32,841 nt of DNA from a virus. The position numbers and the translations under genes were made by a program. Positions 1-32,841 of this stretch are shown here, one piece after another. Positions within the stretch are counted from its first letter, which is position 1; every line of letters begins with the position of its first letter. The stretch is taken from IMG/VR virus record IMGVR_UViG_3300042556_002188, positions 1 to 32,841 of that record; one strand, written 5' to 3'. A model generated the notes under the pieces. That model saw only the letters and a program-made list of their open reading frames with translations. It was not told the DNA's origin and ran no database searches.

Positions 1-204
1 ACGCTACGCCAGCGCGTGCTGGCCGCTGGCCCGCTGTGCCGCACCTGCGACGCCGAGGGCCGGGTGACGCTGGCCACGGTTGTCGATCACGTGGTGCCGC
101 ACCGGGGCAATCTGGCGTTGGCGTATGACCCGGCCAACCTGGCCCCGCTGTGCCATCGCTGCCATAGCCGGAAGACGGCCTACGAGGTGTGGCATGGCCG
201 CTAA
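1..204 (+). CDS. HNH endonuclease, 5'-truncated by window start
   Basis: The open frame runs into the left window edge, so the N-terminus is missing. The remainder has a CxxC pair (CRTC), the VDHVVPHRGN segment carrying the first catalytic His, the NLAPLCHRCHSRK segment with the Asn, the second CxxC and the final His, and then KTAYE. This order is typical of the small phage HNH nucleases encoded next to terminase genes. In HK97-like phages such an HNH protein works with the large terminase in cos cleavage and genome packaging; that role is inferred here from family and position. The next gene begins inside its last codons. A GTG at 16 is an internal start option, but coding similarity begins before it. 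Confidence 0.85.
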   Translation, partial: TLRQRVLAAGPLCRTCDAEGRVTLATVVDHVVPHRGNLALAYDPANLAPLCHRCHSRKTAYEVWHGR

Positions 205-457
205 CCTGCGCCGGTTCAGCCTGCGCGACCTGGCCGAGATGGAAGCGGACCTGACCGAGGATGTGCCGCATTACCTGCTGCCGCTGCTGCGCCAGTGCCA
301 GGACCAGCTGCGGGAACTCGAGCGGCTGCGGGTGGCGCTGGTCAAGGCGCGTGCTGCCGTCATGCATCTCGGCCAGCAGCAATCGATCCCAGACGACGAT
401 TCGTGGTCGATGGACCTGATTGACATCGACGCCGCCCTCGCGGCGCAGGAGGCGTGA
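194..457 (+). CDS. small phage protein, unknown function
   Basis: An 87-residue protein starting at ATG 194, inside the end of the HNH gene and in another frame. The same frame is open further upstream, but the overlap start fits the coupled layout of this operon. The protein is rich in Leu, Arg and Glu and looks helical, with a leucine-rich stretch around residues 25-60 that could be a short coiled coil, and an acidic C-terminus (SIPDDDSWSMDLIDIDAA). No known motif is recognised. Its stop overlaps the next start as ATGA. Confidence 0.6.
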   Translation: MAANLRRFSLRDLAEMEADLTEDVPHYLLPLLRQCQDQLRELERLRVALVKARAAVMHLGQQQSIPDDDSWSMDLIDIDAALAAQEA

Positions 458-621
458 TGACGTTGTCTCTGGTGGTGGTAATCGCATTCGTGGCGGGGCT
501 ACTCACGCTGCCCGTCTACCTCGCCGTGGACGAGTGGGCCGCAGATCGGCGGCAGGCGCGGTGGAACCGAGAAGAGCAGGCCCGTTGGAAGGCCGAGCAG
601 GAGGCCAACCGTGGCGAGTGA
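457..621 (+). CDS. small single-pass membrane protein
   Basis: A 54-residue protein beginning at the ATGA overlap with the upstream stop. Residues 2-24 are hydrophobic (TLSLVVVIAFVAGLLTL...), enough for one membrane helix, followed by a highly charged Arg/Glu/Gln/Trp-rich tail. This is the usual shape of small phage inner-membrane peptides. There is no lipobox. Function is unknown. The next gene's GTG start lies within its last codons. Confidence 0.55.
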   Translation: MTLSLVVVIAFVAGLLTLPVYLAVDEWAADRRQARWNREEQARWKAEQEANRGE

Positions 622-979
622 GCCGTTGACGCGTTGGGCTCTCACGGGCGAAGGCGGCATTAGGTGGCGTGCGGCCGAAGACGGCCCGTGGGTACTACAC
701 AGGGACGTTCACGCCGCCCTCACCGCCGTCACCGCCGAGCGGGACCGGCTGAAGGCGCTGGTGGAGCGGCAGGGCACCACGAACGAGTGGTTGGGGGCGC
801 GTGTGCGGGAACTCAGGGCCGCGCTGTCTCGCATTGCGGCGACATGCGCGTGTGACGGCGCAAGTCGAGCCAAGGCCGCACTTCAGGCTGACGACGTTCC
901 GCCTCCCGGCCACGCCCACCCCCGCCCCTGCAGCATCTGCCGCAGGGAGGACTGTACGACGGAGCATGCCTGTGAGTGA
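611..979 (+). CDS. hypothetical protein with Cys-rich C-terminal module
   Basis: A 122-residue protein with a GTG start overlapping the previous gene. Residues 1-35 contain RWALTGEGGIRWRAAEDGPWV, a compact beta-like segment, and residues 40-75 form a likely coiled coil with Arg/Glu/Leu heptads. The last ~25 residues read P-x-GHAHPRPCSICRRED followed by CTTEHACE. The CxxC, later Cys and HxC suggest a small metal-binding knuckle. The neighbouring gene ending at 1304 finishes with nearly the same module from an almost identical DNA repeat. The N-terminal part resembles small phage proteins of unknown function. Confidence 0.6.
   Translation: MASEPLTRWALTGEGGIRWRAAEDGPWVLHRDVHAALTAVTAERDRLKALVERQGTTNEWLGARVRELRAALSRIAATCACDGASRAKAALQADDVPPPGHAHPRPCSICRREDCTTEHACE
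908..958 (+). repeat. 51-bp direct repeat, copy 1 (3' end of a gene)
   Basis: This 51-base block differs from the copy at 1233-1283 by one base (G at 914, A at 1239). It encodes the GHxHPRPCSICRREDCT module at the C-terminus of the gene ending at 979. Each copy contains an inverted pair CCCTGC/GCAGGG separated by 10 bases. Confidence 0.95.
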
Positions 980-1304
980 CCAGCCGCAGTATCAGTGCGC
1001 CAGGTGTCAGTGGTTCGATGCTGTCGATACGTATCACGGGCTGTGCCGGAAGGATCTACCACGCTTTGCGGGTGGCGGCTCTCAGGCGGCGGCATGGCCC
1101 CTGGTGTTCAACCCCAAGATTCATTGGTGTGGCCAGTTCAGCCCCAAGCGCCACGCCCCCTGGACGGCAACGACAAGTGTCATCGACCTACTGAATGACG
1201 CCATCAATGGCGTGGACATCCCACCCCCCACCGGCCACACCCACCCCCGCCCCTGCAGCATCTGCCGCAGGGAGGACTGTACGGTGATCCATGCATGCGA
1301 ATGA
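966..1304 (+). CDS. Cys-rich zinc-ribbon-like phage protein
   Basis: A 112-residue protein starting at ATG 966, inside the upstream gene; a GTG at 972 is an alternative. The N-terminal half has the pattern CARCQWFD...GLCRK...WP...WCGQFSPK, a four-cysteine arrangement seen in small phage and plasmid proteins and presumed to bind zinc. After a linker, the C-terminus repeats the CSICRRED module of the preceding gene. Function is unknown; a nucleic-acid or protein-binding adaptor is a guess. The stop overlaps the next start as ATGA (1301-1304). Confidence 0.65.
   Translation: MPVSDQPQYQCARCQWFDAVDTYHGLCRKDLPRFAGGGSQAAAWPLVFNPKIHWCGQFSPKRHAPWTATTSVIDLLNDAINGVDIPPPTGHTHPRPCSICRREDCTVIHACE
1233..1283 (+). 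repeat. 51-bp direct repeat, copy 2 (3' end of the next gene)
   Basis: Second copy of the block at 908-958, 50 of 51 bases identical and read in the equivalent frame, encoding the C-terminal GHTHPRPCSICRREDCT module of the gene ending at 1304. The sequence before the block is unrelated except for a proline-rich stretch, so only the gene ends are shared. Confidence 0.95.
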
Positions 1305-1489
1305 CGGCGGCCACGCTCACGCCAGCAGAGCGCGAGCTGTACGAGGAGCGGGCTGCCATCCGCGAATTCGAGGGCGGCCTGCCACGCGCTGAGGCGGAAC
1401 GGGCGGCGCTGGCGGATGTGCTGCGGATGCGGCAGGCGCTGGGTGGCGACAGTGCAGGAAGTACACGACTGGCCGATGCGGCACGGTAG
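1301..1489 (+). CDS. small LTPAERE-type hypothetical protein
   Basis: A 62-residue protein; ATG 1301 is chosen because it forms an ATGA overlap with the previous stop. An in-frame ATG at 1295 is the alternative. The sequence LTPAERELYEERAAIREFEGG followed by LPRAEAERAAL resembles a small helical protein family common in phages and conjugative plasmids, with no known function. It has no membrane segment. It is the last gene before the non-coding stretch in front of the terminase. Confidence 0.6.
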   Translation: MTAATLTPAERELYEERAAIREFEGGLPRAEAERAALADVLRMRQALGGDSAGSTRLADAAR

Positions 1490-1636
1490 AAATTACACAG
1501 TGTCACCTAGGGAGGACGTCACCAATCTCTGGCGACTTAGGGCAGATGACCACCACGGTAGCCTCGAACATGCGAGCGCCAGTCAAACCGAACGCAAATC
1601 CAACTTTCCGTACATCAGATAGGTAGGAATTACACC
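1487..1636 (+). other. non-coding stretch before terminase; candidate cos/pac or promoter region
   Basis: About 147 bases without a convincing gene, visibly richer in A and T than the surroundings. A 12-base motif TAGRAATTACAC occurs at its left end (1487-1498, where TAG is the stop of the preceding gene) and at its right end (1624-1635, directly before the terminase ATG). In cos and pac phages the packaging site lies beside the small terminase gene, so the repeats could be terminase-binding sites; this is inference. No good sigma70 promoter pair was found. Confidence 0.35.
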
Positions 1637-2131
1637 ATGGGCGCACGAGGAAGCGGGGGGCATGGCCGCGGCGGGCCAGCCAAGCAGGAGGCGCAGCGGG
1701 GGCTGCAGGACACGACGGCCGACTGCGCCGCCCCGGAAGGCATGAGCGCGGCCGCGCTGGAGTACTGGCACTACTTCGCCCCGCTGCAGGTGAAGCGTGG
1801 GCTGCTGACGGAGAGCAGCCGCCTGGTGCTGCGCAACTACTGCCAGCTGCTGGTGGAGTGCGACCGGGTGCAGGCCGAGCTGGCCGAGAGCAAGCCGCTC
1901 ATTTTCTCGACCACGGTGGACGGGGCCGGCAACGAGCATCCCAAGGTGCAGGCCAACCCGCTGATCGGGTTGCGGCTGCGGCTACAGGCCCAGCTGCACA
2001 CGCTCGAGAACGACCTGTGCCTCAACCCAGCCACGGCGCTGCGGCTGCCGGCGGTGGCCGAGCCGGAGGTGGACCCGCTGGACGAGTGGGCCACGGGCAC
2101 GACGGGCCGGCGCATGAAGGCGGTGAAGTAG
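1637..2131 (+). CDS. terS: terminase small subunit, P27 family
   Basis: A 164-residue protein, normal length for the P27-type small terminase. The Gly/Arg-rich N-terminus (MGARGSGGHGRGGPAK) is followed by a helical part with the family pattern: a Trp-containing helix (EYWHYFAPLQ), GLLTESSRLVLRNYC, an A/E-rich helix, NPLIGLRLRLQAQL, and a C-terminal LCLNPATALRLP that corresponds to the family's L-x-P-x-S-R segment. It recognises phage DNA and recruits the large subunit for packaging. It sits four bases upstream of the large terminase. The start follows GGTAGGAA, an acceptable ribosome binding site. Confidence 0.85.
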   Translation: MGARGSGGHGRGGPAKQEAQRGLQDTTADCAAPEGMSAAALEYWHYFAPLQVKRGLLTESSRLVLRNYCQLLVECDRVQAELAESKPLIFSTTVDGAGNEHPKVQANPLIGLRLRLQAQLHTLENDLCLNPATALRLPAVAEPEVDPLDEWATGTTGRRMKAVK

Positions 2132-2135
2132 CCGC

Positions 2136-3815
2136 ATGGCACGACGGCATCCCATCACGACGTATGCCGAGCGGGTGCTGGCGGGCAAGGTGCCGGCCGG
2201 GCAGCTGCATCAGCAGGCATGCGCGCGGCACCTGGCCGACCTGGCCGGCGGGCGGCATCGGTTCGACGGGACGGCGGCCACCAAGGCGATCGAGTTCTTC
2301 CCGAAGGTGCTGCGGCACTACAAGGGCGAATGGGCCGGGCAGCCGATCGTGCTGGAGCCGTGGCAGGCGTTCATCGTGGGCAGCCTGTGGGGCTGGCGCG
2401 ACGAGGCCGGGCTGCGGCGGTTCCGGTCCAGCTTCCTCGAGTTCCCCCGTGGGCAGGGCAAGAGCACGATCGCGGCCGGCGTCGGGCTGCTGGCGACGTT
2501 CTTCGACGGCGAGCCGGGCGCGGACGGATTTTGTGTCGCGACCAAGAGGGACCAGGCGCGCATCGTGTTCGAGGCGGCCCGGCGGATGGTGCTGGCGTCT
2601 CCGGCGCTGCGGAAGCGCATCGAACCCGAGAAGCACCAGCTGCTGCAGGAGTCGAGCGCGAGCAAGCTGCTGCCGCTGGGGGCCGATGCGGACACGCTGG
2701 ACGGCCTGCGCCCGCACATCGTCATCGCGGATGAAGTGCATGCCCACAAGAATGCCGGCGTGATCGAGATCATGCAGACGGGCATGGGCACGCGGCGGCA
2801 CCCACTGCTCTTTGAGATCACGACGGCGGGGCAGGAGCGGCTGTCGATCTGGTGGCAGCACCGGGAGTACACGCGGCAGATTCTAGAGGGCGTGATCGAG
2901 GACGACACATGGTTCGGCCTCATTGCCTGTGCCGACGAGGACGACGACTGGCAGGACCCGGCCACGTGGGCGAAGGCGAATCCCAACTACGGCGTCTCGG
3001 TCAAGAAGGACTACCTGGCCGGCGAGTGTCGGAAGGCCGTCAACATCCCGGCGTATGAACCGACGTTTCGGCGGCTGCATGTCGGGCAGTTGGTGGAGCA
3101 GGACACGCGGATCATCCCGCGCACGCAGTGGGACGCCTGCGGGGAGCCGTTCAACTGGTCGGCCTTTGAGGGGCGGGAAGTGTGGGCTGGGCTGGACTTA
3201 TCCAAGACGACCGACCTGACGGCCTGCACCTGGCTGCACGTGACACCGGAGGGGCATGTGCGCGTGTGGCCGCAGGTGTGGGTGCCGGAGGCCAAGCTGG
3301 CCGACCCGACTGACCGGGTGCCCTACCGCACATGGGCGGCGCAGGGCTGGGTGACGGTCACGCCGGGTAGCGTCGTGGACTACCAGCGGGTGCGGGCTGA
3401 CATCTTGGCGAAGGCCGGCACCTGCACCGTGCGCGGCCTCGGCTTCGACCCGTGGAACGCCAGCGAGACGGCGGCGGCGCTGGCGCAGTCGCTGGGGCAG
3501 GACCGGGTGATCGAGGTGCGGCAAGGGTTCGCGTCGATGGCCGAGCCGATGCAGCGGTTCCTGGCGCTGCTCGCGGGCGGCATGCTGCGGCACCCGCAGT
3601 CGCCGGTCCTGACCTGGGCCGCCGACAACCTGCAAGCCTCGACGGACCCGGCCGGCAACCTGAAACCGGACAAGGCAAAGAGTCGGCAGCGCATCGACCC
3701 CGTGGTGGCGCTGCTCAATGGGCTGTTCCTGTGGCTGCGGTTCGGGCGGGATGCCGGGCCGAGCGTGTACGAAACCCGCGGCGTGATCTCGCTGCGGCCT
3801 CTGGAGGGACGATGA
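2136..3815 (+). CDS. terL: terminase large subunit (ATPase/nuclease)
   Basis: A 559-residue protein, normal size for the Terminase_1/HK97 gp2-like group. The ATPase half has a Walker A motif PRGQGKST (residues 104-111) and Walker B IVIADEVH (residues 195-202, catalytic Glu 200). The C-terminal RNase H-like nuclease starts near residue 350 with GLDLSKTTD, the first metal-binding Asp; GFDPWNA lies in the middle and a late Asp occurs in RIDPVVALLNGLF. It cuts concatemeric DNA and drives it into the prohead through the portal. Its stop overlaps the next gene as ATGA, although that gene is not the portal, which is unusual. Confidence 0.95.
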   Translation: MARRHPITTYAERVLAGKVPAGQLHQQACARHLADLAGGRHRFDGTAATKAIEFFPKVLRHYKGEWAGQPIVLEPWQAFIVGSLWGWRDEAGLRRFRSSFLEFPRGQGKSTIAAGVGLLATFFDGEPGADGFCVATKRDQARIVFEAARRMVLASPALRKRIEPEKHQLLQESSASKLLPLGADADTLDGLRPHIVIADEVHAHKNAGVIEIMQTGMGTRRHPLLFEITTAGQERLSIWWQHREYTRQILEGVIEDDTWFGLIACADEDDDWQDPATWAKANPNYGVSVKKDYLAGECRKAVNIPAYEPTFRRLHVGQLVEQDTRIIPRTQWDACGEPFNWSAFEGREVWAGLDLSKTTDLTACTWLHVTPEGHVRVWPQVWVPEAKLADPTDRVPYRTWAAQGWVTVTPGSVVDYQRVRADILAKAGTCTVRGLGFDPWNASETAAALAQSLGQDRVIEVRQGFASMAEPMQRFLALLAGGMLRHPQSPVLTWAADNLQASTDPAGNLKPDKAKSRQRIDPVVALLNGLFLWLRFGRDAGPSVYETRGVISLRPLEGR

Positions 3816-5194
3816 CACTGGAGCACTACTGGCACACCATCCCCGGCTGGTTCGACTGGCACGACACTTACGCCCGCTGGGTGCGTGAGGTACCCGACGA
3901 CGGCGTGATCGTGGAGGTGGGCAGCTTCAAGGGGCGCAGCGCGGCCTTCCTTGGCGTGGAGGCCATCAACAGCGGCAAGCGGCTGCGGCTGCACTGCGTG
4001 GACACCTGGCAGGGCAGCCCCGAACTGATGCAGCTGCCCGAGGTGCGGGACGGCTCGTTCTATCACGAGTTCGTCACGAACCTGCAGCCGGTGATCAACC
4101 CAGCAGACAAGGAGCGCAGCCACAATACGCGGCTGTTCATCCATCGCAAGCCGTCCGTGCTGGCGGCCGAGCAGTTCCCCGATGGCGGCGTGGACCGCAT
4201 CTGGCTGGACGGCGACCACAGCACGGCGGGGCTGCTGGCCGACCTCGAGGCATGGTGGCCCAAGCTGGCCCCCGGCGGCGAGATCGGCGGGCATGACTTC
4301 GGCTGGTTCGGCGTGACGCCAGCCGTGGAGCAGTTCGCGCAGCGGCGGGGGGTGCCCATTCAGGTGCTGGACCCGTGCCCGGCGGCCGGCACCGAGAACG
4401 TGTCGCAGTCGTTCCTGTTGCGCAAGGCGCGGCCCGTGTCGGACTGGGCCGTGCCGGAAGGGCTGCGGTCGGTGCAGGTGACGGTGGCCTGTAACCATCC
4501 GTTCGTGCCACGGCAGACGGTGGCCAGCTTGGGGCCGCTGCTGCTGCATGCGCGGGAGCAGGCCAAGGCGCTCGGCTTCGAGGTGGACGTGCATTGGGAA
4601 GCGGAGGCGTTCTGTCTGGACACGCTGCGCGACCGGGCCGCCTACCGGGCGCTGTGCGAGGGTCATAGCCACGTGCTCTGGCTGGACGCGGACAACGTGT
4701 GGCCGCATGGCCTGCTCGGCAAGCTGCTGCCGCATCACGAGCGCGGCATCGTCGGCGGGCTGTACCACCTGAAGACGCCGCCGCATCAGCCCGTGGCGCT
4801 GCGCAAGGCGGCCGACGACCCCGACCCGAACATGTACACGCACCTGACCCACGTGCATGAGGAGCGGGCGCTGGTCGAAGTGGACGTGCTCGGCATGGGC
4901 TGCACGCTGGTGCCCACGGCGGTGTTCCGGCTGCTCGAGCGGCCCTGGTTCAAGTTTCAGGCGGATGCGGCGGGCTGGATGCGTGTCACGGAAGACATCT
5001 GGTTCTGCCAGCGGGCCAAGCAGGAGGCCGGCTGCCGGCTGTGGGTCGATCCCACGCTCAACATCGGCCACGTGGCCCACAGCGTGGTGGGCGTGCGCAA
5101 CTACGAGGAGTTCTTGCCGGCCGTCGAGAAGGCGCAGCGCGAGAAGCGGCGGCGGGCACTGGAGGCGGCAGCGCAGCAGCAGGGGGTGGCCTAG
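3812..5194 (+). CDS. fused SAM methyltransferase and GT-A glycosyltransferase
   Basis: A 460-residue two-domain protein starting at the ATGA overlap with terL. Residues ~1-205 look like a class I methyltransferase of the Methyltransf_24 type: IVEVGSFKGRS (33-43) is the SAM glycine loop, CVDTWQGSPE follows, and IWLDGDHS (130-137) plus PGGEIGGHDFGW complete the fold. Residues ~220-435 look like a GT-A glycosyltransferase: WLDADN (290-295) supplies the DxD metal motif, then GIVGGLYH, VLGMGCTLVPTAVF, PWFKF and TEDIWFCQRA. A Lys/Arg-rich tail ends the protein. Each half alone is common in phages; the substrate is unknown (DNA base, capsid or tail sugar, or host glycan). Its position between terminase and portal suggests late expression. 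Confidence 0.8.
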   Translation: MTLEHYWHTIPGWFDWHDTYARWVREVPDDGVIVEVGSFKGRSAAFLGVEAINSGKRLRLHCVDTWQGSPELMQLPEVRDGSFYHEFVTNLQPVINPADKERSHNTRLFIHRKPSVLAAEQFPDGGVDRIWLDGDHSTAGLLADLEAWWPKLAPGGEIGGHDFGWFGVTPAVEQFAQRRGVPIQVLDPCPAAGTENVSQSFLLRKARPVSDWAVPEGLRSVQVTVACNHPFVPRQTVASLGPLLLHAREQAKALGFEVDVHWEAEAFCLDTLRDRAAYRALCEGHSHVLWLDADNVWPHGLLGKLLPHHERGIVGGLYHLKTPPHQPVALRKAADDPDPNMYTHLTHVHEERALVEVDVLGMGCTLVPTAVFRLLERPWFKFQADAAGWMRVTEDIWFCQRAKQEAGCRLWVDPTLNIGHVAHSVVGVRNYEEFLPAVEKAQREKRRRALEAAAQQQGVA

Positions 5195-5284
5195 ATGCTG
5201 ATGCGATGGGACATCGACGCCGTGATTAGCAGCGTGTTCTGGCGAGTCGTGTGGCTGATGATCATCTGGAGGCTGATCCGATGA
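5195..5284 (+). CDS. 29-residue hydrophobic peptide
   Basis: The ATG directly abuts the upstream TAG and the stop overlaps the next start (ATGA), so both ends fit the coupled operon. The peptide is MLMRWDIDAVISSVFWRVVW followed by LMIIWRLIR: a single amphipathic or membrane helix rich in Trp, Ile and Val with Arg at the end. It is too short for a family assignment. Coding status rests only on spacing and composition; it may serve just to couple translation. Confidence 0.35.
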   Translation: MLMRWDIDAVISSVFWRVVWLMIIWRLIR

Positions 5285-5319
5285 CGGACGTATTCGCGCG
5301 GTACATCACGCTGGAGCAG
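5278..5319 (+). repeat. 42-bp perfect direct repeat, copy 1 (gene start)
   Basis: These 42 bases are identical to 5502-5543 and include the start codon and first 13 codons of the gene at 5281. After the repeat this copy has nine extra bases (CGCGACAAG) before the two sequences match again for eight bases (GCCGAGCG), showing true common ancestry rather than chance. Confidence 0.95.
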
Positions 5320-5508
5320 CGCGACAAGGCCGAGCGGGAACTGGCCGAGGCGCGGCGGGATGTGCGGCGGCTATGGGCAGCACTGTTCCGGCACGGCGTT
5401 CACGATGTGACATGCGCGAAGCGGCGCAGCCTGTTCGCGTGCCACGAGATCCGGCCATGCGACTGCGGCTTTGACGACGCGCTGGCAATCTCACAGGAGG
5501 CCCGATGA
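5281..5508 (+). CDS. small Cys-rich protein with duplicated N-terminus
   Basis: A 75-residue protein. It begins MTDVFARYITLEQ, exactly like the following gene, continues through a charged helix (RDKAERELAEARRDVRRLWAAL), and ends in a His/Cys-rich part (HGVHDVTCAKRR, FACHEIRPCDCGFDDAL) resembling the C-terminal knuckle of many small phage proteins that probably bind zinc. The start has GGAGG eight bases upstream. The protein appears chimeric, the first 13 residues being borrowed from or lent to the neighbouring HTH gene. Function is unknown. Confidence 0.6.
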   Translation: MTDVFARYITLEQRDKAERELAEARRDVRRLWAALFRHGVHDVTCAKRRSLFACHEIRPCDCGFDDALAISQEAR

Positions 5509-5543
5509 CGGACGTATTCGCGCGGTACATCACGCTGGAGCAG
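5502..5543 (+). repeat. 42-bp perfect direct repeat, copy 2 (gene start)
   Basis: Identical to 5278-5319. It covers the start of the HTH gene at 5505, with a strong AGGAGG ribosome binding site just before it; copy 1 has its own GGAGG in unrelated upstream sequence. Confidence 0.95.
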
Positions 5544-5708
5544 GCCGAGCGCATCACGGGCACGCCGTCGCGCACGCTGCGGGAGTGGGTGCGCAAGGGG
5601 GCGCTGACCCGGCACACCAACGCGGGCGGCTTCGTCATCCTGGTGGATCTCGAGGAACTGCGGCCGCGGCCCAAGCTGACCACCCGCAGCACGAGCGCCA
5701 CGGCATGA
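5505..5708 (+). CDS. small helix-turn-helix (excisionase/MerR-like) protein
   Basis: A 67-residue protein. Residues ~9-35 (ITLEQAERITGTPSRTLREW) form the helix-turn-helix of the HTH_17/excisionase or MerR type, where a Trp closes the recognition helix; VRKGALTR and a beta-hairpin wing (GGFVILVDLEEL) follow. Such proteins bind DNA as excisionases, packaging adaptors or small regulators. Here it lies within the late operon, not near the integrase, so excisionase function is less likely. It overlaps neighbours on both sides by four bases. Confidence 0.7.
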   Translation: MTDVFARYITLEQAERITGTPSRTLREWVRKGALTRHTNAGGFVILVDLEELRPRPKLTTRSTSATA

Positions 5709-5998
5709 GCAGGCCCGAGCAATTCGCGGTTGCCGTGGTGGCTGGCCTGCTTGGGATGGCCGTCCTCGCCATCGCCCCACATGCCCTGACATTCCTTGAC
5801 AGACTCCGAAAGCGGGCGCTTTCGCATCGACCGCCGATGCCGCATCGTGAGAACGGCGGGAAAGTCATAGCCGACCTGTTCCAGCTCACCGGCTTCGGCC
5901 TGATGGTGACTGGGGTGGCACTGTACTCAGTGCCGATGGCGCTGATTCTCGCCGGAGCGGCGCTGTTCCATGCGGGCGGATTAGCCGCCCGCCGGTAG
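5705..5998 (+). CDS. small two-segment membrane protein
   Basis: A 97-residue protein with ATGA overlap to the preceding gene. A hydrophobic segment at residues ~8-28 (AVAVVAGLLGMAVLAIAPHA) is followed by an Arg/His/Pro-rich loop (~35-52), then a second hydrophobic region at ~58-93 that may hold two helices (LTGFGLMVTGVALYSV and ALILAGAALFHAGGLAA) and an Arg-rich end. Membrane location is likely, function unknown. It is not obviously a holin, being far from the endolysin and next to the portal gene. Confidence 0.55.
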   Translation: MSRPEQFAVAVVAGLLGMAVLAIAPHALTFLDRLRKRALSHRPPMPHRENGGKVIADLFQLTGFGLMVTGVALYSVPMALILAGAALFHAGGLAARR

Positions 5999-6022
5999 CA
6001 GCCGCCGCGCACCAGGCGCGGT

Positions 6023-7252
6023 GTGACCCCATTCGCGGCGCTCTACGAGCGCAAGTCGTCGGCGTGGCTCGGGCCGCTTGGCTCGCTGGTGGCGGACCTG
6101 GTCCGCGACAGCAGCCCTGCGGCCCCGTCGTCGGCCATGCGGATCGCAGCGGCCTATGCCTGCGTCCGCGTCATCGCGGAATCCGTTGCGTCCCTGCCGC
6201 TGCACGTCTACCGCCGCCGCGCCGATGGCGGCAAGGAACGGGCCGCCGATGCCCCGCTGTACAGCCTCCTGCACCACGCCCCCACGGGACGCCTGACCAG
6301 CTTCAGCTGGCGCGAGATGCTACAGACGCATCTGTGCCTGCGTGGCAACGCCTACGCCCTCATCTTCCGCGACCGCGACGGCAACGCGCGGGAGCTGTGG
6401 CCGCTGCACCCGGATCGAGTCGAGCCGAAGGAAAACGCCGACCTGTCCGTGACGTACTGGGTGCGGCTGCGCGATGACCAGGCGGCCAAGCCGTACCCGG
6501 CCCGCGACATCCTGCACATCGTCGGCCTGTCCGTCGATGGCCTGGTCGGCCGCAGCCCTGTGCAGGACGCGCGCTACGCCTTCGAGGTGGCCGACGCCAC
6601 GGCGCAGACGGCCAGCAGCCTGTATACGCGCGGCTTCCGGCATGGCGTGGTGCTGACCCACCCGAAGAACCTGAGCCAGCAGGGGCAGGACATCCTGGCC
6701 AGCAGCTTCGCGCGCCACTACGGGCCGGAGGGTGGCGAGTACCCGATTGTCCTCGAGGAAGACATCAAGGTCACGACGCTGACCATGACGCCCGACGATG
6801 CGCAGTTCTTGGAGACGCGCAAGTTTGCCCGATCCGAGATTGCCAGCCTGTTCCGGGTGCCGCCGCATCTGATCGGGGATCTCGAGCGCGCCACGTTCTC
6901 CAACATCGAGCAGCAGAGCATCGAGTTCGTCACGCACTGCATCCGCCCGTGGCTCGTGCGCTGGGAACAGGCGCTGACCCGTGCGCTGGTGCCGGACGGC
7001 TCCGACCTGTTCATCGAGTTCGCGATGGAGGGGCTGCTGCGCGGCGATAGCACGAGCCGCGCCACCTACTACCGCGAGATGTTCCAGCTCGGCGCACTCG
7101 ACACGAACGAGATCCGCGCGCTGGAGAACGCCAACGCGATCGACGGCGGCGATGTGCGGTATGTGCCGGGGAACCTGATGCGGCTCGGCTCCACGGGAGT
7201 GGCAGCCGGTGCGGGGGCCGCGCCTGCTGCGCCACAGGAGGCCGAGGCATGA
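6023..7252 (+). CDS. portal protein, HK97 family
   Basis: A 409-residue protein with a GTG start, usual length for HK97-type portals. Family hallmarks are AYACVRVIAESVASLPLHVY near residues 45-65, the segment FSWREMLQTHLCLRGNAYAL with LWPLHPDRVEP after it, VGRSPV, and the C-terminal RSEIASLFRVPPHLIGDLE with FSNIEQQSIEFV and IRPWLVRWEQAL. The portal forms the dodecameric ring at one capsid vertex through which DNA enters and to which the neck attaches. The Ala/Gly-rich tail is followed by an ATGA overlap with the protease gene. Confidence 0.95.
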   Translation: MTPFAALYERKSSAWLGPLGSLVADLVRDSSPAAPSSAMRIAAAYACVRVIAESVASLPLHVYRRRADGGKERAADAPLYSLLHHAPTGRLTSFSWREMLQTHLCLRGNAYALIFRDRDGNARELWPLHPDRVEPKENADLSVTYWVRLRDDQAAKPYPARDILHIVGLSVDGLVGRSPVQDARYAFEVADATAQTASSLYTRGFRHGVVLTHPKNLSQQGQDILASSFARHYGPEGGEYPIVLEEDIKVTTLTMTPDDAQFLETRKFARSEIASLFRVPPHLIGDLERATFSNIEQQSIEFVTHCIRPWLVRWEQALTRALVPDGSDLFIEFAMEGLLRGDSTSRATYYREMFQLGALDTNEIRALENANAIDGGDVRYVPGNLMRLGSTGVAAGAGAAPAAPQEAEA

Positions 7253-7899
7253 GCACGAAGCGGCTGGTGGTGTCACTGGACGCCAAGGGACTGGACGCGG
7301 ACGGCGAGGGCACGTTCGAGGGCTACGGCTCCGTGTTCCACGTCAAGGACAGCTATGGCGACGTGGTCATGCCGGGGGCCTTCACGCGCACGCTGGCCGA
7401 CGCGCAGAGCAAGGGCCGCCCGCCCGCGATGCTGTGGCAGCACGACTACGATCGGCCCATCGGCGTGTGGGAAGCGATGCGCGAAGACGGCCACGGCCTG
7501 GTAGTCAAGGGACGCATCGCCACGCAGACGCGCGACGGGCGCGATGCCTACGAGCTGCTGAAGCTGGGCGCGCTGACCGGGCTGAGCATCGGCTATCGCA
7601 CCAAGAAGTCGGTCTGGGACGAGCCGAGCAAGACGCGGCAGCTCACCGACGTGGACTTGTACGAGGTCAGCCCTGTCGTCTTCCCTGCCAATGACGCCGC
7701 GCGCGTCAGTGCGGTGAAGGGTGACGGGTTGCCGACCGTGCGGGAACTGGAGGACGCCCTGCGGGATGCCGGGCTGTCCAGAAAGCAAGCCAAGGCCATC
7801 CTGGCCGATGGCTGGAAGGCGCTGCGGGACGCCGCGCTCGATGACGAGGATGCCGTGGTGCAGACACTGCGCCAGGCCGCCAAGGAGCTGAGAGCATGA
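7249..7899 (+). CDS. HK97-family prohead protease
   Basis: A 216-residue protein of the U35/S78-like herpesvirus-assemblin fold. The sequence shows GTFEGYGSVFHVKDSYGDVV (residues 21-40), catalytic His in MLWQHDYDRPIG (His 65), catalytic Ser in LTGLSIGY (Ser 113) and the downstream acidic LYEVSPVVFPAN (Glu 139). It cleaves the N-terminal delta domain of the capsid protein, and itself, during head maturation. The C-terminal ~60 residues are helical and charged, as in scaffold-interacting tails. It is coupled by ATGA overlap to both the portal and the capsid gene. Confidence 0.93.
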   Translation: MSTKRLVVSLDAKGLDADGEGTFEGYGSVFHVKDSYGDVVMPGAFTRTLADAQSKGRPPAMLWQHDYDRPIGVWEAMREDGHGLVVKGRIATQTRDGRDAYELLKLGALTGLSIGYRTKKSVWDEPSKTRQLTDVDLYEVSPVVFPANDAARVSAVKGDGLPTVRELEDALRDAGLSRKQAKAILADGWKALRDAALDDEDAVVQTLRQAAKELRA

Positions 7900-9167
7900 G
7901 CGAAATCAATGCGGCGCTCGACGAACTGAAGCGCGCGAATTCGGAGTTCCAGCACACGCTGACGCGTCGTGTGGACGAACTCCAGACGCGGGGTGCCGTG
8001 CATCCCGAGACGGAAGCCAAGCTGGCCCGCATCGCCGAGTCGATGGACGGGCTGAAGGCCAAGGCCGACGCCGAAGAGGCGCAGCGCGTGGCCCTCAAGC
8101 GCATCGTGGACGAGCAGGACGCCCGTCTGCAGAAGCTGGCCGCGATGGGCGTGGACGGCAAGGGCGAGGGCCTGACGCCGGAGCAGCGCGAGCAGAAGGC
8201 CGCCTTCCTGAAGTTCGTCCGCAAGGGCGCGGACGTGCTCAACGGCGACGAGCAGAAGGCCATGTCGGTCGGCTCCGACCCCGATGGCGGCTACCTCGTG
8301 CCCGCCGACATGTCGGGCCGTGTCGTCTCGAAGATCTTCGACACGAGCGCCATCCGCACGATCGCGTCCGTCCAGAGCATCAGCACCGATGCGCTCGAGG
8401 GCCGTACCGACGTGGCCGAGGCCAACGCGGGCTGGGTCGCGGAGACGGGCAGCCGTGACGCCACGACCTCCCCGACGCTCGGCAAGTGGCGCATCCCGGT
8501 CCACGAGCTGTACGCGATGCCGGAAGCCACGCAGAAGCTGCTGGACGATGCCGGCGTCGATGTCGGCGCGTGGCTCGAGGGCAAGATCGCCAGCAAGTTC
8601 TCGCGGCTCGAAGAGACGGCGTTCATCGCGGGCGACGGCGCGGGCAAGCCCCGCGGCTTCACGACCTACACCACGGCGACCACCGTGGACGACTCGCGCG
8701 CGTGGGGCACGCTCCAGCACGTGGCGTCGGGTTCCTCGGGCAGCTTCGGCACCGACCCGAACGGCGTGAATAAGCTGCTCGACCTCATCGGCTCGCTGAA
8801 GCCGCACTTCCTGCCGGGCGCGCGGTTCGTCATGAGCCGCATCACGCAGACCAAGGTGCGCCAGCTCACCGACGCCTCGAGCGCGGGCAAGTTCGTGTTC
8901 GTGCCGTCGTTCCAGGCCGGCGTGCCGAACACGCTGCTGGGCTACCCGGTCATCATCGCCGACGACATGCCGGCGTTCTCGACGGCCAACGCGCTCGCGG
9001 TGGCGTTCGGGGACTTCGCCAGCGGCTACCAGATCGTGGACCGGCTCGGCATCCGCGTGCTGCGTGACCCGTACACGAACAAGCCCTACGTCCGCTTCTA
9101 TGCGGTCAAGCGGGTCGGCGGCGACGTGATCGACTTCGAGGCGATCAAGTTCCTGAAGATGGCCTAG
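7896..9167 (+). CDS. major capsid protein, HK97 fold
   Basis: A 423-residue protein. Residues 1-~80 are a charged coiled-coil delta domain acting as built-in scaffold; the mature shell domain probably begins around residues 100-130, near MSVGSDPDGGYLVPADMSGR. Typical HK97-fold signatures follow: VAEANAGWVAE, the P-loop/E-loop region, LYAMPEATQKLLDDAG, EETAFIAGDGAGKPRGF, and the C-terminal LLGYPVIIADDMP with VAFGDF and YVRFYAVKRVGGDV. Delta-domain removal by the upstream protease is inferred from family. It is the building block of the icosahedral head. Confidence 0.95.
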   Translation: MSEINAALDELKRANSEFQHTLTRRVDELQTRGAVHPETEAKLARIAESMDGLKAKADAEEAQRVALKRIVDEQDARLQKLAAMGVDGKGEGLTPEQREQKAAFLKFVRKGADVLNGDEQKAMSVGSDPDGGYLVPADMSGRVVSKIFDTSAIRTIASVQSISTDALEGRTDVAEANAGWVAETGSRDATTSPTLGKWRIPVHELYAMPEATQKLLDDAGVDVGAWLEGKIASKFSRLEETAFIAGDGAGKPRGFTTYTTATTVDDSRAWGTLQHVASGSSGSFGTDPNGVNKLLDLIGSLKPHFLPGARFVMSRITQTKVRQLTDASSAGKFVFVPSFQAGVPNTLLGYPVIIADDMPAFSTANALAVAFGDFASGYQIVDRLGIRVLRDPYTNKPYVRFYAVKRVGGDVIDFEAIKFLKMA

Positions 9168-9199
9168 TCGGCACAGGGACATCACAGGGAGAGACGCAC

Positions 9200-9619
9200 A
9201 TGCGAGACAACGTCAACAGCTTCAAGATCGTGAACGCCCTCGGCTACGCCGCGCGCACCGCCACCGTCAGTGGCGAGGTGATCGACGTGCAGGGCTACGA
9301 CAAGGCCACCATCGTCGTGCAGGTGGGCACCGTGACCACGGCCGATGCGACGAACAAGTTCGCCATCGACCTGTACCACGGCGACCTGGCCAGCGGCACC
9401 GACGCGACCACGGTGCCGGCCGCCCAGCGCATCGGCTCGGCGTTCGACATCGACGCCAGCGGCGACGCCGACAAGACAGGGGCCTTCGGGTACCTCGGCA
9501 ACAAGCGGTACATCCGCCTGCAGGCCACCGAGTCGGGCACGGCGTCGGTCGTGTTCGGCGCGACCGCGCTGCTCGGAGCCGGGGCGCAGCAGCCGTCGCA
9601 GGCTGCCGACCTGAACTAG
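9200..9619 (+). CDS. capsid-associated protein, probable head decoration
   Basis: A 139-residue, beta-rich, Thr/Ala/Asp-rich protein directly after the major capsid gene with a good ribosome binding site (AGGGAGAG). MRDNVNSFKIVNALGYAARTA opens the protein, and the core contains GYDKATIVVQVGTVTTAD and NKRYIRLQATE. This resembles small phage proteins annotated as head decoration or stabilising proteins. No catalytic motif is visible. Position and a predicted all-beta character support a virion role, but family identity is uncertain. Confidence 0.6.
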   Translation: MRDNVNSFKIVNALGYAARTATVSGEVIDVQGYDKATIVVQVGTVTTADATNKFAIDLYHGDLASGTDATTVPAAQRIGSAFDIDASGDADKTGAFGYLGNKRYIRLQATESGTASVVFGATALLGAGAQQPSQAADLN

Positions 9620-9623
9620 AGCC

Positions 9624-9806
9624 ATGCAGGTACTGATGCGCGAGCACAAGGCCGTGATGGACGCCGGGCGGGAGCGCACGTTCTCGCCGGGCGTCACCTA
9701 CGAGCTGCCTGACGGCTTGGCGCAGCAGTGGTGCGCGTCAGGGGCGGCCACGAGCGTGGCCGCTCCGGTGCGCGAGGTGAAGGCCCACAAGCGGGAGCGC
9801 GCGTGA
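9624..9806 (+). CDS. small hypothetical protein, head-neck region
   Basis: A 60-residue basic protein starting four bases after the decoration-like gene. It contains HKAVMDAGRERTFSPGVTYEL and LAQQWCASGAA, then a Lys/Arg-rich C-terminus (VKAHKRERA). Short proteins of this shape are common between capsid and connector genes of siphophages. Function is unknown. Its stop overlaps the GTG of the connector gene. Confidence 0.55.
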   Translation: MQVLMREHKAVMDAGRERTFSPGVTYELPDGLAQQWCASGAATSVAAPVREVKAHKRERA

Positions 9807-10423
9807 GCCTGGCGTCCGCAACGCGATCGGCGTGGCGCTACCGCAGCGGCGGGCCGGTGGTGGTGACGCCGCCGGCCGGCTGCGTGGTGTCGCTGCCGAT
9901 CTTGCGGGCGCATGTGGCGCAGCCGCTCAACGACGATGACGCCATGCTCGACGCGCTCGAGCTGGCGGCGCAGGCGTGGGTGGAAGCGTATCTGGGCCGG
10001 GCCGTGCTGCTGCAGACGCGTGAGGTCGCCTACGACGGCGATCCGGGGCGCGTGGTGTGGCTGCCAGAGCCGGTGACGGCCCTCACATCGGTCACGGTGT
10101 ATTCCGAGGCCGACGCCGCGACGGTCGTGGCCGGCACGGTATACGCGCTCGACACGGCCGGCGCGGCCCTGCCGCGGCTGGTGCTGCGGGATGGCCAGCT
10201 GTGGCCGGTGTCGCTGCGGGACCACAGCAGCCTGGTCGTGCGCTACACGGCCGGGTGGGCCACGGCCTATGCGGTGCCGCAGGCCATCAAGCAGGCGGTG
10301 CAGCTGCTGGTGGCGCACTGGTACGAGCAGCGCAGCGCGGGCGTGGCGGGCGGCATGGGGCCGGTGGCGTATGGCGTCGAAGCGTTACTGATGCCGTACC
10401 GGGTCCGCACGGGGGCGCGGTGA
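9803..10423 (+). CDS. head-tail connector (HK97 gp6-like adaptor)
   Basis: A 206-residue protein. The GTG at 9803 is chosen because it overlaps the upstream stop as GTGA. Family features include SLPILRAHVAQPLNDDDAML with ALELAAQAWVEAYLGRAVL, a beta-rich centre (REVAYDGDPGRVVWLPEPVTA), and the final helix AIKQAVQLLVAHWYEQR. This is the gp6/gp15-like adaptor ring that binds under the portal. Spacing to the head-closure gene is a one-base overlap. Confidence 0.8.
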   Translation: MSLASATRSAWRYRSGGPVVVTPPAGCVVSLPILRAHVAQPLNDDDAMLDALELAAQAWVEAYLGRAVLLQTREVAYDGDPGRVVWLPEPVTALTSVTVYSEADAATVVAGTVYALDTAGAALPRLVLRDGQLWPVSLRDHSSLVVRYTAGWATAYAVPQAIKQAVQLLVAHWYEQRSAGVAGGMGPVAYGVEALLMPYRVRTGAR

Positions 10424-10767
10424 TGCTGGGCCGCCTGCGTGACCGGGTGACGCTGTACACGCGGGCTGTGACCAACAGCGGCGGCGCGCTGGTGAACACG
10501 TTTACGGCAGTGCAGCCGACGCGGGTGCCGGCGGCCGTGGAGACACCGAGCAGCGCCCGCATGGAGCGGCAGTTCGGCAGCCAGGTGGCCCCGGTGGCCA
10601 GCCATCTGGTGACGCTGCGGGCATGGACCGCGGTCGATGTCGGGGACCGGCTCGTGTGGCACGACGGCAACACGGATCGCGCGCTTGAGATCACCGGCAA
10701 GGCGGCCACGGGTGGCCCGATGCGGCGCTGGCTGTCGCTGGCCTGCGAGGAACGGGATCTCGCATGA
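10423..10767 (+). CDS. head closure / head-tail joining protein
   Basis: A 114-residue protein beginning MLGRLRDRVTLYTRAVTNSG, which matches the start of the Phage_H_T_join family (SPP1 gp16/HK97 gp7-like stoppers). The central part ARMERQFGSQ and LVTLRAWTAVDVGDRLVW are typical of the beta-barrel that plugs the connector after packaging. Its length is normal. It is followed by an ATGA overlap with the gp10-like gene. Confidence 0.8.
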   Translation: MLGRLRDRVTLYTRAVTNSGGALVNTFTAVQPTRVPAAVETPSSARMERQFGSQVAPVASHLVTLRAWTAVDVGDRLVWHDGNTDRALEITGKAATGGPMRRWLSLACEERDLA

Positions 10768-11168
10768 GCGCGCGGGCTGGCGTGACGTGGACCGGGCTGG
10801 ACGAACTGGGGCGCGAGTTGCGGGCGCTGCCGGAGGTGCTGCAGCGCGAAGCCGATCGCATCACGCGCGAAGCGGCGCAGGCGCATCTAGCCGAGGTGCG
10901 GCAGGTGTTTCCCGAGAAGGACAAGACGGGCAATCTGCGGCGCGGCAATCGGCTCGAGGTGCGCGGCCCCATGAAGTACGTCGTGCGGAATGCGGCCCCG
11001 CACAGCCACCTCTATGAGGACGGCTACGACCACGTGTCGGGCCGGCGGGTGGCGGGGCATGACGTGTTCGTGCCGGCGGCGGCAGGGATTCGCGCGCGGA
11101 TGCTGGACCGGCTGCGCGGGCTGCTGACGGACGTGGCCACCCGCAGCGGGCGCATGAGGGCCGCATGA
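10764..11168 (+). CDS. HK97 gp10-like neck/tail completion protein
   Basis: A 134-residue protein of the HK97-gp10 type. GLDELGRELRALPEVLQREADRI is the N-terminal helix; the conserved centre has KTGNLRRGNRLEV, YVVRNAAPHSHLYEDGYDH and a C-terminal helix RARMLDRLRGLL. Members of this family join head and tail. Gene order connector, closure, gp10, tail terminator, tail tube matches HK97-like phages. It overlaps the next gene as ATGA. Confidence 0.8.
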   Translation: MSARAGVTWTGLDELGRELRALPEVLQREADRITREAAQAHLAEVRQVFPEKDKTGNLRRGNRLEVRGPMKYVVRNAAPHSHLYEDGYDHVSGRRVAGHDVFVPAAAGIRARMLDRLRGLLTDVATRSGRMRAA

Positions 11169-11581
11169 GGACGCTAAGCGCAGCACTGCATGCGCGCGTG
11201 ACGGGGGATGCGACGGTGGCCAGCCTGTGCCCTGGCGGCATGTGGCTCGACGTGGCCCCGCCCCCGGCGCAAGCGGCGCGGCCCGTGGTCGTGTTCAGCC
11301 TGCGCGGTGCGCCGACTGAGGGTGAGGCCATGCGCTGTGACGCCATCGTGCGGCGGTTCACGTATGGGCTGACCGTCGAGGGCACGCAGGATCAGGCCGC
11401 CGCGGTGCGGGATGCGGCGGCCCGCTTGGAGGATCTGCTACACCGCACGCCGTGGACGGCGACGGGGTGGCACATCGCACGGGTGGCGTTCACGGATGTG
11501 ACCGAGCGCGCTTACGTCGATGGGGACAGCCGGCTGTTCGCAGTGATCGGGCAGTTGGAGATCGTGGCCGAGCAGAGCTAG
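11165..11581 (+). CDS. tail terminator protein (DUF3168/gpU-like)
   Basis: A 138-residue protein in the tail-terminator slot between the gp10-like protein and tail tube. It shows an N-terminal helix (LSAALHARVTGD), VVFSLRG, RRFTYGLTVEGTQDQAAAVRD with AAARLEDLLHRT, and a final beta strand (DSRLFAVIGQLEIVAEQ). This matches the alpha/beta plan of DUF3168-type terminators that cap the tail tube and stop its growth. Confidence 0.75.
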   Translation: MRTLSAALHARVTGDATVASLCPGGMWLDVAPPPAQAARPVVVFSLRGAPTEGEAMRCDAIVRRFTYGLTVEGTQDQAAAVRDAAARLEDLLHRTPWTATGWHIARVAFTDVTERAYVDGDSRLFAVIGQLEIVAEQS

Positions 11582-11599
11582 GCCAAGGGAGAGCACACG

Positions 11600-12001
11600 A
11601 TGGCAAGAATCCAGGGCGACAACGGCGCGATCGAGATCAACACGACCGGCACCACCTACGAGGCGATCGCGTGCTTCCGGCAGTACACCATCAACGAGCC
11701 GCGCGCCTACAGCGATGCCACCTGCATGGGCGATACGAACCTCGTCTATGCCGAGGGCAAGCGCGACTTCAGCGGCTCGGGCGAGTTCATGGTGGACACG
11801 GCCGACCTCGACGTGCTGACCACCATCCGCAGCGGCGGCACCAAGACGCTGCGCGTGTACCTCGACAAGACGACGGCGACCACCACGTACTACCAGGGGT
11901 CGATGTTCATGTCGGGCGGCGTCACGGTGGCCCTCGGCCAGCCGGTGAGCGGCCAGGTCGAGATCCGCGCGGCCGGCAACATCAGCTTCACCACGCCGTA
12001 A
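11600..12001 (+). CDS. major tail tube protein
   Basis: A 133-residue beta-rich protein preceded by AGGGAGAG. The sequence starts MARIQGDNGAIEI and includes DATCMGDTNLVYAEGKRDFS, GSGEFMVDTADLDVL, GGTKTLRVYLD and the closing GQVEIRAAGNISFT. Such patterns are typical of short siphophage tail tube proteins that stack as hexamers. Position between terminator and tail chaperone supports it. It is shorter than lambda gpV but within the range of metagenomic siphophages. Confidence 0.78.
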   Translation: MARIQGDNGAIEINTTGTTYEAIACFRQYTINEPRAYSDATCMGDTNLVYAEGKRDFSGSGEFMVDTADLDVLTTIRSGGTKTLRVYLDKTTATTTYYQGSMFMSGGVTVALGQPVSGQVEIRAAGNISFTTP

Positions 12002-12004
12002 GCC

Positions 12005-12319
12005 GTGAGTAGCGGGATGCTCCTGCAGGGGCATGCGGTGTCAGGCATCGGCGGCGCGCTCTATGTCGCCGGTCGCCTGGCCGCAGGACTCGAAACGTGG
12101 CGGATGCAGGGCGACACCTGCACGTTCACGGTCCTGCCCGACACCGTAGACCCTATGTGGCAGTACGGCAAGGTGTCGCACTTGTCGCTCTTCTACTTCG
12201 GCAAGCACTGGGTCTACACCGTCCAGTCCGGGTTCATTGCCGATCGTCGTGTCGTGTTCCAGTGGCCGTCATGGGGGCGCTTCCCGTATGCGCCCGGTGC
12301 GCGGCTACCCATGCTCTGA
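12005..12319 (+). CDS. hypothetical protein in tail region
   Basis: A 104-residue protein with a GTG start three bases after the tail tube stop. It is rich in Gly, Tyr and Trp (GALYVAGRLAAGLETWRMQG, WQYGKVSHLSLFYFGKHWVY), suggesting a small beta domain. No family is recognised. The same slot in other phages may hold minor tail or tube-associated proteins. Confidence 0.5.
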   Translation: MSSGMLLQGHAVSGIGGALYVAGRLAAGLETWRMQGDTCTFTVLPDTVDPMWQYGKVSHLSLFYFGKHWVYTVQSGFIADRRVVFQWPSWGRFPYAPGARLPML

Positions 12320-12335
12320 AGGGAGCACCCTGCCC

Positions 12336-12929
12336 ATGTCCACGAGCCGCCCAGCCGCGTGGCCTGACATCGCCGCGACGACCGCGATCACGCTGCCGTC
12401 CGGGTACGTCATCCAGCTCCGTCAGGAGCTGGACACCGAAGCCTATTACACGCTGAACGACATCCTGCTCGAGATCGCGCAGATGGGATGGCGTGAAGCC
12501 CGCCCCGACGAGATCCCGGCCGACTGGACGCCGACGCCTGGGCAGCCGGTCTACCGGGTGCGCGAGTTCACGCGCGAGCACCGCGCGCACCTGCGTGAGC
12601 TGAATCGCGACGTGGTGCTGCTGTGGCTCGATGCGTGGGACATCCGCCCGCCGTTCGCGCCGGAGAGTGCCCCGCCGATGCCCGTGACGCGGGATGCGCT
12701 GAAGAACCTGCGCCGCGAGATCACGCAGGAGATCGATGACGCCGTGGGCCGGCATCAGCAGCCGCTGCTGGACGAGATTGCCGGGCTGTTCAAGGCAGGC
12801 CCACGGGGAAACGAGGAGGCCGCCCCGTCGACACCTGGCGCGATGTCGTCGTCGGGGTCGGCCTCCGCACGCACACGCCGCCGCACGCCGTCGCCCGGTG
12901 GCCCATCCGCTGGTTCGCTAGCACGCTGA
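12336..12929 (+). CDS. tail assembly chaperone, unshifted product (gpG-like)
   Basis: A 197-residue protein starting at ATG 12336 after AAGGGAG. The conserved part is residues ~15-155: ITLPSGYVIQLRQELDTEAY, ILLEIAQMGWREARPDEIP, REFTREHRAHLREL and RREITQEIDDAV. Residues after ~160 are low-complexity Ser/Pro/Arg and look like the tail of an unshifted frame. The gene lies directly before the tape measure gene, the standard position of lambda G and T. It carries a frameshift signal in the GPRGNEE region, described separately. Confidence 0.8.
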   Translation: MSTSRPAAWPDIAATTAITLPSGYVIQLRQELDTEAYYTLNDILLEIAQMGWREARPDEIPADWTPTPGQPVYRVREFTREHRAHLRELNRDVVLLWLDAWDIRPPFAPESAPPMPVTRDALKNLRREITQEIDDAVGRHQQPLLDEIAGLFKAGPRGNEEAAPSTPGAMSSSGSASARTRRRTPSPGGPSAGSLAR

Positions 12930-12994
12930 ACGCCATCCGCCGAGAAGACGCCGAGACCGAAGCCGCGACACAGACGCCCCTGAGATCCCGCTAA
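12336..12994 (+). CDS. tail assembly chaperone, -1 frameshift product (gpGT-like)
   Basis: A shift of -1 at G GGA AAC (12806-12812) joins the first 159 residues of the gpG-like protein to a 60-residue extension. The extension contains VDTWRDVVVGVGLRTHTPP, ARWPIRWFASTLNAIRRED and ends at TAA 12992-12994, three bases before the tape measure ATG. The -1 frame reads as a credible protein, unlike the Ser/Pro-rich unshifted end. In lambda, gpG and gpGT hold the tape measure protein during tail assembly. This product is predicted from sequence only. Confidence 0.75.
12806..12866 (+). promoter_or_regulatory. -1 ribosomal frameshift signal (slippery heptamer plus stem-loop)
   Basis: The heptamer GGGAAAC is placed as G GGA AAC in the chaperone frame, the X XXY YYZ form also used by lambda G/T (G GGA AAG). 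Bases 12815-12827 (GGAGGCCGCCCCG) can pair with 12853-12866 (CGGGGTCGGCCTCC), giving 13 pairs with one bulged base and a 25-base loop. The stem begins only two bases after the heptamer, closer than usual, so its base may be open when the ribosome pauses. Confidence 0.75.
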
Positions 12995-12997
12995 CCC

Positions 12998-15900
12998 ATG
13001 GCCATTCAAGCGACGTTCACCGCTGATACCCGCCCGCTCGAGCAGGGCATGGAGCGCGTGGCGGCGTCGATCGCGAAGACGAAGCGGGCCACGGGTGACG
13101 CGGATCGGTCGCTGAAGGCCATGGGCAGCGCGTTCGATGGAACGCGTCTGGAAGGCACCGCGCTACGCATGGCCGAGGGCGTGCGCAAGGTGGGCGGCGC
13201 GGCCAAGCTGACGGCCGACGAGTTCCGGCGGGTGGAGCGGGCCGTGGATAGCGCGCTCGACGCGATCCGTGTCAAGGGGGGCACCGCCAGTGCCACACTG
13301 ACCGGCCTGAAGCGAGAGCTGGACGGCCTCAAGTCTGCGGCCACGGACGGCAGCAAGAGCTTTGCAGGCATCAGTCTCTTGCAGGGCGCGGTGGCCGGGT
13401 TGTCGGCCGCCGTGGCCACGCAGGGACTCAGCGCGGTGCGGTCGCTGGTGTCGGGGGTCGTCGAGTCATCGGGTGCGATTGCCGACCTGTCCTCCAAGAC
13501 GGGGCTGAGCACGGCCGAGATTCAGCGGCTCGGCTATGCCGCCCAGCAGACCGGGGCCAGCGTGGACACCATCGCGGGGGCAGTGTCGCAGCTGTCCAAG
13601 CGCCTGGTGGAAGGCGGCACCGGCACGGTTGCTGCGGTGGCCCAGCTCGGGCTGTCCTTCGACGAACTGCAGCGGCTCAGCCCGGCGCAGGCATTCGAGC
13701 AAATCGCAGACGCGATTGCGCGCGTGCCTGACCCGATGCAGCAGACCCAGCTGGCGATGGAGTTGTTCGGCCGCAGTGGAGCCGAGATCCTGCCCGCGAT
13801 CAAAGCGGGCATTCGCGATCTCGGCGACGAAGCGGAGCGGCTGGGCCTGGTCATCAGTGATAGCGCCGTGCGTGCGCTGGATGATTTCGGGGACCGCTGG
13901 GATCGCATGGCACTGCGGGCCAAAACGGCCGCCGCGGGTGTCATTGGCGACACGCTCACGCTCATCGACGCCATCAGCAGCGCCGGGAGTGCGGCGGCGA
14001 AAGCGATCCCCACGGAACTGGCCGACAGCGTGATCGGGCGGCGGTTGTCGTCGGCGGGGCCGTTTGGACTCGGCGCGGCCTCGTTGTACGGCCTCGGCAC
14101 CAACTTTGCCACCAAACTGCTGCCCTTCGACGGCAAGCTGCCAGAGCCGATCACTGCGCCCTCGCGGCCCGTCGTGAACGACGCCGACATCACGCGGCTA
14201 CTGAAGCTGACCGAGCAGGCCGAGCGGGCGACGGTCAAGTATGGCAAGGCCGCCGCAGCGTCTGCGGCGTCGGTCGGCAAGGTGTCGGACGCGCAGCGGG
14301 ACATGAACCGCGACGTGGCCAAGGCGTATCAGGTCACGGCGCAGGCCACGCAGGGCTGGGAAGAGTACGGCGGAGCCATCGAAGAGGCCGCCACGTGGAT
14401 GCTGGCGTATGCCGAGGCCAATCAGACGGCCAACCTCGGCACCATCAAGGAAGCCAGCAACCCGTTCAACAGCATCATGAACGGGCCGTACTTCCAGCAG
14501 ATCACGGACGGTGCCCCGCGGCAGGCGGCGGCCACGGCGCGGTCGTGGCAGCAGTCCATGCGCGGCGTGGTGCAGGCATTCGCCTCGCTGGCGCAGATTG
14601 CCGGGCCGAGCCTTGACGGCGTGACGCGCGGGCTGGGCACCGTGATTGCGTCGGCGGATGCGTCCACGCAACTGGTGGAGGCGCTGGGCGAGCGGTTCTC
14701 CGGGCTGACCGACAAGGCCAGCGGCAACCTCTCCGCAGGCGGCCGGGCGCTGTCGGGCGGGCTGGCCGGGCTGACGACGGGGCTGCAGATTGGCAGCCTG
14801 TTCACCAACCGTGGCGCAGGCTTCGCGGCGGGCGCGGTGAGCGGCGCAGCCACGGGTGCGATGGCGGGCGGCTTCCTCGGGGCCGGCGTTGGCGCGGTCG
14901 TGGGCGGCCTGGCCGGGCTGTACAGCGCCAACCAGAACCGCAAGGCGCAGGCGCAGCAGATGGAGGCGATGCGCCAGCAGGTGATCGCGTCCTACGGCAC
15001 GCTCGACGACTTCAAGCGCGTGGTGGAGCGCACCGGCTACAGCTGGGAGTACTTCACGTCGCTGTTCAATAGCAACAAGCCGGAGACGTTCCAGCGGGCC
15101 GTCACCAGCCTGAACACGGCCATCGCAGAGCAGAAGGCGCGCGCCGACAAGCTGGTCATCAGCCTGAACAAGGTCGCCGCGGCCCAGGGCGTGCTGTCGC
15201 AGTCGCAGCTCGCGCAGATGCGCCTGACGCGGCCGGGCGATCCGGGCTACGACGAGATCAACGCGTTCCTCGATGGCCAGGTCGCGCAGGCCGAGACGGG
15301 CATCGTCGCCGCCGTCGATGCGCTGGGCCGCTACACGGGCAACGCGCTGCAGGACTTCGGCGGCAGCGTGAATGCCGCGGCGGCGGGGCTGGCGGCGCTG
15401 TTCGGGGAAGCCGTCGCGCGCGGCGAGTCGGCGGTGCAGATCATCGGCCGGCTGGGCGGCGCGATGGGCACGCTGCAGGGCATCTACGAGCGCAACGGCG
15501 GCACGATGCCGACCGGGCTGGCCGGTATCTCGGATCTGGCCGGCATCGTCAACGGGCAGAACACGGGGATCGCGGTCCAGACGGCCAGTGGCCTCGGCTC
15601 GGCGCTCGCGGGCTTCCAGAACACGGGCGTGTTTGCGGCCATGCCGGAGCTGTTCACCGACATCGCCAACGGCATCGGCTCCGCATGGCGGGCGCTCGAG
15701 CAGTTCGGCGGCGGCGGCCAGCGGGGACTGGCCATCTTCGCGCCGTACCTGCAGACGCTGTGGGAAATCCTCGACGCCAACCCGCAACTGCGCAGCCAGT
15801 TGGACGAGCAGACGCGCTCCCTGCTGGAACTGGCCGAGGCCAATGGCGTGGTGGGCGCAGCGCAGCGCGATGCGGCCGAGAAGCAGATCGAGGCCATCGA

Positions 15901-16300
15901 CCGGCTGATTGCCAAGCTGGACGAGTGGCTGTCGAAGTTGGGCCAGGTGGCCAATGCGCCGATGCCCTCCGGCCCGACTGCGCCCCCGACCGGCACGGGC
16001 ACGCCGGGCGGCGGCAACAGCGGCAGCGGCGGCGACTACGACGGGTTCGCCATCGGCAGCGGCGGCGTGCGCGACTTCGGGCGCGAGTCGCTGGTGCGGC
16101 TGCATGGGCGTGAGGCCGTGCTGACCGAAGCGCAGTACGACGATCTGCAGGCGCGTGCCCGGATGGGCGTGCGGATGTCGGCCCCGGCGTGGGGCGGCAG
16201 CATGCGCGTCGAGGCCCCGGTGTACCTCAACGCGCGGCGCGTCGGGCTGGGCGTGGCGGAAGTCACGCCGGGCCTGCTTCAGACCTACGGGGTGCGGTAA
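12998..16300 (+). CDS. tail tape measure protein
   Basis: The longest gene, 1100 residues. The N-terminus MAIQATFTADTRPLEQGMER and AAKLTADEFRRVERAVDSAL are typical tape measure beginnings. Long Ala/Gln/Glu helical stretches follow. A Gly/Ala-rich hydrophobic segment at residues ~585-645 (FAAGAVSGAATGAMAGG, VGAVVGGLAGLYSA) could insert in the membrane on DNA ejection. The C-terminus has the usual Gly-rich linker and LVRLHGREAVLTE. At about 0.15 nm per residue (a rule from other siphophages) the tail would be about 165 nm long. It is the ruler and scaffold for tail tube polymerisation. Confidence 0.93.
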   Translation: MAIQATFTADTRPLEQGMERVAASIAKTKRATGDADRSLKAMGSAFDGTRLEGTALRMAEGVRKVGGAAKLTADEFRRVERAVDSALDAIRVKGGTASATLTGLKRELDGLKSAATDGSKSFAGISLLQGAVAGLSAAVATQGLSAVRSLVSGVVESSGAIADLSSKTGLSTAEIQRLGYAAQQTGASVDTIAGAVSQLSKRLVEGGTGTVAAVAQLGLSFDELQRLSPAQAFEQIADAIARVPDPMQQTQLAMELFGRSGAEILPAIKAGIRDLGDEAERLGLVISDSAVRALDDFGDRWDRMALRAKTAAAGVIGDTLTLIDAISSAGSAAAKAIPTELADSVIGRRLSSAGPFGLGAASLYGLGTNFATKLLPFDGKLPEPITAPSRPVVNDADITRLLKLTEQAERATVKYGKAAAASAASVGKVSDAQRDMNRDVAKAYQVTAQATQGWEEYGGAIEEAATWMLAYAEANQTANLGTIKEASNPFNSIMNGPYFQQITDGAPRQAAATARSWQQSMRGVVQAFASLAQIAGPSLDGVTRGLGTVIASADASTQLVEALGERFSGLTDKASGNLSAGGRALSGGLAGLTTGLQIGSLFTNRGAGFAAGAVSGAATGAMAGGFLGAGVGAVVGGLAGLYSANQNRKAQAQQMEAMRQQVIASYGTLDDFKRVVERTGYSWEYFTSLFNSNKPETFQRAVTSLNTAIAEQKARADKLVISLNKVAAAQGVLSQSQLAQMRLTRPGDPGYDEINAFLDGQVAQAETGIVAAVDALGRYTGNALQDFGGSVNAAAAGLAALFGEAVARGESAVQIIGRLGGAMGTLQGIYERNGGTMPTGLAGISDLAGIVNGQNTGIAVQTASGLGSALAGFQNTGVFAAMPELFTDIANGIGSAWRALEQFGGGGQRGLAIFAPYLQTLWEILDANPQLRSQLDEQTRSLLELAEANGVVGAAQRDAAEKQIEAIDRLIAKLDEWLSKLGQVANAPMPSGPTAPPTGTGTPGGGNSGSGGDYDGFAIGSGGVRDFGRESLVRLHGREAVLTEAQYDDLQARARMGVRMSAPAWGGSMRVEAPVYLNARRVGLGVAEVTPGLLQTYGVR

Positions 16301-16303
16301 GCC

Positions 16304-17998
16304 ATGGCCGTCACCTTCACCATCAACGGCACCGACCGCACCGCCTGGCTGGCCGATGGCACGCTCGACATCGACAAGCACTTCGGCGTCGAAGTGCTCG
16401 AGGCCACGCTGTACGACCGTGGCGCGGTGTCGTCGGCGTTCCGGCCCACGCTGGGCCATGCCGTGCGCGTGACGCATGACAGCGGCCTGGTCTTCGAGGG
16501 GCCGATTGTCGAAGTGGAAGAGCGGCCCCTGCTGCACGAGTCGGGCACCGAAATCCGCCTGACGGCCAAGGACTACACCGCCGTGCTGGCCACCATCGTC
16601 GTGGACCGGCTCAGCATCCCGGCGCAGGATGTCCTGCTCACGTGGAACAACCTGTTCGATGCGTACCTCGACCCGTTGGGGTACACGAACCTGTCCGCGG
16701 CCAGTGGCGGGCCGAGCATCGACGCCATCGAAGTGGAGCACCAGACGCTCGCGGATGTGCTCGCGCAGATTGCGCAGCTGGCGGGCTGGTTCGTCCGCAT
16801 CAACGGCGACCAAGAGGCGGATCTGGTCAACCCAGGCACGTTGGCCGCGCCGGTCGTGCTGAGCGTGGCCAACGGCAACATTCGGCAGGACGGCATCGGC
16901 GTGAGCCAGTCGCGCGTGCAGCGCGCCACGCGGCTGTGGGTGCGGACGGGCGGCACCGGCACCACGACGTACACCACGAGCATGGTCGGCAACGGGACGA
17001 TCACCACGTTTCCCGTGCCGGTGGAGCCGTCCACGGCCCCGACGCAGGTGACGGAGGGCGTGACCACCTACACGCTGGGCGGCGGCACGTGGTCGTGGGA
17101 TGCCACGGCGCTGGCCATCGTGCGCAGCTCGGCGCTGGGTAACGGCACGACGGTCAGCGTGTCCTACCCGGTGGAGTTCCCGGCATGGGTGCGCGTGTGG
17201 GACGCCGGCACGCAGACCAGCACGGGCACGTTCAATGCCGCGGTGTGCGTCGATGCCATCGTGGAGGCGGCCGAGCAGACCGATCTCGGGCAGGCCCGCG
17301 CGTGGGCCACGGCCGAACTCGCGCGGCGCGTGAGCCAGCCGAAGCGGGTAGCCCTCGTGACGGACGTGCCCGGCTTCTACCCGCTGCAGGAAGTGACGAT
17401 CACGATTAGCGATCGTGGCATCACTGGGGCCTATCTGGTGGAGCGGGTGCGTGTCGCGGTGGAAGATAGCGATCGCGTGCTCTACGAGCTGACGTGCGTG
17501 GAGGGTGACGTGCTGGGCCGCGCCTGGTTTGAGTACTTCAAGCAGCGCAGCCAGACGACGGGTGGCGGCGTGGCCGTCACGGGCACGGCGACGACGGGCG
17601 GCGGCAGCACCTCCACGAGCACAGGCGTGGCCCGTATCCCGCTCGGCGGCGACAACTACTTCGGCGACAACCCCACCAGCTGGACGGATGTGCCTAACGC
17701 GATCCCGGTGCGCTTCGGCGGGGCCGCGATGGCCGGCACGTGGACGCTGCGCGGCTACCGGCGCGTGACCCACACGACCAGCCCGACCACTTCAGTCGAG
17801 CTTCGACTGTATGACGCGACCAATGCCGTCGTGCTCGCGAGCTTGACCGGCACCACGAGCACCACGTTCGCCTCAGCCACGACCACCTTTGCCGCCCCGC
17901 TGACCGAGGGTGTGGTGCTACTGCAGTACCGCATCACGGGCGGCGGCAGCGACCCGGCCGAGGCCCGCGTGGGCCAGTGCAGCTTGGAGAAAGACTAG
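16304..17998 (+). CDS. baseplate hub-like minor tail protein
   Basis: A 564-residue protein after the tape measure gene, in the position of distal tail or hub proteins. Residues 1-~215 resemble hub domains: TINGTDRTAWLADGTLDID, FGVEVLEATLYDRG, TAKDYTAVLATIVVD and ADVLAQIAQLAGWFVRING. Residues ~215-410 are beta-rich (TVSVSYPVEFPAWVRVWDAG; EVTITISDRGI). A Gly/Thr/Ser linker at ~425-445 leads to a C-terminal ~120-residue jelly-roll-like domain (RIPLGGDNYFGDNPTSWTDV...) that may bind sugar. Assigned by position and general pattern. Confidence 0.7.
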   Translation: MAVTFTINGTDRTAWLADGTLDIDKHFGVEVLEATLYDRGAVSSAFRPTLGHAVRVTHDSGLVFEGPIVEVEERPLLHESGTEIRLTAKDYTAVLATIVVDRLSIPAQDVLLTWNNLFDAYLDPLGYTNLSAASGGPSIDAIEVEHQTLADVLAQIAQLAGWFVRINGDQEADLVNPGTLAAPVVLSVANGNIRQDGIGVSQSRVQRATRLWVRTGGTGTTTYTTSMVGNGTITTFPVPVEPSTAPTQVTEGVTTYTLGGGTWSWDATALAIVRSSALGNGTTVSVSYPVEFPAWVRVWDAGTQTSTGTFNAAVCVDAIVEAAEQTDLGQARAWATAELARRVSQPKRVALVTDVPGFYPLQEVTITISDRGITGAYLVERVRVAVEDSDRVLYELTCVEGDVLGRAWFEYFKQRSQTTGGGVAVTGTATTGGGSTSTSTGVARIPLGGDNYFGDNPTSWTDVPNAIPVRFGGAAMAGTWTLRGYRRVTHTTSPTTSVELRLYDATNAVVLASLTGTTSTTFASATTTFAAPLTEGVVLLQYRITGGGSDPAEARVGQCSLEKD

Positions 17999-18000
17999 CC

Positions 18001-19659
18001 ATGCGCGTGCATCGGGACTCCCCCGTGACTATCGCAATGCTGCTGCTGTACGTGCTGGCGGCACTGCTCGTGCTCGTGGACGTGGCCGCTGGGCAGACGG
18101 CCAGCGCCGACCGGCTCAGTGTGGGCGGCAGCAAGTTGCGACCGGATGCCAGCACCACGGTTCGGCTCGACGGGCTGGCCACGACGGGCGGCACGTTCGC
18201 GCTGTTCACGGACGGCGACGGCGACGTATCTGAGCGCGTGCTGGTCAATGGCGATCTGCCGGTGCCGCTCACGATCCCCGGCGTGATCTCGGCCAGTGGC
18301 ACCACAGGGTTGCCCACGGGCACCGCTGGCTCGGTGTGGCTCGCGGGCGGCTTCGGCACGCCAAATGCGGGTCGGATGTTCTTTGGCGACGGCACCGGCT
18401 GGAAATTCCACATCGCGTCTCGGGTGGGCGGCACGACCACGGATCGCGTGACGTTCAGCGATAACGGGCGCGTGGAGTTCGGGCAGGACGCGCTGCCACT
18501 CTTGGGCTACAGCGGTAATCTCGGGGCGCTGGATCGGAAGTGGCTGACGCTGCACGCCGCCGAGCTGTGGGTGGAGACGCTAGTGGCGCAGAACACGCTG
18601 GCCACGATCGGCGGGCGCGTGCTGGTGGGGCCGACGACGCCGCTGATCGCGGACGTGTCGGCCGGGGCGACCACGATCGATGTGAAGTACAACAACCTGG
18701 CTAGCGGCGATCGCGTGTACCTCGAGGCGAATGGCAAGGTGGAGTTCCTGGCCATCACGTCAGGGGCGAGCGCCATCACGGGCGGCTTTCGCTACAGCGT
18801 CACGCGCAACCTCGACGGCTCAGGGGCTGACACGTGGGCGGCGGGTGATGCCGTGTTCAACACCGGCAGTACCGGCAGCGGCTTCATCGATCTGTACAGC
18901 GTGCGCGGCGTGAAGGCGGGCAGCGAAGTCGGCCCGACCATCGTGGGCAATGTGCGGCTGTCGAGTACCTACAACGACTGGGCACCACGCTGGGCCATCG
19001 GGCAACTGAATGGCCTCTATGGCATCGCCACGAGCACGTATGGCGCGGCCTTTGGCGACCCGTCTGACGTGAACACGCTCATCACGGCGACCTCGTGGAA
19101 GCTGCGTGACGGCACCACGGATAAGTTCAGCCTGGACGGGGCCACCGGCAACCTGTCGCTCACCGGCAACCTGACCGTGAGCGGCAGCGGGGCCTTCGTC
19201 GGTAGCGGCATCACGATAGACAGCACCGGCATCGCGTCGGCCGTGCCGAGTGGCGCGGTCGCCGATGGGAACTCGTTCCGGTTCGCCTTCAACGCGAACG
19301 GTATGACCGCAGGCGGGCTGTACGCCTACACCGACGCCACGAACAACGTGCTGCAGGCACGCATGACCGGCGTCTCGGCCAGCGATAACTACCGCGTCGA
19401 GCTGGTGGCGCAGAACGAAGCGCCGACCGGCGCAGGCACGGTCACCAGCCAGCTCCTGAGCGGCCCGACGGGGCTGCAGTGGTCCGCGAGTGTCAACGAC
19501 GGCGCAGGGGCCAGTAACTCTTTGGAGCTGACCAAGACGGATCTGGTCATCGACGGCGTGCCGGGGCAGACGCAGACGATCACGGTGCGCAACAGCGCCG
19601 GCACCGGCACCTGCACGCTGATCTTCACGCAGGGCATCAAGACGGGGGGCACCTGCTGA
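18001..19659 (+). CDS. tail fibre-like protein with N-terminal hydrophobic segment
   Basis: A 552-residue Gly/Thr-rich protein. ATG 18001, two bases after the upstream stop, is the likely start. Residues 9-32 (VTIAMLLLYVLAALLVLVDV) form a signal peptide or membrane anchor, which is odd for a virion fibre. The remainder has fibre-like beta repeats (FGDGTGWKFHIAS, LGALDRKWLTLHAAELWVET and LVAQNTLATIGGRVLVGPT), a cradle of short domains, and a Gly/Ser/Thr-rich C-terminus with LSLTGNLTVSGSGAF. The LTLHAAELWVETL segment is frequently seen in siphophage tail proteins. Role in receptor binding is inferred. Confidence 0.65.
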   Translation: MRVHRDSPVTIAMLLLYVLAALLVLVDVAAGQTASADRLSVGGSKLRPDASTTVRLDGLATTGGTFALFTDGDGDVSERVLVNGDLPVPLTIPGVISASGTTGLPTGTAGSVWLAGGFGTPNAGRMFFGDGTGWKFHIASRVGGTTTDRVTFSDNGRVEFGQDALPLLGYSGNLGALDRKWLTLHAAELWVETLVAQNTLATIGGRVLVGPTTPLIADVSAGATTIDVKYNNLASGDRVYLEANGKVEFLAITSGASAITGGFRYSVTRNLDGSGADTWAAGDAVFNTGSTGSGFIDLYSVRGVKAGSEVGPTIVGNVRLSSTYNDWAPRWAIGQLNGLYGIATSTYGAAFGDPSDVNTLITATSWKLRDGTTDKFSLDGATGNLSLTGNLTVSGSGAFVGSGITIDSTGIASAVPSGAVADGNSFRFAFNANGMTAGGLYAYTDATNNVLQARMTGVSASDNYRVELVAQNEAPTGAGTVTSQLLSGPTGLQWSASVNDGAGASNSLELTKTDLVIDGVPGQTQTITVRNSAGTGTCTLIFTQGIKTGGTC

Positions 19660-19859
19660 TGCCCTGCACGCCGTACCCCGCCACGCAGCCCTGCGACGGC
19701 CCGGTGCCGGGACATGTGGACCCGTACCAGCCCACGGTGGTGCAGCCGCTGCCGTGGGACGACGAACTGCGCCCGGCGCACGACGTGCCGGCCCCGGCTC
19801 CGCTGGTGCTGACCGTGCTGGCGCTGGCGGCGCTGGCCCATCGACGGAGGACGCGATGA
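19659..19859 (+). CDS. 66-residue protein with PEP-CTERM-like tail
   Basis: The ATG overlaps the upstream stop by one base. The first ~45 residues are proline-rich and polar (CTPYPATQPCDGPVPGHVDP and YQPTVVQPLPWDDE). The C-terminus is VPAPAPLVLTVLALAALAHRRRTR-like: a Pro-x-Pro pair, a ~16-residue hydrophobic stretch and an Arg cluster, which mimics PEP-CTERM sorting signals except that the usual Glu is Ala. It has no N-terminal signal peptide. It could equally be a tail-anchored membrane peptide of the lysis region. Confidence 0.5.
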   Translation: MPCTPYPATQPCDGPVPGHVDPYQPTVVQPLPWDDELRPAHDVPAPAPLVLTVLALAALAHRRRTR

Positions 19860-20125
19860 CGCGCTGGCTCATGGCAGGACTGCTGGCCACGCAGGTGGCC
19901 AGCGCGGCCCCGGCGGCCCCGGCGCTGTCGCCGCTGCACCAGGCGCAAGCGGAGGCCCATCTGGCGAAGGTGCGGGTGCTGCAGCTTGAGATCCAGCTGC
20001 GGCAGCAGGCGCTGAGTGCCGAGCGGACGGCGCTCGAGCAGGCGATTGCGGCGGCCCATCCAGGCTGGCGCATGGACTGGAACGCAGGGCAGCTGGTGCC
20101 GGTGGCGACGGAGGGGCAGCCGTGA
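19856..20125 (+). CDS. secreted coiled-coil protein, possible lysis-region accessory
   Basis: An 89-residue protein with ATGA overlap upstream. Residues 1-18 (MTRWLMAGLLATQVASAA) look like a Sec signal peptide with an Ala-x-Ala cleavage site. The mature part is a helical coiled coil (HQAQAEAHLAKVRVLQLEIQ) and ends with HPGWRMDWNAGQLVPV. Phages often encode such periplasmic coiled-coil proteins close to lysis genes; a spanin-like role is possible but no lipobox is visible. Confidence 0.6.
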   Translation: MTRWLMAGLLATQVASAAPAAPALSPLHQAQAEAHLAKVRVLQLEIQLRQQALSAERTALEQAIAAAHPGWRMDWNAGQLVPVATEGQP

Positions 20126-20448
20126 CCGAAACCCACTGGCTGATCGAGCAGTTCACGCTGGGGAATATCGTCACGATCATTTCGTTGGCGATGTCTATCG
20201 GCTGGCAGGCGCACCGACTGACGGTGTTCGAGCGCGATCTACGCACACAGGAGGCGCGGCTCACAGAGAACGCGCGGAACCAGAAGGAGCAGCTCGCCGA
20301 AATGATGCGGCTCGTGGAGGCCACCTACGAGCGGCGCGACGTGATGGCCGTCACGCTGCAGGGTGTGTACACGCAACTCCACGGCATGCACCAGACGCTC
20401 GAACGGCTCGTGCAGCGGCTCGAACCGCCGCGATCGGAGCAGCGATGA
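20122..20448 (+). CDS. membrane-anchored coiled-coil protein, possible spanin/holin-like
   Basis: A 108-residue protein with a GTG start overlapping the previous stop. A single hydrophobic segment lies at residues ~13-30 (LGNIVTIISLAMSIGWQA), followed by a long charged coiled coil (RDLRTQEARLTENARNQKEQ and onward to residue ~95). One N-terminal membrane helix plus a coiled coil directly before the endolysin is the shape of an inner-membrane spanin or an anchored phage accessory protein. No specific family is recognised. Confidence 0.6.
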   Translation: MTETHWLIEQFTLGNIVTIISLAMSIGWQAHRLTVFERDLRTQEARLTENARNQKEQLAEMMRLVEATYERRDVMAVTLQGVYTQLHGMHQTLERLVQRLEPPRSEQR

Positions 20449-20915
20449 CCACGCAGGAGATCAAGGAACTGCTGACCGACCAGCAGGCCGTGGCGCTGAC
20501 CATCTTCGGGGAAGCGCGGGCCGAAGGCGCACTCGGGCAGATTGCCGTGGGCTGTGTCATCCGCAACCGACTGGCCAAGCCGCACCGCTACGGCACGTCG
20601 TGGAAGTACGTCGTCATGCGCCCGTGGCAGTTCTCGTGCTGGCACGAGGGCGGCGGCCCGGCCAACTTCGCCGCGGTGATGGCGGCGGCCGAGCGCGTCG
20701 TGTCGGGCTTCCAGCCGATGCCCCGGACGGCGCTGGCGCATGCGTTCTGGGTGGCCGAGGGCGTGATGGTCGCCGGCACGCCGGATGTGACGCGTGGGGC
20801 CACGCACTACCTCACGCGCGATCTGCTCCAGAGCAAGCCGCCCGCATGGGTGAAGGCTCCGGCGCGGCAGGTGGCCGAGATCGGCGCGCACGTGTTCTTC
20901 GATCAGGTGGCATGA
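20445..20915 (+). CDS. SleB-like cell wall hydrolase (endolysin)
   Basis: A 156-residue protein starting at an ATGA overlap. It carries the Hydrolase_2/SleB pattern: ALTIFGEARAEGALGQIAVG with the catalytic Glu (residue 23) in GEAR, CVIRNRL, then VVMRPWQFSCWHEGG and the C-terminal DVTRGATHYL. These enzymes cleave the glycan strands of peptidoglycan. It has no signal peptide, so holin-dependent release is expected. The holin-like gene lies about 750 bases downstream. Confidence 0.85.
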   Translation: MTTQEIKELLTDQQAVALTIFGEARAEGALGQIAVGCVIRNRLAKPHRYGTSWKYVVMRPWQFSCWHEGGGPANFAAVMAAAERVVSGFQPMPRTALAHAFWVAEGVMVAGTPDVTRGATHYLTRDLLQSKPPAWVKAPARQVAEIGAHVFFDQVA

Positions 20916-20928
20916 GGGGATTCCGACG

Positions 20929-21663
20929 ATGCAGGTATTTCGCACTTCGCTACTCGCCGTCGCACTGCTGGCGTCGTTCGCGCCGGTAGACGCCGCCGCG
21001 CAACTGCAGGCCCCGAACCGCTACGACGTGGTGGCGCGGGTGGATGGCGCGTGTCCCGGCCTTGTGCGCGACGACCACGCGTTCACCGATGCCGTGGCCA
21101 CGCTGCTGTGGCGTGAGGATGCCCGCTGGGGCCGCAACGGCAAGCGGGGCAACGCCAGCGACCCGTCACACGATGCGGTGGCCTTCCGCAACCCGTCCAG
21201 CCCGTTCGGCGTGTCCATCGTGGACATCATCGGCGCGGCTGGCAGCAGCGCGGCCGCGCCTGCATGGATCGACCAGACGCAGGCCACCATCGACGCGGGC
21301 ACCACGGGCGTGTGGGTGCAGCCCTCTGGCGTGCTGCCGGCGTGCCTGAGTGGCAGCGGCGGGGGCACGGTGCCGCCGCCTGTGGTCGTGCCGCCGCAGC
21401 CGCAGCCGCCCGCCGTCGACCTGACGCCCGTGCTGCTCAAGCTGGACGACATCGACGCGCGGCTGGCGGCCCTCGAAGCGCGGCCCGTGCCCGACACGGC
21501 CAGTTACGACGCATTCGTGCGCGACATGACAGGCGACGGGCCAGACGGGCCGGGGCCGCTGCCGCCGCACGTGACTGACCTGAAGCAGCGGCTCGATGTG
21601 ATCCGCGTGACATTGGAACAGCTGGACGGGTGGCTGCGCGGTCGCCGCGTACTGAGGTACTGA
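20929..21663 (+). CDS. secreted protein with proline-rich linker
   Basis: A 244-residue protein. Residues 1-24 (MQVFRTSLLAVALLASFAPV plus DAAA) are a clear Sec signal peptide. Residues ~30-130 form a domain with RYDVVARVDGACPGLV, LLWREDARWGRNGKRGNASD and VSIVDIIGAAGSS, a pattern seen in uncharacterised phage proteins. A Gly/Pro/Gln-rich hinge follows (GGGTVPPPVVVPPQPQPP), then a coiled coil around LLKLDDIDARLAALEARP. Export to the periplasm or cell surface is likely. It may assist lysis or modify the infected cell; this is not shown. Confidence 0.6.
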   Translation: MQVFRTSLLAVALLASFAPVDAAAQLQAPNRYDVVARVDGACPGLVRDDHAFTDAVATLLWREDARWGRNGKRGNASDPSHDAVAFRNPSSPFGVSIVDIIGAAGSSAAAPAWIDQTQATIDAGTTGVWVQPSGVLPACLSGSGGGTVPPPVVVPPQPQPPAVDLTPVLLKLDDIDARLAALEARPVPDTASYDAFVRDMTGDGPDGPGPLPPHVTDLKQRLDVIRVTLEQLDGWLRGRRVLRY

Positions 21664-21666
21664 GCC

Positions 21667-21957
21667 ATGGAAAGCATCTATCAGGCGTTCGCCTTTTCGG
21701 TCGTGCGGGCCATGTTGCTGGTGGCGGGCGGATGGCTCGTGTCGCGCGGGCTCGTGGACGACGGCCTCATGAAGGAAGTCGCCGCCGGGCTAGCCCTGAT
21801 CGTCGTGACACAGGTGTGGAGCTTTATTCGCATCTACCGGCGGCAGTTGTACCAGCGGTGGCTGGTGCTGCTCGGCCTGCGCGACACGCCTGCCACGCCG
21901 GTCGGCCTCATCGAAGCGGAAGCGCGGCAGCGGGTGAAAGCCGGATGGGTGCCGTGA
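21667..21957 (+). CDS. holin-like protein with two membrane segments
   Basis: A 96-residue protein starting three bases after the upstream stop. Two hydrophobic segments are visible: residues ~9-28 (FSVVRAMLLVAGGWLVSRGL) and ~38-56 (EVAAGLALIVVTQVWSFIRI), with a charged C-terminal tail. Size, topology and location one gene after the endolysin fit a phage holin; the LLVAGGWLVSRG segment resembles small holins of the Pam3-gp28 type. Holins open the inner membrane for the endolysin. Confidence 0.7.
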   Translation: MESIYQAFAFSVVRAMLLVAGGWLVSRGLVDDGLMKEVAAGLALIVVTQVWSFIRIYRRQLYQRWLVLLGLRDTPATPVGLIEAEARQRVKAGWVP

Positions 21958-22226
21958 GCGACGAGCAGCCCAAGGAACCGGCCATCCCTGTCATCGCGCC
22001 CGTGCCGCTGCGCTCCCTGGTGGAGCTGCTAACACAGGCCGAACAGGACTGGCCGCAGAGCACGCAGAAGGGGGCCAGCGTGGCCTTCCGGGTAGACCAG
22101 CAGGGCGTGGCCGTGGTGGGCACGCTCACGCTGCACGACGACGTCGACGCCCGCGTGCTGGCCTCGCGCACGTATGACGGGCACTGGGAAGTGAGCGGCG
22201 CAATCAGGTGGTCGCCGCGGCAGTAA
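21945..22226 (+). CDS. hypothetical protein after the holin-like gene
   Basis: A 93-residue protein. ATG 21945 lies inside the end of the holin-like gene; GTG 21954 gives a GTGA overlap and is an equally plausible start (90 residues). Residues ~20-55 contain PLRSLVELLTQAEQDWPQST, then a beta-like half VAFRVDQQGVAVVGTLTLHD and DGHWEVSGAIRW. Function is unknown. It ends the block of coupled genes; a 119-base non-coding gap follows. Confidence 0.55.
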   Translation: MGAVSDEQPKEPAIPVIAPVPLRSLVELLTQAEQDWPQSTQKGASVAFRVDQQGVAVVGTLTLHDDVDARVLASRTYDGHWEVSGAIRWSPRQ

Positions 22227-22234
22227 CAGCCACT

Positions 22235-22311
22235 CACCGGGCGCGGGCCACCTTCCCCGAGGTGCTCCCGGTGCCCGCCCTCCGCAGGCTGGGCGCAGGC
22301 GTGGGGGCGGG
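22235..22311 (+). other. structured non-coding segment between lysis and adhesion genes
   Basis: The 119-base gap 22227-22345 can fold strongly. CACCGGG (22235-22241) pairs with CCCGGTG (22267-22273), enclosing CACCT/AGGTG (22249-22253 with 22260-22264). Next, CCCGCCC (22274-22280) pairs with GGGCGGG (22305-22311). No T-run follows, so a standard intrinsic terminator is not shown; it could slow transcription or protect the 5' end of the next message. Confidence 0.4.
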
Positions 22312-22345
22312 TCCGCAGTCTTAGACGCAGGACAAGGAGAGACAC

Positions 22346-22756
22346 ATGGCCGGATTCGTGTTCAACGAGGGTGCGGAATCACTGCAGGACAACTCCATTG
22401 TGTGGGGCAGCGACACGATCCGCGTGCGCCCGGTCCTGGCATCGGCGCAGGCGGCGATCGACAAGGACGCCACCAGCATGACGGGCCTGGGCTCGACGGG
22501 CTACGACGTGACGCTGGCGAGCAAGACGCGGACGAAGGACACCACCAACGACCGGATCGTGTACGACGCGGCCGACTTCGTGTTCCCGGCAGTCGCGGCG
22601 ATCGGCGCGATCGACCACTTCATCGTGTTCAAGTTCGTGTCCAACGACGCCGGCAGCACGCCGATCGCCAAGGTCGAGATGACCTCCGTGACTCCCAACG
22701 GGGGCGATGTCAACGTCACAATCAGCTCATCGGGGCTATTTTATACGCAGCAGTAG
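22346..22756 (+). CDS. small virion-like protein with a replaced 3' end
   Basis: A 136-residue protein with a good ribosome binding site (AAGGAGAG). It is beta-rich (DNSIVWGSDTIRVRPVLASA, HFIVFKFVSNDAGSTPIAKV) and ends in VNVTISSSGLFYTQQ. The family is unknown; position among putative adhesion genes suggests a virion surface role. The last 13 codons use many A/T-ending codons unlike the rest of the gene, and a second copy of this end with phage-like codons lies at 23331-23369, after the inserted HNH gene. The present 3' end therefore appears to have been imported. Confidence 0.65.
   Translation: MAGFVFNEGAESLQDNSIVWGSDTIRVRPVLASAQAAIDKDATSMTGLGSTGYDVTLASKTRTKDTTNDRIVYDAADFVFPAVAAIGAIDHFIVFKFVSNDAGSTPIAKVEMTSVTPNGGDVNVTISSSGLFYTQQ
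22718..22756 (+). repeat. imported copy of gene 3' end, upstream of HNH gene
   Basis: Encodes TISSSGLFYTQQ and stop. Compared with 23331-23369 (TISASGLFYTQQ), 11 of 12 residues agree but most codons differ at the third base, for example CTA TTT TAT ACG here against CTC TTC TAC ACC downstream. The protein is conserved while DNA is diverged, so the copies come from different lineages rather than from a recent duplication. Confidence 0.85.
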
Positions 22757-22774
22757 GCTTTTCTGGCCAATTTG

Positions 22775-22806
22775 CTGCAGTTCTGTGAACTGCGGAGATG
22801 TATAAT
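22775..22806 (+). promoter_or_regulatory. hairpin and TATAAT box before the HNH gene
   Basis: GCAGTTC (22777-22783) and GAACTGC (22787-22793) form a perfect 7-bp stem with a TGT loop, extendable by two pairs. TATAAT, a perfect -10 hexamer in otherwise GC-rich DNA, lies at 22801-22806, eight bases before the HNH ATG. No good -35 hexamer is at the right distance, and a transcript starting here would have almost no leader. Promoter function is uncertain. Confidence 0.35.
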
Positions 22807-22813
22807 TCTTGGC

Positions 22814-23329
22814 ATGTCTAACAGGTTAGATGGCAAGCCAAGAACGTTTGCAGACCGATCGTGTAAGCGATGCGGGAAGACGTATACGCCAGGCGGGGCC
22901 AATGCGCGATGGTGCTCGCTGGAGTGCCGGCGCGGCACGTCTGAATGCAGGCAGTGTGGCCGTAGATTTATTGCGAGTCGCCACACGAAGAAGCTGTTTT
23001 GCTCCTCGGCGTGCTTCTACGAGAACGCCGCGCCAACTGGCACGGTCAAGCCGTTTGGTGGGTATCTGATCGTGAAGGTGCCGCCGGGCACACCCGGCAC
23101 GCGAATGTACGGGGCAAACGGGCGTAGGTGGATGTTTCAGCATCGCTACGTGATGCAAGAGGCCCTCGGGCGACCGTTACGTGCGCACGAGAGTGTTCAC
23201 CACAGGAATGGCGACAAAAAGGACAACCGTCTTGAGAACCTTGAACTCTGGAAGAAGCGATCGCACGGCGCTGGTGTGCGCCACGCCGACTATCACTGCC
23301 CTGGATGTCGATGCCACGAAGCGCAATAG
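22814..23329 (+). CDS. free-standing HNH homing endonuclease
   Basis: A 171-residue protein. Residues ~15-80 hold Cys pairs of two zinc fingers (CKRCGKTYTPGG, CSLEC, CRQCGRRF, CSSAC). The nuclease part is of the HNH_3 type: HRYVMQEALGRPLRAHESVH followed by HRNGDKKDNRLENLELW gives the HH, N and H catalytic residues. The C-terminus is Cys/His-rich (CPGCRCHEAQ). The gene is A/T-richer than its neighbours and separates a gene from a leftover copy of its 3' end, the mark of a mobile homing element. ATG 22814 is the start; no clear ribosome binding site is seen. Confidence 0.88.
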   Translation: MSNRLDGKPRTFADRSCKRCGKTYTPGGANARWCSLECRRGTSECRQCGRRFIASRHTKKLFCSSACFYENAAPTGTVKPFGGYLIVKVPPGTPGTRMYGANGRRWMFQHRYVMQEALGRPLRAHESVHHRNGDKKDNRLENLELWKKRSHGAGVRHADYHCPGCRCHEAQ

Positions 23330-23330
23330 C

Positions 23331-23369
23331 ACGATCTCGGCGTCGGGCCTCTTCTACACCCAGCAGTAA
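23331..23369 (+). pseudogene. orphan 3' fragment of the gene at 22346
   Basis: Beginning one base after the HNH stop region, these 39 bases encode TISASGLFYTQQ and TAA, with G/C-ending codons that match the phage. They are probably the original 3' end of the upstream gene, displaced when the HNH element inserted. No ribosome binding site or start lies close by in this frame, so it should be untranslated. Confidence 0.75.
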
Positions 23370-23378
23370 GGAGACGAG

Positions 23379-23756
23379 ATGGCCGCCCCTTCGATGACAT
23401 TCGCGACGGCCGGAAATATCCGGTCGTCCGCTTCGCTTGCGGCGAGTGCGTCCGCAAGCAACAACGTCGATTACTCCACCAAGATCGAGGGCCAGGTCAC
23501 GGTCAAGAGCACTGGCGGCGGCACGGTGGCGTCTACCAACGGATGCCGGGTGGAGTTTCTGCCGCGCTACGGGAGCACACCAACCGACTCCACGGTCCCG
23601 GTGCTGTCCTACACCATTCCGACCGTGGTGAGCACAGCGGCCAGCAAGACCTTCTATCTCGGCACGGGCAAGTACGTGGTGAAGGTAACGAACCTCGACG
23701 CCACGAACGCGATCACGGTCGAGATCACGGGCGACACGGTGGACGGGATCGCCTGA
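23379..23756 (+). CDS. small beta-rich virion-like protein
   Basis: A 125-residue protein with AGGAGA before the ATG. It is Ser/Thr/Ala-rich (SSASLAASASASNNVDYSTK), then IEGQVTVKSTGGG, CRVEFLPRYGSTPTDSTVPV and YVVKVTNLDATNAITVEITG, a pattern of short beta strands like an Ig or jelly-roll fold. No family is recognised. A one-base overlap with the lectin-like gene suggests joint expression and a virion role. Confidence 0.6.
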   Translation: MAAPSMTFATAGNIRSSASLAASASASNNVDYSTKIEGQVTVKSTGGGTVASTNGCRVEFLPRYGSTPTDSTVPVLSYTIPTVVSTAASKTFYLGTGKYVVKVTNLDATNAITVEITGDTVDGIA

Positions 23757-24442
23757 TGGCTGGGCTGTGGATTCCGCGTCCGACACAGCGGCCGGCGGCG
23801 GGGGCGCGCATCAATTGGGCGCACCCGTTGACGGTCGGCCTCGGGGACTATTGGGATTGGGGGCTGGGCGACACGTACAACCTGGCCTACCCGCAGGATG
23901 CGACGTTTCCGGGCACCACGCGCCCGGCGCTGCGTGGGGACGGGTTCTACATTTCCAACGGTGACGGCGTGCAGTACGCACGGCATGACCGGGCCTATGG
24001 GGTAGGCGCGGACTTTTCGCTCCTTCTTGAGATGACATGGGTGTCGAGCGACAGCACGTACAGTTGCGTGCTTGCCGCAGGGGGAGCCGGGGGCAACCTG
24101 GCGCTCTACCTCAACACGTCGGGCGAGATCCGCTTTTTCACGCTGGCAGGGTCGAACGCGGACGCGCTCAATCGCCCGGCGTTTACCGCGAATGTGCGCC
24201 GGCAACTGGTCATCACGCGGCAGGGCAGCACAGTGCAGGCCTACGTGGACGGCGCGACCTCTGGCGCGTCGTGGACGAACAGCGGCAACAGCGACAACGG
24301 GTACACCAGCATAGGGTTTCGGCAGGTGGACAACGCCAGGATTGTCGGCACCTACCACCGTGCCGCGATCTGGCATCGGGCGCTGTCTGCGGACGAGATT
24401 CGCGATCTCGCCGCTGAACCCTACGCGCTCTTGACTCGGTGA
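23756..24442 (+). CDS. LamG/concanavalin A-like lectin domain protein
   Basis: A 228-residue protein starting in an ATG that overlaps the upstream stop. The N-terminus MAGLWIPRPTQRPAAGARIN with a Trp-rich stretch leads into a LamG-like fold at ~65-220: FSLLLEMTWVSSDSTYS, LALYLNTSGEIRFFTLAG, RQLVITRQGSTVQAYVDG and the typical closing AAIWHRALSADEIRDLAAEP. This closing signature is shared by Laminin_G_3 domains in phage tail and bacterial surface proteins. Glycan binding on the host surface is the likely role. Confidence 0.8.
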   Translation: MAGLWIPRPTQRPAAGARINWAHPLTVGLGDYWDWGLGDTYNLAYPQDATFPGTTRPALRGDGFYISNGDGVQYARHDRAYGVGADFSLLLEMTWVSSDSTYSCVLAAGGAGGNLALYLNTSGEIRFFTLAGSNADALNRPAFTANVRRQLVITRQGSTVQAYVDGATSGASWTNSGNSDNGYTSIGFRQVDNARIVGTYHRAAIWHRALSADEIRDLAAEPYALLTR

Positions 24443-24446
24443 CAAC

Positions 24447-26384
24447 ATGTCGATGACGGTATGGCAGTGGGGACGGTGGGCGGGGGCGCTGAGCGGCGGC
24501 GCGCTGGCCGCCACGTCGGTCGTGGCCACATCCACATGGGTCACGCCGCCCGCCACGGCAGCACCGGGGGCGCGCACGGCGACGAGCACTGTGGCCACCA
24601 GCGCGTGGGTGACGCCTGCGGCCGCAGTCAGCACCTTGCATGTGGTGCCCACCACGAACCTGCTCGCGCGGTACGTGGCCGGCCAAGGCGTCACTGTCGC
24701 CGGGATAGGCGTCTCGCAGTGGGACGACCTGTCGGGGAACGGGCACCACGCCACGCAGGCGACCAACGGCAACCGGCCCGTCCCGACCACGGTGCTCGGG
24801 ACACCGTCGCTGCGGTTTGACGGGGGGAAGTCTGTCGATCTGCCCGCCACGCTTACGGTGGACCGGCAGGACTGCGCGATCTTCGTGTGCTATCGCGCGC
24901 GGTCGCTGGGCGCAAGCGGCCTGACGCTCGTCCACTTCGACAGCAACTCGCTGGACTTGTCGCTGTACCTTGCCACGACCACCGGCACGGTGCGCCCCGC
25001 GCTGTACTCCGGGAGCGACAAGGGCACCACGATCCGCAACGGGCACGGCATCCAGACCGTGGGGGCCATCTGCTCGGCGTCGGATGTGGCGATCGTCCAT
25101 GACGGCGAAACGCAGGCCGTCACGGCGAATAGCGCCGGGTCGTTCTCGGGCGGGTTCATCGGGAAGCGGCACGACGGGACCAACCACTTCGTCGGTGACA
25201 TCTATGAGGTGCTGGTCTACGACGCGGCCATCAGTGACGCCGACCGCGACGCGATCCGCGCAGCCTTCGCGGCAGCGTGGGGCGCATCCTCCCCGCTGGC
25301 GGCCACATGGATCGGGTACGAGGGCGACAGCCTCACTGACAACAACGCCAACAGCAACAAGGACGATTCCTCCTGGCCGATGCAGCTCGCCTCGACGGCG
25401 GGGCTGGCGGCGGTGCCGAAGTGGTTCAACAACGCCGTCGGTGGCGATCAGATCCAGGGGATGCTGTCGCAGACCCTGATCAGTACCGAGCTGGCGGCCA
25501 ACGCGCACTACGCGAACCGCGTCGTATTCCTGTGGGCCGGGTTCAACGACATCGGGACGGGTGGGCGTACCTCCACACAGATCAACGCCGACCTCGACAC
25601 ATGGGTGGCAGACCACCAAGCGGCGGGGGCCGTGGTGTACGTCTGCACGCTGCCGCCGTATCCGGGCTTCAACGGCACGCAGCAGACCTACCGCACCGCC
25701 GTGAACACCCACATCACGACGACGCTGGCCTGCGATGGCGTGATCGATCTTGCCGGGGACTCACGGCTCCAGACCCCGTCGGATACCACGTACTTTCTCG
25801 GTGACCAGATCCACCTGACGGCGACCGGCAATGCGGTGGTCGCCGAGTTGGCGCTGGCGAGGCTGGTCACGGACGGGTATCTCGGCTACGGCTCGGCCGC
25901 GATCAGCACCACAGCAGCGGCCACATGGACCGCGCCCGCTGCGACAGCCGCCCCAGGGGCGCGCACGACGGCGAGCACGGTCGCCACGGCCGCATGGACG
26001 GCAGCGACGGCGGCAGGCGCAAACACGGCGGCCAGCACCACGGCCACATCGGCATGGGCTGTTCCGGCAGCGACCGCCGCGCCGGGGGCGATTGCAGCGA
26101 CCTCCATGGTCGCCACGTCCGCCTGGGCCACGCCGACCGCCACGGCGGCCGTGGAAGGCGCAGCGACGGCAACACCCGCCACGCTGTCCTGGGTGGTCCC
26201 GACCGCCACGGTCACGGCGGGCGCGGTGGCGGCGAGCAGTACCACCGCGATCGCGACATGGGTGACGGCGATGGCCGCCGCCAACGACGGATCGATCCCG
26301 GTGCCCGCCGTGATCCAGATGGGCACGATCACGCTGCGCGAAGCCATCACCGTGGGGACGATTGTCACCACGCCAGAGGAGTAA
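24447..26384 (+). CDS. lectin-like plus SGNH esterase protein flanked by Ala/Thr repeats
   Basis: A 645-residue mosaic. Residues ~18-60 hold about two copies of a 20-23-residue repeat (like STVATSAWVTPAATAAPGA). Residues ~65-280 resemble a LamG domain (ISQWDDLSGNGHHATQ-like start, FDGGKSVDLPATLTVD, IYEVLVYDAAISDADRDAIR). Residues ~288-475 are an SGNH/GDSL hydrolase: GDSLTD (Ser 295), WAGFND (Asn 367), and DQIH (Asp 453, His 456). Residues ~483-615 hold about six more repeats, then a short C-terminal domain. The enzyme may deacetylate surface polysaccharide during adsorption. The catalytic cassette looks inserted in the repeat array. Confidence 0.82.
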   Translation: MSMTVWQWGRWAGALSGGALAATSVVATSTWVTPPATAAPGARTATSTVATSAWVTPAAAVSTLHVVPTTNLLARYVAGQGVTVAGIGVSQWDDLSGNGHHATQATNGNRPVPTTVLGTPSLRFDGGKSVDLPATLTVDRQDCAIFVCYRARSLGASGLTLVHFDSNSLDLSLYLATTTGTVRPALYSGSDKGTTIRNGHGIQTVGAICSASDVAIVHDGETQAVTANSAGSFSGGFIGKRHDGTNHFVGDIYEVLVYDAAISDADRDAIRAAFAAAWGASSPLAATWIGYEGDSLTDNNANSNKDDSSWPMQLASTAGLAAVPKWFNNAVGGDQIQGMLSQTLISTELAANAHYANRVVFLWAGFNDIGTGGRTSTQINADLDTWVADHQAAGAVVYVCTLPPYPGFNGTQQTYRTAVNTHITTTLACDGVIDLAGDSRLQTPSDTTYFLGDQIHLTATGNAVVAELALARLVTDGYLGYGSAAISTTAAATWTAPAATAAPGARTTASTVATAAWTAATAAGANTAASTTATSAWAVPAATAAPGAIAATSMVATSAWATPTATAAVEGAATATPATLSWVVPTATVTAGAVAASSTTAIATWVTAMAAANDGSIPVPAVIQMGTITLREAITVGTIVTTPEE

Positions 26385-26394
26385 CGAGGGGGCC

Positions 26395-26736
26395 ATGAGC
26401 ATTCCGACCCAGCGCGTGCGCGAGCAGACCACATCCATCCTGTCGATTCCGATGACCGACGAGGGCGGGGACGCCCTGAGCAGCGGCAGCCTGACCACGC
26501 TCACGGCCACCATGACCAGCCTCGACACCGGGGCCGCCGTGTTCACCGACCGCGATGTCAAGGCCAGCCTGACGGCCGGCGTGCTGGCGCTGGAGCTGAC
26601 CCCGGCCGACCTGACGATGCTAACCAGCCGCAGCGTCGAGCGGCGCGTGGTCACGCTGTCGGCCACCTACGGCAGCGGCAGGGCGTGGCACGTCGAGGTG
26701 CCGCTGGAAGTCACGAACCTGATCGGCGTGGCCTAA
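26395..26736 (+). CDS. Ig-like/BppU-type small virion protein
   Basis: A 113-residue protein starting at ATG 26395 after GAGGGGG. REQTTSILSIPMTDEGGDAL, LTTLTATMTSLDTGAAVFTD and VVTLSATYGSGRAWHVEVPL make an Ig-like beta sandwich similar to the N-terminal domain of baseplate upper proteins and other short phage fibre-associated proteins. Likely structural. No catalytic residues are seen. Confidence 0.6.
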   Translation: MSIPTQRVREQTTSILSIPMTDEGGDALSSGSLTTLTATMTSLDTGAAVFTDRDVKASLTAGVLALELTPADLTMLTSRSVERRVVTLSATYGSGRAWHVEVPLEVTNLIGVA

Positions 26737-26770
26737 CACGGGCCGGGCCGCACTGTGAAGGAGTAGGCGT

Positions 26771-27574
26771 ATGAGTGTAGTCGGATGGGCCAAGCAGGGC
26801 ACCCGCACCAGCGGCACGGGCGATCTCGAGCTGGTCACGCTGCCGGGTGAGACGCCGTATCGCGGCAGCAATGCCGTGCAGTACGTCATTCGCACGCCGC
26901 TGGGGGCGTACGAGGAAGGGCTGGGCCGCGTCGAGGGCACCTGGCTCCGCAGCCGCACCGTCACGGCCAGCAGCGAGCTGAATGCGCTGATCAGCGTGCC
27001 GCAGCCGCCGTCGGGCGTGGTGCTGTACCTGACGGCGCAAGTCGCCTCGGTCAGCGGCGGCGGGAACGCCGGGCTGGTGGACGGCGATTACGGCGCGTTC
27101 ACGGTCAGCGGCAACGGCACCACGGCGCAGCTCAACGCCGACGCGGTGGACGGGGCCACGCACGTGGCCGACGACAGCCTGCCCGTGACCAAGCTGGAAA
27201 GCAACATCGTGCTGACCACGTCCGAACTGAAGGACGCGCTCGGCGTGCCGCAGACAGACGGCAAGGTCTGCGACATCCTGATCAGCCTGTACGGCGTGGC
27301 CAATGGCACGTATCCGCTCGACGCTGCGGCCACGTTCCCGTACACGGTCAACAGCCTGGTACTGGACAGCCTCAACAACAACGCCACGGCGACGGTGCAG
27401 ATCGACGGCGTGACGGTGACGGGGCTGAGCAACCGCTCGATCACGACCACCATCAGCACATCGACGGCGACGGCGGCGAACGTGGTATCCGTCGGCCAAG
27501 TGGTGACGCTGGTGCTCACCAACATCAGCACGACGGCCAATCTGGTCGGCAAGCTGCGGGTGACGCGTGGTTAG
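26771..27574 (+). CDS. tail fibre-like protein, unknown family
   Basis: A 267-residue, Thr/Ser/Val-rich protein with AAGGAG before its ATG. It has YRGSNAVQYVIRTPLGAYEE, SGNGTTAQLNADAVDGATHV with DDSLPVTKLESNI (a pattern common where fibre segments join), and C-terminal beta strands (ATVQIDGVTVTGLSNRSITT, VVTLVLTNISTTANLVGKL). Fibre or baseplate role is inferred from composition and context. Its stop overlaps the GTG of the Calx-beta gene. Confidence 0.55.
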   Translation: MSVVGWAKQGTRTSGTGDLELVTLPGETPYRGSNAVQYVIRTPLGAYEEGLGRVEGTWLRSRTVTASSELNALISVPQPPSGVVLYLTAQVASVSGGGNAGLVDGDYGAFTVSGNGTTAQLNADAVDGATHVADDSLPVTKLESNIVLTTSELKDALGVPQTDGKVCDILISLYGVANGTYPLDAAATFPYTVNSLVLDSLNNNATATVQIDGVTVTGLSNRSITTTISTSTATAANVVSVGQVVTLVLTNISTTANLVGKLRVTRG

Positions 27575-29423
27575 GGTCGTCCAGGTCACGGACGGGTTCC
27601 TGACCGGCGACGGCGGCGACGTGTACGGGCTGGCCGCGCCCACGGCGGCGCTCGTGGCCGATGCGGCCTCGGTCGTGGAAGGCACGGACGCCACCTACAC
27701 CGTGGCGCTGAGCACGGAATGGGACGAGCCGATTCAGATCGACTACGCGACCAGCAACGGCACCGGCACGACGGCCGACTATACGGCGACGTCGGGCACG
27801 CTGCTGCTGCTGGCCAAGCAGACCACGGGCACGATCACGGTGCCGACCACGTTCCGATCCGGCACGCAAGGCTCGCGCACGTTCACGCTGACCCTGAGCA
27901 ACGGCCGCAGCCAGAGCGGGGAAGTCGTGACGTTCACGACCGCCGCGCGCACGGTCACGATCACCGATGCGCAGGGCGGCGGCGATGCGCTGCCCACGCT
28001 ATCGGTGGCTGCGATCGCCCCGGCCGACGAAGGCACGCCCCTGAGCTTTCGCATCACGGCGTCGGCCACCTACCTCGAGGCGCTGTCGGTGGCCTACGCC
28101 ACGAGCGACGACACGGCCACGGCGGGCGTGGACTACACGGCCACGAGCGGCACGGCCACCATTAGCGTGGGGCAGACGCACGTCGATGTCACGGTCACGA
28201 CGGCGCTCCGGCCGGGCGTGCAGGGGCCGCGCGCCGTGCGCCTGACGATCAGTAACGGGGCGACGGCGGGCGGGGCCACGCTCACGCTGACCACGGCGAC
28301 CGTCACGGGCGTGATTGCGGAGACCGAGGTGGTATCGGGCGATCATGCGCTCTACGAGGCCATGACTGGCGCGCCGACGGCGTGGAAGGCGATCAGCTTC
28401 CGCAGCCAGGCTGAGATCAATCTGTACTCACAGGGCGGCGTGAACACGGAGATGATCTACGCCCCCGGAGCAGATACGCATCCCTTCGCGCAGGACGCCG
28501 CCAAGATTTCGATCCCGGCCTACGAGGCCACGAGTACGGTCCTGACGCAGGATGTCGCGGCCGACGCTACGGTCATCTTTGTCTCGGCAGGGCAGACGGA
28601 TGGCCGCGGCCTGCTCCTGAGCGCCGGCACGCCCACCGAGGAATACGTGCAGGTGGTCAACGGCAATAGCGTCTCCGGCTACACGGTCACGCGTGGGCGC
28701 TACGGCACCACGCCACAGGCCCACACGGCAGCCACGTCGGTGCTGCGCCGGAGCAAGAACAAGCTGGATTCCCAAATCCGGCTCCGGCTGAACACCGCGA
28801 GCAATTTCAGCTATTTCGCCGCGGTGGACACGTTCTGGACGGACAGTCTCATGAACGTGCCAGACCTGACGTTCAAGCTGTTCCAGTTCAGTTCTCCCGG
28901 TGATCGGATCTGGGTCGAACCGCGGCTGGTGTTCTCGGGCGGCAATGACATCTCGAGGCCAGACGATTGGGACGCCGGAGTGTATTGCGGCGCGGTCGAT
29001 GTCCGCACGTATGAAGAGGGCGGCGGCGTCGTGCCGTGGACGCCGACCGAGCAGCGTCACGGGCCGGGCCTGGTGCGCGTGAACCAGAACATGACGCCGC
29101 AAGTGGGACGCTTCGGCGTCAAGCCGAACACGTGGACGCGATGGCTCTGGAAATTCGAGCAGGTGGCTAACGATTACGACAGCTTTTCGTTCTGGATGGC
29201 TGACGAGACGCGCGATCCGGTGCTGATCATCGACGCGCTGCCGGTCAACATCGGGCGCGGCACCGGCACCGAGGAGATCGACCGCTGGTGGCTCGAGATG
29301 GATACGAGCAAAGAGGCCGACATTCGTGGCGACCTTGAGCCGTTCGTGTCCTACGTGCGCAATTTCGCCATGAACCGTGGCCCGCTCGGCACGGACTGGT
29401 CGGCTTTTCTGGTGCGCCCGTAA
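27567..29423 (+). CDS. double Calx-beta domain phage protein
   Basis: A 618-residue protein with a GTG start that overlaps the upstream gene. Two Calx-beta domains lie at residues ~28-135 and ~145-250: VVEGTDATYTVALS..IDYATSNGTGTTADYTATSG and FRITASATYLEALSVAYATS then TATAGVDYTATSGTATIS. Acidic residues for calcium binding are present (DYT, DDT, VVEG/ADEG). The C-terminal ~365 residues form unrecognised domains (VLTQDVAADATVIFVSAGQT; WLWKFEQVANDYDSFSFWMA), the latter recalling a lectin or carbohydrate-binding module. Calx-beta domains commonly mediate adhesion. Confidence 0.75.
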   Translation: MVRVVQVTDGFLTGDGGDVYGLAAPTAALVADAASVVEGTDATYTVALSTEWDEPIQIDYATSNGTGTTADYTATSGTLLLLAKQTTGTITVPTTFRSGTQGSRTFTLTLSNGRSQSGEVVTFTTAARTVTITDAQGGGDALPTLSVAAIAPADEGTPLSFRITASATYLEALSVAYATSDDTATAGVDYTATSGTATISVGQTHVDVTVTTALRPGVQGPRAVRLTISNGATAGGATLTLTTATVTGVIAETEVVSGDHALYEAMTGAPTAWKAISFRSQAEINLYSQGGVNTEMIYAPGADTHPFAQDAAKISIPAYEATSTVLTQDVAADATVIFVSAGQTDGRGLLLSAGTPTEEYVQVVNGNSVSGYTVTRGRYGTTPQAHTAATSVLRRSKNKLDSQIRLRLNTASNFSYFAAVDTFWTDSLMNVPDLTFKLFQFSSPGDRIWVEPRLVFSGGNDISRPDDWDAGVYCGAVDVRTYEEGGGVVPWTPTEQRHGPGLVRVNQNMTPQVGRFGVKPNTWTRWLWKFEQVANDYDSFSFWMADETRDPVLIIDALPVNIGRGTGTEEIDRWWLEMDTSKEADIRGDLEPFVSYVRNFAMNRGPLGTDWSAFLVRP

Positions 29424-29443
29424 TGGGCGGGAGACTCTGACGC

Positions 29444-30136
29444 ATGGCCTACGTGCAGCATGTCCTCTTGACCTCGGTGAGCGCAGGGGCGGGTACCGCG
29501 AGTGGGGCCATTACCGGCGTTGCTGCGGGTAACTCCCTGGCCGTCGCGGTCGTGCAGTATTCGGCGGCCACGAACCGGGTCTACAGCGCCACCACGTCCA
29601 ACTTCAGCGGCAGCGCCGACTTTTCCTCGGTGCGGCAGTACCTGCCGGGCCGTGGGGCTGCGGTGCTCGTGAAGCACAACGTGCTGGCCGGCAGCCACAC
29701 GATTACGGTCAACGCCGACGCAGGGACGACCCCGATGCATGTGTGGGTATTCGAGTTCAGCGAGTACGACGGCACCGGCGCGACGGTGTCCGCGGAACTG
29801 CTCGAAGCGGCAGCCACACTCAGCCACACGTCGGCCCCGGCTGGCGAGATCGACACGGCCCAGGCCTCCTTCGTGCTGGTGGCTGGGGCGCTGTCCAGCA
29901 CGGTCACGACCAGCGTGGCTGGGGCGACCTACGAAAAGGCGACGGCGGCCCCCAACAGTAACGCGTTCTGCCAGTACAAGGACGCCGCCAGCGCGCTGAC
30001 GGACGACGCGGGCGCATGGACGACGACGGGCACGGCCCGTATTGCCACGTCGATCATGGTGGCGTTCCCGCAGGGCGCAGGAGCAGGGCCGCCGAGCAGC
30101 ACGGGCGGCATTTCGATCGCGTGGTTCGGGCACTGA
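29444..30136 (+). CDS. beta-rich virion-like protein
   Basis: A 230-residue protein. MAYVQHVLLTSVSAGAGTAS, NSLAVAVVQYSAATNRVYSA, GAAVLVKHNVLAGSHTITVN and HVWVFEFSEYDGTGATVSAE outline a Ser/Ala/Thr-rich beta sandwich of about 200 residues, followed by a Gly/Pro/Ser linker (PQGAGAGPPSSTGG) and ISIAWFGH. Similar proteins occur at the end of tail gene clusters. No enzymatic motif is present; receptor-binding or decoration is inferred. Confidence 0.55.
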   Translation: MAYVQHVLLTSVSAGAGTASGAITGVAAGNSLAVAVVQYSAATNRVYSATTSNFSGSADFSSVRQYLPGRGAAVLVKHNVLAGSHTITVNADAGTTPMHVWVFEFSEYDGTGATVSAELLEAAATLSHTSAPAGEIDTAQASFVLVAGALSSTVTTSVAGATYEKATAAPNSNAFCQYKDAASALTDDAGAWTTTGTARIATSIMVAFPQGAGAGPPSSTGGISIAWFGH

Positions 30137-30143
30137 GCGCGCC

Positions 30144-31247
30144 ATGGCCCATCCGCCGCTGGACCCCAGTTTGTGGCAGGAGGCGCTAGACATCCTCGAC
30201 GCGTGCGCTGGCAACGTCACGCGGGCAGCCGATCAGCTGGGCTTGCCACGAGGCACGTATCAAGCGCGGCTACATCGCGCACAGCTCTGGAAGATGGAGG
30301 GCGGGCAGGTGCCGGAGCGGCCCAGCCCCGCCCCCGCCGAGGAAGCAAGCGACGCCTATAGCGCCTATGGGGCCGCATGGGCCGTGTGGGAGCGGCGACT
30401 GGACATCGCCAAATCCCGGTACCGCGGCCCTGCCAAGCGGCAGCCCGACCCGGAGCGGCAGCGAGTGCTCGTGCTGCCCGACATTCACGCCCCGCATCAT
30501 CACGCGCAGATGCTGGCCGATGTCATCGAGGCCAACCGCAAGGCTGACATCTGCGTGGTGATGGGCGACGTGTCCGATAGCTACGCTCTGAGCCGCTACG
30601 ACAAGACGCACCGCGCGCCCATTGACGACGAGATTGCCGCTGTCGTGGCCATCCTTGAAACGCTCAGCGCCACGTTCCCGCAGGTGAAGATCATCCGCGG
30701 CAACCATGACGCGCGGCTCGAGCGGCAGCTGGTGGCCAGGCTCAACGACCTAGAGTTCGTGCAGGCCATCAAGTGGATGACTGGCGGCACGCTCGACTTC
30801 GTGCAGGCGGCAGCGAAGCGGTTTCCCAACGTCGAGGTCTGCGGCGTGCGAGCCAGCGACGGGCAGTATGCCGACTGGATGATGGTGCTTGGTGATGTTG
30901 TCTGCCTGCATGCCGAGAAGTACAGCCGGGTGCCGGGCAGCGCGCTCCGGTCTATTCATGAATGGCTGTACGACAACGAGCAGATGCTGCGGCTGCCGCC
31001 CGACTGGCGCGTGGTCATCCAAGCGCACACGCACCAGCTCGGCCTGTTCCCGTATGGCAGCCACCGCATGCTGGTCGAGTGCGGCTGCTTGTGCCTGACG
31101 CCGGGCTATGCCGTCTCGCCGCGCGTGGGCGGGCGGCCCCAGCGGCGCGGCTATGTCACGTTCGATCTAGTGGCCGGCAAGTGTGACGTGAACAGCCTGC
31201 GCCTGCACTGGCTCGACGGATTGGAGCGATACGCCGATGCCGGCTAA
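30144..31247 (+). CDS. HTH plus calcineurin-like metallophosphoesterase
   Basis: A 367-residue protein from ATG 30144. Residues ~12-45 contain a Fis-type helix-turn-helix (AGNVTRAADQLGLPRGTYQA). After a Pro/Ala-rich linker, residues ~105-310 show the metallophosphoesterase metal ligands in order: LPDIHAPHH (Asp 113, His 115), GDVSD (Asp 142), GNHD (Asn 187, His 188), His 256 in VVCLHAEKY and QAHTH (His 295, His 297). The catalytic set looks complete. DNA-targeted phosphodiesterase or nuclease activity is plausible because of the HTH; substrate unknown. The stop lies just inside the next gene. Confidence 0.85.
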   Translation: MAHPPLDPSLWQEALDILDACAGNVTRAADQLGLPRGTYQARLHRAQLWKMEGGQVPERPSPAPAEEASDAYSAYGAAWAVWERRLDIAKSRYRGPAKRQPDPERQRVLVLPDIHAPHHHAQMLADVIEANRKADICVVMGDVSDSYALSRYDKTHRAPIDDEIAAVVAILETLSATFPQVKIIRGNHDARLERQLVARLNDLEFVQAIKWMTGGTLDFVQAAAKRFPNVEVCGVRASDGQYADWMMVLGDVVCLHAEKYSRVPGSALRSIHEWLYDNEQMLRLPPDWRVVIQAHTHQLGLFPYGSHRMLVECGCLCLTPGYAVSPRVGGRPQRRGYVTFDLVAGKCDVNSLRLHWLDGLERYADAG

Positions 31248-31587
31248 GGCGCGCCCCGTCGAGGAGATGCTGGCCGAGCTGGAAGAACAACTGGCCGTCA
31301 CGCGCGTCGTGGAAGCGCGACTGCGCGGCGACGAGCCGGACGAGCAGCTGCACGGGCTGTGCGACTACGGGCGGCATGCGGTGTACATCGACCCAGCCCC
31401 ATCCATCATCCACACGCTGCTTCACGAACTCTGTCACGCCCGGTGGCCGTCATGGTCTGAGCGGCGAGTGGAGCGGGAGAGTACGCGCGTGTTCGTGGCC
31501 ATGGATGCCAAGACGGTCACGCGCTGGTTCCGCACCTACCAGAAGGCCAAGCGACTGGCGCGGCGGCCCGTCAACGCGAGCGACTAA
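31237..31587 (+). CDS. small HExxH metallopeptidase-like protein
   Basis: A 116-residue protein with an ATG start overlapping the upstream gene. Residues ~1-30 are a charged helix. The key motif is IIHTLLHELCHARWPSWSE: HELCH (residues 63-67) fits HExxH, with acidic residues (Glu 78-82 area) available as the third ligand. The segment GRHAVYIDPAPSIIHTLLHE resembles minimal gluzincin-type domains (SprT/ImmA-like) in phages. Substrate and activity are unknown; a role in cleaving a host regulator is speculative. Confidence 0.65.
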   Translation: MPAKARPVEEMLAELEEQLAVTRVVEARLRGDEPDEQLHGLCDYGRHAVYIDPAPSIIHTLLHELCHARWPSWSERRVERESTRVFVAMDAKTVTRWFRTYQKAKRLARRPVNASD

Positions 31588-31778
31588 TGCAGAGCAGAGC
31601 CAGCAGCGCGGCTGAAGCGGTAATCAACGTGCTGGTCGGCCTTGGCGTGTCCTACCTGCTCACGCTGTGGCTGACCGGGGCCACGCTGGCGCAGGCGGCG
31701 CACTGGTCGGCGTGGTTCACCGTGGCCAGCCTGCTGCGGTCGTATGCGCTGCGGCGGTTGTTTGCGAGGTGGCACTGA
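31587..31778 (+). CDS. small two-helix membrane protein, DUF7220-like
   Basis: A 63-residue protein whose ATG overlaps the previous stop by one base. SRASSAAEAVINVLVGLGVS with YLLTLWL forms the first membrane segment and AHWSAWFTVASLLRSYALRR the second, ending in RLFARWH. The S-x-E-x-x-N-x-x-G-x-x-x-S-Y start and S-x-x-R-S-Y-x-L-R-R-x-F end are typical of a widespread small phage membrane protein family. Function is unknown. Confidence 0.7.
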   Translation: MQSRASSAAEAVINVLVGLGVSYLLTLWLTGATLAQAAHWSAWFTVASLLRSYALRRLFARWH

Positions 31779-32209
31779 TGGATGCGGCAGCCAGGAAGCA
31801 GCGGCCTCTTTGGCGCGGCGTGGCCGCCTACTTTCCGCTAGCCCTGCTCGAAGTGGCCCACTGCAGCTACGTCGGCAACGAGCAGCATTCGCCAGGCCAG
31901 CCGATGCGCTGGGACAAGAGCAAGAGCACCGATGAAGCCGACGCGCTGCTGCGGCACCTGCTGGACCGGGCACGCGGCGAGGTGTACGACAGCGACGGCG
32001 TGCGGACACTCGCCAAGGTGGCGTGGCGTGCGCTGGCGCTGCTTGAGCGCGAACTGGAGGCGGAAGATGCGGCTACCCCTGCTGCTGGCCCTGTCCCTGC
32101 TGGCCCTGACGCCCAGCCGCACCGGCCCGACGCTGACGGTGTTGCCCTCGGTGGGGCTGGCTCCGCTGGCGATCCGCGTGACGGGCAGCACGCCGCTGAC
32201 GCCGGCTGA
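31778..32209 (+). CDS. MazZ/DUF5664-like dATP/dGTP diphosphohydrolase
   Basis: A 143-residue protein starting at an ATG overlapping the upstream stop. Residues ~8-95 match the DUF5664 pattern: RPLWRGVAAYFPLALLEVAH, SYVGNEQHSPGQPMRWDKSK, STDEADALLRHLLDRARG and the closing VRTLAKVAWRALALLERELE. Family members are annotated as dATP/dGTP diphosphohydrolases that hydrolyse purine dNTPs and, in some phages, serve 2-aminoadenine DNA synthesis. After residue ~95 a low-complexity Ala/Pro/Asp/Gly tail of ~48 residues overlaps the next gene in another frame, so the tail may be a by-product of a lost stop codon. Confidence 0.75.
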   Translation: MDAAARKQRPLWRGVAAYFPLALLEVAHCSYVGNEQHSPGQPMRWDKSKSTDEADALLRHLLDRARGEVYDSDGVRTLAKVAWRALALLERELEAEDAATPAAGPVPAGPDAQPHRPDADGVALGGAGSAGDPRDGQHAADAG

Positions 32210-32411
32210 CCGGCTGATTGAGATCGTGGCCGTGCTCGACGGCGATCCGGCCGTGGTCACGCACCGGACGCAGCACGACGTGGAGGCGGGCCGTGCCATG
32301 CAAACGGTGTCGGCGCACTGGACGCTGGAGGCAGGCACGTATGTGCTAGTGCTGTGTGTGACGGGGCAGGCCAAGGGGCGGTGTGTCGAGCGGCCCGTAG
32401 TGGCCCGGTAG
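32067..32411 (+). CDS. small secreted Ig/PKD-like protein
   Basis: A 114-residue protein beginning at ATG 32067, 143 bases inside the preceding gene. Residues 1-18 (MRLPLLLALSLLALTPSR) form a signal peptide. The mature part has TLTVLPSVGLAPLAIRVTGS and DRLIEIVAVLDGDPAVVTHR, then LEAGTYVLVLCVTGQAKGRC, in the style of PKD or Ig-like domains with two Cys able to form a disulfide. Export is likely. It is the last + strand gene before the terminator. Confidence 0.6.
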   Translation: MRLPLLLALSLLALTPSRTGPTLTVLPSVGLAPLAIRVTGSTPLTPADRLIEIVAVLDGDPAVVTHRTQHDVEAGRAMQTVSAHWTLEAGTYVLVLCVTGQAKGRCVERPVVAR

Positions 32412-32423
32412 GCGGTACCGTGC

Positions 32424-32449
32424 AAATCGGAAGCGCGCCTTCCGATTTT
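32424..32449 (+). terminator. rho-independent terminator, probably bidirectional
   Basis: AAATCGGAAG (32424-32433) and CTTCCGATTT (32439-32448) form a perfect 10-bp stem with a five-base loop CGCGC, ending TTTT on the + strand and AAA-flanked on the other. It lies 12 bases after the last + strand stop and faces the oncoming integrase gene, so it can end both transcripts. Confidence 0.85.
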
Positions 32450-32514
32450 CATGGATGCGTTCGGCTACCTGTCAGTCGGCCTGTCGGCTAGGTGCAAGCC
32501 GGGGGCCGTAACGC

Positions 32515-32531
32515 TGCACGTAATCGGCTGC
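32515..32531 (+). repeat. 17-bp direct repeat, left arm copy
   Basis: TGCACGTAATCGGCTGC, identical to 32722-32738, lying 95 bases left of the tRNA-like core. Likely an integrase arm-type binding site, inferred from position. Confidence 0.8.
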
Positions 32532-32538
32532 GGCCCCA

Positions 32539-32565
32539 TGAGGAATACTGAGGAATTCTGAGGGG
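32539..32565 (+). repeat. 10-bp-period tandem repeat
   Basis: TGAGGAATAC, TGAGGAATTC and the partial TGAGGGG lie in tandem with exactly one helical turn per unit. Such phasing is typical of cooperative binding sites, for example for an excisionase. The protein that binds is unknown. Confidence 0.7.
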
Positions 32566-32626
32566 CTGGAGTTCCGGCCCCATGGTAGCCGTGAGGCCGG
32601 AATGGGCCATTTCTGCCCGGATTCAT

Positions 32627-32676
32627 TGGTACGCCCGGCAGGGCTTGAACCTGCGACCCCCGGCTTAGAAGGCCGG
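32627..32676 (-). tRNA. tRNA-Arg(UCU) 3' half, attachment-site core (not a functional tRNA)
   Basis: On the - strand this reads anticodon stem CCGGC, loop CTTCTAA with anticodon TCT (32667-32669), stem GCCGG, variable GGGTC, T-arm GCAGG-TTCAAGC-CCTGC, acceptor strand CGGGCGT, discriminator A and CCA. The 5' half (D-arm and ACGCCCG acceptor strand) is absent: the sequence beyond 32676 is unrelated. Phages that integrate into tRNA genes carry exactly such a 3' segment to restore the host tRNA. Confidence 0.88.
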
Positions 32677-32721
32677 GGTATGTGCCAGAAACGCTAGGAA
32701 AAACACAGGGGCCGCAACTTG

Positions 32722-32738
32722 TGCACGTAATCGGCTGC
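32722..32738 (+). repeat. 17-bp direct repeat, right arm copy
   Basis: Second copy of TGCACGTAATCGGCTGC (first at 32515), 46 bases right of the tRNA-like core and touching the integrase stop codon. It is probably an integrase arm site. Confidence 0.8.
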
Positions 32739-32841
32739 TACCGCCGCGCCCTGTCCATGGCCGCAATGGCCGCCGCCGCCCGTGCCTGCGCCGCGCCGAG
32801 CGTGTACCGGCTGGTGGTGGACAGGGACGCATGGCCCAGCA
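32738..32841 (-). CDS. int: tyrosine recombinase integrase, C-terminal part only
   Basis: The frame enters from the right window edge on the - strand and stops at TAG (32740-32738). The visible 33-34 residues contain LGHASLSTTSRYT: the LGH box and the catalytic Tyr of the tyrosine recombinase (lambda integrase) family, followed by an Ala/Arg-rich tail ending IAAMDRARR. The enzyme recombines attP with the host tRNA-Arg gene. Its 3' end adjoins the attachment site, as is common for tRNA-targeting phages. Confidence 0.88.
   Translation of the reverse strand, partial: LGHASLSTTSRYTLGAAQARAAAAIAAMDRARR

Follow-up and report, generated by a model that had tools for sequence, protein, structure and literature searches.

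The window analyzed here comprises an entire IMG/VR virus record (32,841 bases), and the question it raises is how an HNH endonuclease gene comes to lie between two copies of the 3' end of another gene. All of the features described in it are on the plus strand. The upstream gene, at 22346-22756, encodes a protein of 136 aa and ends in TISSSGLFYTQQ with a stop codon. After an A/T-rich spacer at 22757-22813, the HNH ORF runs from an ATG at 22814 to a TAG at 23329 (171 aa), and right behind it, at 23331-23369, is a second copy of the gene end, TISASGLFYTQQ with its own stop. The nucleotide identity of the two copies is 27/39, and among the 12 codons 4 are identical, 7 are synonymous, and 1 is a replacement (S/A). 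The preliminary description of this DNA had noted two gene ends around the HNH gene with the protein kept and the codons differing, and that is correct, with 11 of the 12 residues the same. It had also called the upstream copy A/T-richer, like the HNH gene. The first half of that holds, as the upstream copy and the spacer both have 46% GC against 59% for the downstream copy and a window mean of 68%, but the comparison to the HNH gene does not, because that gene at 59% GC is under the window mean yet less A/T-rich than the copy in front of it.

The interrupted gene belongs to family phrog_644 (E = 3e-14). The AlphaFold model of its product has a pLDDT of 92, and its best PDB match is the mycobacteriophage Bxb1 tail tip, 9d93_Ra, with probability 1.00, TM 0.79 by target and E = 1.7e-3, so the predicted fold matches a tail-tip protein. 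The last residues of the model form the final strand, and the C-terminus is strongly conserved among the HNH-less relatives compared. Hence, an insertion at this place must supply an end. At the threshold used, no homolog of the window's own gene turned up in the annotated phage collection, and a search of prophages in bacterial genomes with the same gene gave one distant relative only. As for a donor of the window's A/T-rich end, searching viral contigs for the pattern GLFYTQQ plus stop yielded HNH-less homologs and chance matches and nothing else. One contig, L193, has a second, inverted copy of the host gene that is possibly an assembly palindrome.

Which of the two ends is the original can be read from an HNH-less relative, L002 (IMGVR_UViG_3300042924_003399), which has the same tail-tip protein at 99% identity. 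Its gene is continuous and ends in the downstream copy, ...GATGTCAACGTCACGATCTCGGCGTCGGGCCTCTTCTACACCCAGCAGTAA. The resident part of the window gene, 22346-22719, is the same as L002 up to ...GATGTCAACGTCAC, with GTCAC as the last matching bases, and the match takes up again from CACGATC at 23330, with 98% identity over the next 813 nt. The following gene, at 23379-23756, is unchanged flank continuous with L002 5421-5798. The insert is therefore sharp, amounting to 613 bp, and consists of the re-spelled 3' end (22720-22756, missing from L002), then the HNH gene up to its stop codon. Since matching to L002 resumes in the downstream copy, which is identical to L002 over the end, that copy is the native one, now detached from its gene, and the upstream copy arrived with the insert. 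The bases CAC are present at both junctions, at 22717-22719 and again at 23330-23332 as the first bases of the displaced native sequence, and represent either a target duplication or microhomology; with only these 3 nt shared, the window junctions fit end-joining as well as homologous repair.

A second empty site is provided by L030, which has the HNH gene, and its relatives L188 and L189, which do not. The L189 flanks are 93% and 92% identical to those of L030, and it is the downstream copy alone that runs on into native flank. The right junction of L029-L032 falls at W^N (TGG^AAY, plus or minus 1), and target bases complete the HNH stop codon of L029, L031, and L032, a placement by which the HNH ORF ends where the target begins. 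The window junction is about 1 codon further upstream than these in the aligned proteins. From these comparisons, we consider it very likely that a free-standing HNH element inserted in the last codons of the tail-tip gene and brought a recoded end that keeps the gene intact. This is what the preliminary description had proposed, an element arriving near the 3' end with a diverged, protein-preserving replacement, and its expectation that an HNH-less relative would have a continuous gene ending in the downstream copy is borne out by L002, with flanks matching to both junctions. The arrangements it had named as contrary evidence, an HNH-less relative having both copies or having the upstream end alone, were not seen among the relatives compared.

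The HNH protein scores 38.8 bits against PF13392 (HNH_3), for which the curated cut-off is 24.8, and also matches PHROG HNH families. It has zinc-finger-like CxxC motifs, and the HNH residues are intact, with H129, H130, N132, N138, and N142 invariant. A structure search with the protein gave nothing significant; among the weak matches is 1u3e (E = 0.83), which is I-HmuI, likewise an HNH homing endonuclease, and one that is intron-encoded. The window ORF is free-standing, as there is no Rfam intron match and a stop codon precedes the HNH gene. Its absence from near-identical alleles and its transfer with flanks are what is expected of a free-standing phage homing endonuclease. Within the spacer, at 22801-22806, there is a TATAAT exactly 7 nt ahead of the HNH ATG. 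L029 and L032 have this box at the same distance, and other members have weaker matches. The position of the box suggests a leaderless transcript from a promoter of the element's own, and no full sigma-70 type promoter scored in 22600-23500, nor inside the substitute end.

Relatives of the HNH protein were gathered from viral contigs and their surroundings compared. The succession of a gene with a substitute end, an HNH gene, and a displaced native end is found in 7 further contigs (L027, L029, L030, L031, L032, L033, and L035), all with phrog_644 as the target family and the second copy of the C-terminal peptide right behind a separate HNH stop. Once the search let the native end lie inside the HNH ORF, an in-frame variant surfaced in which the displaced native end constitutes the HNH protein's own C-terminal residues and stop. 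This variant occurs at phrog_11667 (L084, L089, L090, L093, L288, L318, L354, and L357), at phrog_644 (L131 and L133), at a polynucleotide kinase (L081), and, in a weaker case of four residues only, at the major capsid protein (L154). The different target genes thus number at least three, and probably four. The phrog_11667 ends show co-variation, in that a contig with TIRTV, IRSV, or TIRTI in one copy has it in the other as well, and the start of the next gene is still overlapped by the native stop (TAATG). This overlap is seen in L280, L288, L318, and L354 of that family; fusion of the native end to the HNH ORF retains it, possibly preserving translational coupling. At the kinase locus of L081, the HNH-borne end (..GDF) is closer to the kinase of phage BRock than is the substitute (..GAF).

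The two-copy arrangement is not due to chance. A matching gene end at a score of at least 23 is present for 13 of 114 distinct HNH ORFs having an upstream gene, as compared to 0.19% of mismatched pairs, although the resulting P of 1e-19 overstates independence, because the loci include related contigs and represent fewer independent events. Six contigs with an HNH gene after the same target gene (L004, L028, L034, L039, L118, and L120) have no native copy behind it, so retention is not universal. HNH_3 genes with an HCxxCxC tail and no visible native copy are found behind phrog_644-like genes in L004, L118, L120, L129, L132, and L141, which could reflect loss of the native end or an insertion after the stop. 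L133 has a further end copy (2170-2188, GTG TTC ACC CTT GCG TGA, VFTLA plus stop) directly after the gene's stop, and the HNH gene after this extra copy itself ends in GVFTLA plus stop, for three copies in all, possibly from two successive invasions.

Among cultured phages, the HNH gene is found behind a phrog_644 gene in mycobacteriophages Jabbawokkie, Zapner, Soul22, and Renaud18, while the HNH matches in Pan2, Kabocha, and PAE1 are not annotated behind such a gene. Jabbawokkie, Soul22, and Renaud18 share 93-96.5% identity in the gene body, 100% over its last 96 nt, and 99.5-100% in the HNH gene. The HNH-less phage Avani has the reverse relationship to Jabbawokkie, with the body 99.4% identical and the end 65.6%. 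The complete 96-nt end is found in exactly 8 records, representing the 4 phages, all with this HNH gene, and in no HNH-less phage record. The nucleotide comparisons thus show the re-spelled end and the HNH gene traveling as one unit. Three HNH-less phages, Shauna1, Kingsley, and Phanphagia, are identical to the first 44 nt of the 96-nt end (44/44 for Shauna1), after which the 16 remaining codons compared to Shauna1 are 13 synonymous, 1 replacement (I to V), and 2 equal. In the mycobacteriophages with the HNH gene, the native end is gone and the neighboring gene is also different, which indicates that replacement there is complete.

The character of the recoding is seen in 18 substitute/native pairs, where 77 codons are synonymous, 13 are replacements, and 38 are equal, so these are recoded ends that keep the protein, as a home-and-rescue arrangement calls for. 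In ends of the SGIF type, 6/6 substitutes spell the Ile as ATA, a codon found for it in 0/71 HNH-less genes and at 0/35 Ile positions in the bodies of those six genes; the 6/6 does not count as six independent events, since the SGIF elements are related. ATA fails to separate substitutes from natives in phrog_11667. In several members, the onset of recoding is abrupt and lies at or close to the junction, and in L031 and L081 it is the codons near the junction that are re-spelled, with most of the remaining end identical. Over all long pairs, changes come to 30/38 nearer the junction versus 23/40 (P = 0.054), which is no more than suggestive of a bias toward the junction. An HNH-less phrog_11667 contig, L359, has an end, AGA ACC GTC TGA, that resembles the substitutes of L089, L090, and L354, and could be a scar after HNH loss, or a donor.

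A mechanism has to account for the insertion, end substitution, co-transfer, recurrence, and recoding that genome comparison establishes. We propose that the mobile unit has three parts, namely a recoded copy of the 3' end that includes the stop codon, a short spacer, and the HNH gene. Its insertion would push the native 3' end behind the HNH gene while the substitute end keeps the target gene whole, and the displaced end would become either an untranslated remnant, as in the window class, or the last residues and stop of the HNH protein, as in the in-frame class. Most likely, the native end of an HNH-less allele is cut by the HNH enzyme close to the insertion point, and repair with an element-bearing phage as template would copy the unit in, with the conserved gene body as the left homology arm and the native end behind the HNH gene as the right one. 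Sequences following the gene end differ widely between phages, so that native end may be the only conserved right-hand homology available.

The recoding would then block renewed cutting of the repaired gene. An ordinary homing element destroys its own cut site by inserting into it. With a restored gene end beside the same junction, the site would be rebuilt unless recoded. An enzyme cutting at the insertion point would thus call for recoding, and the sequence pattern agrees with this. That an unmodified copy would rebuild the site, that recoding is abrupt near the junction, and that ATA is at 6/6 against 0/71 all strengthen the case for immunity, a possibility that the preliminary description had also raised, and we judge that the enzyme probably does cut the native end and that recoding probably prevents self-cutting. 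With somewhat more reserve, we lean toward a broader proposal: that phages carry natural home-and-rescue drives, in which HNH enzymes would be directed at conserved genes in their 3' coding ends, bring recoded ends that resist cleavage and keep those genes working, and recruit the native end as C-terminus and stop and as homology arm, across several unrelated target genes.

The same arrangement could be approached by passive mosaic recombination, in which an HNH gene and the diverged end of its donor moved together via the conserved 3' end, with no immunity involved. The divergence of the substitutes from the natives is of a kind that a homolog in a more A/T-rich genome could show, a substitute could be just the diverged end of a donor phage without selection for immunity, and the mycobacteriophages gained part of an ordinary end too, namely the 44 nt identical to Shauna1. 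Against this, the window native end abuts the HNH stop with nothing lost, L031 and L081 are re-spelled near the junction with the rest mostly identical, the change between Jabbawokkie and Shauna1 after the 44 nt is abrupt, and there is recurrence at several target genes. We regard passive recombination as unlikely. Less likely still is that the recoding serves mainly expression, with substitute end and spacer forming the HNH promoter and immunity incidental. The TATAAT just upstream of the HNH gene of the window, L029, and L032, and its weaker counterparts elsewhere, would favor that, but the box is in the spacer, outside the recoded codons, and 22600-23500 scored no full sigma-70 type promoter. 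The codon-by-codon silent changes are also left unexplained.

Two further explanations were rejected as very improbable. A group I or II intron or an intein would restore the native gene on splicing, and removal of the insert would indeed exactly restore the empty gene. A search of 22300-23800 gave 0 Rfam matches at E ≤ 1, hence no catalytic RNA core, and the non-ORF part of the insert is under 100 nt, which is too short for a group I core. The intein version is contradicted by an insert that starts by completing the protein with a stop codon. The other is a tandem duplication of the gene end followed by HNH insertion between the copies, which would put end copies on both sides of the HNH gene, as found. 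The empty relatives L002 and L188/L189 have a single copy, however, the diverged copy is the upstream one and not the downstream one, and the substitute end moves with the HNH gene.

Returning to the reading of an HNH element with a recoded rescue end, the closest known systems are mobile ORFs of fungal mitochondria that come with a foreign C-terminus, described for atp6 of Allomyces macrogynus and for atp6, atp9, cox2, and nad3 of Glomus (PMC3630166). In those, as in the phages, an endonuclease ORF is situated in the 3' part of a gene, a diverged, protein-conserving C-terminus takes over from the native one, which comes to lie behind the ORF and agrees with an insertion-free relative, and the divergence is likewise silent (PMC3630166). 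The full Allomyces atp6 set of substitute C-terminus, endonuclease ORF, displaced native end, and empty relative is present in the window with L002 and in L030 with L189. The fungal elements differ in being mitochondrial, having LAGLIDADG or GIY-YIG endonucleases, and having ends of tens to hundreds of nt (PMC3630166), while the phage elements have HNH_3 and not LAGLIDADG or GIY-YIG, with ends of 4-12 codons, longer in the mycobacteriophages, and a native end that often serves as the C-terminus and stop of the HNH protein.

Among phages, the HNH enzymes of the T4-like Mob family are similar in having genes outside introns and flanking sequence that is co-transferred, but the free-standing enzymes of T4 have been described as cleaving at distances of hundreds to thousands of bp from their own genes, and MobE/MobA insertions split their target genes (PMC2988022). 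The elements here sit in the last codons of the target and leave the gene whole. The synthetic HomeR drive likewise combines a nuclease placed toward the 3' end of an essential gene with a re-coded gene end and flanking homology arms, but it is engineered CRISPR in flies with cleavage resistance designed in (PMC7968924), where for the phage elements we infer it. Our literature search found the fungal mitochondrial precedent and no phage case; most subscription journals were outside its scope, and novelty is not proven thereby.

Phage homing endonucleases are known to spare the host gene by residing in introns or inteins, by an intergenic position, or by splitting a gene whose product still assembles. 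A recoded end would be a further route, and explains how free-standing HNH genes can be situated on conserved coding sequence, in tail-tip, kinase, and perhaps capsid genes, and leave function unimpaired. Silent divergence at the last codons of a gene beside an HNH gene is a signature that can be scanned for. These elements would be a natural parallel to engineered rescue drives, with their long-term loss, re-invasion, and scars readable from phage genomes, and the cultured mycobacteriophages with and without the element allow direct testing. At the locus where Jabbawokkie has its HNH gene, Mycobacterium phage Cornie (L272) has a GIY-YIG endonuclease instead (1289-1756, minus strand), with no substitute end, and its upstream gene keeps a native-type end.
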